Shown piece after piece: positions 1-53,205 of a stretch of DNA of 53,205 nucleotides; position 1 is the first letter of the stretch; the number at the start of each line of letters is the position of its first letter. The DNA lies in assembly GCA_003327435.1 (NCBI GenBank), contig QOQV01000015.1, positions 1-53,205 on the forward strand, written 5' to 3'. The notes under the pieces are model-generated. The model ran no database searches. It was not told the DNA's origin and saw only the letters and a list, made by a program, of their open reading frames with translations. The translations under genes were made by a program, and so were the position numbers. Source of the DNA: Ignavibacteriota bacterium (GTDB taxonomy: Bacteria; Bacteroidota; Ignavibacteria; UBA10030; BY39).

Positions 1-29
1 TACGTTAAAATAATTAAAAGGAAAAAACT

Positions 30-779
30 ATGTCAGGACACTCAAAATGGGCAACCATTAAACGAAAAAAAGCTGCAGCTGATGCAAAAAGAGGTAAAAT
101 CTTTACACAATTAATTAAAGAAATAACAGTCGCAGCTAAAATGGGTGGCGGAGATCCAGAAGGCAATCCGCGTTTACGACTTGCAATAGAAAAGGCAAAA
201 GCCAATAATATGCCTGCTGATAATATAAAAAGAGCTATTATGAAAGGTACTGGCGAGTTACCTGGTGTCAACTACGAAGAAGTTACATATGAAGCATATG
301 CACCTGGTGGTGTTGCACTTATAATTGAATCTGTTACTGATAATAAAAATAGAACTGTTTCAGAACTAAGGCATCTGCTTGAAAGAAATGGTGGCAAGTT
401 GGCTACCGCTGGTTCTGTAGCCTGGAGCTTCCATAAAAAAGGAGTTATTCAGATCCCAAAAGCAAATTATAATGAAGATGATTTACTTGCAATTATATTG
501 GAAGCTGGTGCAGAAGATATGAAATTGGAAGATGATATTTTCGAAATCAAAACTCCACCAGATGCATTCGAAAGTGTTAAAAAAGCTCTCGAAGCAAATA
601 ATATTAAAATTGAATCTGCTGAATTACAGCTTGTTCCAGAAAATCTTGTAAAAGTTGAAGGTAAAGAAGCTGAACAAGTACTTAAATTAATTGAAGCCCT
701 GGAAGAACACGATGATGTCCAGAATGTTTATCCTAACTTTGATATTGATGAAAAAATAATGGCTAACTTTCAGGGGTGA
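30..779 (+). CDS. yebC: YebC/PmpR family regulatory protein
   Basis: A 249-residue protein that opens with MSGHSKWATIKRKK, the hallmark of the YebC/TACO1 family, and has the usual family length (about 240-250). Family members are cytoplasmic three-domain proteins described as DNA-binding regulators (PmpR) and, more recently, as factors that help ribosomes through difficult peptide stretches; which role applies here cannot be read from sequence. A purine-rich AAAAGGAAAAAA stretch precedes the ATG. Its stop overlaps the GTG start of ruvC (GTGA), and yebC-ruvC-ruvA is a widely conserved order, so the three are probably co-transcribed. The true promoter lies off the left edge of the window or in the first 29 bases. 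Confidence 0.95.
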   Translation: MSGHSKWATIKRKKAAADAKRGKIFTQLIKEITVAAKMGGGDPEGNPRLRLAIEKAKANNMPADNIKRAIMKGTGELPGVNYEEVTYEAYAPGGVALIIESVTDNKNRTVSELRHLLERNGGKLATAGSVAWSFHKKGVIQIPKANYNEDDLLAIILEAGAEDMKLEDDIFEIKTPPDAFESVKKALEANNIKIESAELQLVPENLVKVEGKEAEQVLKLIEALEEHDDVQNVYPNFDIDEKIMANFQG

Positions 780-1381
780 AATTGAAAAATCAGGACATAA
801 TTTTGATGGGTGTTGATCCAGGTACTCTTGTTACAGGTTACGGTATTATACAATTTAAAAAAGGGAAAATTAAAATCTTAAAAAGTGATGCAATAGTTTG
901 TAAAAGCAGTTCTAAACTTTCGGATCGACTTGGATTGATTTTTAAAACCCTTGATCAGGTGATAAGAAAGTATCATCCGGAAGAAATTGCGATTGAAACT
1001 GCATATTATGGTAAGAACGCTCAATCTGCATTGAAACTTGGACACGCACGCGGTGCTGTCATGCTTGCCGGATTTATAAATTCAATTCCAATGAGTGAGT
1101 ACTCTCCAAGAGAAGTAAAAAAGGCAGTGACAGGTAATGGTGCCGCTTCTAAATTTCAGGTAATGAAAATGGTCAAATCGATTCTTTCATTAAAAAATAT
1201 ACCTAAATACTATGATACTACTGATGCACTCGCAGTCGTATTATGTCACACATACAGGAATTTTTTGTTTAGTGATGTTTTATTGAATAGAGTGTCGGAT
1301 TCTAAGAGAATTATTCATAAATCCCCTCGCTACAAGGATTGGAAGGATTTTGTTAAACAAAATACAAATGTAAAAATCTAA
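776..1381 (+). CDS. ruvC: Crossover junction endodeoxyribonuclease RuvC
   Basis: A 201-residue Holliday-junction resolvase that cuts four-way junctions in the RuvABC pathway. The RNase H-fold acidic residues are visible: D14 in GVDPGT, E74 in IAIETAYYG, and the late YDTTDALAVVLCH segment. The QSALKLGHARGAV helix is also typical. The start is taken as the GTG that overlaps the yebC stop by four bases; an in-frame ATG at 806 would leave only GVDPGT after it and is also possible. The C-terminus is longer than in the compact E. coli enzyme, ending in a basic tail. ruvA follows with a one-base overlap; no ruvB is present here. Confidence 0.95.
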   Translation: MKLKNQDIILMGVDPGTLVTGYGIIQFKKGKIKILKSDAIVCKSSSKLSDRLGLIFKTLDQVIRKYHPEEIAIETAYYGKNAQSALKLGHARGAVMLAGFINSIPMSEYSPREVKKAVTGNGAASKFQVMKMVKSILSLKNIPKYYDTTDALAVVLCHTYRNFLFSDVLLNRVSDSKRIIHKSPRYKDWKDFVKQNTNVKI

Positions 1382-1980
1382 TGATTTCATATTTAATTGG
1401 TAAACTTGTTTATAAATCACCAACTGAAATAATTCTTGATGTTAATGGTGTCGGGTATAGTTTAAACATCTCACTAACAACATCAGAAAAATTTTCTACA
1501 AGTAACGGTCAGATAAAAGTTTATACTTATCTTCATGTTAGAGAAGATAACCTTCAATTATATGGTTTTGCTGATGAGGTTGAAAGAGATTTGTTTCGCC
1601 TCTTAATATCAGTTACAGGTATTGGTCCTAAAATTGCTCAGGGTATGCTTTCAGGAATGACACCTGTTGAACTTAAAAATGCTATTCAGAAAGCCGACAT
1701 TCCAGCACTTACATCTTTACAGGGTATTGGGAGGAAAACAGCTGAAAGAATAGTCCTTGAGCTTAAAGATAAATTAGGTAAAAATGATATAGATATTTCA
1801 ACAATAATCTCCTCTCCTGGATCAAAACTTCAGATTGATGCAATTAATGCTCTGGTTTCACTTGGCTATAATCGCATGAGCGCTGAAAATGCTGTTAAAT
1901 CAGTATTGAGAGAAACTAGTTCAGAACAGATCAATCTTGAAGAATTAGTAAGATTATCTTTACGTCATACAAGCAAGTAA
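1381..1980 (+). CDS. ruvA: Holliday junction branch migration protein RuvA
   Basis: A 199-residue protein of standard RuvA length. It has the N-terminal OB fold (roughly 1-63, with LYGFADEVERDLFRLL at its end), two helix-hairpin-helix motifs (VTGIGPKIAQGML and LQGIGRKTAERIVLEL), and a C-terminal RuvB-binding domain from about residue 150 (DAINALVSLGYNRMSAENAV). RuvA tetramers bind junctions and load the RuvB motor. It begins at the final base of the ruvC stop codon, so translational coupling is likely. Confidence 0.96.
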   Translation: MISYLIGKLVYKSPTEIILDVNGVGYSLNISLTTSEKFSTSNGQIKVYTYLHVREDNLQLYGFADEVERDLFRLLISVTGIGPKIAQGMLSGMTPVELKNAIQKADIPALTSLQGIGRKTAERIVLELKDKLGKNDIDISTIISSPGSKLQIDAINALVSLGYNRMSAENAVKSVLRETSSEQINLEELVRLSLRHTSK

Positions 1981-2005
1981 AATCATATTTATGAAAATGG
2001 GTAAG

Positions 2006-2032
2006 TTGACAGGGAGTGATGGGAGATAAATT
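2006..2032 (+). promoter_or_regulatory. Possible promoter for the M23/bactofilin/atp genes
   Basis: A perfect TTGACA at 2006-2011 lies in the 87-bp gap after ruvA, with AT-rich TAAATT at 2027-2032 as the best nearby -10 (15-nt spacing, short of ideal). The -35 match is exact but the -10 is weak, so this is only a candidate. Confidence 0.25.
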
Positions 2033-2067
2033 TTAAGAAAGTAAATCTGAAATTATTTTGTATATAG

Positions 2068-3006
2068 ATGCAAATTTCAGTATATTTCTCTCAGAAAAGC
2101 AAATTTTTTTCAAATTTAATGTTAAATAACAGGCAACCGCGAAAAAGAGAAAATAAAAAATTTACTCTGATTATAGTCCCGGGTGATGATACTGATCATC
2201 CAAAGAGTTATGTCTTAGGAAAATTTGGATTGATAACTATTTCGATATCAATATTTTTGTTGATGTTGTTGATAGCATTTTTTATTTTAGTTTACACTCC
2301 AGTTGGACAATTATTTCCGATTACCAATATTGAACTGGAAAACAAATACAACAAGCAAATTGTACAGGTTCAGGAAAAATTGAATAAGCTGATCAACGAA
2401 ATTGTTATTCTTAGGCAATATAATGTACAGCTTCGTAAAGCTTTGGGAGAAAGAGTGGATGGGTTAGATACATCTACGACAAGTATTCCCAATAAGTCAT
2501 TAATTGCAAGTGATTTGCGTAAACAAAATAATTCCAACATCGAAATTGAAGCATTTGAATCAAAGAATGAAAATTTTGCCGGAAACAAAACAAAAATATT
2601 ACAATCTAATTTTTCGGTTTTAGAAATCGAATTACCTTTAACAAAGCCTACATTAGGCTTGATAACAAGAGATTTTGCCCCTGAAGATGGACATCTTGGA
2701 ATTGATATATCAGGCAAGATAGGTACATTAATTTATACACCAGCGCCTGGAACAGTCATCTTTTCAAATTGGACATATAATTATGGTTATACATTGATAA
2801 TAGCACATGGATCAGGTTATAGAACTGTATATAAACATACTCAACAATTACTAAAGTTCGAAGGTGAGTTTGTTAGAAGGGGTGATCCAATAGCTATAAT
2901 GGGTAATACAGGTACTGAAAGTTCTGGACCTCATCTACACTTTGAAATCTGGAAGGATGGTAACCCGTTGAACCCTAAAAATTATTTACTGAATATTAAC
3001 AATTAA
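2068..3006 (+). CDS. M23 family metallopeptidase, membrane-anchored
   Basis: A 312-residue peptidoglycan endopeptidase of the LytM/M23 type. A cytoplasmic basic N-terminus is followed by one membrane helix (about 53-75, FGLITISISIFLLMLLIAFF), a short coiled-coil (about 90-125) and a C-terminal M23 domain. The zinc ligands are visible: H209 and D213 in GHLGIDIS, and H289/H291 in GPHLHFEIW. No good ribosome-binding site precedes the ATG at 2068; an in-frame ATG at 2119 is an alternative. It sits directly upstream of a bactofilin gene, a pairing known from curved and stalked bacteria where bactofilin scaffolds localise an M23 enzyme. The domain appears intact, so it is likely catalytic. Confidence 0.9.
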   Translation: MQISVYFSQKSKFFSNLMLNNRQPRKRENKKFTLIIVPGDDTDHPKSYVLGKFGLITISISIFLLMLLIAFFILVYTPVGQLFPITNIELENKYNKQIVQVQEKLNKLINEIVILRQYNVQLRKALGERVDGLDTSTTSIPNKSLIASDLRKQNNSNIEIEAFESKNENFAGNKTKILQSNFSVLEIELPLTKPTLGLITRDFAPEDGHLGIDISGKIGTLIYTPAPGTVIFSNWTYNYGYTLIIAHGSGYRTVYKHTQQLLKFEGEFVRRGDPIAIMGNTGTESSGPHLHFEIWKDGNPLNPKNYLLNINN

Positions 3007-3019
3007 AGGAGATAAACTT

Positions 3020-3397
3020 TTGGCACAAAAAAGTGAAATATCAAACGAATTAAATTTAATAGGACCTGGGACAATTATAGAAGGTAAATTGAGAAGTCGT
3101 GGAAATATAAGAATAGACGGAAAAGTTGTTGGTGAACTTTATGCAAGTGAAACTATTTCGGTTGGTTTATCTGGTGAAATAGAAGGTTCGGTTTCTGCAA
3201 AAAATGTTTCAGTTGGTGGAAAAGTCCGAGGCAGTATTAATGCACAAGAAAAATTGATATTCGAAAACAAAGCAGTTGTACAGGGTGATATAAAAGCTGC
3301 TAAACTTGTAATTGATGAAGGAGCAATTTTTGATGGGAATTGCTCTATGACGAATGCAAAACCTACTGTTCAGCAGTCTGAACAGAAACAGAATTGA
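3020..3397 (+). CDS. Bactofilin family cytoskeletal protein
   Basis: A 125-residue polymer-forming bactofilin (DUF583 type). The regular short repeats (GTIIEGKLRSRGNIRIDGKV, VSAKNVSVGGKVRGSINA, AVVQGDIKAAKLVIDEGA) build the right-handed beta-helix core, flanked by short disordered tails. The start is a TTG at 3020, chosen because AAAGGAG lies eight bases upstream (3005-3011) and the protein then begins as bactofilins usually do. Bactofilins assemble into non-polar filaments at the inner membrane and recruit wall enzymes; the M23 peptidase 13 bp upstream is the obvious partner. Confidence 0.92.
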   Translation: MAQKSEISNELNLIGPGTIIEGKLRSRGNIRIDGKVVGELYASETISVGLSGEIEGSVSAKNVSVGGKVRGSINAQEKLIFENKAVVQGDIKAAKLVIDEGAIFDGNCSMTNAKPTVQQSEQKQN

Positions 3398-3407
3398 AAC
3401 ACTTTGA

Positions 3408-3674
3408 ATGAAAATCAGCGATTTGAATTCACTTGCGAAAGCTTATCGCGAAGCAATGCCATATCTTGCTATAGGTGTTCAAATGGCAGCAATGGTTGTG
3501 CTGATGTTCCTTTTTGGAAAATGGGTAGATGAAAAATTAGGAACATATCCCTGGTTGATGTTATTATGTATTCTATTCGGTATCTCAGCTGGATTTTATC
3601 ATTTTTTCAGACAAACTTCTGCGCTAACAAGAAAGTCTAACGAAAAAGAAAAACAATCAGATGAAAATAGATAG
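3408..3674 (+). CDS. AtpZ/AtpI-like small membrane protein
   Basis: An 88-residue protein with two predicted membrane helices (about 18-40 and 48-68) and the family pattern GKWVDEKLGTYPW between them. Such proteins head ATP synthase operons and are linked to c-ring assembly or Mg2+/Ca2+ handling in the AtpZ/AtpI family. It starts 10 bp after bactofilin and overlaps the next gene by 14 bp, so it is part of the same transcription unit. Function is inferred from family and position. Confidence 0.8.
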   Translation: MKISDLNSLAKAYREAMPYLAIGVQMAAMVVLMFLFGKWVDEKLGTYPWLMLLCILFGISAGFYHFFRQTSALTRKSNEKEKQSDENR

Positions 3675-4047
3675 ATGGTTCCTTAAAAATTTGTTAGTTA
3701 TATCATTGATATGCCTGTTGTTGATTGCAATTCTACTTATTTATTACAAGAACGAATCACTTACAAAAGCAATACTGGCAGGTTTTTTTCTTGCGGTATT
3801 TAATGTGACTATAGGATACCTATCAATCGAATATGCTCATAATAAATCAATAACTAAGTTTATGAAGGTATTGATTGGAGGAATGAGTATCAGATTGTTA
3901 ATATTAATTATATGTCTGTTAATATTTATAAGTATTTTTAATTTTCACATTGTGGCATTTATTTCATCACTTTTTGTTTTTTACATAATTTTTCTTATTT
4001 TTGAAATTGTTTATATCGAAAAACGCTTAAAATCAAAGATATCATAA
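3661..4047 (+). CDS. ATP synthase I-like membrane protein
   Basis: A 128-residue, almost wholly hydrophobic protein with about four predicted membrane helices and a basic C-terminal tail (YIEKRLKSKIS). No sequence motif proves its family, but its place between the AtpZ-like gene and atpB and its topology match the ATP synthase I / AtpR group that assists Fo assembly. It overlaps its upstream neighbour and ends one base before atpB starts. Confidence 0.65.
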   Translation: MKIDRWFLKNLLVISLICLLLIAILLIYYKNESLTKAILAGFFLAVFNVTIGYLSIEYAHNKSITKFMKVLIGGMSIRLLILIICLLIFISIFNFHIVAFISSLFVFYIIFLIFEIVYIEKRLKSKIS

Positions 4048-4048
4048 T

Positions 4049-4927
4049 TTGAATAGTTCTGTTTTAAATAATATCGACCAACATAGCAATACCTTAATAG
4101 ATTCGTCTGCAATACACGCTCAACATTCTGAAAATGTTTTTGTTGAATTATTGCATCATATTAAAGATTCCAAGACCATTGAAGTACCTTTTGCGCACTT
4201 TGAATTCCCACCAATTCCACCAATAAATATATTTGGTATTCAGATTGACTTGACTATAACACGACATGTTTTCTTTTTGTGGATATCAGCATTTATTGTT
4301 GCTATAGTTACAATTGTTGCGGCAAGGAAAAATTTAAAATCTAAAGTACCTAAAGGAATTGGTAATTTAGTAGAGGTTTTTGTAGAATATATTCGTGATG
4401 AAATTGTAATTCCAAATATGGGAAAAGATGGCATCAAGTATATGCCTTATCTCTTGACAACATTCTTTTTTATACTTGTTATGAACTTGATTGGCCTTGT
4501 CCCTTACGGAGCTACATCTACAAGTAATGTGAGTGTTACCGGTGGTTTAGCATTGATTGCGTTTATTATGATACAGGTTGCTGCTATAAAAAAACAGGGT
4601 TTCAAACACTACCTGGCTCATCTAACTGGTGGTGTTCACTGGGCTCTATGGCCTATAATGATTCCAATTGAAATTTTAGGTTTATTTACTAAACCATTTG
4701 CACTGTGTATCCGTCTTTTTGCAAATATGACAGGTGGTCATATAGTTATAGTTTCTTTAATTGGTCTGATATTTATCTTTAAAACAGTTTGGATTGCTCC
4801 GATCCCCATTGCTTTCGCCGTTGGAATTAATATTCTGGAACTTTTTGTAGCATTTCTGCAGGCATATATTTTTACTATGCTAACTTCGCTGTTTATGGGA
4901 CTTGGAATGCAATCGAGTGAACATTGA
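4049..4927 (+). CDS. atpB: F-type ATP synthase subunit a
   Basis: A 292-residue membrane subunit forming the proton half-channels of Fo. The essential arginine is in the LCIRLFANMTGGHIV segment (helix facing the c-ring), and the last helix keeps the Q in FVAFLQAYIFTMLTSLF. The protein is long for the family because of an extended hydrophilic N-terminus (about 75 residues, histidine-rich) before the first helix; similar extensions occur in Bacteroidota. The start is a TTG one base past the upstream stop. Confidence 0.94.
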   Translation: MNSSVLNNIDQHSNTLIDSSAIHAQHSENVFVELLHHIKDSKTIEVPFAHFEFPPIPPINIFGIQIDLTITRHVFFLWISAFIVAIVTIVAARKNLKSKVPKGIGNLVEVFVEYIRDEIVIPNMGKDGIKYMPYLLTTFFFILVMNLIGLVPYGATSTSNVSVTGGLALIAFIMIQVAAIKKQGFKHYLAHLTGGVHWALWPIMIPIEILGLFTKPFALCIRLFANMTGGHIVIVSLIGLIFIFKTVWIAPIPIAFAVGINILELFVAFLQAYIFTMLTSLFMGLGMQSSEH

Positions 4928-4983
4928 AGAATTAAAATAAATTGAATAAATAAAATCTAATAACAAATTGGAGATATAAAACA

Positions 4984-5211
4984 ATGGAAGCAAACGCATT
5001 GGGTTATTTAGCAGCTGGTATTGGTGCTGCATTAACGGTAATTGGTGCAGGACTTGGAATTGGTAAACTTGCAGCAGCCGCAATGGAAGCAAGTGGCCGT
5101 CAACCAGAAGTGGCTGGACAGGTCAGAACTTCAATGCTGATTGCCGCAGCGCTTATCGAAGGTGCTACATTCTTTGCCCTCGCAATCTGCATTATATTAG
5201 CAACCAAATAA
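4984..5211 (+). CDS. atpE: F-type ATP synthase subunit c
   Basis: A 75-residue hairpin of two membrane helices joined by the polar loop ASGRQPE. The ion-binding carboxylate is E59 in ALIEGATFFALA. The residues after it (G60, A61) and the lack of a glutamine in helix one (GAGLGIGKLAAAA) do not match the Na+-binding signature (Q..ES/T), so proton coupling is expected. GGAG precedes the ATG. The ring partners with subunits a and b encoded on either side. Confidence 0.95.
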   Translation: MEANALGYLAAGIGAALTVIGAGLGIGKLAAAAMEASGRQPEVAGQVRTSMLIAAALIEGATFFALAICIILATK

Positions 5212-5225
5212 ATTGGAATTCGAAA

Positions 5226-5711
5226 ATGTTAGAAATTAATCCCGGATTAGTAATCTGGACAATTATAACTTTTCTCGTCCTGCTGGTTCTGCTTAAAAAA
5301 TTTGCCTGGAAACCGCTACTGGATGCACTTGAAAAAAGAGAAGAACGCATACGTAGCTCAATTGAAAGAGCTGAAAAATCTGCTCAGGAGGCTGAACAGT
5401 TGGTGCTTGAAAACCGAAAAAAGATTGAACAGGCAGAAATTAAATCAGCCCAAATTCTTAGAGAAGCCCGTGAACTTGGTGAAAAAATTAAATCTGAAAT
5501 TATTGATAGAGCTCATCATCAAGCACGGCATATGCTGGATCAGGCAAAAGCGGAGATTGAAAGAGAAAAGGAGGCAGCTTTGCTCCGACTTAGAAGCGAG
5601 GTTGCAGACTTAGCAATATTAGCAGCCAAAAAAGTTGTAGGGGATTCATTGAATGAAGACTTACATAGAAAGTTAATCGATTCGTATCTAAAGGATCTTC
5701 CAAAAAACTAA
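5226..5711 (+). CDS. atpF: F-type ATP synthase subunit b
   Basis: A 161-residue peripheral-stalk subunit with one N-terminal membrane helix (LVIWTIITFLVLLVLLKKFAW pattern) followed by a long charged coiled-coil (KREERIRSSIERAEKSAQEAE onward) and a C-terminal region (DLAILAAKKVVGDSL) that contacts delta. Length and layout are normal. Six bases separate it from atpH. Confidence 0.95.
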   Translation: MLEINPGLVIWTIITFLVLLVLLKKFAWKPLLDALEKREERIRSSIERAEKSAQEAEQLVLENRKKIEQAEIKSAQILREARELGEKIKSEIIDRAHHQARHMLDQAKAEIEREKEAALLRLRSEVADLAILAAKKVVGDSLNEDLHRKLIDSYLKDLPKN

Positions 5712-5717
5712 ATTGAT

Positions 5718-6281
5718 ATGAAGGAATCTAAAGCTGGACATAGGTATGCATCGGCGTTAATTCAAATTGCTGAAGAACTTAATAAACTTGATGTGATTGC
5801 TAATGATCTTCGAAATATTCAGGTAGCAATTGAAAAATCCAGAGATTTTAGTTTATTCCTTAAAAGCCCGATCATAAATACAGAAAAAAAGAAAAAGGCA
5901 ATCGCTGCAATTTTCCAGAATAAAGTTGATGATCTAACTTTTAAATTCTTGTTGTTGCTTGTAACAAAGAATAGGGAATCTCTGATTCCATCAATTATAG
6001 AAAGTTTCTGGAAACTGCTCGACGAAAAAAATGGGATAGTTAATGCTGAACTTACAACTGTTATTCCACCTACAGAAGAACAGATTGAGAGAATAAAAAA
6101 ACAGCTTGAAGCAATTACTAAGAGAAAGATTAGATTACTTAACCATATGGATTCTTCATTAATTGGTGGTTTTGTTATAAAAATTGAAGATACGATTTTT
6201 GATGCAAGTGTTTTGAATCAATTTAATATCTTAAAAAAGAAATTTCTTGCAGCATCTGCATCTACAAAAAGTAAAATTTAA
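5718..6281 (+). CDS. atpH: F-type ATP synthase subunit delta
   Basis: A 187-residue OSCP/delta subunit linking the b stalk to the top of F1. Family features are the HRYASALIQIAEE start, the helical N-terminal domain, and the C-terminal LIGGFVIKIEDTIFDASVLNQF motif. Ordinary length and position between atpF and atpA. Confidence 0.94.
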   Translation: MKESKAGHRYASALIQIAEELNKLDVIANDLRNIQVAIEKSRDFSLFLKSPIINTEKKKKAIAAIFQNKVDDLTFKFLLLLVTKNRESLIPSIIESFWKLLDEKNGIVNAELTTVIPPTEEQIERIKKQLEAITKRKIRLLNHMDSSLIGGFVIKIEDTIFDASVLNQFNILKKKFLAASASTKSKI

Positions 6282-6302
6282 TAGAAAAAGGAATTTGAAT
6301 AT

Positions 6303-7850
6303 ATGGTAGAAATCAAACCTGATGAAGTTTCTGCAATACTTCGTAAACAACTTTCTGAATTCGAAAAAGAAATTGATACTTACGAAGTTGGTACAGTCCT
6401 GCAAGTTGGTGATGGTATCGCCAGGATATATGGACTTCAGAAAGTGATGGCGAGCGAACTTGTTGAATTTCCTCATGGTGTTTTTGGAATGGTCCTAAAC
6501 CTTGAGGAAGATAATGTTGGAGCAATACTTTTCGGAGAAAGTCAGTATATAAAAGAAGGTGATATAGTAAAACGCACTGGTCGTGTTGCATCCATTCCGG
6601 TTGGCGAAGAAATGCTTGGTCGTGTTATTAATCCACTTGGCCAACCAATTGATGGACGAGGACCTATCAAGATTGAAAAATATCTACCGATAGAAAGAAA
6701 AGCTCTCGGAGTTATCCAGCGCCAACCGGTAAAGGAACCTTTGCAGACAGGTATCAAAGCTGTAGATGGCATGATTCCAATAGGAAGAGGTCAGCGTGAA
6801 TTGATAATCGGTGATCGGCAAACAGGTAAAACAGCAATTGCTGTGGATACAATTATAAATCAAAAGTTTACACATACAGAAAGAGCTCGTGAACTCGGAA
6901 TCAAACCTGTGTATTGCATTTATGTTGCAATTGGACAAAAGGGGTCTACTGTAGCTCAGGTGGTTGCAAAACTTGAAGAGACAGGTGCAATGGATTACAC
7001 TACTGTAATAGTAGCCAACGCAAATGAACCTTCACCTATGCAGTTTATAGCACCTTATTCAGGTGCAACTCTTGGTGAGTATTTTAGAGATAGTGGAAGG
7101 CATGCACTGGTTATATATGATGATCTTTCAAAACATGCACAAGCATACCGTCAGGTAGCACTACTTCTGCGTCGACCGCCAGGTAGAGAAGCATATCCAG
7201 GCGATGTTTTCTATCTTCACTCCCGTCTTCTTGAAAGAGCGTCAAAATTGAGTGAAGAGTTAGGTGGGGGAAGTTTAACTGCTCTTCCTATTATTGAAAC
7301 TCAGGCAGGGGATGTTTCGGCTTATATACCCACAAATGTTATTTCAATAACTGATGGTCAGATTTATCTTGAATCTGGACTTTTTAATTCCGGTGTAAGA
7401 CCTGCAATCAATGTTGGAATATCAGTATCCAGAGTTGGTGGGAATGCTCAGATTAAAGCTATGAAAAAAGTCGCTGGTAGATTACGACTTGACCTTGCAC
7501 AATATCGTGAACTTGAAGCGTTTGCAAAATTTGGATCTGATCTGGATAAAAGTACTCAAGCATTACTTAGAAGAGGTTCAAGATTGGTTGAACTTCTTAA
7601 ACAGAATCAGTATGATCCAATGCCTGTTGAAGATCAGGTAGTAGTGATATTTGCAGGAACCAATGGTTATCTCGATGAACTGCCAGTTGAGCACGTAAAA
7701 AGATTTGAAAAAGAATTTCTCGAAATGTTACATCTTAAACATAAAAATATTTTAGATGAAATTTCAGAAAAGAAAGATCTTACAGAAGATTTAACTTATA
7801 AATTGCATTCGATATTAAAAGAGTTCATTGCAGCTTTTAAGGTTGAATAA
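6303..7850 (+). CDS. atpA: F-type ATP synthase subunit alpha
   Basis: A 515-residue F1 subunit with the non-catalytic nucleotide site: P-loop GDRQTGKT at 170-177, [17 protein letters not shown], and [24 protein letters not shown]. The arginine-finger region [16 protein letters not shown] is present. Full length with no disruption. The catalytic beta subunit is not encoded in this window, so alpha must assemble with a product made from another locus. Confidence 0.98.
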
Positions 7851-7852
7851 AA

Positions 7853-8740
7853 ATGGCAACTCTGCGTGAAATAAGAAGAAGAATATCAGGTGTAAAGGGT
7901 ACTCAAAAGATTACTAAAGCCATGAAGATGGTAGCAGCTGCAAAACTACGAAAAGCTCAGGATGCTATCATTTCAGCTAGGCCTTATGCACGAAAGATTA
8001 AAGAATTAATTCAAAACCTTGCTGTAAGTCAAAAAGATTCAGAAAACCAATATTTCAATCCAGCTCGCGAAATAAAAAATATTGCAATAGTTGTTGTAAC
8101 CTCGGATCGTGGATTATGTGGAGCTTTTAATTCAAATATACTTCGCACAACACTTGGTTATATTAAAAATTATGAAGACCAGTTATCACCTAAAAACATT
8201 CATCTGATTACAATAGGCAAAAAAGGTTACGACTTTCTACTTAAGCATAAGTATAAGATTGACTATAAACATATAAATATTTTTCAGATGTTAAATTTTG
8301 ATATTGCAAAGAAAATAATGGTTGAATTAACCAATGACTATCTTTCAGGGAAGTACGATAAGGTTGAGGTGATTTACAACGAATTTAAGTCGGTTGTACA
8401 GCAACGGATTGTGATAGAACAATTGCTGCCAGTACCACCATCAGAATTTGTTGATGTACAGGTGGGGAAAAATCATGTAGAGCCAAATTACATTTTTGAA
8501 CCTTCATTAGTAACTATTTTTAAAGATTTGATTCCCAAGCATTTAAATTTTCAGATGTGGAGAATATTACTTGAATCAAGTGCTGCTGAACAGGGGGCAA
8601 GAATGACAGCTATGGATAATGCGACGACAAATGCTAACGAATTGATTAGGGATTTACAATTAATCTATAATAAAGCCCGTCAGGCGTCCATTACTAAGGA
8701 ACTGCTCGAGATAGTGGGTGGTGCCGAAGCACTGAAATAA
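7853..8740 (+). CDS. atpG: F-type ATP synthase subunit gamma
   Basis: A 295-residue central-shaft subunit. The N-terminal coil (RRRISGVKGTQKITKAMKMV), the TSDRGLCGAFN motif and the C-terminal coil with EQGARMTAMDNATTNANELI are diagnostic. It starts two bases after atpA. It ends the cluster: the next gene is convergent three bases away, so atpD and atpC lie elsewhere, as is common in the Bacteroidota/Chlorobi lineage. Confidence 0.97.
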   Translation: MATLREIRRRISGVKGTQKITKAMKMVAAAKLRKAQDAIISARPYARKIKELIQNLAVSQKDSENQYFNPAREIKNIAIVVVTSDRGLCGAFNSNILRTTLGYIKNYEDQLSPKNIHLITIGKKGYDFLLKHKYKIDYKHINIFQMLNFDIAKKIMVELTNDYLSGKYDKVEVIYNEFKSVVQQRIVIEQLLPVPPSEFVDVQVGKNHVEPNYIFEPSLVTIFKDLIPKHLNFQMWRILLESSAAEQGARMTAMDNATTNANELIRDLQLIYNKARQASITKELLEIVGGAEALK

Positions 8741-8743
8741 CTT

Positions 8744-9388
8744 TTAATCTGAAATATCTAAATTCTTTAAAATTGAAATTTCATTCTCTATCTTTTTTAA
8801 ATTTTCAACCAGTTCTTCAAGTATTTTTTTAGATTCGGGTGATAAATTCTGCTTTGCTAAAATATCGGTACTTATCTTTATGGCTGCGAGTGGATTGTTA
8901 AATTCGTGGCTTATAGTTACAATTAATTCTTTTATTGCGTTAGCTTTGCCTTCAGATATTATTTTTTCTTTCTCGGCATTTTCAAGTTGCTTTTTTATTT
9001 TGAATCTTTCAAGAACGGTTACAATTGCACGCGGTAACATCGTATCAACTGTTTCTTCTTTAATAAGATAATCCTCAACATTTAGCTTCATAGCTTCGAC
9101 GGCGAGTTTGAAGTTTTTATGAGTGGTGAGAAATATTATTGGAATTGATATCTTTGCGTTAGCAATTTCCTTTACTATCTCCAGCCCATCTTTATCCGGT
9201 AAATAATAATCAATCAAAACAAGTTTAATATTTGGATTTGATTTTAGTTCTTGAATTGCAGCATCCCCATTATCCTTCCAGATCAAATTAAATTTTTTGC
9301 TTGGGTACTTACTGAGATGATGACGTGCTGAATTTACATAAACTGGATCATCATCCACGAGCAATATGTCTAAAGTTTCAAGTTCCAT
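8744..9388 (-). CDS. Receiver protein with C-terminal HisKA domain, no ATPase domain
   Basis: A 214-residue signalling protein. Residues 1-125 are a response-regulator receiver with the acidic pocket D12-D14, phosphoacceptor D60 in VLIDYYLPDKDG and the lysine in DYLIKEE. A helical linker (about 126-150) leads to a histidine-kinase dimerization helix pair with H161 in TISHEFNNPLAAIK. The protein stops at 214, right after the second helix, so no HATPase_c domain (no N or G boxes) is present. It could accept phosphate from other kinases and act as a phosphotransfer protein, or be a truncated hybrid. The stop lies three bases from the atpG stop, so the missing domain is not merely hidden in another frame nearby. 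It is divergent from two more response regulators. Confidence 0.85.
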   Translation of the reverse strand: MELETLDILLVDDDPVYVNSARHHLSKYPSKKFNLIWKDNGDAAIQELKSNPNIKLVLIDYYLPDKDGLEIVKEIANAKISIPIIFLTTHKNFKLAVEAMKLNVEDYLIKEETVDTMLPRAIVTVLERFKIKKQLENAEKEKIISEGKANAIKELIVTISHEFNNPLAAIKISTDILAKQNLSPESKKILEELVENLKKIENEISILKNLDISD

Positions 9389-9567
9389 AATTTATTCTCT
9401 AAAACTTTTAAATTATAGCATTTATAAATTTAAATTGCAAATTCTCTTGAATTTATATTAGCGTCGATACTTATTGTTAAATTAGCATTATATTTGATTT
9501 TCTGATACTAATTTCTTAATTTAAGAAAAAATTTACTATCGATATTAATAAAATTTAAGGAGTTTCT

Positions 9568-9936
9568 ATGACTGAAAAAACCAGAATCTTAGTTGTTGAC
9601 GACGAAGATCCTTTGAGAACTGTACTAAGTCAAGAGCTGAGAGGCGAAGGATATGAAGTCGAGACAGCTGCTGATGGAGAAATGGCTTTAGATATTATTC
9701 AGAAAAAACCGTTCGATTTGGTACTCCTCGATATTAGAATGCCTAAGAAAGATGGCTTTGAAGTTTTAAAATTTATTAAAGAAAATTACAAGAATTTAAA
9801 AGTCATTATGCTAACTGGCTTTGCTGATTTGAAAAATGCAATTGAATCAAAAAAATTGGGAGCTGAGGACTTTGTTAGCAAACCGTATGATTTAGTTGAT
9901 TTGCTGGCAACAATTGAAAGAGTATTGAGTGAGTAG
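9568..9936 (+). CDS. Stand-alone response regulator receiver
   Basis: A 122-residue CheY-like protein made only of a receiver domain: acidic pocket D11/D12, phosphoacceptor D55 in LVLLDIRMPKKDG, the T in MLTGFAD, and the conserved lysine in FVSKPYDL. There is no output domain, so it probably acts by protein contact or phosphorelay. AAGGAG lies eight bases before the ATG. It is 17 bp upstream of an NtrC-type regulator with a closely similar receiver, suggesting duplication and a shared pathway. Confidence 0.93.
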   Translation: MTEKTRILVVDDEDPLRTVLSQELRGEGYEVETAADGEMALDIIQKKPFDLVLLDIRMPKKDGFEVLKFIKENYKNLKVIMLTGFADLKNAIESKKLGAEDFVSKPYDLVDLLATIERVLSE

Positions 9937-9953
9937 TAGCTTCAAAAGGAATT

Positions 9954-11333
9954 ATGTTACAAAGAGATAGAATTCTTATTGTAGATGATGAAGTTCAATT
10001 AAGTAATCTTCTTCAGGACGAACTACAGGAGACGGAAAAATATGCAGTAGATTTAGCTTATGATGGGGTGGAGGCAATAAATTTAATTCAAAAAAATATT
10101 TATGATGTAATATTATTAGACATTAAACTTCCAAGAGTAGGAGGTCTGGAAGTTTTAAAATTCATTCAGGAAAAATCACCCGACTCTCAAGTAATTATAC
10201 TTTCACGCTACAGTGATGTTAAAACTGTTGTTGAATCAATTCGTCTTGGGGCATATGATTTCATAGGCAAACCTTACGATATTGATGAACTTTTTAATGC
10301 AATTGAAAGAGCAATAGAAAGAAAAAAATTGCTCATCAAAAGTAAAGTAATGGAGAGTGAACTTGCAAGAATTGCCAGTACTGATATTATAGGTGAGAGC
10401 CCCTTTTTTAAAAAATTGTTGGATGATGCAAGAAGAGTTGCTGCTGAAGATTCCTATGTTCTAATTGAAGGTGCAAGTGGTACAGGGAAGGAATTAATAG
10501 CACACCTGATACATAAAGAAAGTCCCAGAAAAAATTATCCGTTTGTTGCAGTAAATTGCGCTTCAATTCCGGATACTTTGATAGAAAGTGAAATCTTTGG
10601 GCATGAAAAGGGTGCTTTTACAGATGCACACACATTAAAACCCGGGTTGGTGGAAGTCGCTAATGGTGGAACTCTTTTTCTTGATGAAATCGGTGATATA
10701 AGCATGCATATCCAACCCAAGCTTCTGAGGTTTCTTGAAACTGGAAATTTCAGACGTGTAGGTGGAACAAGTGAATTGCATGTTGACGTAAGAGTAATAT
10801 CTGCAACCAATAAAGATCTCCTAACAGAAGTTAAGAATGGCAAGTTCAGGCAAGATTTGTTATACAGAATAAATGTGGTTACATTAAAAATGCCTTTACT
10901 TCGCGAAAGGAAAGAAGATATTCCATTACTTGCAGAATATTTTTTAAAGAAGAAATCTAAAGAGCCAAAACTCTTATCGCAGGAGGCACTTCAAATTCTT
11001 CTGGAATACGACTGGCCTGGAAATGTAAGGGAACTTGAACATGTTATTGAAGGAGCAATAATCTTATCAAATGGCAATCTAATTCATCCTCAGGATTTAA
11101 AAATAGCCCAACCAAAATTGTATCTCACCAACCAGCTTAGTACATCTGAAGCTCAATCAGATATGAACGAAAAATATGGAAAACTTTTATCTATGGATGA
11201 AGTGGAAAAGATACATATTGAACATGTTTTAAAACTAATGAATGGTAACAGATCAAAAACAGCAGAAGCGCTTGGTATCAGTCAAAAGGCACTTTATTTG
11301 AAGATTAAGAAGTACGGCATTAAGGTGGATTGA
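9954..11333 (+). CDS. NtrC-type sigma54-dependent response regulator
   Basis: A 459-residue activator with three domains: receiver (1-125, phosphoacceptor D56 in VILLDIKLPRVGG), AAA+ central domain (about 140-380; Walker A GASGTGKE, Walker B GGTLFLDEIG, arginine fingers in FRQDLLYRINVV) and a Fis-type helix-turn-helix (NRSKTAEALGISQKALYLKI). The sigma54-contact loop reads GAFTDA rather than the canonical GAFTGA; this variant occurs in other family members but should be noted. Its cognate kinase is not in the window. Targets would be RpoN promoters with -24/-12 elements. Confidence 0.95.
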   Translation: MLQRDRILIVDDEVQLSNLLQDELQETEKYAVDLAYDGVEAINLIQKNIYDVILLDIKLPRVGGLEVLKFIQEKSPDSQVIILSRYSDVKTVVESIRLGAYDFIGKPYDIDELFNAIERAIERKKLLIKSKVMESELARIASTDIIGESPFFKKLLDDARRVAAEDSYVLIEGASGTGKELIAHLIHKESPRKNYPFVAVNCASIPDTLIESEIFGHEKGAFTDAHTLKPGLVEVANGGTLFLDEIGDISMHIQPKLLRFLETGNFRRVGGTSELHVDVRVISATNKDLLTEVKNGKFRQDLLYRINVVTLKMPLLRERKEDIPLLAEYFLKKKSKEPKLLSQEALQILLEYDWPGNVRELEHVIEGAIILSNGNLIHPQDLKIAQPKLYLTNQLSTSEAQSDMNEKYGKLLSMDEVEKIHIEHVLKLMNGNRSKTAEALGISQKALYLKIKKYGIKVD

Positions 11334-11384
11334 AAGTACTAAGTGATTGAATAGATAGCAATAAACAACATAGAATAGGTATAA

Positions 11385-11549
11385 ATGCCGATATTTAAAT
11401 TTGAGAGGTTACCAGAACCAAATACAATAACATTCAATTTAATGTTTGCATCCGGAAAGTTTGTTGAAGAAATACCATCAGGTAGAGGTTTAAATAAAAT
11501 TCCAAACAAGCTCGATTGGGGAAAATATTCAGTGAAAGACAGTCATTGA
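11385..11549 (+). CDS. Possible 54-residue small protein
   Basis: An open frame starting MPIFKFERLPEPNTITFNL and ending GKYSVKDSH. It has no strong ribosome-binding site (GGT five bases upstream) and no recognisable domain. Composition is protein-like (few rare runs, mixed charges), and the frame ends exactly where the repeat island begins, so it could be a remnant of a longer gene interrupted by the repeats. Function unknown and coding status uncertain. Confidence 0.25.
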   Translation: MPIFKFERLPEPNTITFNLMFASGKFVEEIPSGRGLNKIPNKLDWGKYSVKDSH

Positions 11550-12060
11550 GTATCTTAGCGCAGCGAAGGCTCTGACAACACGGTCACCGTCATCCTGCAC
11601 GCAGTGAAGGCTTTGACTGCACCGTCATTGTCATGTTGAGCGTTAGCGAAACATCTGACAACACGGTTATTGTCATCCTTAACGAAGTGAAGGATCTGAT
11701 TATACTTTGTCAGATTTTTCGTTCGTCCGTCTACCAACGGACTCGTTCAGAAAGACAAAGTCGGACTGTCATCCTGAACGAAGTGAAGGATCTGACTACA
11801 CTCAGTCAGATTCTTCGTTCGTCCGTTTACCAACAGACTCACTCAGAAAGACAGTCGGCAGGTCATGCTGAGCGTAAGCGAAGCATCTGACAAATTTTTT
11901 CATCTCCTTGGCATTCTTTGCGTTAACTTTGCTCTCTTTGCGTTCTTTGCGAGAAAAACATGAAGCGAATCAGTTTTACTGTCATGTTGAGCGAAGCGAA
12001 ACATCAGCCCACAAACCCTGGCACAAGCGAAGGATCTTACGATAACTCACGAGCAAAACA
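11550..12060. repeat. Repeat island A: multiple ~29-bp repeats with hairpins
   Basis: About seven recognisable copies of a ~29-bp unit, consensus GTCATSCTGARCGAAGYGAA followed by GSATCTGAC, start at 11589, 11630, 11672, 11768, 11862 and 11981, with partial copies near 11551 and 12020. Between copies lie inverted segments: ATCTGACT (11790-11797) faces AGTCAGAT (11804-11811), and the flanking CTTCGTTCG is the unit in reverse. A separate module rich in TTTGCGNTCTTTGCG precedes ACATGAAGCGAAT near 11934-11970. Short open frames across it only translate the repeat. The island is visibly richer in G and C than neighbouring spacers. The remaining stretch 12061-12249 is AT-rich leader of the next gene. 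Confidence 0.9.
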
Positions 12061-12249
12061 TCATAATAAACCACAAAATCTATTCTGTCTGTTTAACATC
12101 AAACATTTAATCACAGTATCTATAACATACATGCAAATTAAGTAATATACTTATAAAAAGTTTTCTAATTTTAATCTAAAACTATTGCAACATAACAGAA
12201 ATTTTATTAAATTTTATAAAAAATTAACAAGCAAATTGGTAGAAAACAG

Positions 12250-14760
12250 ATGAAAGCCATTATAATGGCAGGAGGATTCGGTACGCGGCTCAGACCACTC
12301 ACTGCCAACATACCAAAACCTATGGTCCCGATGGTTAATAAACCAATGATGTATCATATTGTGGAACTATTGAAAGAACACAATATTAAGCAGATTGTGG
12401 CTTCTCTTTTTTATCATCCTGAAGTGATTTCTGAATATTTTCAGAATGGTGAAAAATTTGGTGTTTCAATGAATTATGTAAGAGCTGAAGCTGATTATGG
12501 AACCGCTGGGAGTGTTAAAAATGCAACCGTATCACTTGGATTAATAAATGATCAGATATTAATTATAAGTGGTGATGTACTAACAGATATAAATCTAACA
12601 AAGGCAATAGATTTTCACAATTTAAAAAAAGCCGATGCTACACTGGTCTTAACTCGTGTTAGCAATCCCTTACAATATGGGGTTGTAATAACAAATGATG
12701 AAGGAAGAATTACCAGATTCCTTGAAAAACCAACCTGGGGTGAAGTGTTTTCTGATACTATTAATACCGGTATATATATTCTCGAACCGAAAGTACTTGA
12801 ACTTGTACCATTCAGAGAAGAGTTTGATTTCAGTAAAGATTTGTTTCCTTTAATGTTGCGTAAAAATATGAATCTTTATGGTTACATCAGTGATGGTTAC
12901 TGGCGTGATATTGGAAGCTTGTATGATTATCAGGAAGCTCATCTGGATATTCTTTCACAAAATGTTGGTATTGAAGTGGAAGGTAAAAAGGAGAACAATT
13001 TAATTATTGGTGAAAACTCAGTTTTAAAAACAGAACCCGAAAATTTACACGGAATGAACATCATTGGTAAAAGAACAATTATAGAAGAAAATGTTAAACT
13101 CTCAAACACAGTAATTGGGAACAGTTGTGTAATCCATTCCGGTACTAATTTAAAAAATTGTGTAATCTGGGATGGTACTACAATTGGAAACCATTGTGAG
13201 CTTTCAGCAGATGTTGTGGGTTACAATTGTAAAATTGGAAATAATGTAATGATTGGTGATAATGTTTTTATAAGTGATAGATGTGTGATTGGCGATAATG
13301 CCCGTTTGTTTGCAAATATAAAGCTATGGCCAGAAAAAGTTATTGAGAATTCAGCTGTTTTAAACAGAAGTTTGGTACTGGAAGATCGGTGGTTAAAAGA
13401 GTTGTTTACAGATGCACGTGTAAGTGGTATCTCCAACATCGAAATGAACCCAGAGTTCGGCGCAAAGTTAGGCGCAGCATTTGGAGTTTTTATTGGTGAA
13501 GGTAAAACTGTTGTAACCAGTCGGGATTCGGATAATGTATCAAGAATGATGAACAGAGCATTAATCTGTGGATTAATCTCAGCTGGTGTAAATGTAAATG
13601 ATTTGCGCGCAATGCCAATCCCTCTGGTAAGACATGAATTAAGTACGGGTAATGAGGCTGGTGGTATTCATGTCAGAAAATCTCCATATAATAAAGCAAT
13701 GACTGATATAATATTTTTTGATTCAAATGGAAGAGATTTACCTGTTCGCAAGACCAAATCCATCGAAAGGATATTTTTTGGTGAAGATTATATGAGAGCA
13801 CCAGCCCATAAAGTCGGTGGAATATTTTTTACTGAAAGAACAACCGAAATATACAAACAGAAATTTTTATCAAGCTTGAAATTGGATGCTATAAAGAAAG
13901 CAAAATTTAAGATTGTTCTTGATTATTCAAACGGTGTTGCAGCAACAATCTTCCCCAACCTGCTTGGCTCTTTTGAATGTCAATCGGTTGCTTTAAATTC
14001 TCACCTGGATCCAAAAAAATTGACCCGTGAAGAGAAAGAAATAAAGGAATCGTTAAAACAAATTTCACATATCGTTACATCACTTCAATATGATATCGGT
14101 TGTATGATAGATGCTGGCTCTGAAAGAATAACAATTGTAGATGAGAAAGGTGAAATTTTAGATGGGGATCGGTTGCTTACACTTTTTGTAAAACTTTATC
14201 TGGATGTTTATCCAGGAACAAGAAGAATTGCTGTTCCGATAATTGCTCCATCTGAGATTGATGTAATTGCAAGCAAGTGTTCCATTATGAAAACAAAAAA
14301 CTCCCATCTCGCAATGATGGAAGCAGCTTCAGATAAGTCCGTATCATTTGTAGGTGGAACAAAAGGCGGTTTTATATTTACAGATTTCTTCTTTGCATCT
14401 GACGCAATGTATTCTCTTGCAAAATTATTGGAACTTTTAGCACTTTCTGGTAAAAAGTTGGGTGAACTGAATAAGGAGATAGTTCGCTATTATTCAGTTG
14501 AGCAGGATGTGCTCTGCCCATGGAATTTGAAGGGAAAAGTAATGCGATACATTAGTACAGAAACTGAAAATATGGATAGAGAGTTAGTAGATGGTGTTAA
14601 AATCAAATTTCACGGTGGTGATGATGCCGTTGCAGTTCAAATTATACCTGACAAAGAAAGACCGTTATTTCATATAAAAGCTGAAGCAAAATCGGAAACT
14701 ACAGCATTGCATCTCGCTGAAAAGTATTCAAAATTAATTGAAAAATGGCGAGATGAATAA
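12250..14760 (+). CDS. Sugar-phosphate nucleotidyltransferase fused to a divergent phosphomannomutase domain
   Basis: An 836-residue fusion. Residues 1-235 are a nucleotidyltransferase (MAGGFGTRLRPLTANIPKPM, with GDVLTDIN and the WRDIG end motif), likely making GDP-mannose or a related NDP-sugar. About 250-380 are left-handed beta-helix hexapeptide repeats. About 385-836 follow the phosphohexomutase fold, but its active-site loops are lost: the TASHNP serine loop reads GGIHVRKSP (472-479), the metal loop DGDGDR reads DAGSER (621-626), the sugar loop GEMSGH reads GGTKGG (702-707), and the SGTEP phosphate loop is absent near 804-812. The mutase half is therefore probably inactive or altered and may be regulatory. 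Fusions of this kind are annotated as mannose-1-phosphate guanylyltransferase in several phyla; the substrate is not certain. Confidence 0.9.
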   Translation: MKAIIMAGGFGTRLRPLTANIPKPMVPMVNKPMMYHIVELLKEHNIKQIVASLFYHPEVISEYFQNGEKFGVSMNYVRAEADYGTAGSVKNATVSLGLINDQILIISGDVLTDINLTKAIDFHNLKKADATLVLTRVSNPLQYGVVITNDEGRITRFLEKPTWGEVFSDTINTGIYILEPKVLELVPFREEFDFSKDLFPLMLRKNMNLYGYISDGYWRDIGSLYDYQEAHLDILSQNVGIEVEGKKENNLIIGENSVLKTEPENLHGMNIIGKRTIIEENVKLSNTVIGNSCVIHSGTNLKNCVIWDGTTIGNHCELSADVVGYNCKIGNNVMIGDNVFISDRCVIGDNARLFANIKLWPEKVIENSAVLNRSLVLEDRWLKELFTDARVSGISNIEMNPEFGAKLGAAFGVFIGEGKTVVTSRDSDNVSRMMNRALICGLISAGVNVNDLRAMPIPLVRHELSTGNEAGGIHVRKSPYNKAMTDIIFFDSNGRDLPVRKTKSIERIFFGEDYMRAPAHKVGGIFFTERTTEIYKQKFLSSLKLDAIKKAKFKIVLDYSNGVAATIFPNLLGSFECQSVALNSHLDPKKLTREEKEIKESLKQISHIVTSLQYDIGCMIDAGSERITIVDEKGEILDGDRLLTLFVKLYLDVYPGTRRIAVPIIAPSEIDVIASKCSIMKTKNSHLAMMEAASDKSVSFVGGTKGGFIFTDFFFASDAMYSLAKLLELLALSGKKLGELNKEIVRYYSVEQDVLCPWNLKGKVMRYISTETENMDRELVDGVKIKFHGGDDAVAVQIIPDKERPLFHIKAEAKSETTALHLAEKYSKLIEKWRDE

Positions 14761-14784
14761 AACAAATCAAATAAGGAAAAACTG

Positions 14785-15264
14785 ATGAAGATATCAGAAA
14801 TTTTAAAGGAAGATTTAATAAACACAAGCTTAAAAGGAAACACAAAAGAAGAAATAATTAACGAAATGATAGATTTGTTGGTTAAATCTTCCGTAGCTGA
14901 TAAAATACTTGATAAGGAAAAAGTCAGAAATTGTATTTTCGAAAGAGAAAAAATAATGTCGACAGGTGTTGGAAATGGTTTTGCAATTCCACACGGTAAA
15001 ACTGATGCAGTAAGTGATATAGTTGCTGCATTTGGCATTACTGAAAAACCAATTGATTATCAATCGCTTGATGAAAAACCTGTAAGGTTAGTGTTTTTAC
15101 TGGTTGCACGAGAAAATATGGTAGGTCCTCACATAAAATTGTTAAGTCGAATCTCAAGATTAATGAACAAAGAAGAATTTAGACAAAAACTTTTGACATT
15201 ATCCTCCCCAGTAGAAATTCTGGAAACATTTAAGAACGAAGAATCATCTTATTTTGATATTTAA
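14785..15264 (+). CDS. PTS EIIA-like (PtsN/fructose-type) protein
   Basis: A 159-residue EIIA domain of the fructose/nitrogen-PTS type. The phosphorylatable histidine is H70 in GFAIPHGKT, and REKIMSTGVGNG and the late GPHIKLLSRISRL (second active-site histidine) are typical. No EIIB, EIIC, HPr or EI gene is nearby, so a regulatory rather than transport role is more likely, as for PtsN. It lies 24 bp after the nucleotidyltransferase and just ahead of hisS, likely in one operon. Confidence 0.88.
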   Translation: MKISEILKEDLINTSLKGNTKEEIINEMIDLLVKSSVADKILDKEKVRNCIFEREKIMSTGVGNGFAIPHGKTDAVSDIVAAFGITEKPIDYQSLDEKPVRLVFLLVARENMVGPHIKLLSRISRLMNKEEFRQKLLTLSSPVEILETFKNEESSYFDI

Positions 15265-15277
15265 TAAAAGGGAAGAA

Positions 15278-16540
15278 TTGAAATACAAATCTATAAAAGG
15301 TACAAAAGACATCCTGCCAGATGAATCACACATCTGGATCGAAGTGGAGAACAGGATTCGTAAAGTAATGCACACATATAATTATAAAGAAATTCGCACT
15401 CCAATTTTCGAAGAGACAAAGCTATTTGCCCGTGGTATTGGAGAATTCACAGATATTGTTGGTAAAGAAATGTACACATTTACAGATCGAGGTGGCGATA
15501 GTTTGACATTGAAACCGGAAGTAACAGCATCAGTAATTCGTGCATATATACAACATAATTTAGGTGAAAAACAACCTCTGACAAAAGTTTATTATATTAG
15601 TCCTGCCTTTCGTCAGGAGCGCCCACAGGCAGGCAGATTACGCCAATTCCATCAATTTGGAGCTGAAGCAATCGGAAGCAAAAATCCAGCTGTGGATGCT
15701 GAAATTATATCACTCGCTGCAAACATTTATGAAAGCTTTGGAATACGTGATTTCGTAATTAAAATAAACTCAGTTGGTTGTGAGATCTGTAGAAATGAAT
15801 ATAAAAATATCCTTAAGAAATTTTTAATCGATATTTCTAATAAACTTAGTCCAGAAAGCCAGAAACGAATTGATGTAAATCCTATGAGAGTTCTTGATTC
15901 AAAAGATGAGAACGATAGAATTGCAACAAAATCAGCGCCTCTAATACTAAACTATTTATGCAATGATTGTAAGACACACTTTGCTCAACTACAAGATTTG
16001 CTCAGTTTTATGAATGTCACTTTTGAAGTTGATGGTAGGATAGTCCGCGGCTTAGATTACTACACAAAAACCGCGTTTGAAATAATAAGCACCGAACTTG
16101 GTTCTCAGGATGCGCTTGCTGGTGGCGGTAGGTATGATTTGCTTGTCAAGGAACTTGGAGGAAAGGATACCCCTGCTGTTGGATTTGCAGCAGGTTTGGA
16201 AAGATTATTAATGGTGCTTCAGAAACAAAATCAAGATAAATTTCAAGCTCCAAGGCCGAAAGTTTTTATTGCTTATGCTGACAAATCCTGCGAGAAAATT
16301 ATTCTTAATCTAGCTCAAAAACTGAGAGCGAAAGGTGTTCCGTGTGAAATAGATTTGTTAAATAGAAGTTTGAAATCTCAAATGCGAGAAGCGGATAGAC
16401 AGAATTCTGATTTTGTTATTGTCGTTGGCGAAAATGAAGTAAAATCCAATCGCCTGAATATAAAAAATATGAAGACAGGTAAAGTTGAAGAAATTGATCT
16501 TGGAAATTTAGAAAATTATTTTTTGAGTTCAAATGGATAA
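15278..16540 (+). CDS. hisS: Histidine--tRNA ligase
   Basis: A class II synthetase that charges tRNA-His. Motif 2 (FRQERPQAGRLRQFHQFGAE), the histidine-binding GLDYYTKTAFEI and the motif 3 end AAGLERLL are intact, followed by an anticodon-binding domain (about 325-420). The start is set at TTG 15278 because AAAAGGGA lies just upstream and the product then begins with KYKSIKGTKDILPDE, the common N-terminus; a longer frame from TTG 15254 overlapping the previous gene is possible and would add eight residues. Length about 420 residues is normal. Confidence 0.96.
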   Translation: MKYKSIKGTKDILPDESHIWIEVENRIRKVMHTYNYKEIRTPIFEETKLFARGIGEFTDIVGKEMYTFTDRGGDSLTLKPEVTASVIRAYIQHNLGEKQPLTKVYYISPAFRQERPQAGRLRQFHQFGAEAIGSKNPAVDAEIISLAANIYESFGIRDFVIKINSVGCEICRNEYKNILKKFLIDISNKLSPESQKRIDVNPMRVLDSKDENDRIATKSAPLILNYLCNDCKTHFAQLQDLLSFMNVTFEVDGRIVRGLDYYTKTAFEIISTELGSQDALAGGGRYDLLVKELGGKDTPAVGFAAGLERLLMVLQKQNQDKFQAPRPKVFIAYADKSCEKIILNLAQKLRAKGVPCEIDLLNRSLKSQMREADRQNSDFVIVVGENEVKSNRLNIKNMKTGKVEEIDLGNLENYFLSSNG

Positions 16541-16922
16541 TATATTAAAAACGAAAGAAATTCTATATAATCTCTTTATTTATACATTGCATGACGAAAC
16601 GCTTAAGAAAAATTTTGTGGTTTTCAGAATTGAAACAGAACAGGAATTCGAAAATTTTAGGTATGAAATTGATGTAAATGTGTTTCATAAGCAAAATGAA
16701 ATCATTTTTAGAATGAGAGGTTTGAAGCCTACGAAAATCAACTTACCAGGTGGAGGGAGAGCATTCTTCGAAAAAAAATTTGAAAACCTTCAGGGAAATT
16801 ATAGAATTGAAATCATCGGGATTAATAAAAAAGTTAATAATTTCGAAATAAATATTGTAGGTGATTTAATTAAGATCATCTCAGTTCCTAAGGAATCTTT
16901 TTTAAACATACAGGTATCATAA
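16533..16922 (+). CDS. Hypothetical protein between hisS and lgt
   Basis: A 129-residue soluble protein I do not recognise. It has no signal peptide or membrane helix. Predicted content is mostly beta strand with alternating hydrophobic residues (NFVVFRIETEQEFENFRYEI, YRIEIIGINKKVNNFEINIV) and a glycine turn LPGGGRAFF, consistent with a small beta-sandwich or barrel. Its ATG overlaps the hisS stop by eight bases and it ends two bases before lgt, so it is clearly an operon member. A function in translation or envelope processes cannot be chosen from sequence. Confidence 0.8.
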   Translation: MDNILKTKEILYNLFIYTLHDETLKKNFVVFRIETEQEFENFRYEIDVNVFHKQNEIIFRMRGLKPTKINLPGGGRAFFEKKFENLQGNYRIEIIGINKKVNNFEINIVGDLIKIISVPKESFLNIQVS

Positions 16923-16923
16923 A

Positions 16924-17751
16924 ATGTATCCAGAACTTTTTAAAATTGGACCTCTAACTGTATACAGTTACGGATTAATGTTGGGAATTGCTTTTATAGT
17001 GGCAAGTTATCTATTAACAAAGGAATTAAAAAGAAAAAATTTAAATCCCAATTTAGCATCAAATATCACAATGCTTGCAATCATTTTTGGAATTGCAGGT
17101 GCTAAACTTGCTCATTTAATTGAGAATTGGGATGCTTTTTTATATGCACCTTTGGAAATGATTTTCTCTGCTGCTGGATTAACTTTTTATGGTGGATTCA
17201 TTCTGGCTACAATTGTAATCATTTATTACCTAAAACATAAAAAGGTTAAAGTTCTAAAAGTTACTGATGCAGCTGCACCCGGTTTGATGCTCGGATATGG
17301 AATTGCTCGTATCGGTTGCCATTTATCAGGTGATGGTGATTACGGAATACCGACTAACTTGCCCTGGGCTATGAGTTATGAGCGTGGTACATATCCACCT
17401 TCAGTTGCATTCAGAGATTTTCCTGAAATAGTGGAAAAATATGGTGTTAACGGTGTTGTTCCCGATAATATATTTGTACATCCTGCACCACTTTATGAAA
17501 CACTTATGGCTGTAATTCTCTTTCTGATCTTATGGAAATTAAGAAAAAAGATTTTGGTTGATGGAAAACTTTTTATGATATATTTGGTTTTTGCAGGTAT
17601 TGAGAGATTATTGGTAGAGTTTATTCGCATAAATCCGAGAATTTTTTTTGGGTTATCAGAAGCTCAATTGATATCCATTTTGTTGATCATAATTGGAATC
17701 GCTGGAATATATATTCTTGATAAAAAGCATGCAAAAAAACAACATAAATAA
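16924..17751 (+). CDS. lgt: Prolipoprotein diacylglyceryl transferase
   Basis: A 275-residue inner-membrane enzyme that transfers diacylglycerol to the lipobox cysteine of prelipoproteins. It has about seven membrane helices. The substrate-handling segments YSYGLMLGIAF, LTFYGGFILA and the signature region GIARIGCHLSGDGDYGIP are visible; the last is the variant form (histidine/serine in place of the RIGNFING wording) that Bacteroidota-type enzymes use. HPAPLYETLMA is also typical. Overlaps the rlmB start by 23 bp. Confidence 0.94.
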   Translation: MYPELFKIGPLTVYSYGLMLGIAFIVASYLLTKELKRKNLNPNLASNITMLAIIFGIAGAKLAHLIENWDAFLYAPLEMIFSAAGLTFYGGFILATIVIIYYLKHKKVKVLKVTDAAAPGLMLGYGIARIGCHLSGDGDYGIPTNLPWAMSYERGTYPPSVAFRDFPEIVEKYGVNGVVPDNIFVHPAPLYETLMAVILFLILWKLRKKILVDGKLFMIYLVFAGIERLLVEFIRINPRIFFGLSEAQLISILLIIIGIAGIYILDKKHAKKQHK

Positions 17752-18481
17752 TTTGGTTTATGGGAGAATACCTGTCTTAGAAGCGCTTCGTTCAGATATC
17801 GAAATTGAAAAAATATTTGTTTTGTTCGGAACACATGGTCAAAATATATCGGAAATTCATAAACTTGCTAAACAAAAAAGAATCAAGGTTGTACAACTAG
17901 ACCGTAAAAAGTTTAATGAAGTTTGTGATATAGAGAAAAGTCAGGGAGTTGTAGCAGTAATTACACCAATAAAATTCAGAGAAGTGAGTGACATATTCAA
18001 AATTGCTGAAGAGAAAAAAGAAAAAAATTTTATTTTAATTTTAGATGAGATACAGGATCCACAGAATTTGGGTGCGTTAATAAGAACTGCTGATTGTGCT
18101 GGTGTACATGGGATTATCATTCCGAAACACAATGCAGCATCAGTAACTTCAACTGTTATTAAAGCTTCTGCTGGTGCAGCTGAGAATTTTCCTATTGCAA
18201 AAGTTGGTAATATTTCACAAACTATCGAGGAGTTAAAACAAAAAGGCATCTGGATAGTCGGCACTGATTCCGATGCAGATAAATTGTATAATGAAATTAA
18301 TTATGATTTTTCGGTTGCTTTAGTTATTGGCTCAGAAGGGAAGGGAATTCGCAGACTTGTAAAAGAGAAGTGTGATTTTTTGGTAAAAATTCCACTTTTT
18401 GGGAGAGTGGATTCATTAAATGCTTCGGTTGCAGCCGGTATTGTACTATATGAGATTAAAAATCAGCGTATGAAAATTTAG
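17729..18481 (+). CDS. rlmB: 23S rRNA 2'-O-methyltransferase RlmB-like (TrmH/SpoU family)
   Basis: A 250-residue SPOUT methyltransferase. It has an N-terminal substrate-binding domain (VYGRIPVLEALRSDIEIEKIFV) and a C-terminal knotted domain with motif 1 (LDEIQDPQNLGALIRTADCAG), motif 2 (VIGSEGKGIRRLVKEKCD) and motif 3 (LNASVAAGIVLYEI) that bind S-adenosylmethionine. The start ATG 17729 was preferred over an upstream TTG at 17693 because the product then begins at the family N-terminus. The family methylates G2251 of 23S rRNA; other SpoU targets cannot be excluded. Its end overlaps the convergent iron-sulfur gene by four bases. Confidence 0.9.
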   Translation: MQKNNINNLVYGRIPVLEALRSDIEIEKIFVLFGTHGQNISEIHKLAKQKRIKVVQLDRKKFNEVCDIEKSQGVVAVITPIKFREVSDIFKIAEEKKEKNFILILDEIQDPQNLGALIRTADCAGVHGIIIPKHNAASVTSTVIKASAGAAENFPIAKVGNISQTIEELKQKGIWIVGTDSDADKLYNEINYDFSVALVIGSEGKGIRRLVKEKCDFLVKIPLFGRVDSLNASVAAGIVLYEIKNQRMKI

Positions 18482-20034
18482 AATGGGAATTCCTCAGGTA
18501 TTTCAATCTTTTCTTGTTTTTTTATTTCCGGCTTTTTTGATTTCTGATGAATTTGATTTGGAATGATATAAATGGCTTTTCGTGGTGTTGTCGGACAGGC
18601 ATGTTCACAAGCCCCGCATCCAACACACAGGTCGTTGTTTAATTCCGGAATTTTTAATTTACCTTTATAAGGAATCATATAAACTGCTTTTGTTGGACAA
18701 TGTTCTGAACAAGCTGCGCATTCTTTTTCTTTAGCAACCACAACACAGTCATCTTTGTAAAATTCTGCTCTTCCAATTTGTATTAACTTTTTGCTTTCTA
18801 CACTCTGAGGTAATATTGCACCGGTTGGACATATATGAGTGCATATCGTGCAATCATAATTGCAGTAACTTGCAGTATAGTTCATGCTTGGCTGGAATAA
18901 TCCGCTTATACCGTATTCAAAAAATGTCGGATAAAGTACCTGAGTCGGACAGGCACTTACACAAAGATGACATGCTGTACATAGGTTTGAAAAGTGAGTA
19001 ATACTTTGAGAACCTGGAGGTGAAATTGGCTGCTTTTTGACTCTAAAGTAATTACTTTTTTCTAGCTGATTTTTTTCTCCTTGATTGTTTTCGATAAGAA
19101 AAACACCGATTGCTGGTAAAATTGCTCTTTTTAGGAAGTTCCTCCGTGATGGTTCTGATAAATTAACTTGAATGTTTATATATTTTGGTCTGTTATAGAC
19201 TACTCCATCGGTTGGACAAACCTTTATACAGTTAAAACAAGCAATACAGGCAGCATAATTGATATTTTTTGTTTCGCTTTCAATACAATTTGCTTTGCAC
19301 ACCTTTTCGCAAGCACCACATTCTGTGCAATTATTTTCATCAATTACAATTTTAAAGATTGAAATTCTTGAAATTATACCAAGAATAGCTCCAGCGGGGC
19401 AAAATGAATTGCAAAATAGCCTCCCATGAAAATACGACATATAAAATATCAAAAATAAAAATGAAAAACTGATAAGTACTACAAATATATCTGTATTTCT
19501 TATAGGTATGTTAAAAAGATAATAAATCGACATGCTTTCTAATACTGATGAAGTGAAATTGTTTATTAAGATAAAACCTGGCTCTATAATATTTACAACA
19601 AATCTTGAATAAATACTATAAGGTTCGAAAATATTTAAAATACTTACAAAGCCTAAAAGTGCAAGTATAAATAAAGAAAATGTAAAAGTATAGTGAAAAA
19701 TATAATTCGGTTTTTGATATAAGAATTTTTTCCTTTTGTTAATTTTCCTTCTAATATAAATTATTATGTCTTGAAATGTTCCGAGTGGACAGATGCTCGA
19801 ACAATATACTCTTCCGAAAAACACGCTGATAAGCAGAACAAATATCAAACCCAGAGATGATAATCCAATGTAGAATAAAATTTTAAGTATTGAAGGGACT
19901 AATTGTAAGGAAGTAAAAAAAATTATTATATCCTGTGGAATGTTTTTTTGTGGATTTATCAGTAAGGAAGTGATTATAATGAAAAAAAACAATGATACAG
20001 CTACACGTATCTTTTTTAAGTATTTAAGCTTCAA
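18478..20034 (-). CDS. Membrane polyferredoxin: apparent NapH-NapG-like fusion
   Basis: A 518-residue iron-sulfur membrane protein. The first part has about five membrane helices with the NapH/NosR-type motifs CSSICPLG (C78, C82) and CNSFCPAG (C208, C212), then a two-cluster ferredoxin (CTECGACEKVC from C236, and CIACFNCIKVCP). Next comes an internal twin-arginine segment, SRRNFLKRAILPAIGVFLIE (R297/R298). The C-terminal part holds CTACHLCVSACP, CNYDCTICTHICP, CAACSEHCP and CVGCGACEHACP motifs, i.e. several more 4Fe-4S sites. This looks like a NapH-type quinol-side membrane protein joined to a NapG-like exported ferredoxin. Six bases separate it from the DUF362 gene. Electron donor and acceptor are unknown. 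Confidence 0.88.
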   Translation of the reverse strand: MKLKYLKKIRVAVSLFFFIIITSLLINPQKNIPQDIIIFFTSLQLVPSILKILFYIGLSSLGLIFVLLISVFFGRVYCSSICPLGTFQDIIIYIRRKINKRKKFLYQKPNYIFHYTFTFSLFILALLGFVSILNIFEPYSIYSRFVVNIIEPGFILINNFTSSVLESMSIYYLFNIPIRNTDIFVVLISFSFLFLIFYMSYFHGRLFCNSFCPAGAILGIISRISIFKIVIDENNCTECGACEKVCKANCIESETKNINYAACIACFNCIKVCPTDGVVYNRPKYINIQVNLSEPSRRNFLKRAILPAIGVFLIENNQGEKNQLEKSNYFRVKKQPISPPGSQSITHFSNLCTACHLCVSACPTQVLYPTFFEYGISGLFQPSMNYTASYCNYDCTICTHICPTGAILPQSVESKKLIQIGRAEFYKDDCVVVAKEKECAACSEHCPTKAVYMIPYKGKLKIPELNNDLCVGCGACEHACPTTPRKAIYIIPNQIHQKSKKPEIKKQEKIEIPEEFPF

Positions 20035-20040
20035 CTTTTA

Positions 20041-20952
20041 CTAAACCGTAATTCGTTTAATATTCAGGTTTTCGATATCTTTCCTCCCAATCTTCATTTC
20101 AGTAGCAATGTTAAGATATCTGATATCTTCTGGTTTTAAGCCAAACAATTTTGCAGCAGCTGAATCCACAGCAACTATATCGGTAGAGAGTAGCTGGCTT
20201 TTCATCAACACAACATCATCTGTTGAAACACCACGCGGTCCGTTTGTTTTCATAACCAAATATGCATCTACTATGTTTAAAGTAGGTTTTCTGTATGTGG
20301 CAAAATCAGCAATGCATTGATGCAAATCATTTCTGTGCCAGTATCTTCTATCCCAAACATTGCCCATAAGGTTTTTCATTGCAATTGTTAATGTAGCACC
20401 ACCATGATTTTTAAGTACAGGAACATTTATAAAAACATCCGATGAGAGTATAACTTCATGTTCTTTCGTGTTTTTGAGAACTTTACCCTGAGGAATGCTA
20501 ACTTCCTGATAATAGCTTTCGCTATTGGCTGGGACAACTTTAGCTTTTGCATCTTTTGCAGCTTTTTCTATACCACTGTTTTTATAACACCTCTGCCATT
20601 CATCGCAGGTATGATCAACCACATAAACTTCTCTTGCGCCAGCATTATAACAATGTTCAACTATTCGACCGACTAATTTTGGGTTTGTGTTTGCGGCACG
20701 TTCAGGAGCTGTGTCCCAACCAATGTTTGGTTTAACAACAACTTTTTGTCCCTTTTTTACAAATTTTTTCATACCCCCGAGGGCTTCTATTGCCTTGTCG
20801 AACATAACATCCGGTTCACCACCTTTGACTGCAACCAAATCGTAATCTGTATTTTGTGAAAATAATAAACTATCAAAATTCCCGAGTACCATTCCAGCAC
20901 CGACAAGTGCGGAAGCTTTATATGCCGATTTTAAAAAATCTCTTCTTTTCAT
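20041..20952 (-). CDS. Tat-exported DUF362 protein
   Basis: A 303-residue protein with a twin-arginine signal (MKRRDFLKSAYKASALVGAGMV) and a DUF362 domain (VVVKPNIGWDTAPERAANTNP, FINVPVLKNHGGATLTIAMKNLMG). The family has no settled biochemical activity. The ATG at 20952 is chosen because it puts the Tat motif at the N-terminus and has AAAAAGG upstream; a TTG at 20991 would only add a poor lysine/asparagine-rich lead. It lacks the ferredoxin domain found in some DUF362 proteins, which the downstream partner may supply. The two are presumably one operon, transcribed from the gap 20953-21196. Confidence 0.88.
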   Translation of the reverse strand: MKRRDFLKSAYKASALVGAGMVLGNFDSLLFSQNTDYDLVAVKGGEPDVMFDKAIEALGGMKKFVKKGQKVVVKPNIGWDTAPERAANTNPKLVGRIVEHCYNAGAREVYVVDHTCDEWQRCYKNSGIEKAAKDAKAKVVPANSESYYQEVSIPQGKVLKNTKEHEVILSSDVFINVPVLKNHGGATLTIAMKNLMGNVWDRRYWHRNDLHQCIADFATYRKPTLNIVDAYLVMKTNGPRGVSTDDVVLMKSQLLSTDIVAVDSAAAKLFGLKPEDIRYLNIATEMKIGRKDIENLNIKRITV

Positions 20953-21013
20953 TTTGAGACCTTTTTTATTCAAATTTAGGTTAATTTTCAAAAAAAATCA
21001 AGGTATTAAAAAA

Positions 21014-21028
21014 TATCATTAAATGATA
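21014..21028. promoter_or_regulatory. 7-bp-arm palindrome upstream of the DUF362/iron-sulfur operon
   Basis: TATCATT, one central A, then AATGATA: a perfect inverted repeat in the gap between divergent DUF362 and msrB. The outer bases GGTAT (21002-21006) and ATACC (21026-21030) offer a second pairing. The size and symmetry suit a dimeric repressor or redox regulator, but no regulator is identified. Confidence 0.4.
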
Positions 21029-21083
21029 CCCGAATTATTCGTTGAAGTATTATATTTAATTCGAAAATATTAGATACTATTAT

Positions 21084-21114
21084 TGTGGTGTTGGTGTAAG
21101 GGAGGAACACCACA
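21084..21114. other. 9-bp-stem hairpin in the msrB leader
   Basis: TGTGGTGTT (21084-21092) pairs perfectly with AACACCACA (21106-21114) around a 13-base purine-rich loop that includes GGGAGG. No T-run follows on either side, so it is not a standard intrinsic terminator. It lies 82 bp before the msrB start and could be a leader structure or operator. Confidence 0.5.
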
Positions 21115-21196
21115 CCAGATTATTTAATATTTTAATGTAGGTTCTCATTTTTTCAATTTGTTTATCAATCTTATTCGTTTTATATTCAAATAAAAA

Positions 21197-21643
21197 ATGA
21201 ATCATCTAAAAACTAACACAATAATACTTTTAATATTATTTGCTTTCATCAATTCACATTCACAGGAAAATAGCAAGATGAAACTTAAAAAATTAACTCC
21301 TGAAGAGGAAAGAGTAATTATACATAAAGGTACTGAGTATCCATTCACAGGTAAGTATGTTCATCACAAGGAAAAGGGTACATACATATGCAAACGTTGT
21401 GAGAGTCCACTTTATCGTTCTGAAGATAAGTTCGATTCACATTGTGGTTGGCCAAGTTTTGATGATGAAATTCCAGGTGCTGTTAGAAGAATTCCGGATG
21501 CAGATGGGATTCGTACTGAAATTGTTTGCGCGAACTGTGGCGCTCACCTTGGTCATGTTTTCGAAGGTGAGGGCTTTACCGAGAAAAACATTCGCCATTG
21601 TGTAAACTCAATTTCACTCGAATTTATACCTGCAAAAAAATAA
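21197..21643 (+). CDS. msrB: Peptide-methionine (R)-S-oxide reductase, exported
   Basis: A 148-residue MsrB with an N-terminal signal peptide ([16 protein letters not shown]), so it acts outside the cytoplasm. The zinc-binding CxxC pairs are CKRC and CANC; the family motifs [16 protein letters not shown] and [12 protein letters not shown] lead to the catalytic cysteine in [11 protein letters not shown]. It reduces the R-form of methionine sulfoxide in oxidised envelope proteins. No MsrA domain is fused. It is divergent from the exported iron-sulfur/DUF362 pair, and electrons must be supplied across the membrane by an unseen thioredoxin-like system. Confidence 0.95.
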
Positions 21644-21645
21644 AG

Positions 21646-22476
21646 ATGTTAAAGAATACTTTCTGTCATATTCCAGGAATTAGTTTACAAAAAGAAACAA
21701 AGTTGTGGAATGACGGCATCCATAGCTGGGAACAACTTGCTAAAATTTTTAATAATTTCAGGATAGAGAAATATATAGAGCATTCCATTCAGTGCGTAGA
21801 AAAAAATGATTTAAATTTCTTTGCTGAAAATTTACCAGTTAAAGAACACTGGCGACTTTTTAAGGACTTTCGTCAGAATGCTGTTTATCTGGATATTGAA
21901 ACCACAGGAATGAAGTACTCTATAGACTATATCACAACAATTGCAATTTATGATGGAAGGGAGATTAAATACTTCGTCAATGGAGATAATCTTCATCAAT
22001 TTCCTTTCGAAATTCAAAACTATAATCTGTTAATTACTTATAACGGAAAATGTTTCGATGTTCCATTCATCGAAAAATTTTTTGGCATAAACTTAAATAT
22101 GGTCCACATCGATTTAAGATATTTATTAAAAAGCTTAGGATATGTGGGCGGATTAAAAGCTTGTGAACGCAAATTGGGAATATCAAGGCATCTACTTGAA
22201 GATGTTGATGGTTTTTTTGCTGTCTATTTATGGAATGAATATAAAAACAAGAAAAATAAAAAAGCGCTTGAAACTTTGCTTGCTTATAATATTCAGGATG
22301 TTTTGAATCTTGAAAAGCTAATGGTTATTTCCTATAATATGAAATTGCAAAACACACCATTTACTGAAATACATAAATTACCACTACCAAATTTGCCTGC
22401 AAATCCTTTCACACCCGATAATAAAACAATTGAAAGAATAAGAAATAAATTATCATCGTGGAACTTTAAGTGGTGA
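21646..22476 (+). CDS. RNase H-like (YprB-type) exonuclease domain protein
   Basis: A 276-residue protein of the YprB ribonuclease H-like group. Exonuclease motifs are AVYLDIETTGM (DIE), TYNGKCFDVPFIEKFFG and the late AYNIQDVLNLEKLM, which supply the acidic metal ligands. The first 60 residues (HIPGISLQKETKLWNDGIHSW) resemble the helical region that precedes this domain in related proteins. The start is ATG 21646, two bases after the msrB stop. Substrate is not known; the fold suggests DNA or RNA 3'-5' exonuclease activity. Confidence 0.82.
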   Translation: MLKNTFCHIPGISLQKETKLWNDGIHSWEQLAKIFNNFRIEKYIEHSIQCVEKNDLNFFAENLPVKEHWRLFKDFRQNAVYLDIETTGMKYSIDYITTIAIYDGREIKYFVNGDNLHQFPFEIQNYNLLITYNGKCFDVPFIEKFFGINLNMVHIDLRYLLKSLGYVGGLKACERKLGISRHLLEDVDGFFAVYLWNEYKNKKNKKALETLLAYNIQDVLNLEKLMVISYNMKLQNTPFTEIHKLPLPNLPANPFTPDNKTIERIRNKLSSWNFKW

Positions 22477-22490
22477 TGAGGTTGGTTTTG

Positions 22491-22577
22491 TGCCGAAGGC
22501 CGGACTCGAACCGGCACGGAGTGTTCAGCTCCACTAGATTTTGAGTCTAGCGCGTCTGCCAATTTCGCCACTTCGGC
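22491..22577 (-). tRNA. tRNA-Leu (anticodon CAA)
   Basis: An 87-nt class II tRNA on the minus strand. The acceptor stem pairs GCCGAAG with CTTCGGC, followed by discriminator A; no CCA is encoded. The anticodon stem CTAGA/TCTAG carries loop CTCAAAA, giving anticodon CAA (plus-strand TTG at 22541-22543), which reads UUG. A long variable arm (TGGAGCTGAACACTCC region) and the T-loop GGTTCGAGTCC confirm tRNA-Leu. Confidence 0.97.
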
Positions 22578-22592
22578 AAAAATTTTCACTAC

Positions 22593-22621
22593 AATATATA
22601 AAATTCCTAACTCACCTTCAA
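22593..22621 (-). promoter_or_regulatory. Sigma70-type promoter for tRNA-Leu
   Basis: On the minus strand TTGAAG (22621-22616) and TATATT (22598-22593) are separated by exactly 17 bases, with the tRNA first base 15 nt beyond the -10. Position, spacing and match are all good for a tRNA promoter. Confidence 0.6.
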
Positions 22622-22662
22622 ATTTTTTTATATTTATGTTCCTTTCTTATATTATTTGAGAT

Positions 22663-25600
22663 ATGCTCATAAAAATATTTCTAAAATTTTTTATCCTGAC
22701 ACTCATCCTTCTTGTTTTGTACGCCGGTCATTTTATATCTTATTCACAAAACCAATTTTCTACAAAAAAAATTACTTTAAGTGTAGATAAATTGGATAGC
22801 GTATACGTTCTAAAAGATAAATTCATATCATCTAATTCTCTTAAAATCTATTCTGATACATTAATGCTGATTAATGGGAAAGATTATTTGTTTGATACCA
22901 GAAAGAATATTATCAAATTCTTACCAGAATTATTTACTAAGAATGACAGCTCAGGTGTTACACGACTTGAAATTTCTTATGTCGTATTGCCGTATGATTT
23001 TGAAGATGAATATAAACACAAAGAATTAGTTGTGATATCTGATACAACTGCAGGCAAAATTTTAAAATCCGTCGAAGTTACAAATAAAAATTATCTGGAC
23101 GAGATGCTTGGTGGGGATGTTCAAACAAGTGGAAGTTTGGTGAGAGGTTTTACTTTCGGAACAAATAGAGATCTCTCACTAAATTCTGGCTTCAGAATGC
23201 AAATGAATGGTAAGTTATCTGAAAATCTGGATATCACTGCGTCACTCACAGATGAAAACACTCCAATCCAACCTGAAGGAAATACACAAACTCTTCAGGA
23301 GGTTGATAAGGTGTTCATTGAACTGAAATCAAAAAATATGAATGCAACTTTGGGAGATTTTAATCTAAATTTACAGCAAGGAAATTTTGCCAGAATTAAT
23401 AGAAGATTGCAGGGTGTATTAGGGAATGCAAACTTTGGTTTTGGCTCAAACGAATCTAATATTCTCCTATCAGGTGCAATTTTGAAAGGGAAATATCATA
23501 CAAATTATTTTAATGGATTGGAAGGAGTACAGGGACCTTATAGATTGACCGGTAAAAACAATGAACGCTTAATTATAGTTATTGCAGGAACAGAAAGAGT
23601 TTATGTCGATGGTGAACTTATGAAAAGAGGTGATGATAACGACTATATTATCGATTATTCTACAGGAGAAATAACATTTGCACCTCGTAGATTAATAAAC
23701 GGGAATTCTCGTATTGTTGTAGATTTTGAATATACTGACCGTCAATATGCAAGGAATTTTTTAGCAGCAAGTAATTCAACATCAATTCTAAATAACAAAA
23801 TTGCAATTACAGGATCCATATTTTATGAAGCTGATGATTATAAAAACCCCATTGATTTGATTTTGAATGATGAGGAGAAAGAAATTTTAAGAAATGCTGG
23901 CGATGAGCGAAATAATACTATGCGAGAAGCAGTACAATTAGCGGGTAAAGGTAAGGGACAGTATATTAAAAAAGATACGCTTATAGATGGCAATCCAACA
24001 TCGATATTCATTTATGCTCCTGCTGATTCAAATGCTGAATATGTTGTAAGTTTTTCGTATGTTGGTGAAAATTTAGGTGATTATCAAAAAATTGGCGCTG
24101 GTTATTTCAAGTTTGTTGGAATAAAAAAAGGAAATTATTTGCCTGTGAAGTTTTTACCGCTTCCACAACAACAAACACTTATAGATTTTGGCCTAAAAAC
24201 CATACCATTTCAGAATACCATAATATCTACTGAAGTTGCTCTCTCTAATTTTGACGCTAATAGATTTTCCAAAATAGATGATTCTGACAATAATGGAAAA
24301 GCAATAAGTTACTATATTCAATTTAATCCAGAAAAATTAAATGTATTTAACTATAATTTAGGTGCGCTGGATATTAGGGTTGGGCAAAGGTTTATAGATA
24401 GCAAATTTAATTCAATTGATAGAATTAATGAAGTAGAATATAATCGGAAATGGAATCTCACATCAAACCTTCAGCAAGAAGAGAAGACCTCGGAAATATT
24501 TTTATCTTACAAACCTAAAAGTTATATAAACTTAAGCTCGAATTATGGTAATATAGTCAAAGGCAATAATTTCAAATCATCTAGATTTGAAGGCGCAATT
24601 AATTTTAATGAGAAATCTTTTCCCCTTACAAATTATAAATTTGAACTTATAAATAGCAAGGATAAATTGTTATTTGAGAAAGGGAATTGGTTTCGACAAT
24701 TATTAATAACTGAGTATACATACAAATTTATAAATGCAGCTTTGAAATATGAAATGGAGAATAGAGAATTAAAAAATTATTTTAATGACAGCATTGAAGC
24801 TGGTAGTTTTAAGTTTTTTGAATACTCTCCTAGATTATCCTTGATTAATATCTTCAACACAAATTTTAGTGTCGAATATAAACTTCGACGGGATTATCAG
24901 ATTGCAAATCGTGAGCTTCAAAGAGAATCAGATACTTATACGCAAATATTTTCGTTAACTACCACTCCGGTTACCAATCTCTTTAATAGTATTGATTTAA
25001 CTTTCAGGAAAAAAAATTATACTCCAGAGTTTAAAAAGAATTCAGACGGAAATACTGAAACAATTCTGATAAGATGGTTGTCAAGATACGTTCATCCTGC
25101 AAGAGCTGTTGAAGCGGACTGGCTTTATAATATCTCAACACAAAAGTCAGCAAAATTAGAAAGAGTGTTTCAGAAAGTTCAAAAGGGTAATGGTTCATAT
25201 ATTTATCTGGGTGATCTGGATAGTAATGGCATTGCGACAGAAGATGAGTTTAGACCGACACGCTATGACGGTGATTATATTCTTTTGACCGTTCCTTCAG
25301 AGCAATTATATCCTATCATTGATTTCAAATTGAATTGGAGATTTAAACTTTCTCTGTCAAGAATTTTAACTAGTGATAATATTGCAAGTAAATTATTATC
25401 GCCTTTTTCAACTGAAACTTTCTGGCGGGTTGAAGAAAAAAACTCAATTCAGGATCAGAAAAAAATTTATTTAATGAATTTTAATTATTTTTTGAATGAT
25501 AATTGGACAATATTAGGCAACAATTCCTTTCAGCAGGATATTCACCTTTTCGAAAATAGTGAATTAGCAAGTTTGCGTTTTAGATTTAATCAAAGAAAAG

Positions 25601-26160
25601 GTTTGGCTAAGTATTCTCTTGCATCTGAAAGTAGTTATTATCGTGAAAGAAGTATTCGTATTCGCTGGCAGTTAATTCAAGAGGTCGTTAATATTATTGA
25701 GTATGAGAACAAGACCGATTTCCTGAGTGCAGAAGTTGCAAGTTATCGTGTTCGTAACATATTTGGAAATTCTATTTCTTCGGATTGGATTTATAAACCA
25801 GATCGTAGAATAGAAATTGGTTTTAAGATTAGGTTAGGGAAACTTGAAAATAAACAGTTTAATATTAATGATATAAGCAATATCAACACGCAAAATATCA
25901 GATTTAGTTATTCCTTTAATGAGAAAGGGGTATTAAGATGTGAGTTTAATAGGGAGGAGGTAGTTTTTGAAGGTATTGGGAAAATGATACCATATGAATT
26001 GACAGAAGGAAGAATAATTGGCAAAACTTATTTATGGAGAGTTGGTGCAGAGTATCGAATTACGAATTATATACAGGCAAATTTTGGTTATGATGGGAGG
26101 AAAGAAGCGCGCTACAGAGTTATGCATCAGATGAGGGGGGAAGTTCGTGCGTTTTTTTAA
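22663..26160 (+). CDS. Large exported protein, probable outer-membrane beta-barrel
   Basis: A 1165-residue protein with a signal peptide (FILTLILLVLYAGHFISYSQ). Residues about 157-240 (GSLVRGFTFGTNRDLSLNSG, then LTDENTPIQPEGNTQTLQEV) form a conserved-looking block I associate with large envelope proteins of the Ignavibacteria/Chlorobi group. The rest has alternating polar/aromatic strands, ending in an aromatic residue (VRAFF), as beta-barrels do. Residues 851-862 (DLDSNGIATEDE) match the EF-hand calcium loop spacing. No enzyme motif is visible. It may be a surface transporter or an assembly protein related in style to T9SS/gliding barrels; this is inference only. Confidence 0.75.
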   Translation: MLIKIFLKFFILTLILLVLYAGHFISYSQNQFSTKKITLSVDKLDSVYVLKDKFISSNSLKIYSDTLMLINGKDYLFDTRKNIIKFLPELFTKNDSSGVTRLEISYVVLPYDFEDEYKHKELVVISDTTAGKILKSVEVTNKNYLDEMLGGDVQTSGSLVRGFTFGTNRDLSLNSGFRMQMNGKLSENLDITASLTDENTPIQPEGNTQTLQEVDKVFIELKSKNMNATLGDFNLNLQQGNFARINRRLQGVLGNANFGFGSNESNILLSGAILKGKYHTNYFNGLEGVQGPYRLTGKNNERLIIVIAGTERVYVDGELMKRGDDNDYIIDYSTGEITFAPRRLINGNSRIVVDFEYTDRQYARNFLAASNSTSILNNKIAITGSIFYEADDYKNPIDLILNDEEKEILRNAGDERNNTMREAVQLAGKGKGQYIKKDTLIDGNPTSIFIYAPADSNAEYVVSFSYVGENLGDYQKIGAGYFKFVGIKKGNYLPVKFLPLPQQQTLIDFGLKTIPFQNTIISTEVALSNFDANRFSKIDDSDNNGKAISYYIQFNPEKLNVFNYNLGALDIRVGQRFIDSKFNSIDRINEVEYNRKWNLTSNLQQEEKTSEIFLSYKPKSYINLSSNYGNIVKGNNFKSSRFEGAINFNEKSFPLTNYKFELINSKDKLLFEKGNWFRQLLITEYTYKFINAALKYEMENRELKNYFNDSIEAGSFKFFEYSPRLSLINIFNTNFSVEYKLRRDYQIANRELQRESDTYTQIFSLTTTPVTNLFNSIDLTFRKKNYTPEFKKNSDGNTETILIRWLSRYVHPARAVEADWLYNISTQKSAKLERVFQKVQKGNGSYIYLGDLDSNGIATEDEFRPTRYDGDYILLTVPSEQLYPIIDFKLNWRFKLSLSRILTSDNIASKLLSPFSTETFWRVEEKNSIQDQKKIYLMNFNYFLNDNWTILGNNSFQQDIHLFENSELASLRFRFNQRKGLAKYSLASESSYYRERSIRIRWQLIQEVVNIIEYENKTDFLSAEVASYRVRNIFGNSISSDWIYKPDRRIEIGFKIRLGKLENKQFNINDISNINTQNIRFSYSFNEKGVLRCEFNREEVVFEGIGKMIPYELTEGRIIGKTYLWRVGAEYRITNYIQANFGYDGRKEARYRVMHQMRGEVRAFF

Positions 26161-26173
26161 TAAGTTATGAAAA

Positions 26174-26198
26174 ACATTTTAAGAAAAAATTAAAATGT
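26174..26198 (+). terminator. Weak AT-rich hairpin after the large barrel gene
   Basis: ACATTTTAA (26174-26182) pairs with TTAAAATGT (26190-26198) around GAAAAAA, followed by GTTTC. The stem is perfect but AT-only apart from one pair at each end, and the T-run is short, so terminator function is doubtful. Confidence 0.25.
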
Positions 26199-26293
26199 GT
26201 TTCACGCTGTTTCATAGATAATAAAAATTATTTGTTCTGAAAATTTGTCACAATAGTAAAAAACAATTTTTGAAATTTTTTTATAAAAAACTC

Positions 26294-26322
26294 TTGCATC
26301 TGTTTAAAAATATCATTATAAT
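26294..26322 (+). promoter_or_regulatory. Sigma70-type promoter for the methyltransferase gene
   Basis: TTGCAT (26294-26299), a 17-base spacer, then a perfect TATAAT (26317-26322), 84 bases before the methyltransferase ATG. The only other content of this 246-bp gap is the hairpin at 26174-26198. Confidence 0.55.
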
Positions 26323-26406
26323 TAACAGCGATTTACGTAATAAATCTGGCTTCCAAAAATTAATTATCAAAAAATCATAAAAGTTTTTTTAAACTCTAGT
26401 CTGAAA

Positions 26407-27027
26407 ATGTCTACAGAAAAAATATTATTTGAAATTGAAAGGCCTTCAATAACCTTGATTAGGAAAAAGTCAGACTATGTTGTGATGAGACAAAGAACGC
26501 AGGAGCAAAGCAGCTACGATGGGAAAGTTTATTGTACATCTTTTGATTCGAGGATTGGGCATATTTATATTGCATCTACTGACAATGGAGTTTGCAGGAT
26601 AAGTATTCCAAAAGAAACAAGGCGTGATTTTTTTTCCTGGTTACATTCTCATTTTGAGTTAGATTCTGTTGTAGAAAACAAATCCAGAAACAAGGAGTAC
26701 ATCGATCAAATCAATCGTTATTTAAATGGTAAGCTTGTAGAGTTTACCTTTCCGATTGATTTGATTGGTACTCCATTTCAAATAAGAGTCTGGAGAGAGT
26801 TGATGAAAATTCCATACGGAACCACAATTACATATCGTCAACTTGCAAAGAGAGTGGGTGTTCCAAAGGGATTTCAAGCTGTAGGTAGAGCAAACGGTGC
26901 TAACCCAATCCCAATTGTTATTCCGTGTCATCGTGTAATTGGCTCAGATGGTTCGCTAATCGGGTATGCTGCTGGAGTAAAAACAAAAGAATTCCTGCTT
27001 CGTCTCGAAGGTGCTATTATAATTTAA
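26407..27027 (+). CDS. ogt: Methylated-DNA--protein-cysteine S-methyltransferase
   Basis: A 206-residue suicide repair protein that removes alkyl groups from O6-alkylguanine. The acceptor is C174 in PIVIPCHRVIGS; the DNA-binding helix region is GTPFQIRVWRELMKIPYGTTITYRQLAKRVG, with the arginine finger in VGRANGANP. The N-terminal half (about 1-110) has the ribonuclease-H-like cap fold; the first 35 residues are an extra charged stretch not typical of minimal Ogt. No AraC domain is fused, so it is an enzyme rather than an Ada regulator. Confidence 0.94.
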   Translation: MSTEKILFEIERPSITLIRKKSDYVVMRQRTQEQSSYDGKVYCTSFDSRIGHIYIASTDNGVCRISIPKETRRDFFSWLHSHFELDSVVENKSRNKEYIDQINRYLNGKLVEFTFPIDLIGTPFQIRVWRELMKIPYGTTITYRQLAKRVGVPKGFQAVGRANGANPIPIVIPCHRVIGSDGSLIGYAAGVKTKEFLLRLEGAIII

Positions 27028-27084
27028 AGTTTATAATTTTTCCCTCTATTTATTATATTATCTGACAAAGAGGTATCTATTTTT

Positions 27085-29268
27085 ATGTCTTTTTTAAAAG
27101 ATTTAAATGAGGTTCAGCAGCAGGCGGTCAAATATGTTAATGGTCCGTTGATGATTGTGGCAGGTGCCGGTAGTGGAAAAACTCGCGTCTTAACATATCG
27201 CACAGCATACCTGATACAAATTGGTGTTCCAGCTTATCAATTGATTGTTCTGACCTTCACAAATAAAGCTGCCGATGAAATGAAAAACCGAATCATTAAG
27301 CTTGTTGGAGATAAAAGTCAGAATGTATGGATGGGTACATTCCATTCTATGTTTGCACGACTCTTAAGAAACGAAGCAGAAAAATTAGGTTACACATCTA
27401 ATTTTACAATATATGATACCGATGATAGTAACGATTTAATAAAAAGTATTCTTAATAAGTTTGGAAAGTCTATACAAAGTTTCAAGCCAGCTGCTATACG
27501 GGCTAAAATTAGTTCGTGGAAAAACCGTCTTGTTACTCCAGAACAGTCAGCCCGAAATATTAAAAGCACCTTTGATGAAATATCGGTAGATGTTTATAGA
27601 GAATATACAAAGCGACTTAAAGAGAGCAATGCAATGGATTTTGACGATTTGCTAATAAAACCAATCGAGCTTTTTAAAACATTCCCATCTGTGCTTGACA
27701 AATATCAGGAAAGATTCAAATTTATACTTGTCGATGAATATCAGGATACAAATAAAGCACAGTATGAGATGATAAAACTTCTGGCTGGAAAATATAGAAA
27801 TGTTTGTGTCGTTGGAGATGATGCACAGAGTATATATAGATTTCGTGGTGCTGATATACAAAATATTTTAAGCTTCGAGAAAGATTTCCCTGATTGTAAA
27901 ATATTTCGACTTGAACAAAATTATAGATCTACAAAATTAATCTTATCAGCAGCTGATCAGGTAATACAAAATAACAAACATCGTATCGATAAAAAATTGT
28001 GGACTGAGAATCCAGTAGGCGAACCAATTACATTGTTGACCTGTGAAAATGAAATGGATGAAGGTGAGCAAATAGCCCAAAAAATAAAACACTCGATCAA
28101 AAAATACAAAATTGATTTCAAAGATATTGCGATACTTTATCGAACAAATGCACAGTCTCGTTCGCTTGAAGATGCTCTTCGCCGAAATAGTATCCCTTAT
28201 GTAATTGTTGGTGGAGTTGAATTTTATAAGCGAAAGGAAATTAAAGATGTGCTTGCTTATTTAAAACTGATTGTAAATCCCAAAGATGATATTAGTTTTA
28301 AAAGAATTGTAAATTATCCAAGTAGAGGTATAGGTGATGTAACTTTAAAAAATCTGGAAAAAATTGCATCAAAATATAACACTTCATTATTTGAAGCAAT
28401 AGATTTATTGGAACAGGTAATCGATTTTTCAGATAAATCGGCAGAAAGATTGAGAAATTTCAAAAATCTTATAACGAAGTATATTCAAATAAAATCAGTG
28501 TTAAAACCAAGTGAGCTTTCAAGAAACCTGGTAGAGGAAATTGGTATACTAAAAGAATTTAAAGAAGAATCAACCCCTGAGTCAATAGCAAGATGGGAAA
28601 ATGTTCAGGAACTCCTTTCAGCAATTATGGAATATTGCTCAACAAATGAAGATGCTTCTCTCGAATCTTTCTTACAGGAAGTTTCTCTCGTGGCTGATAT
28701 CGATAAGTGGGACAGTACTCATAACGCTGTAACTTTGATGACGCTTCATAGTGCGAAGGGGTTGGAATTTAAAGTTGTTTTTATTGCTGGACTTGAAGAG
28801 GGGCTTTTTCCAATTAACCAATCATTAATGGATGAAGCAGAGCTGGAAGAAGAAAGAAGATTATTTTATGTTGGTATTACAAGAACAATAAAAAAGTTAT
28901 TTTTAAGCTATGCATTGAAAAGATATTATATGGGTGATTTAATTTATCCGCAACTTTCCAGATTTTTCTATGAAATTAAAAGTAACTTGATTGAGTCAGA
29001 GGAATATTCGATATCAAGAAAAGTCAAAAATAAAACTTTTACGAATCATGAGTTCAAAGTATCAAAGAGTAAATTTTATGAATATGAGAATGAATCTCAA
29101 ATTCCTTCTTACCTTGATATAGGTGCCTATGTGTTGCATAATTATTTTGGTAAAGGCAGGGTCATTGAAGTTTCCGGAAATGGAGAAAATACAAGGGTGG
29201 TTGTAGATTTTGAAAATGTTGGCAGAAAAAATCTTATGTTAAAATATGCAAATCTGAAAGTGCTATGA
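27085..29268 (+). CDS. UvrD/PcrA-type superfamily 1 DNA helicase
   Basis: A 727-residue 3'-5' helicase. Motif I is IVAGAGSGKTRVL, with TFTNKAADEMKNRI (Ia), ILVDEYQDTNKAQYEM (II), VVGDDAQSIYRFRGA (III), LEQNYRST (IV), VTLMTLHSAKGLEFKVVFI (V) and RRLFYVGITR (VI) all intact. The short C-terminal tail (about 675-727, GAYVLHNYFGKGRVIEVSG) is the tudor-like RNA-polymerase-binding region found in PcrA/UvrD. Roles are nucleotide excision repair and replication-fork upkeep. The stop overlaps the next gene's ATG. Confidence 0.95.
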   Translation: MSFLKDLNEVQQQAVKYVNGPLMIVAGAGSGKTRVLTYRTAYLIQIGVPAYQLIVLTFTNKAADEMKNRIIKLVGDKSQNVWMGTFHSMFARLLRNEAEKLGYTSNFTIYDTDDSNDLIKSILNKFGKSIQSFKPAAIRAKISSWKNRLVTPEQSARNIKSTFDEISVDVYREYTKRLKESNAMDFDDLLIKPIELFKTFPSVLDKYQERFKFILVDEYQDTNKAQYEMIKLLAGKYRNVCVVGDDAQSIYRFRGADIQNILSFEKDFPDCKIFRLEQNYRSTKLILSAADQVIQNNKHRIDKKLWTENPVGEPITLLTCENEMDEGEQIAQKIKHSIKKYKIDFKDIAILYRTNAQSRSLEDALRRNSIPYVIVGGVEFYKRKEIKDVLAYLKLIVNPKDDISFKRIVNYPSRGIGDVTLKNLEKIASKYNTSLFEAIDLLEQVIDFSDKSAERLRNFKNLITKYIQIKSVLKPSELSRNLVEEIGILKEFKEESTPESIARWENVQELLSAIMEYCSTNEDASLESFLQEVSLVADIDKWDSTHNAVTLMTLHSAKGLEFKVVFIAGLEEGLFPINQSLMDEAELEEERRLFYVGITRTIKKLFLSYALKRYYMGDLIYPQLSRFFYEIKSNLIESEEYSISRKVKNKTFTNHEFKVSKSKFYEYENESQIPSYLDIGAYVLHNYFGKGRVIEVSGNGENTRVVVDFENVGRKNLMLKYANLKVL

Positions 29269-30167
29269 AAAAAATATCTCCTATATCTTTAAAAGATAAA
29301 ATTGTGTACATTAAAAATGTTGTAGTGGATTTCATTAAAAGATTTTATAAAATTATGTATGAGCAGGATGTTCTGTTTTTAGCATCGGGTATTGCTTTCA
29401 ATGGAGTGTTGTGCTTGATTCCAATTCTTTTGTTGTTTACATCTGTATTGGGTATTGTGCTGAACTCGTCAGAATTAGCTGTACAAAAAATCGAGCAGAT
29501 AATAAAGGCTGCCTTTCCTGATCAACAGTATACGCTGCATATCAAAAATTCAATTCAGCAGATGATTAAAGATATAATTGCTTATCGTAAATCGTTTGGA
29601 CTTGCAGGATTGGCAGTTCTGACCTGGACAGCTACTTTTTTATTCAGTTCGTTGAGAACTGCTCTTAATAAAGTGTACAGAATTAAACCTACGAAATTGG
29701 TAATCTTGACGATATTAGAAGATATTTTGTGGGTCATTATTATTGGGCTTCTGTTTCTAACAATAATTTTTACAACCTGGGTTTATTCTTTGATTGAAAC
29801 ATTGCTTGAGTTGATCTCAGGATTTGCGGCTTTCGACTTTTCAATTTTTGAGGCAGCATTTTCGATAATTGCATCTTTAATATTAACATTCATAATGTTT
29901 TATCTTGTTTATCGTTTTATACCTGATCAACGAGTAAAAAGTAAAGTTGCTGCAATTTCAGCATCTACATCCACAGTTTTATGGTTTATAGCTGCAAAAA
30001 TATTCGCATGGTATATCTCAACATTTCAATCGTTTGATAAGTTATACGGAACATATGCATTTATTCTTGTGCTCTTAATCTGGATTTACTACTCAAGTTT
30101 GGTATTTTTAATAGGCGGAGTTGTCGGTGGAGTGGTAAGGGAAAAAGAATCAGAGAAAAATAATTGA
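29265..30167 (+). CDS. YihY/BrkB family membrane protein
   Basis: A 300-residue inner-membrane protein with about six helices and the family patterns DVLFLASGIAFNGVLCLIP near the N-terminus, TWTATFLFSSLRTALNKVYR, and YGTYAFILVLLIWIYYSSLVFLIGG near the C-terminus. The family was once called ribonuclease BN in error; its real function is unsettled. It overlaps the helicase gene by four bases (ATGA). Confidence 0.9.
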   Translation: MKKISPISLKDKIVYIKNVVVDFIKRFYKIMYEQDVLFLASGIAFNGVLCLIPILLLFTSVLGIVLNSSELAVQKIEQIIKAAFPDQQYTLHIKNSIQQMIKDIIAYRKSFGLAGLAVLTWTATFLFSSLRTALNKVYRIKPTKLVILTILEDILWVIIIGLLFLTIIFTTWVYSLIETLLELISGFAAFDFSIFEAAFSIIASLILTFIMFYLVYRFIPDQRVKSKVAAISASTSTVLWFIAAKIFAWYISTFQSFDKLYGTYAFILVLLIWIYYSSLVFLIGGVVGGVVREKESEKNN

Positions 30168-30195
30168 TAATTACACCAAACTTAATCATTATCAA
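30164..30195 (+). other. Inverted repeat at the end of the YihY gene
   Basis: TTGATAAT (30164-30171, including the stop codon) pairs with ATTATCAA (30188-30195), loop 16 bases. A weak AT-rich stem with no clear T-run. A small palindrome, TTGCTCCGAGCAA, follows at 30241-30253 in the same 188-bp gap before the antiporter gene. Confidence 0.3.
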
Positions 30196-30355
30196 ATTTG
30201 TATATGTATAATTTTGTGAGAGAATCGTTTTGTTATTATCTTGCTCCGAGCAATGAACTTATCTTATTCAAAATTTTTTCTTTATCAATCATTACGCTAT
30301 TATTTGCACTTCATTTTGTTTTTCCATATTTTTTGCAAAATAGTATTTCTAAAGA

Positions 30356-32293
30356 ATGAAAAGAATATATTCTCTAATAATTACTTTCTTAATCTTCTTG
30401 AACTTTAGTGCATTTTCTGAAGATACAATCAAACTTTGTGAGTTTAATGTATCATCTCCAAAAGTAGTTCTTAATAATATTCCCTTCAAGTTGGAGTTGA
30501 GTGCAATTGATTCTACAGGTAAGGTTATCGAAAATTTTAATGAGTATTGTGAGATTGAAAATATTTACCTTCATACAAAATCGGGCAGAGAAAAAATTAA
30601 ACAGAAATTCTCAAGTGGAAAATTAGTAATTGAGGATGCGATCGTAGATTTTACCGGGAAAAATTTTATTACAATAAAATATGATAAAATTCAGAAGCAA
30701 CATCAAATAGTATCAATACCTGCAATACTCAGTATATTACCGCCACTTCTTGCAATTTTGCTTGCATTGATTTTAAGAGAAGTTGTGGTTTCGTTGTTCG
30801 CAGGTGTATGGTTGGGTGCGTTTTTATTACATGGATATAACTTTTTTGGTTCCCTCCTGCGAGTAGTTGACCATTTTGTGATCAACTCAATTAATAGTAC
30901 AAGTCATATACAGATTATCGTATTCAGTTTGCTTTTTGGCGGAATGGTTGGAGTAATATCCCGAAATGGTGGAAGTATAGGAATTGCTAATCTTGTAACG
31001 AAGTTTGCAAAATCTCCGAGAGGCGGACAAATTTCTGCTTGGGGTTTATCTTTCCTATTTTTCTTTGATGATTATGCAAATGTTCTCATTCGTGGAAATT
31101 TAATGAGGCCAATTACTGATAAACTCAGAGTGTCGCGCGAAAAACTTTCTTTTATAGTTGATGCCGGCGCAGCTACAGTTGCAAGTATTTTTATAATTTC
31201 AACCTGGATTGGTTACGAAATCGGGTTGATCGAACATGGACTTAAAAGTATTAACTCAACTGAAGATGCATATTCAGTTTTTATAGCGACTATACCTTAT
31301 CGGTTTTATCCTATATTAACACTACTTCTTGTTTTTCTGATTGCAGTAACAAAACGCGATTTTGGACCAATGTTAATTGCAGAACGAAGAGCCCGCACGG
31401 AAGGTAAGGTTGTTAGAGATGGTGCTGAATTAGCCGCAAACTTAACTGCAGTAACAGATGAACAATCGCAAGTAAAAAAAATAAGATGGTATAATGGACT
31501 TGTTCCAATCTTCGTTGTTATTATTGTGGCACTAACTGGTTTGTATGTTACCGGTACAGAAAATTTGAAACTAAATGGTGTAACAAGTTATTCAATTGGA
31601 GAAATAATAAGTAAATCGGATTCATATGCTTCTCTTTTATGGGCTTCCTTCAGCGGTGGATTAATTGCGATTTTGATGAGTGTGGCACAAAGGATATTGA
31701 CACTTAAAACTTCAATTGAAGCATGGTTTAATGGTATTAGATCAATGCTGTTGGCTATCTTAATACTTGTTTTAGCCTGGTCTATTGGAAGTGTAGCTGA
31801 AGAATTACACACCGCTGATTTTTTAGTTCAGATTTTGCGAGGGACACTTGATCCACATTTTTTACCAGTACTGACTTTCCTTATTGCTGCAATAGTTAGT
31901 TTTGCAACAGGTACAAGCTGGGGAACTATGGCAATTATGATGCCTCTGGTTATTCCGCTTGGTCACACACTATCAATTGATGCTGGAATGTTACCAAATG
32001 AAGTTACTTTAATATTGCATGGTAACATCAGTTCAGTTCTGGCTGGTGCTGTATTTGGGGATCACTGTTCACCTATCTCTGATACAACAATTATGAGTTC
32101 GATGGCTTCCGCTTGCGATCATATTGATCATGTAAGAACTCAATTACCTTATGCAATACTTGTAGCTGTTATCGGAATGCTTATCGGAGATATTCCTACC
32201 GCCTATGGTTTTTCTCCATATCTATCATTAATTCTTGGTTCAGGAATTTTGATTCTGATTTTGTACTTAATTGGTAAGAAGGTTGAATCTTAA
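30356..32293 (+). CDS. NhaC-type Na+/H+ antiporter with N-terminal exported domain
   Basis: A 645-residue transporter. A signal peptide (SLIITFLIFLNFSAFS) is followed by about 95 residues of beta-rich exported sequence (PKVVLNNIPFKLELSAIDST and onward) and then, from about residue 120, the multi-helix NhaC domain: FFFDDYANVLIRGNLMRPITD, WSIGSVAEELHTADFL, GTSWGTMAIMMPLVIP and FGDHCSPISDTTIMSS are the conserved transport motifs. The family exchanges Na+ for H+; some members move amino acids or malate/lactate. The Ig-like front domain is unusual for NhaC and its role is unknown. Confidence 0.9.
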   Translation: MKRIYSLIITFLIFLNFSAFSEDTIKLCEFNVSSPKVVLNNIPFKLELSAIDSTGKVIENFNEYCEIENIYLHTKSGREKIKQKFSSGKLVIEDAIVDFTGKNFITIKYDKIQKQHQIVSIPAILSILPPLLAILLALILREVVVSLFAGVWLGAFLLHGYNFFGSLLRVVDHFVINSINSTSHIQIIVFSLLFGGMVGVISRNGGSIGIANLVTKFAKSPRGGQISAWGLSFLFFFDDYANVLIRGNLMRPITDKLRVSREKLSFIVDAGAATVASIFIISTWIGYEIGLIEHGLKSINSTEDAYSVFIATIPYRFYPILTLLLVFLIAVTKRDFGPMLIAERRARTEGKVVRDGAELAANLTAVTDEQSQVKKIRWYNGLVPIFVVIIVALTGLYVTGTENLKLNGVTSYSIGEIISKSDSYASLLWASFSGGLIAILMSVAQRILTLKTSIEAWFNGIRSMLLAILILVLAWSIGSVAEELHTADFLVQILRGTLDPHFLPVLTFLIAAIVSFATGTSWGTMAIMMPLVIPLGHTLSIDAGMLPNEVTLILHGNISSVLAGAVFGDHCSPISDTTIMSSMASACDHIDHVRTQLPYAILVAVIGMLIGDIPTAYGFSPYLSLILGSGILILILYLIGKKVES

Positions 32294-32313
32294 AAATTTG
32301 TTATAAGTAACTT

Positions 32314-33492
32314 TCATTTAACTTTCAAATATTTATCAAGCCATTGGAATGCGTACTCCTGCATTTCTGATGTGCATAAATGACGCACATCCCAGAGTTC
32401 TGTTTTTAAATGTTCACTTGCTGCCTGCGATTTCCATATCAGTTGCATCTTTTCAAAAGCTTCCTTTACAGTTTCGATTGGGAAAAGTTTATCCTCTTTT
32501 CCGTTTATAAAAAGCATTGGTTTTGGACAGGCAATGCTCGCGACATCTGGAAAATCCAGATAATTTGCAAGGTCTGGATGTGTTGTTGTAAAAGCCGAAT
32601 AACCTAATGTGCGATTATTACCAGGTTTTAATAAACCATGATTTGTTCCCATCCAGCAGAATGAAACAGAACAGGATATTCGCTCCGAAAGAGCTGCAAG
32701 TTGCCAGCTGCGAAATCCACCAAATGAAAATCCCATTGCTGCAATTCTGTTTGAATCAACAAAATCTAATGATGCTAAAAATTCCGCGCTTGCTATATCC
32801 TCCCAGGCTATTAAACCAGCATAGGACATTCCCAAATTAAGAAGATTAGCTGCAATTGCTTGTTGGTCTTCGTAACTTCCACCAGCACGGTTGCCCCAGT
32901 TCAATACATCAATTGCTAAACAAACATAACCGCGCCTGGCTAATTCATCACCCAAGAATCTACCATCATAAAATTTTTCAACCCATTTTCGAGCTGTATC
33001 TCTCAAGGCAATATCACTTACAAATGGTTCGATTACTTTTTCCTTTCCTATGTCGAATCTTGCCCCGTGATCGTGAAGTAATAACACTGCTGGGAAGGGA
33101 CCTTTACCTTTTGGAATTAGTAGATAGCTCAAAACTCTACTATCTGCTGTAAGGTTAAAAACTACTTTTTTAGCGGTGTAAGTTTTTCTATCCTCTTCAG
33201 AAATTATTACAGGATTAAAAGGAGCAGATGGTGGTTGACGAAGTAAACATTTTATTAAAACATTTCGAGCTTCATTTTTCCATCTATCGAAATTATTCCA
33301 ATTTCCATTTAACCAGGAAAGTGAATAATTCATTTGCTTGATTTGGTTCTCTATAAAGACAGGTAATTTTGAGGAGATTCCAGATTTCTGAAAGGAAGAA
33401 TCTTTAATTTGTGATTTTAAATTTGGTTGAAGAAAATTTAAGATGTTAAAGACAAGGAAAATATATATTAGAAATCTATGATAAATACTCAT
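32314..33492 (-). CDS. Exported alpha/beta hydrolase, esterase-like
   Basis: A 392-residue protein with an N-terminal signal/anchor (LIYIFLVFNILNFLQP) and an alpha/beta-hydrolase fold. The nucleophile elbow is AAMGFSFGGFRS, the acid is in MLFINGKEDKLFP, and the catalytic histidine in DVRHLCTSEM. VLLLHDHGARFDIGKE matches the oxyanion-hole strand of the acetyl-xylan-esterase/abhydrolase_7 group. Substrate is unknown; carbohydrate esters are a reasonable guess. It ends 21 bp from the antiporter stop (convergent). Confidence 0.85.
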   Translation of the reverse strand: MSIYHRFLIYIFLVFNILNFLQPNLKSQIKDSSFQKSGISSKLPVFIENQIKQMNYSLSWLNGNWNNFDRWKNEARNVLIKCLLRQPPSAPFNPVIISEEDRKTYTAKKVVFNLTADSRVLSYLLIPKGKGPFPAVLLLHDHGARFDIGKEKVIEPFVSDIALRDTARKWVEKFYDGRFLGDELARRGYVCLAIDVLNWGNRAGGSYEDQQAIAANLLNLGMSYAGLIAWEDIASAEFLASLDFVDSNRIAAMGFSFGGFRSWQLAALSERISCSVSFCWMGTNHGLLKPGNNRTLGYSAFTTTHPDLANYLDFPDVASIACPKPMLFINGKEDKLFPIETVKEAFEKMQLIWKSQAASEHLKTELWDVRHLCTSEMQEYAFQWLDKYLKVK

Positions 33493-33523
33493 TTAACCGG
33501 ATGCCTACTATCTCATAAAAATT

Positions 33524-34642
33524 TTATTTTGAAGAGATTTCTTCGTATAACTCTTCGTATTGATCAACAATGTTATCTTGTGCGAAATATGTTATTGCTC
33601 TTTTACGTGCGGCTTCTGAAAATATTTTGTGCTTTGCTTCGTTAGTTAACAGCTCCAGAGCATATTTAGCCATCCTTTCGATGTCGCCAAGTTCCGCGAT
33701 GTAACCAGTTTCGCCATGAACTTGAAGTTCTGGTAATCCACCAACACTGGAAGATATAACAGGGACACCACAAGCCATTGCTTCGAGTGCAGAGAGTCCA
33801 AAACTTTCAGATTGACTTGGTATCAAAAACAGATCCGAGATTGACAGTAGCGGAACAATATCTAATTGTTTACCAAGAAATTTCACATGCTCACAAATTT
33901 TGAGTTCTCTACAGAGAGCTTCGCAATTTGATCTATCCGGTCCATCACCAATCAGAATTAATTTAGCTGGAATTTTCTTTACAACTTCATTAAATATCCT
34001 GATTACATCAGGTACTCGTTTAACGGTTCTAAAGTTAGAAGTATGAACCAAAATTTTCTCTCCATCAGGTGCAATGGAATATTTTAATTCTGGAATTTCT
34101 AAACGACGGTATTTTACAGGATCTATGAAATTATATATTACTTTGATTTCCTTTTCAATCTGGAAATTTGTTATTGTCTTTTCTTTTAAAAATCTGGATA
34201 CAGCAGTAACTGCATCACTCTGTTCGATTATAAATTTCATTATATGATGGAAACTTGGTTCAAGTCCGACAAGTGTTATATCTGTTCCGTGTAGAGTGGT
34301 TATAATCTTCAGTTTAGGACCTATAATCTGTTTTGCTAAGTATGCACTGATTGTATGAGGAACGGCATAATGTACATGTAAGATATCAAGTTTCTGGAAT
34401 TTAGCCACTTCGACCATTTTACTTGCAAGTGCTGGTGTGTAGAGTGGAAATTCGAACAGTGGATATGAAGTCATTTCTACTTCATGGAAAAAAATATTTT
34501 TCTGAAAACTATCCAGACGCATTGGAATTGCATAGGATATGAAATGTATATTATGACCTTTTTCGGCGAGGGCTTTTCCAAGCTCGGTTGCCACAACACC
34601 ACTTCCGCCGTATGTTGGGTAACAGGTAATACCGATATTCAT
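33524..34642 (-). CDS. bshA: N-acetyl-alpha-D-glucosaminyl L-malate synthase BshA
   Basis: A 372-residue GT4 glycosyltransferase. Its N-terminus, MNIGITCYPTYGGSGVVATE, and the VHYAVPHTISAYLAKQI and TTLHGTDITLVG segments are specific to BshA, which joins UDP-GlcNAc to L-malate in the first step of bacillithiol synthesis. The donor-binding SESFGLSALEAMACGVPVI motif is intact. BshB and BshC are not in the window. It is preceded by GGAG and divergent from rng across repeat island B. Confidence 0.93.
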   Translation of the reverse strand: MNIGITCYPTYGGSGVVATELGKALAEKGHNIHFISYAIPMRLDSFQKNIFFHEVEMTSYPLFEFPLYTPALASKMVEVAKFQKLDILHVHYAVPHTISAYLAKQIIGPKLKIITTLHGTDITLVGLEPSFHHIMKFIIEQSDAVTAVSRFLKEKTITNFQIEKEIKVIYNFIDPVKYRRLEIPELKYSIAPDGEKILVHTSNFRTVKRVPDVIRIFNEVVKKIPAKLILIGDGPDRSNCEALCRELKICEHVKFLGKQLDIVPLLSISDLFLIPSQSESFGLSALEAMACGVPVISSSVGGLPELQVHGETGYIAELGDIERMAKYALELLTNEAKHKIFSEAARKRAITYFAQDNIVDQYEELYEEISSK

Positions 34643-34664
34643 AAAACTCCATTAAATTTTTTTT

Positions 34665-34693
34665 AAATTAAAAATATTAATTCAAAATTACAA
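34665..34693 (-). promoter_or_regulatory. Possible promoter for bshA
   Basis: Minus strand TTGTAA (34693-34688), 17-base spacer, TAATTT (34670-34665), about 22 bases before the bshA ATG. Spacing is right but both hexamers are imperfect in an AT-rich context. Confidence 0.25.
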
Positions 34694-34779
34694 AAAATGA
34701 TTATTTGTAAATGTTAAGTTATTTTTGAGGGTCAAACAGATTCTTTCTCCGTCTATTGATTAACTCACTCAGAGTAACG

Positions 34780-35212
34780 ATGGTCTGTCATGTTGAGCGC
34801 CTGCGAAACATCTGACTACACGGTCACTGTCATCCTGAACGAAGTGAAGGATCTGATTACACTCAGTCAGATTCTTCGTTCGTCCGTCTTTCGACGGACT
34901 CACTCAGAAAGACAGTTGGCAGGTTATGCTGAGCGTTAGCGAAGCATCTGACATTAACCTCTGTGCGAAGCGAAACATCTGACAGTGCTTTAGTCGGATT
35001 CTTCGTTCGTCCGTTTACCAACGGACTCACTCAGAAAGACAGTTGGCATGTCATGCTGAGCGTTAGCGAAGCATCTGACTAAAATTCGTGAGCGCCAGCG
35101 AAGCATCTGACATATTTGTTGATTTCCTTTGCGCTCTTTGCGATCTCTGCGAGAAACACATGAAGCGAATTCGCTTTACTGTCATGTTGAGCGAAGCGAA
35201 ACATCTGACATC
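34780..35212. repeat. Repeat island B: second cluster of the ~29-bp repeat family
   Basis: At least five clear copies of the same unit as island A begin at 34787, 34829, 34923, 35050 and 35181, with shorter ones near 34963 and 35089. A composite of about 100 bp (34850-34952) closely matches 11790-11891, and the TTTGCG-rich tail module (about 35130-35206) matches 11934-12006, in the same order and orientation. A perfect hairpin, GTCCGTC/GACGGAC with a TTTC loop, lies at 34882-34899. No transposase gene is present. The rest of the gap (35213-35754) holds the leader described separately. Confidence 0.9.
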
Positions 35213-35457
35213 AGCTAATAAGCTAAAACAACACACCAAACTAAATCACTAACTAAAGTTTCTTTATTCGTACATCAAGTATGTCATTTCCAAAAGAGTG
35301 TTTGACTACTTCAAGCAATAATTTAGTCATCAATTATTGCATAAGCAGTTCGCTTCGAGTCCAATTTGGATGTGATTTAGTAATCTAATTTCTATCTTGG
35401 ATACAGAAAAATTGTAACTACCCAAAAGTAAATCCATTAAAAACTAAACAAAATTAA

Positions 35458-35680
35458 ATGGTAAATTTTAAGTTTACCATCAAAACCATCTTACTTCTTT
35501 GCAATCTTTCAATAATTTTATTAATTTTAAGAAGTTAATTAAGCAAATCGCTTAATTTATGAATTTTTAAACAAATTGAGTATAAAAATTAATGGCAGCA
35601 GGTTATCGGTTAACGATAATGATTTTAATCATAGGAATTTATTACCCTTTCTTTTCTGAATGGGTAAAAGAATCATTTTC
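35458..35680 (+). promoter_or_regulatory. Hairpin-rich leader upstream of RNase E/G
   Basis: Four inverted repeats in about 220 bases: ATGGTAAA/TTTACCAT (35458-35465 and 35473-35480), AATTAAGC/GCTTAATT (35537-35544 and 35550-35557), TTATCG/CGATAA (35603-35608 and 35614-35619) and a TTACCC/GGGTAA pair around 35641-35669. A short open frame (35592-35831) that runs into the rng start is probably not a gene. The set could form a structured 5' UTR through which RNase E/G limits its own mRNA, as known for E. coli rne. Confidence 0.4.
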
Positions 35681-35754
35681 GTTCCCTAACCTTATCCCGA
35701 CCAGGATTCGGAGATTACGCTGCAAAAATTTTCTGAAGGAACGAAAAGATATTT

Positions 35755-37365
35755 ATGAAAAAAGAAATTATCATCAATGCTACCGCAAACGAAATCCGTA
35801 TTGCTATCACAGAAGATGGGCGTTTAGCTGAATTATATGTAGAAAGTCCTGAAAAAGAAAGAATGGTGGGCGATATCTATTTAGGTAGAGTCGCACGAGT
35901 TATGCCAGGCATCAAAGCAGCTTTTATTGATATTGGTATGAAACAGGATGCTTTCCTGCACTTCTCTGATATCGTTAGCACGCTCGATGATTATTCAGCA
36001 CTTATAGGTGATGAAGATGCTGATGTAGATACTGAAGAAGACCTTGAGGAAGAGGAAGAAATAGAAACGCCTACACGAACTGCACCAGTAAAATCCAGAG
36101 TTGTTGAACGCAAAGAAAGTAAAGTTTCTCAGAAAGATTTCCCCCAAATTAAAAAGGGCCAGGAAATTATTGTACAGGTAACAAAAGAACCAGTCGGTAA
36201 AAAGGGAGTACGAGTTACCTCTGAAGTTTCGCTTGCGGGTCGTTTTCTGGTTCTGATGCCTTTTAATAATAAAATTGGAGTTTCAAAGAAAATCACGAAC
36301 TTTAAAGAAAAACGCCGGCTTCGTAGAATTGTTAGAAATATTTTGCCTGAAGGATTCGGTGCCATCATTCGAACGGTTGCAATGGATCAGGATGAAGATC
36401 TATTAAAGCAGGATCTTGAAGATCTTATCAAAAAATGGAGAGAAATCGAACAGACAATAAAAAATGAAACCCCACCTGCATTGATATACAAAGATTTATC
36501 GACCACATCAAGCGTTATTAGAGATTTGTTCAGTGAGGATGTTGAAAGAGTTGTGGTTGATTCAAAGAAACTACACAGGGAAATTCGACTCTATGTTAAA
36601 TGGGTTGCCCCTAATATGGTCGATAAAATTGAATACTACAAAGGTAAAGAACCGATATTCGATGCTTTTGGAATTGAAAAAGACATCGCTGTATCTCTAA
36701 GTCGAAAAGTCTGGTTGAAAAGTGGTGGCTATATAATCATTGAACAAACAGAAGCAATGGTTGTTATCGATGTAAACAGCGGTAGATATGCCGCAAAGAA
36801 AGAGCAGGAGATGAACTCGCTTAGAACAAATCTGGAAGCTGCGCGTGAAATTGCCCGACAACTGCGACTTCGTGATATTGGTGGCATTATCGTAGTCGAT
36901 TTTATAGATATGGAGGATGAGAAAAACAAGAAAAAAGTTTATGATGAACTCAAAAAAGAGTTTAAAAAAGATAGAGCAAAAGTAACAGTTCTACCATTAA
37001 CTGAGTTTAGCATTGCACAGATAACGAGGCAGAGAATTCGACAGAGTATATTGCACAGTTTTTCCGAACCCTGTCCTGTGTGTGGTGGTGGTGGATTAGT
37101 GTTATCGAAAGCAAGTGTTGTTAACCATATTGAAAGATGGATTCGCCGCTTTAAAGCAGATTCAAAAGAGTATCGTTTAAGATTGTTTGTGCATCCAAGC
37201 TTGGTCAGCTACCTGAAGGAAGGTACTATAAGTAAACTAACCAGATTGATGATGAAATTTAGATTGATTATTAAATTGATGGAAGATCCAAGTTTGGGTA
37301 TTGATGAGTTTAGATTCTATTCTGTAAAACAAAATAAAGATATAACTGATTTGTATAATATTTAA
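35755..37365 (+). CDS. rng: Ribonuclease E/G family protein
   Basis: A 536-residue endoribonuclease of the RNase E/G family, for rRNA maturation and mRNA decay. The S1 RNA-binding domain (about 35-165) is split by an acidic insert (about 83-125, with [15 protein letters not shown]). The catalytic DNase-I-like part carries the metal aspartates in [12 protein letters not shown] and [13 protein letters not shown], and the zinc-link CPVCGGGG. There is no long RNase E-type scaffold tail, so it is RNase G-sized. The ATG overlaps no gene; a hairpin-rich leader lies upstream. Confidence 0.94.
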
Positions 37366-37376
37366 AAGGAAGTGTA

Positions 37377-38030
37377 ATGAAAATATTTATTGACACTGCA
37401 AATGTGCAGGAAATTCGAGAAGCAAACTCGATGGGCTTAATTGACGGTGTTACCACAAACCCGAGTCTTGTGGCAAAGGAGAAGAGAGAGTTTAAAGAAC
37501 TTATTAAGGAGATCTGTTCCATAGTAAATGGACCAATAAGTGCTGAGGTTATATCGCTCGATTATGAAGGCATGATGCGTGAAGCCCGTGAGCTTGCAAA
37601 AATTCACGATAATATTGTTGTTAAAGTCCCTCTTACAAAGGAAGGTTTGCAGGCAACAAGAAGTCTTAAAGCTGAGGGAATCCGTACAAATGTTACGCTC
37701 TGCTTTTCTCCAAACCAGGCACTACTTGCTGCAAAAGCAGGTGCGTATTTCGTGAGCCCATTTGTAGGTAGAATTGATGACATAAGTAACGAAGGCATGG
37801 ATTTAATAAGTCAGATCGTTACAATTTATCGCAATTATGGTTTTGAAACACAGGTATTGGTTGCGAGTGTACGAAATCCAATGCATGTAGTTGAAGCTGC
37901 ATTGATGGGTGCCGATGCGGCAACAATCCCATATACTGTATTAATGCAGTTAATCAAGCATCCTCTAACTGATATTGGTATTGAAAGGTTTTTAAGCGAT
38001 TGGAAAAAATTGCAGGACAATAAAAAGTGA
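37377..38030 (+). CDS. fsa: Fructose-6-phosphate aldolase / small transaldolase
   Basis: A 217-residue TIM-barrel aldolase. The Schiff-base lysine is K83 in [27 protein letters not shown] and [26 protein letters not shown] are signature segments. At this length it belongs to the FSA/TalC-type subfamily, whose members act either as true transaldolases in the pentose phosphate pathway or as fructose-6-phosphate aldolases; sequence alone does not decide. AAGGAAGTG precedes the ATG. It overlaps gcvT by four bases. Confidence 0.92.
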
Positions 38031-39121
38031 AAAAAACAACATTTTATGAAATACATAAAAGATTAGGCGCAAAAATCGTGCCTTTTGCTGGATTTGAAAT
38101 GCCTATCCAGTACTCAAGTATCATTCAGGAAACAATTCATGTGAGAAAATCAGTCGGTGTATTTGATGTCTCTCATATGGGAGAAATTATTGTTCATGGT
38201 AAAGATGCATTAAACTTTGTACAAAAAGTTACAACCAATGATGCATCAAAATTACAGATCGGTAAAGTTCAATACTCTGCATTCTGTTACGAAGATGGTG
38301 GAATTGTGGATGATCTGCTGGTTTATAATTTTGGCGAATATTTTATGTTAGTTGTTAACGCATCGAACAAGGATAAAGATTTAAATTGGTTAAAGAGTAA
38401 TTTATCTGGTGATGTACAACTCACAGATCGCAGCGATGATATTTCCCTACTTGCTGTTCAGGGACCTAATTCTTTAAAAACATTACAAAAACTTACATCA
38501 ATTAATTTATCTGAAATTAAATATTATTCCTTTGTTAATGGTAGATTGGCAGATGTTGATATGACTATTTCCAGAACTGGATACACAGGTGAGTTAGGAT
38601 TTGAGTTATATTTCAAATCAGAAGTATCGTTATCAGAAAAAATATGGAATGAAATATTTGCCGCCGGTAAAGAATTTGATATTAAACCTGTTGGTTTAGG
38701 TGCACGCGATAACCTGCGACTTGAAATGGGTTATTGTTTATACGGGAACGATATTGATCAAACAACCAATCCTCTTGAAGCCAATTTGGGCTGGATTACA
38801 AAGTTGAATAAACCAGATTTTATTGGTAAAGAAGCATTATTGAAGATAAGTCAAAATGGTATTTCGCGAAAACTTGTCGGCTTCGTTTTATCCGACCCAA
38901 AAGCTTTTCCAAGAAAAGATTACGATGTAATGTTTGATGGAAATGTAGTTGGTAGAGTTACAAGCGGTACATTTTCTCCCAATCTGGAAAGAGGTATCGG
39001 TATGGGTTATATTAAAAGTGCGTATGCAGAAGAAGGGAATATTATTGGAATAAAAATAAGAAATCAGATTTTTGAAGCGAAAATTGTTAGACCACCATTT
39101 ATTATCAGAAAGAATGACTAA
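38027..39121 (+). CDS. gcvT: Aminomethyltransferase (glycine cleavage T protein)
   Basis: A 364-residue T protein that transfers the methylene group from the lipoyl H protein to tetrahydrofolate. Family patterns include [21 protein letters not shown] near the start, [23 protein letters not shown] and [20 protein letters not shown]. The start is a GTG that overlaps the previous stop (GTGA). H protein, P protein and lipoamide dehydrogenase genes are not in the window. Confidence 0.95.
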
Positions 39122-39860
39122 AGAAAAATCAAATATAAAGGCATTAGTATATTTTACACCAAATCAGGTAGATGAAATATTTTTGAAGGATAAAAATGTT
39201 GTCGTCATCGATGTATTGCGTTCAAGTACTACTATTGTTCATGCATTAAATAACGGAGCCAGAATAATAATCCCGGTTCCATCTATCGAGAGTGCTGTTA
39301 AGATTTCTGGAAGCGCATTTGGTGATGTAGTATTAAGATGTGGTGAAAGAAATGGACGAATGATAGAAGGTTTTAATCTTGGTAATTCACCTCTTGAATA
39401 CAAAGAGGAAGTCGTTAAAGGTAAAACGATAATATTTTATTCCACAAACGGTTCACCTACAATTACCAAATCTCGATATGCAAAAAATTTACTTGTTGCT
39501 GGATTTGTTAACATCACAGCTGTTGCCGAATACCTTGCATCTTTAAACGAAGATTTTTATATAATCTGTGCTGGAAATCAAAATAGTTTCTGTATAGAGG
39601 ATGTCGCCTGTGCAGGTATGCTAATAAGCAAAGTCGAGAATATCTCCGGTAAAAAACTTGAATACAATGATGCTTCAAACGCTGCATACCTCCTTTATAA
39701 AATTCACAGCCGCTCAATTTTAAAACTGCTTCGCCAATCAGATCACGGAAAATATCTCTCGGAGATCGGATTCAGGGAAGATCTCAAGGTGTGTGCTGCG
39801 GTTGACTCTGTTCCTAAAATTCCAACTTTAATTGATAACTCGTTAATACTAAAAAGGTAA
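39114..39860 (+). CDS. comB: 2-phosphosulfolactate phosphatase-like protein
   Basis: A 248-residue ComB-family protein. The motifs VVIDVLRSSTTIVHALNNGA, RCGERNGRMIEGFNLGNSPLEY, IIFYSTNGSPTI and the acidic ICAGNQNSFCIEDVACAGM are characteristic. ComB removes phosphate from 2-phosphosulfolactate, a coenzyme M or sulfolactate intermediate. No comA or comC is present, so the physiological substrate here is uncertain. The start is set at ATG 39114, overlapping the gcvT stop by eight bases; an upstream TTG at 39072 is less likely. Ends exactly at the ftsK ATG. Confidence 0.9.
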   Translation: MTKEKSNIKALVYFTPNQVDEIFLKDKNVVVIDVLRSSTTIVHALNNGARIIIPVPSIESAVKISGSAFGDVVLRCGERNGRMIEGFNLGNSPLEYKEEVVKGKTIIFYSTNGSPTITKSRYAKNLLVAGFVNITAVAEYLASLNEDFYIICAGNQNSFCIEDVACAGMLISKVENISGKKLEYNDASNAAYLLYKIHSRSILKLLRQSDHGKYLSEIGFREDLKVCAAVDSVPKIPTLIDNSLILKR

Positions 39861-42242
39861 ATGGCTGAGTTAAAAAGTAAAAATAATTCTCGAAAAAACG
39901 GCAAGAAAAAGAAAACTGATCGAAAAATTCAAATTATAGCAGTATTGATTATTCTCATCGGATTGATGATTCTGGTCAGCATTTTTACATATTCAAGAAA
40001 CGACGAACAATATACGGATGTAAGTTTAAAGGAACTTATCAGCTTACCATTTGATGATGTCTTAAAGGTTAAAGCATCAAAAGTGGATAACGCGCTATCT
40101 CTTGTAGGTGCAATTATTGCAAACGCCTTAATAAACGGCACAATTGGTTATGCAGTTGTTATTATTCCTTTATTGCTAATTTTTTGGGGCGGTTGGTTAA
40201 TTAAAAAATCAGATCCCACAATTGCTCTAAAGCTTACTAATTATGCGTTAGTATCAGCTATTATTTTTTCCGCAGCTATGGGGGTCACAAATCAGATTCT
40301 TGGAAATGTGGCTAAGGAATGGAGCGGAATTGTAGGTGCTTTTATGGGAGATATTCTAACAAAACTTATTGGTAAAATAGGTGCTGCCCTCGTAGTTTTA
40401 GCCGCTATATTGATAGTTCTAATCATTACTGTGGATTTTGACATTTATAAAACTCTTGAACGGACTAAAAGATTTTTTGTAAAATTATCTGCACTGGTTT
40501 CTAAAAATAAAGGAAAAATTAAAGTCCAAATTCCCGAAGAGGATGAAATTGCTGAAGAGGAAGAATTAACTATAAACAAAGTAGAAGAAGACAATATTGA
40601 TGTTGCTCCTCCTCCGACTCCAAAGAAAATTATATTTGAAGATTTAGACAAAGATACAGATGAGGATGTACCAGATAGAGTTAAGCCGGAGGAAAGAGAA
40701 CCGAATGGAATTTTTAAGGATGATAGTATAGTTGTCAACGACACTGAAGAAGAAGAAATTGATTATGTGTTCCCACCTGTTGAGTTATTGGATTCACCAA
40801 GACAGGCAGATGCTATAAACGATGAAGAGTTAAGAGCAAATGCTGAACTTTTGAAATCCAAGTTAGCAGTCTTTGGAATAGAACTTGAGAAAGTTTCTGT
40901 AACACCTGGACCTGTCGTTACATTATATGAATTGGTACCTGCTGCTGGTATAAAAGTTAGTAGAATTGTCTCTCTTGAAAGTGATCTTGCGTTAGCGTTA
41001 GCTGCAAAAGGGATAAGAATTATTGCGCCAATTCCAGGTAAAGGTACGATTGGTGTTGAAATACCAAATCGTGATCCAATGATTGTAAACATCAGAAGTG
41101 TTATCAATTCTGTAAAATTTAGAGAATTGAAAGCTGCCCTTCCACTTGCAATGGGAAAAACTATAACAGGAGAAATCTATACTGAAGATTTAAGCCGCTT
41201 ACCGCATTTGCTTATTGCAGGAACTACCGGTTCAGGAAAGAGTGTAGGGATTAATTCTATAATCATAAGCTTACTATATAAACTTCATCCATCTGAAATA
41301 AAGTTTGTCATAATCGATCCTAAAAAAATTGAGCTCTCGTTGTATAAAAAAATGGTCAATCATTATCTTGCAACATCACCAGATTTTAGGGAGGAAATTG
41401 TAACCACACCTGAAAATGCAATCTCAATTTTGAAAAGCGTAGAAATTGAGATGGAAACACGATATATGAAGTTCGTCAAAGTTGGTGTAAGAAGTATTGT
41501 TGAATATAACGAGAAAGTTAAATCAGGAAAAATTGTTTCAACACCAGAGATACAGCATAAAAAGATGCCTTATATAATAGTGATAATAGATGAGCTTGCC
41601 GATTTGATGATAACTGCAGCTCGTGAGATAGAACAACCAATTGAGCGTTTAGCTCAGATGGCAAGAGCAGTAGGAATTCATCTCGTAGTTGCTACTCAGA
41701 GACCATCAGTTGATGTTATTACTGGTGTAATAAAAGCTAATTTCCCGGCAAGAATTGCATATCAGGTTGCTTCTAAAACCGACTCACGCACAATTTTAGA
41801 TATGAACGGAGCAGAGCAACTTCTTGGAAATGGTGATATGCTTTACTTGCCAGCTGGCAGTCCTAAACCCATCCGTATCCAAAATGTTTATGTATCAACT
41901 GAAGAAGTTGAAGCTGTTATGAACCATATTGCCAGCCAGCCTGGTTATTCTCGCCCCTATAAATTACCTTCTTCAATGGAAAAAAAGAGAAACGGAGAAG
42001 GAGGTGGTGACTATGAAAGGGATGAATTATTTGAAGAAGCAGCTCGTCTGGTATTTGATTTCCAGCAAGCTTCTGTTTCCTTTTTACAGAGGAAGCTGAA
42101 GATTGGTTATCAAAGAGCTGCAAGAATAGTTGACGAATTAGAATCTGCTGGAATTGTTGGTAGTGCTGATGGTAGTAAACCCCGACAAATACTTGTAGAT
42201 TCTGAAGAAGAACTCGAAGAAATCTTAAGGAGCTTAAGATGA
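39861..42242 (+). CDS. ftsK: DNA translocase FtsK/SpoIIIE
   Basis: A 793-residue septal DNA pump. The N-terminus has about four membrane helices (to residue 195), then an acidic linker (about 215-320), the alpha/beta motor (about 330-700; Walker A GTTGSGKS at 454-461, Walker B YIIVIIDELADLM, and ATQRPSVDVITGVIKANFPARI), and the winged-helix gamma domain (about 715-793) that reads oriented chromosome sequences near dif. Complete and ordinary. lolA follows with a four-base overlap, an order seen in many bacteria. Confidence 0.97.
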   Translation: MAELKSKNNSRKNGKKKKTDRKIQIIAVLIILIGLMILVSIFTYSRNDEQYTDVSLKELISLPFDDVLKVKASKVDNALSLVGAIIANALINGTIGYAVVIIPLLLIFWGGWLIKKSDPTIALKLTNYALVSAIIFSAAMGVTNQILGNVAKEWSGIVGAFMGDILTKLIGKIGAALVVLAAILIVLIITVDFDIYKTLERTKRFFVKLSALVSKNKGKIKVQIPEEDEIAEEEELTINKVEEDNIDVAPPPTPKKIIFEDLDKDTDEDVPDRVKPEEREPNGIFKDDSIVVNDTEEEEIDYVFPPVELLDSPRQADAINDEELRANAELLKSKLAVFGIELEKVSVTPGPVVTLYELVPAAGIKVSRIVSLESDLALALAAKGIRIIAPIPGKGTIGVEIPNRDPMIVNIRSVINSVKFRELKAALPLAMGKTITGEIYTEDLSRLPHLLIAGTTGSGKSVGINSIIISLLYKLHPSEIKFVIIDPKKIELSLYKKMVNHYLATSPDFREEIVTTPENAISILKSVEIEMETRYMKFVKVGVRSIVEYNEKVKSGKIVSTPEIQHKKMPYIIVIIDELADLMITAAREIEQPIERLAQMARAVGIHLVVATQRPSVDVITGVIKANFPARIAYQVASKTDSRTILDMNGAEQLLGNGDMLYLPAGSPKPIRIQNVYVSTEEVEAVMNHIASQPGYSRPYKLPSSMEKKRNGEGGGDYERDELFEEAARLVFDFQQASVSFLQRKLKIGYQRAARIVDELESAGIVGSADGSKPRQILVDSEEELEEILRSLR

Positions 42243-42880
42243 AATATTTTAAGATTTTACTAATTTTATTTCTTTCTCAATCTGTTCTTCATTCTCAGAA
42301 TGCTGACGATATTCTTAAAAAAGCAGAGAAAAAATATAATGTAATTAAAGACGCAATCATAGAATTTACACAAATCAATGTTTTTGGAGTTTCAAAAATT
42401 GAGAACAAATTCGATGGCAAGTTGTGGATGAAAAAAAACAACAAGTATAAAATCGTACTTGAAAACCAAACAATTGTCACGAATGGGAAAATCGTATGGT
42501 CATATTATCCATTAAACAATCAGGTTATAATTGATGATTACAAAGATGAACCAGAATCTTTTTCTCCTGATAAAATTATGGTAAATGTTCCTCTAAATTA
42601 TAATGCAATTTTAATTGGAACTGAAAAATTGTTTAATAAAAATACATTCGTCATAAAACTTACACCCAGGAATGAAAGAAGTTTAATTAAGTCGATGAAA
42701 GTTTGGCTCAATAAAGAAGAATATTTTATGGAGAAAGTTGAAATTGTTGATGTTAGTGATAATATCACGACATATATTTCCAAATCAATCACGATTAACG
42801 CAGGATTAAAGGATGAAATATTTCAATTCTCTATACCGCAGGGTGTTGAAGTGTTAGACCTCAGAAAAAATTCCCGATGA
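42239..42880 (+). CDS. lolA: LolA-like outer-membrane lipoprotein carrier
   Basis: A 213-residue periplasmic protein: signal peptide (ILLILFLSQSVLHSQ), then the half-barrel LolA fold (ADDILKKAEKKYNVIKDAII, FDGKLWMKKNNKYKIVLENQ, GKIVWSYYPLNNQVIID). It shuttles lipoproteins released by LolCDE. Together with lgt at 16924 it shows a lipoprotein pathway. It overlaps ftsK and the next gene by four bases each. Confidence 0.88.
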   Translation: MKYFKILLILFLSQSVLHSQNADDILKKAEKKYNVIKDAIIEFTQINVFGVSKIENKFDGKLWMKKNNKYKIVLENQTIVTNGKIVWSYYPLNNQVIIDDYKDEPESFSPDKIMVNVPLNYNAILIGTEKLFNKNTFVIKLTPRNERSLIKSMKVWLNKEEYFMEKVEIVDVSDNITTYISKSITINAGLKDEIFQFSIPQGVEVLDLRKNSR

Positions 42881-43905
42881 ATCCGAAATTAAAGAATTTT
42901 CTAAAATACTTTTTTAGCATTATCCTTACATTTGGTTTTTTGTATTTTGCCTTCAAGGGTATTGATTTTGCAAAGCTGTATGAGGTTTTGGTGAATGCTA
43001 ATTATTGGTGGGCACTGGCAATGTTTCCTATACTATTGCTGAGCCATGCAATCCGTACCTGGAGATGGTATTATCTTCTCAGCCCTGTAAAAAAGGAAAT
43101 GAAATTCAGAAATCTTTTTTCTGCACTGATTATTGGGTATATGATGAATAATGTATTGCCAAGAGTTGGCGAACTTGTTCGTCCTTATGCGATTGGTAAA
43201 CTTGAAAATGTTTCTCGTAGTGCCGCATTCGCTACTGTAATAGTTGAAAGATTTTTTGATATCATCTCGTTTGTGATTTTAATGGCTATGATTCCACTTG
43301 TATATTCTGGACCTTTGACAGAAACTTTTCCATGGTTAGAAAATACAGGAATCTGGGCAACCCTGATTACACTTTTAATATTGGGTATTTTTATATTTTT
43401 GATGATGCGTCGTGATATTGTTGAAAAGTTTTTAAATTATATCAAACCACATATCTCAGAGAAAAAATCAAAGTTGGTTAATCATATAGTTTTATCTTTT
43501 CTGGATGGCTTCCTCTTCTTTAAAGATAGAAGCAATTATTTAGCTATAATATTTACAAGTATTCTGATATGGCTGCTTTATATCCTTATGATGTTTCTGC
43601 CTTTTTATGCATTTGGACTTGTAGATAAGTACAATCTTGATCTGGGTACTGCTCTGGTAGTACAGGCAATTTCAAGCATTGGAATATTAATACCAACACC
43701 TGGCGCAACAGGACCTTATCACTATTTTACGATTCAAACGCTTACAAAACTTTATGGTGTCGATAATGAGTTAGCTGTTTCCTATGCAACAGTTACACAC
43801 GCTGTTGGTTTCATCGGAATCACATTGCTCGGAGCTTTCTACTTCTTCAAAGACAAAATGAGTATGTCAGAAATTATGCAACAAAATGAAGATAAAGATA
43901 AATAA
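42877..43905 (+). CDS. Lysylphosphatidylglycerol synthase TM-region (UPF0104) protein
   Basis: A 342-residue inner-membrane protein with about eight helices. RTWRWYYLLSPVKKEM, MNNVLPRVGELVRPYAIGK, VIVERFFDIISF and PTPGATGPYHYFT match the flippase-like domain of the MprF/AglD group. It lacks the aminoacyl-transferase half of MprF, so it is not a lysyl-PG synthase; lipid or polyprenyl-linked substrate movement is possible. Its end overlaps the next gene by 20 bp. Confidence 0.88.
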   Translation: MNPKLKNFLKYFFSIILTFGFLYFAFKGIDFAKLYEVLVNANYWWALAMFPILLLSHAIRTWRWYYLLSPVKKEMKFRNLFSALIIGYMMNNVLPRVGELVRPYAIGKLENVSRSAAFATVIVERFFDIISFVILMAMIPLVYSGPLTETFPWLENTGIWATLITLLILGIFIFLMMRRDIVEKFLNYIKPHISEKKSKLVNHIVLSFLDGFLFFKDRSNYLAIIFTSILIWLLYILMMFLPFYAFGLVDKYNLDLGTALVVQAISSIGILIPTPGATGPYHYFTIQTLTKLYGVDNELAVSYATVTHAVGFIGITLLGAFYFFKDKMSMSEIMQQNEDKDK

Positions 43906-44566
43906 TATTTATAAAAGTTTGATTTTAATTTTTCTTCCATTTACAATATTGCTTTCTCAGGAAGGAACAAATCATTCTAATTTCAATTTAAGTGGTGGAA
44001 TTGGTGTGCATCTTTTTAATTCCCCAAGTTTAACAGATTATCTTAACTCTCTCTCGTTACACAGGTACGACGATTTTATTGTAAATCCTGAGTTTTCAGT
44101 TTCATTTGGTAGGCAAATCAGCAAAAATTATAGTTTAAATCTGGATTATACATATATAATCAATTCTTTCAATATAGAAAATGTTACAACAAAAATTGAA
44201 AACCAACTTAACATTCATATTCCAATTATTATCTTATACCACTATTACAGAACTAATGGAGTAATTCTCAAATTGGGTCTCGGTGCAGGTTATTCCTATG
44301 CAGTTTTTAGCAGAAAAATATTTGTGATGCAAACAGAAAAATTTTTTTCACGAGGATTCGGACTTAAACTTGCAATCGAAGCCAATACCCCATTCGGTGA
44401 TAATATTTATGGTCTGATTGCAGGCGATGTAAAATTTATGTTAATGAGTGAGTTACGGAATTCAGTTTCGGAAAAATTAACTTTCAGGTATGGAAATCAA
44501 AATAAAAGTCTTGACCTGGATTTTTTTAATATTGGATTGAAGTTTGGTATAATTTATTATTTTTAA
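43886..44566 (+). CDS. Small outer-membrane beta-barrel-like protein
   Basis: A 226-residue exported protein with a signal peptide (SLILIFLPFTILLSQ) and alternating strands ending in a phenylalanine (FGIIYYF), as expected for a barrel of about 8-10 strands (FSVSFGRQISKNYSLNLDYTY, VILKLGLGAGYSYAVF). No conserved motif for a named family. It overlaps the flippase-like gene, so both are probably translated together. Confidence 0.7.
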   Translation: MKIKINNIYKSLILIFLPFTILLSQEGTNHSNFNLSGGIGVHLFNSPSLTDYLNSLSLHRYDDFIVNPEFSVSFGRQISKNYSLNLDYTYIINSFNIENVTTKIENQLNIHIPIIILYHYYRTNGVILKLGLGAGYSYAVFSRKIFVMQTEKFFSRGFGLKLAIEANTPFGDNIYGLIAGDVKFMLMSELRNSVSEKLTFRYGNQNKSLDLDFFNIGLKFGIIYYF

Positions 44567-44578
44567 AAAGGAGTTCAT

Positions 44579-45394
44579 TTGAATTTAATTGATGCATTAT
44601 TATTAGGTATTTTACAGGGTCTAACTGAGTTCCTGCCAATCAGCAGCTCAGGTCATCTTGTGCTTGCAAAGGAACTTTTAAATTTACAATCATCGAATAT
44701 AACCTTTGAGGTGTTTGTACATTTTGGTACATTTATCAGTGTTATAATACTTTTCTGGCAGGATGTTAAAATGATTTTAACATCATTACTTCAAGCTTTA
44801 AAAAATCCTCTCAAGTTATCTTATCTATTTAAGGAGAATGAACATTTTAGATTAGCAATTTTTATTTTGCTTGGTTCGATACCGGCCGGTATTATAGGTA
44901 TAGCTTATGATAATGAGGTAGAAGTATTATTCAATGATGCGAAATTTGTATCAGTTATGCTTTTAGTAACTGGTACAATACTTTATATCACGAAATTTGC
45001 AAATCCACCAGAAGGCGGAAAAGTTGGATTCTGGTCTACTATTGTAATTGGCATTACACAGGCAATTGCAATATTGCCTGGAATTTCTCGTTCGGGTATC
45101 ACAATTAGTAGTGGAATATTTGCTGGTGTAGCCAGAGAAAATGCGGCAAAGTTTTCTTTTCTATTATCACTACCTGTAATACTTGGAGCAACTGCATTAA
45201 AATCGGTTGAAGTGGTAACAAGCGATACTACATTTACTCAATATATGGTTTATTTAATTGGTACGATATCGGCTGCACTATCGGGATATGTTGCTATTAA
45301 ATTTGTAATCAGCATTTTGAAGAAAAAGAAATTCAGCTGGTTTTCTTTTTATTGTTTTATAGTTGGAATATTAGGAATTTTATTTATAGGTTAA
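44579..45394 (+). CDS. uppP: Undecaprenyl-diphosphatase
   Basis: A 271-residue membrane phosphatase (BacA type) recycling undecaprenyl pyrophosphate for wall and glycan synthesis. The catalytic signatures [21 protein letters not shown] and [22 protein letters not shown] are intact. TTG start with AAAAGGAG just upstream. About eight helices, normal length. Confidence 0.95.
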
Positions 45395-45419
45395 ACAAAA
45401 ACAAAATAATAGGTGCAAT

Positions 45420-46031
45420 ATGAAAAATATATTTAATTATTTAATCGGCATTTTATTAATATTTTCAATTAGTTATTCTCAACAGGATACAGTAAAACAG
45501 AAAGGAAGAAAATTGGAACAAACAAAAAATCCAGTAGTGGTGATGGAGACAAATATGGGAACAATTGAGCTTGAATTGTTTGCTAAACAAACGCCCAAAA
45601 CAGTTGAAAATTTTCTCGGACTTGTTAGAAAAGGGTATTACAACGGAGTAATTTTCCACCGTGTGATAGATAATTTTATGATTCAGGGTGGTGATCCGAC
45701 TGGAACCGGTCGCGGTGGTGAAAGTATCTGGGGAAAAGAATTTGAAGATGAAATTCGTCCAGAACTTAAGCACGATGGACCTGGTATTCTTTCAATGGCA
45801 AACCGTGGACCTAACACCAATACAAGTCAGTTCTTTATTACACTTGTAGCTACACCCTGGTTGGATGGCAAGCATACAGTTTTTGGTAAAGTTATTAATG
45901 GAATGGATGTGGTAAAGGCAATCGGAAAAGTTAAAACTATAAAACCAGGGGATCGTCCGGAAAAGGATGTGGTTATGAAAAAAGTTTATGTAAAAGGAGA
46001 AGAGGTAAAAGTAGAAAAAAAGAAAAAATAA
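45420..46031 (+). CDS. Exported cyclophilin-type peptidyl-prolyl isomerase
   Basis: A 203-residue protein with signal peptide ([13 protein letters not shown]) and a cyclophilin domain. Active-site features are [39 protein letters not shown] and the tryptophan in [13 protein letters not shown]. It ends in a lysine-rich tail (VEKKKK). It would catalyse proline isomerisation in the periplasm, helping fold envelope proteins. Confidence 0.94.
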
Positions 46032-46043
46032 TCCTGTATCTTT

Positions 46044-47438
46044 ATGCAAAGTCAGTTGAAAACAGGACTTAAGCGAGAACTAAATCTACTTGATGCTACA
46101 ACATTGGTGATTGGTTCGATGATTGGTTCAGGCATTTTCATCGCACCATCTCTGATGGCTAATTATATTCAGACACCAGGTTTGATAATTTTACTCTGGC
46201 TTGTGGGTGGTATTCTCACAATTTTTGGTAGTTTAAGTTATGCCGAACTTGCTGCAGCAATGCCCCGCTCTGGTGGACAATATGTGTTTCTTAAAGAAGC
46301 ATACTCACCACTTATTGCGTTCTTATATGGTTGGACTTTATTTCTGGTAATCCAGAGCGGATTTATTGCAGCTGTAGCTGTGGCTTTTGCTAAATACCTC
46401 GGTGTATTTATTCCATCACTTTCGGAAACAAATATTATTTTTACCCTCGGAAGCTTTTCCTTAAACACAGCTCAGATTGTAGCAATTTTAAGTATAATTT
46501 TACTAACATTCGTTAATATACTTGGGGTGAAACTGGGGGCAGTTGTCCAGAATGTATTTACGATACTTAAAATCTCTGCAATTTTAGCTCTAATTGTTTT
46601 TAGTTTTTTATTCAGTAACGGTAGTGTAAAAAATTTTTCTCCAATTTTCACACCAATAGTTCCTGAAGCTCTCGGTATAAGTTTCTTTGCTGCTCTTGCA
46701 GTAGCAATGTCCAAAGCACTCTTTGCCTATGATGCGTGGAATTCAGTTACATTTGCAGCTGAGGAAATTAAAAAACCTGATGTAAACTTACCAAGAGCAT
46801 TAATATTAGGCACGACTACAACAGCGCTCATCTATACTCTGGTTACAATGGCTTATATTTATGTTGTGCCGATCGACAAAATGGCAATCGTACCTGATAA
46901 TCGAATAGCAGCTGAGGTTTCGTATATTGTACTGGGCAACGCTGGTCTAATCTTTATTACCATAGCTATTTTAATTTCCACTTTTGGATGTAATAATGGC
47001 TTGATACTCGCCGGTCCAAGAGTTTATTATGCAATGGCAAATGATCAGTTGTTTTTCAAAAAAGCTCAAATGGTGCATCCAAAATTTCAAACTCCTTCAG
47101 TATCTTTGTGGTATCAATGCCTGTGGGCTTGCTTATTAACGCTAACGGGAACTTATAGCGACCTTCTTACTTACACTGCTTTTGCATCGCTTTTATTTAA
47201 TCTATTGACTGTGGTGGGTTTGTTTATCTTAAGAAAGAAATTAAAAGATTTGCCCAGACCGTATAAAACAACAGGTTATCCACTTACACCAATATTATAT
47301 ATTCTGGTAGCATTGTTCTTTATCATTTATATATTTATCGGCGATATACGAAATTCTGGTTTTGGACTTCTTATAATTTTAACTGGAATTCCTGTTTACA
47401 TTTTTATGAAAAAGAAGATAGTTGACAATAATGGCTAA
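46044..47438 (+). CDS. APC-family amino acid permease
   Basis: A 464-residue transporter with about twelve helices. The first-helix motif VIGSMIGSGIFIAPS, the AAMPRSGGQYVFLKEAYSP loop and AYDAWNSVTFAAEEIKKP are typical of the APC superfamily (LAT/AspT-like). Substrate cannot be assigned. Its stop overlaps holA by eight bases. Confidence 0.9.
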   Translation: MQSQLKTGLKRELNLLDATTLVIGSMIGSGIFIAPSLMANYIQTPGLIILLWLVGGILTIFGSLSYAELAAAMPRSGGQYVFLKEAYSPLIAFLYGWTLFLVIQSGFIAAVAVAFAKYLGVFIPSLSETNIIFTLGSFSLNTAQIVAILSIILLTFVNILGVKLGAVVQNVFTILKISAILALIVFSFLFSNGSVKNFSPIFTPIVPEALGISFFAALAVAMSKALFAYDAWNSVTFAAEEIKKPDVNLPRALILGTTTTALIYTLVTMAYIYVVPIDKMAIVPDNRIAAEVSYIVLGNAGLIFITIAILISTFGCNNGLILAGPRVYYAMANDQLFFKKAQMVHPKFQTPSVSLWYQCLWACLLTLTGTYSDLLTYTAFASLLFNLLTVVGLFILRKKLKDLPRPYKTTGYPLTPILYILVALFFIIYIFIGDIRNSGFGLLIILTGIPVYIFMKKKIVDNNG

Positions 47439-48456
47439 ACAGGAAAAAGAAACCTACACATTGCATGAACTTGATGAGTTAATTAATCAGGGAAAATTTT
47501 ACCCTCTGTATTATTTTTATGGTGATAATGATTATTTAATAGATGAATACACAAAAACTATCATTGATAAAAATGTTGAAGAATCAATAAAGAGCTTCAA
47601 TGTAGATATATTAGATGCAAACAATATAAAAATGGGTGAACTTATCAGTATTGCATCAGCATATCCAATGAATAATGAAAAAAGAGTCGTTGTTGTTAGG
47701 CAATTTAAAAAGCTCCTTTCCTCAGAGGACAATAACGAGTTATTTCTCAGGTATGTTAAAAACCCATTAGATAGTACGATATTAATTTTGATTGGTGAGA
47801 AATTAGATATGCGTACAACTCTTGCACAACAATTAAAGAAAAATTGTGTAATAGTTGAATTTAAAGCTTTGTACGATAATCAGGTTCCGGATTGGATAAA
47901 AAAGCAAGTGAAATATTTTAATAAAACAATAACTGATTCAGCGGCAAGATTGATGGCTGATTATATCGGTAATTCGATGCGAGAGATAAATGCTGAACTT
48001 GAGAAACTTTGTTTGTTTATAAACGATAAACATACAATAGATGTAGATGATGTCGTAGCAGTTGTTGGAATGTCGAAATCATACAATGTTTTTGCTCTGC
48101 AAAAAGCAATTGGTGAGCGTAGAATATCAGATGCTTTGTTCATTCTCGAAAATATGCTCAATAGAGGAGAATCAGCAATTGGAATAATAGCAATATTAAC
48201 CAAATATTTCCACAAACTCTGGACTATCCGTTCGGCAAATTTAACATCAGCTGGAATTATGAAAGTGTTTAAAATGCAGCAATTTGCTGCTGATGAATAT
48301 GAAAGATGCGCAAGAAACTTTAGTGTAGCAGAAATTGAAACAGCCGTTTTACAATTGATGAAAGCGGATGAAAATCTCAAAACCAGCAATATTGATGAAA
48401 AATTAGTAATGACATTGTTAATTTACTCAATTCTGGAGGGTAAAGTGGTTTTGTAG
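47431..48456 (+). CDS. holA: DNA polymerase III subunit delta
   Basis: A 341-residue clamp-loader subunit. The N-terminal YFYGDNDYLIDEYTKTI, the middle LIGEKLDMRTTLAQQLKK and the domain III stretch FALQKAIGERRISDALFILENM match HolA. Sequence conservation in this family is low, but domain order and length fit. The start is ATG 47431, nine bases downstream of an in-frame TTG that lacks support. Confidence 0.86.
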   Translation: MAKQEKETYTLHELDELINQGKFYPLYYFYGDNDYLIDEYTKTIIDKNVEESIKSFNVDILDANNIKMGELISIASAYPMNNEKRVVVVRQFKKLLSSEDNNELFLRYVKNPLDSTILILIGEKLDMRTTLAQQLKKNCVIVEFKALYDNQVPDWIKKQVKYFNKTITDSAARLMADYIGNSMREINAELEKLCLFINDKHTIDVDDVVAVVGMSKSYNVFALQKAIGERRISDALFILENMLNRGESAIGIIAILTKYFHKLWTIRSANLTSAGIMKVFKMQQFAADEYERCARNFSVAEIETAVLQLMKADENLKTSNIDEKLVMTLLIYSILEGKVVL

Positions 48457-48564
48457 GTTATTCAGCCTGGTTTGCTTTAAATAATTTTTAATATTAAATT
48501 AGATTGTAATTATTGGTTTGCGATTGTTAATTTATAAATTTATTAACATAATTATGAGGGATAA

Positions 48565-49257
48565 ATGCCAAATTTAAATTTGAATGAAGATCCTCGCAGA
48601 AGACTGAGGCAACAACCGTTATCACCTTTTAAAAAGCCGCCTATAACTGGAGGTGGTTCAAAAATGTTACCTTTAATGGTATTATTTGGCTTGTTAATTT
48701 TTGTTGGTGTGATTATTTATTTATTAAATCAATCGGGATATTTACATTTGTGGGGGGAAAAACCTATTAAAACTATAAGTGTTTCAATTCAGGAGGAAAA
48801 GCCACTGGAAGTTACACAACCAACAGCAATTCCATCGGATGAAAAAGCAACTTCACAGGAGAGGACTACTGAAAATGAGACTCCAGTATCGGGACAGAAA
48901 CAGGTTGAAGTAAACAGGAAAGAAGAGCAAAAGGAACAAAAAATAACAACAGAAATAAAAAAGGAGAGCCAGAAGAAACCTTTACCGAGATTTGCTGAAA
49001 ATAAACAAAAATCTGTTGGTGGTTATGCAATTTTTATTGGTTCTTATAGGGATAAAAAAAGAGCTGAAGAGGAAGCTCAAAGATGGTCAGAAGCAGGATT
49101 TGAGGTTGGAGTAAATGAGAAAGTTTTTAATGGTGGTAGTGGTAAATGGTATCGTGTTTATATAGGAAATTTTTCTGATAGGGAAGAAGCAAGAAAAACT
49201 GCAATGAAATTTGCTGATGGTTTTGAGGGCGGATACTGGATTGATGTGGTAAGGTGA
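48565..49257 (+). CDS. Membrane-anchored SPOR-domain protein
   Basis: A 230-residue bitopic protein: cytoplasmic basic N-terminus, one membrane helix (about 33-54, MLPLMVLFGLLIFVGVIIYLL), a charged linker with glutamate/lysine repeats (about 70-148) and a C-terminal SPOR domain (about 150-230; YAIFIGSYRDKKRAEEEAQRW, GKWYRVYIGNFSDREEARKTA). SPOR domains bind glycan strands lacking stem peptides at the division site. It is preceded by GAGGGA. Confidence 0.9.
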   Translation: MPNLNLNEDPRRRLRQQPLSPFKKPPITGGGSKMLPLMVLFGLLIFVGVIIYLLNQSGYLHLWGEKPIKTISVSIQEEKPLEVTQPTAIPSDEKATSQERTTENETPVSGQKQVEVNRKEEQKEQKITTEIKKESQKKPLPRFAENKQKSVGGYAIFIGSYRDKKRAEEEAQRWSEAGFEVGVNEKVFNGGSGKWYRVYIGNFSDREEARKTAMKFADGFEGGYWIDVVR

Positions 49258-49352
49258 ATATCTTAATTTTAAAAATTTAAATGAAAATAAATTTTCAATC
49301 TGCAAAATATTAATTGTTTAACATTTAGTTTTTTAAATATACAAGTTTCAAA

Positions 49353-49360
49353 AAAGGAGG
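49353..49360 (+). promoter_or_regulatory. Strong ribosome-binding site of the SBBP-repeat protein
   Basis: AAAGGAGG, nearly a full anti-SD complement, ends seven bases before the ATG at 49368. It is the best Shine-Dalgarno match seen in the window and suggests a highly translated gene. Confidence 0.6.
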
Positions 49361-49367
49361 AACTATT

Positions 49368-52300
49368 ATGTTTAAATGGATTAAACATTTTGGGGTATTT
49401 ATTTTAATTATATTAACATTTGTTATGTCTCTAAGCAAGTATAATGTTATAACTCAAGTTATTAAACAAGATTATAATTTAGATGTCAATATTATTGATA
49501 ATGGGTATAATAAAAAATGGAGTGATAACTTATTTAAACTAATTTTAGAAGAGCCTGTTATAAAATATTTAAAAATCAAATCGCATTTTATACGATATAT
49601 TTATGAAGAAAAATTTAATAGTATTTATAATATGGAAGGTAGTGAAAATTTATTTGTTAAAGGATCTCATTATTTCTCATCTAATTTAGTGGATGTTGAA
49701 TGGACTAGATGTTATGGTTCCGGAGCAATCAATACACGTAATTATTCAAGGGATATTGCATTGGATAAATATGGTAATGTCTATATTATCGGAGAGTGTG
49801 GGGGAAAACCTCTTGGTAAGGATATAATTACAATGAAATTGTCTTCAACAGGCGATATCTTGTGGTCAGCGGTATATGATGAAAATTTTGGAGATGATAA
49901 TGCAGTAGCAGTTGTGATAGACAAGGATTGCAATGTTATAGTCACTGGTTATACGGAAGATTTAAGTGGAAATAAAGATTATATTACAATAAAATACGAT
50001 AGTGCAGGAATAAAAAAGTGGGTTTCAAAATATAATACTCCAGGTAATTCGGTCGATGTTAGTACTGCTATAGCTGTCGATAGTTCAGGGAATGTTTTCG
50101 TAACAGGTTACAGCTGGACAGATAATTGTCCACCTGATTTTTTAACTGTGAAATATTCATCATATGGTTCTGAAGAGTGGGTTGTAAGATATGATACTTC
50201 ATGTAATTATGTAGATTTTGCTAATGATGTAGCCGTTGATATTTATGGAAATGTATATATTACTGGTAGTAGTTATCGACTACACACCAGCACCCAGTTG
50301 TATTTAACTTTAAAATATAATTCAAGGGGTATATTGCAGTGGGCGGCAGAATATCAAGGTAGGCCATATGGTTATAATGAGGCTTTAGCAATAACGGTTG
50401 ATAAGATAGGTAATGTTTACGTTACAGGATATAGCGATGTTATGGATAATTTTGATTATGTAACTATAAAATATGATAATAACGGTGAAGAGAAATGGCT
50501 AAGGAGATATAACGGATCAGATAATGGAAATGATATAGCTATTGATATAGTTGTTGATACAATAGGAAATGTGTATGTTACTGGTACTGGATACAATAAT
50601 GGAACATCATTAGACTATGTCACAGTTAAATATAATCCTAATGGTGTACAAATGTGGGTTGCGCAGTATAATAGTGAAGGTACGAATGATGACTATACTA
50701 TCGATCTTGATATTGATACTTTAAATAATATCTATGTATTCGGGTTAGATTATACCGTTATTAAATATTCCTATAATCGGAATCAAGACTGGGTAAAAAA
50801 ATTTACACCGAGTAATAGTTCTTCTGGTAGTTATGAAGCAACTAAGTTTGTAATTGATAAAAATGGATATATCTATATGGCAGGTAGTAAATTATACTCC
50901 TTTGACTTTTTTCCATTTGGTTTTAGCTGCATAAAGAGTAATACTTATGGCGTTGAGCAATGGAACAAATTTTACAAAGTGTCTGGGGATTCAAGAAACT
51001 ATGCTTCAGCAATGGTTTTAGATAGTTCATCCAATGTTTACGTAACGGGCAATGGTTGTTTCCCGTTTACAAATTATGATTATGTAACGGTAAAATATAA
51101 TACAGCAGGTAAAATAGAATGGTCAGCAACATATAACCATCATATTGGAAAACCAGGTGATAACGACGAAATCGCTACAGCCATCACGACTGATAATTTT
51201 GGGTATGTATATATAACAGGAGCTGGTATGATGCCAGGGCTTGGTTATAATTACCTAACTGCCAAATATAGTTACGACGGAGTTTTACAATGGGCTACTT
51301 CATATTTTTGTGATGGATATAATAATGATAGCGCTATTGCTATAGCTGTAGATAGGAATGGAAATGTTTATGTTACAGGTTACAGCGATAGCGCTATGGG
51401 ATATGATTATACAACTATAAAGTATAATAATGATGGAAATCTTCAATGGGTAGTTAGATATAATGGACCATGTAATCAAAATGATATCGCAACTGCAATG
51501 GTAATTGATCAAGATGCTAATGTTTATGTTACTGGCTATAGTATGAATTGCGATATGAATTATGATTATGTTACAGTAAAGTATGATTCTAATGGGATTG
51601 AGCAGTGGGTGGCTTGCTACAACGGACCATCAAATGGTGACGATATTGCAACAGCTATCGCAATTGATAAAGATCATAATGTATATGTTACAGGAAGGTG
51701 CCTAATTGATGGAATGTATGATTATGCTACGATAAAATATAATTCTGATGGGGATATACAATGGGTTTCATTTTACTATCATATACCAAATCGTGAAGAT
51801 TGTGCTACAGGAATCGCAGTTGATGATCTTGGAAATGTGTATGTTACAGGTTATAGTAGTGGCTATTTTGGAAAATATGCTTATGTTACATTAAAATATA
51901 ACTCTTTTGGGGAACAGTTGTGGGTAGCTCGTTATCAGGGTTTGTATAATCATAATTTTGCAAATGACATAACAATTGACCCTTTAGGAAATGTTTATGT
52001 TACTGGTAAGAGTATTGGTAACGGTACTGGATACGATTATGCAACTGTAAAATATAATTCTAATGGTGAAGAACAATGGATAGCTAGGTTTAACCTAAAA
52101 TCAAATTTTAATGATGTTGCGACTGATATTAAATTAGATAATTTTGGCAATGTGTATGTTACTGGATACAGTGAAGATAATTTAGGATCTGTTTTTACCA
52201 CAATAAAATATAACCAAGTTACAAATTATTCTTTCGATGTAAAAAGTAAATGGAATTTAATTTCTGTACCATACAAACTTACAAATTATTCAAAAACAAT

Positions 52301-53021
52301 TATTTTCCCAACATCAATAAGTAATGCATTTTCTTATTTAGATAATTATGGATATATACTTAATGATACGCTGTGTAATGGACTTGGATATTGGCTAAAA
52401 TTTGCAATGGATCAAGATATTAATATTGAAGGTTTACCGATATATATAGATACTATAGATGTTTTTAAAGGTTGGAATATCATTGGTTCAATTACCAAAC
52501 CTATTTCCGTAGAATCTATTTCGTCAATTCCACCGGGTATGGCGACTTCTCCATTTTATGAGTATGTTGATGGTTATAAAATAGCTGATAGTATTTTACC
52601 TGGACATGGTTATTGGGTAAAAGTGAGTAGTCCTTGTAAATTAATATTATCTTCTATAAGTGATTATTATTCAAAAGATAAGATAAATATAATTTTCACC
52701 AATGAGATTCCTCCATTACCTCCCAATGAAGAAATAATGGATTCTCTGGGTATACCGACGAATTTCATGCTTGAACAAAATTATCCCAATCCATTTAACC
52801 CTATGACAAAAATTGAATATTCAATACCAAAAAAAGAAAAGGTTAAGCTTACAATATACAATGTATTAGGTCAAGAGGTGGTGCAACTTGTAAATCTAGA
52901 ACAGGAAGCTGGAAAATATAGTGTAACATGGGATTCACACAACGCACCATCAGGTTTATATATTTACCGTCTACAAGCAGGAAATTTCAATGCAGTAAAA
53001 AAGATGTTATTGTTGCGATAG
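49368..53021 (+). CDS. T9SS-exported SBBP-repeat protein
   Basis: A 1217-residue secreted protein. It has a signal peptide (FGVFILIILTFVMS), a unique region to about residue 115, then about 16 repeats of roughly 53 residues marked by NVYVTGYS-like and DYVTVKYN-like motifs with an aromatic W at QWVARYN (SBBP-type beta-propeller repeats) to about residue 960. A linker with WNLISVP (W962) and GWNIIGSI...GYWVKV motifs follows. The C-terminus (1138-1217) is a Por/T9SS sorting domain: NYPNPFNP, LTIYNVLGQEV, GLYIYRLQAG. It would cross the outer membrane through T9SS and be released or anchored. The repeats are sugar- or protein-binding platforms by analogy; no catalytic motif is seen. Confidence 0.92.
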   Translation: MFKWIKHFGVFILIILTFVMSLSKYNVITQVIKQDYNLDVNIIDNGYNKKWSDNLFKLILEEPVIKYLKIKSHFIRYIYEEKFNSIYNMEGSENLFVKGSHYFSSNLVDVEWTRCYGSGAINTRNYSRDIALDKYGNVYIIGECGGKPLGKDIITMKLSSTGDILWSAVYDENFGDDNAVAVVIDKDCNVIVTGYTEDLSGNKDYITIKYDSAGIKKWVSKYNTPGNSVDVSTAIAVDSSGNVFVTGYSWTDNCPPDFLTVKYSSYGSEEWVVRYDTSCNYVDFANDVAVDIYGNVYITGSSYRLHTSTQLYLTLKYNSRGILQWAAEYQGRPYGYNEALAITVDKIGNVYVTGYSDVMDNFDYVTIKYDNNGEEKWLRRYNGSDNGNDIAIDIVVDTIGNVYVTGTGYNNGTSLDYVTVKYNPNGVQMWVAQYNSEGTNDDYTIDLDIDTLNNIYVFGLDYTVIKYSYNRNQDWVKKFTPSNSSSGSYEATKFVIDKNGYIYMAGSKLYSFDFFPFGFSCIKSNTYGVEQWNKFYKVSGDSRNYASAMVLDSSSNVYVTGNGCFPFTNYDYVTVKYNTAGKIEWSATYNHHIGKPGDNDEIATAITTDNFGYVYITGAGMMPGLGYNYLTAKYSYDGVLQWATSYFCDGYNNDSAIAIAVDRNGNVYVTGYSDSAMGYDYTTIKYNNDGNLQWVVRYNGPCNQNDIATAMVIDQDANVYVTGYSMNCDMNYDYVTVKYDSNGIEQWVACYNGPSNGDDIATAIAIDKDHNVYVTGRCLIDGMYDYATIKYNSDGDIQWVSFYYHIPNREDCATGIAVDDLGNVYVTGYSSGYFGKYAYVTLKYNSFGEQLWVARYQGLYNHNFANDITIDPLGNVYVTGKSIGNGTGYDYATVKYNSNGEEQWIARFNLKSNFNDVATDIKLDNFGNVYVTGYSEDNLGSVFTTIKYNQVTNYSFDVKSKWNLISVPYKLTNYSKTIIFPTSISNAFSYLDNYGYILNDTLCNGLGYWLKFAMDQDINIEGLPIYIDTIDVFKGWNIIGSITKPISVESISSIPPGMATSPFYEYVDGYKIADSILPGHGYWVKVSSPCKLILSSISDYYSKDKINIIFTNEIPPLPPNEEIMDSLGIPTNFMLEQNYPNPFNPMTKIEYSIPKKEKVKLTIYNVLGQEVVQLVNLEQEAGKYSVTWDSHNAPSGLYIYRLQAGNFNAVKKMLLLR

Positions 53022-53205
53022 TTTAAAATTTAAATAACAATCAATTCTCACTTATTCACCTAAAATAATAATACAATACAAAGCTTGAAACAGAAGGATT
53101 TGTGGCAGTGCAGAAACTTGTATATATCAAATGATTTGTATAAGAAATTCATAATTTTTATATTAGATACAGGTTAATGCTATGGATTGCGATGGCAACA
53201 TATTG
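53022..53205. other. Non-coding tail of the window
   Basis: AT-rich sequence with no recognised gene or terminator. An ATG at 53182 opens a frame that runs off the end (only eight codons), too short to judge. Confidence 0.5.

Follow-up and report, generated by a model that had tools for sequence, protein, structure and literature searches.

A conserved gene pair encoding a probable half-exported NapH-NapG fusion polyferredoxin and a Tat-type DUF362 protein in Bacteroidota-type bacteria

Introduction

Proteins in which a NapH-like membrane part is fused to a NapG-like iron-sulphur part have been described as "polytopic polyferredoxins" (PFDs), which depend on both the Sec and the Tat systems for assembly and for which Tooke et al. 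2017 (PMC5449189) showed Tat-dependent export of reporters. The PFD of MLMS-1 (Q1NSB0) has cytoplasmic clusters, a twin arginine directly before a weak fifth helix and four clusters outside the membrane. Assembly was the subject of the work, and no DUF362 partner is named in the text available. The halves of such fusions resemble NapG/NapH, the quinol dehydrogenase of nitrate respiration. A comparable arrangement is that of MsrP/MsrQ (YedY/YedZ), where a donor in the membrane, connected with the respiratory chain, serves a Tat-exported enzyme, and whose relatives also exist as fusions (PMC5449189).

DUF362 itself is placed in Pfam clan CL0471 with the lactate racemase (LarA) superfamily (DUF2088), whose cofactor is the nickel-pincer nucleotide (NPN). 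About 15% of the genomes analysed in a 2024 study (PMC11796402) carry larB/E/C without larA, and nickel-pincer proteins not yet known are therefore to be expected.

Results

The window, that is the whole stretch of 53,205 nucleotides analysed from an Ignavibacteriota bacterium (contig QOQV01000015.1), carries a DUF362 gene followed, 6 bases downstream and on the same strand, by a NapH-NapG fusion gene (Table 1). The fusion starts at a TTG codon, with GTG at the identical position in a relative of the same genus. The preliminary description had read it as a fusion with CSSICP and CNSFCP motifs, a ferredoxin and at least four further cysteine clusters, and all of these could be located: the two CX3CP motifs at residues 78-83 and 208-213, the ferredoxin cysteines at 236/239/242/246 and 263/266/269/273, and, C-terminal to the junction, four sets at 352/355/358/362, 391/395/398/402, 430/439/442/446 and 470/473/476/480. 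All 28 cysteines are invariant among 62 homologues. In NCBIfam the first half is matched by the NapH model and residues 292-497 by that of NapG, with scores far below the equivalog cut-offs (100 against 213 bits for the NapH/MauN model, 65 against 269 bits for NapG); a single polypeptide and a DUF362 partner further distinguish the protein from NapG/NapH. The AlphaFold2 model of the fusion (pLDDT 88.5) matches only ferredoxin domains among PDB folds (Z no higher than 6.3), which tells nothing further about the protein.

Table 1. Features of the DUF362-fusion locus (positions in the window)
Feature	Position	Strand	Basis or remark
NapH-NapG fusion polyferredoxin (PFD) gene, 518 aa	18478..20034	minus	profile matches and model
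NapH-like membrane part, residues 1-225	19360..20034	minus	hydropathy, positive-inside counts; napH 100 bits
Cytoplasmic-type ferredoxin, residues 226-282, two 4Fe-4S motifs	19189..19359	minus	eight Cys invariant
Internal twin-arginine junction, residues 294-315, then weakly hydrophobic stretch	19090..19155	minus	RR/KR/RK in 62/62
NapG-like domain, residues 340-500, four 4Fe-4S motifs, predicted outside membrane	18535..19017	minus	napG 65 bits; 16 invariant Cys
DUF362 gene, 303 aa, first of pair	20041..20952	minus	PF04015 180 bits; conserved MxRRxF start
Tat-type signal peptide MKRRDFLKSAYKASALVGAGMVLGNFDSLLFSQ	20854..20952	minus	R3/R4 conservation
DUF362 domain, fold of LarA cofactor (N-terminal) domain	20149..20742	minus	PF04015; AlphaFold2; structure comparison
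H183-x9-K193 motif	20374..20406	minus	register with LarA catalytic His and NPN-tethering Lys
Palindrome TATCATTAAATGATA, arms 7+7	21014..21028		upstream of DUF362 gene; conserved in same genus only

The sequence features of a PFD are all present: a NapH-like part with four transmembrane helices by hydropathy and positive-inside counts, the CX3CP pair, a two-cluster ferredoxin and four 4Fe-4S motifs after the junction, together with a conserved twin-arginine motif ahead of a fifth helix of low hydrophobicity (median KD15 1.73 versus 2.5-2.8 for the first four helices). An internal Tat-like junction had been noted at residue 297. The motif SRRNFLK occupies residues 296-302, its twin arginine residues 297-298, and a twin-basic pair stands there in all 62 homologues (46 RR, 15 KR, 1 RK), and is therefore not due to chance. 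TatC is encoded in the genome of the window, some fusion genes have tatC nearby, and at one locus, L144, the fusion is naturally split at the junction into NapH and a NapG that is encoded separately and begins with a Tat signal of its own. Both the positive-inside counts and the low hydrophobicity of the fifth helix agree with the dual Sec/Tat design described in the literature. The C-terminal clusters, whose location in the cytoplasm would have refuted the earlier reading, are predicted from sequence evidence to lie outside the membrane, in agreement with the reporter fusions published for a homologous fusion (PMC5449189). As judged from sequence, the protein is probably an iron-sulphur "wire" of the cell membrane, half of it exported. 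The internal junction of such fusions has been known since 2017 (PMC5449189).

Many Bacteroidota-type bacteria have inherited the two genes as a pair. The preliminary description had treated them as a unit and suggested a neighbourhood survey, and conservation in related genomes was indeed found: within the order of the window's organism 27 of 60 genomes have both genes and 33 have neither, and DUF362 lies directly upstream of the fusion on the same strand in 27 of 27. Among 395 genomes of the phylum, the fusion is present in all 40 with a DUF362 of this type, and at loci centred on DUF362 it follows directly downstream in 30 of 30. Taking the named genomes, DUF362 accompanies the fusion at 52 of the 76 loci where enough DNA is available upstream. 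Adjacency is not absolute, since one genome (G212) carries the genes on different contigs. No third gene is conserved across the paired loci apart from larB/E/C in a subset, and msrB adjoins the pair in the genus only.

At 23 fusion loci unpaired with DUF362, neighbour clustering identified an aldo/keto reductase (AKR). The AKR at one of these (L097) looks exported, with a Tat-plus-lipobox start and a Fer4_9 domain. In the fusion tree the AKR-type fusions form one clade (support 100/100) nested among DUF362-paired fusions, and in this clade an AKR with its own iron-sulphur domain, apparently exported, has replaced DUF362. This exchange of partners makes the fusion appear to be an electron conduit of general use.

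The upstream neighbour had been called a DUF362 protein with a Tat signal, and both parts of that assignment were confirmed: PF04015 matches with 180 bits (cut-off 24), and R3 and R4 of the signal are conserved in 58 and 57 of 58 homologues, respectively. A longer reading from TTG at 20991 exists; judging by the conserved MxRRxF start, the ATG at 20952, which gives MKRRDFLK, is the likely start codon. In the AlphaFold2 model (pLDDT 91.6) the signal region is of low confidence and the remainder mostly exceeds 90. The model matches lactate racemase 9eid with a VIA Z of 18.8 (rmsd 2.7, 207 residues); all matches above Z 15 are LarA structures, and the next unrelated fold reaches 5.9. The alignment covers LarA residues 33-268 only, the C-terminal substrate domain being absent from the 303-residue protein, which further differs from LarA in being exported, in its polyferredoxin partner and in a Cys-containing loop, probably at the position of the first catalytic His. 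The Pfam scan gave no Lar family (Lar_N) match and the PDB sequence search no match. H183 and K193 are each present in 58 of 58 homologues, and the D-x10-H-x9-K spacing is common to DUF362 and LarA or LarA-like proteins; an hhalign comparison of the profiles was not significant in overall score, while its low-stringency path shows a gapless D-H-K register. Two cysteines, C101 and C116, are invariant or nearly so, and no recognised redox cofactor was found in DUF362. The LarA-like fold, the AKR swap and the larB/E/C neighbourhood had been overlooked in the preliminary description.

The palindrome TATCATTAAATGATA, in which a hint of dedicated control had been seen, is present with its 7-bp arms. 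It has exactly two exact sites in the genome, recurs with one arm mismatch in a same-genus genome and is conserved nowhere else, so that dedicated control is not supported beyond the genus. As a regulon site, it gave 65 matches against 29 for the control at two mismatches. An Rfam scan of the window returned one tRNA and no regulatory RNA.

Discussion

The reading we prefer, with a probability of roughly 0.7, is that the pair constitutes a two-gene exported redox unit, in which the fusion is a wire assembled by Sec and Tat and DUF362 a dedicated redox enzyme at its outer end. Sec would insert the fusion through its four helices, leaving the CX3CP pair and the two-cluster ferredoxin on the cytoplasmic side, and Tat would complete it at the internal RR junction, placing the NapG-type four-cluster domain outside. 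Electrons would then pass from the membrane across it, with menaquinol as the donor by analogy with NapGH. The DUF362 protein would fold in the cytoplasm, probably with a cofactor, before leaving through Tat; in one descendant clade the iron-sulphur AKR would act in its place. We infer a quinol donor, flow towards DUF362 and a bound cofactor; the direction could also be the reverse, from an exported donor to quinone. Other points that count against this reading are the NapH and NapG scores under the equivalog thresholds, the separate contigs of the two genes in G212 and the fact that DUF362, apart from C101 and C116, shows no recognised redox cofactor. The likeness to MsrP/MsrQ is one of arrangement, as those proteins use heme and molybdenum rather than iron-sulphur clusters and DUF362, and the scans gave no common family.

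It is very improbable that the twin arginine arose by accident and that the clusters behind it remain cytoplasmic. The hydrophobic stretch behind it is short and weak and the linker (residues 287-324) is modelled with low confidence, but the universal twin-basic motif, the split at L144, the Tat signals of the partner proteins and the Tat-dependent export of reporters published for a homologous fusion (PMC5449189) all argue for export. A role in maturation or repair has been proposed for MauM/MauN, and the fusion might likewise spend electrons once, building or resetting the cofactor of its exported partner, instead of supporting turnover. That MauM/NapG and MauN/NapH fall in one model family and that an unrelated enzyme can stand in for the partner would suit such a role; the iron-sulphur domain of the swapped AKR, as expected for continuing electron transfer, and the lack of any linked maturation target besides the partner make it distinctly unlikely.

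A sharper and non-exclusive form of the preferred reading is that the exported DUF362 is an NPN enzyme, one of the clients of larB/E/C other than LarA, with K193 tethering NPN, H206 ligating nickel, H183 acting as acid/base and the fusion feeding or draining electrons at the pincer. This is doubtful, though it deserves to be weighed. In its favour are the structural match above Z 15 to LarA alone, the shared spacing and a His 13-14 residues past K193 in almost all homologues, although the His that would ligate nickel lies about three residues out of register and profile comparison was not significant. The genes for LarB, LarE and LarC directly adjoin the pair at L049, L056, L075 and L144, and that for LarC at L083; the first three belong to one clade, and in the genome of L144 (G122) nothing matches Lar_N. 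Genomes carrying the pair encode LarC more often than the rest (13 of 40 versus 10 of 355, as raw counts ignoring kinship), but a LarA-like protein in the window's own genome is another possible client. The broader idea, prompted by L144, that NPN is the cofactor throughout was not upheld by surveys of LarC, LarE and Lar_N: 29 of 58 pair genomes lack both LarC and LarE, yet the invariant DUF362 residues are unchanged in them. Some of these genomes (G092 and G176) encode LarA-like proteins with the full His-Lys-His set (L201 and L202) but neither LarC nor LarE, and missing genes may therefore not exclude a related cofactor. Marginally more doubtful still is the fuller proposal that DUF362 represents a second class of nickel-pincer, or closely related pyridine-nucleotide-derived, enzyme. 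In this version, which lacks the substrate domain of LarA, the protein would receive its cofactor in the cytoplasm, leave through Tat and be fed with electrons through a connection to the quinone pool, and it would be among the clients of larB/E/C in larA-less genomes.

Our literature search found nothing linking DUF362 to a NapG/NapH partner and, as far as it extended, the conservation of the pair, the AKR swap, and the LarA-like DUF362 fold with its His/Lys register and larB/E/C neighbours are new. DUF362 is a widespread family without known function, and from its strictly conserved exported electron donor it follows that the members of this subgroup are probably redox enzymes acting outside the cytoplasmic membrane. 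The fold and the tethering-Lys register suggest which cofactor to look for, and the pair is a concrete candidate for the expected nickel-pincer proteins. As the exchange of partners indicates, polyferredoxins of the dual Sec/Tat kind may serve quite generally as conduits for outward electron flow, also in gut Bacteroidales.

The gene pair and its surroundings

The DUF362 and fusion genes are separated by 6 bases. The DUF362 protein matches Pfam DUF362 at 180 bits and the fusion carries Fer4-type Pfam families, while in NCBIfam its membrane part matches NapH/MauN and residues 292-497 match NapG/MauM, both below the equivalog cut-offs. The neighbours all lie on the opposite strand: lgt and an rRNA methyltransferase gene flank one end of the pair, msrB and the gene of an RNase H-like protein the other end, and no functional connection of these four to the pair is evident. 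The msrB product is probably an exported methionine sulfoxide reductase; its gene is seen beside the pair in the same genus only.

Features of the window, with coordinates
Feature	Position	Strand	Description
DUF362 gene	20041-20952	-	303 aa from the ATG giving MKRRDFLK; first gene of the pair
Fusion gene	18478-20034	-	518 aa, TTG start; second gene of the pair
msrB	21197-21643	divergent from DUF362 gene	SelR domain, Sec-type signal
Conserved block	21084-21114		TGTGGTGTT...AACACCACA, in the DUF362-msrB interval
836-aa protein	12250-14760		sugar-nucleotidyltransferase with hexapeptide repeats joined to a phosphoglucomutase-type domain

Upstream of the DUF362 start codon, at a distance of 62-76 bases, is a 15-base palindrome with one other exact copy in the window's genome; the same genus retains it with a single mismatch, and it is absent from all other relatives examined. 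Better conserved within the genus is the block listed in the table, which can form a hairpin and is nearly identical in the same-genus genome, the surrounding intergenic DNA having diverged more; it has no Rfam match.

Conservation of the pair

The DUF362 and fusion genes are a unit. In a set of 60 genomes from the order, counting the one that contains the window, the fusion and a close DUF362 co-occur in the same 27 and are both absent from the same 33, and the DUF362 gene is directly upstream of the fusion on the same strand in 27/27, including two in which the fusion has only 25-26% identity. Across 395 genomes of the phylum, all 40 that hold this DUF362 also hold the fusion, and 2 further genomes have the fusion without it. 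Loci centred on DUF362 give the same picture (fusion directly downstream in 30/30 fetched). Of 76 loci from named genomes that extend far enough upstream, 52 are paired, under the labels Ignavibacteriota, Bacteroidota, Thermodesulfobacteriota, Lentisphaerota and Verrucomicrobiota, among others, many of these records being metagenome bins whose taxon labels may be wrong. Adjacency is not absolute, because one genome (G212) has the two genes on separate contigs. The features that the preliminary description saw in the sequence are confirmed, and its reading, a fusion paired with an exported DUF362 protein, is largely borne out for identity and pairing; the direction of electron flow that it proposed stays putative. 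Within the literature searched, the conserved pairing is new.

The fusion is a polytopic polyferredoxin

Tooke et al. 2017 (PMC5449189) describe polytopic polyferredoxins as NapH-NapG fusions in which a twin-arginine motif precedes the fifth transmembrane segment, with three clusters on the inner side and four on the outer; Tat-dependent export is demonstrated there by reporters, and the Sec handover is attributed to the low hydrophobicity of the fifth helix and the positive charges behind it. Every sequence-visible feature of that kind is present in the window fusion, which belongs to this known kind of protein. The internal Tat-like junction previously proposed is supported, being RR in 46, KR in 15 and RK in 1 of 62 homologues, but was already known from the same source. 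The 28 motif cysteines are invariant in these homologues. Helices 1-4 reach Kyte-Doolittle maxima of 2.5-2.8, against 1.73 in the segment behind RR, which is followed by several K and R; across the family these residues are abundant in predicted inner loops and scarce in outer ones. An AlphaFold2 model (pLDDT 88.5) is confident save at the junction (residues 287-324) and the C-terminal tail. At locus L144 of genome G122 the fusion is split at the junction into NapH and a NapG with its own N-terminal Tat-type signal. TatC is present in the window's genome, and tatC adjoins or lies near the fusion gene in four Bacteroidales loci (L148, at 4454-5227, L093, L101 and L076).

Is the DUF362 protein a nickel-pincer enzyme?

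DUF362 and the LarA family, which includes the nickel-pincer nucleotide (NPN) lactate racemase, share one Pfam clan (PMC11770544). The AlphaFold2 model of the DUF362 protein (pLDDT 91.6) has LarA-type structures as its sole strong matches (Z 18.8, 2.7 A over 207 residues; first unrelated fold 5.9). The match covers the LarA domain holding the nucleotide, and the DUF362 protein lacks the substrate domain; taken alone, the comparison of sequence profiles does not reach significance. An exported DUF362 protein with a LarA-like fold is, in the literature searched, new. LarA tethers the cofactor through Lys184, binds nickel with His200 and the phosphate with Arg75, and uses His108 and His174 as acid/bases (PMC11770544, PMC12611868). 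H183-x9-K193 of DUF362 is invariant (58/58) and has the same His-x9-Lys spacing as LarA, and in each family an Asp stands 11 residues before this His. A further His behind the Lys follows after 13-14 residues in nearly all DUF362 proteins and after 16 in LarA. Judged from sequence, K74-P75 may be the counterpart of Arg75, and C116 that of His108. Genome G014 has two tandem DUF362 genes (L197:652-2606), about 34-35% identical to the window's and with the H-x9-K motif kept.

Genes of the NPN pathway occur beside some pairs. Those for LarB, LarE and LarC lie directly beside the pair, divergently, in L049, L056 and L075, which form one clade in the tree; at L144 all three stand in one run behind the pair, and at L083 LarC is downstream. 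Three independent arrangements in 52 loci give P ~2e-5 at an assumed 0.001 per locus, this chance being our rough estimate and L144 lying outside the unselected set. There is no Lar_N match in G122. LarC is commoner in genomes with the pair, by a statistic that ignores kinship. Both LarC and LarE are absent from 29/58 genomes with the pair, so the canonical NPN cofactor cannot be general, unless these lineages make it otherwise. L201 and L202 are LarA-like proteins of G092 and G176 (the latter a single contig); both proteins carry the full His-Lys-His set, in genomes in which neither LarC nor LarE was found, and this hints at another route to the cofactor. That DUF362 is a nickel-pincer enzyme we consider unlikely. 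Elsewhere in the window's genome (contig C23, L190), a 422-aa LarA-like gene directly follows that of a putative PdxB-type 2-hydroxyacid dehydrogenase.

Exchange of the partner

No DUF362 gene accompanies the fusions of gut-type Bacteroidales (32-36% identity); instead, an aldo/keto reductase gene is near the fusion in 23 loci, immediately adjoining it in those examined. In scanned examples this reductase has a 4Fe-4S domain and an N-terminal RR signal, followed in L097 by a lipoprotein-type Cys. Those aldo/keto-reductase-type fusions entered in the tree form one fully supported clade nested inside the DUF362-paired fusions. We found no earlier account of this partner swap in the searched literature. 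Most simply read, the fusion would be a general outward electron conduit with an exchangeable exported enzyme at its end.
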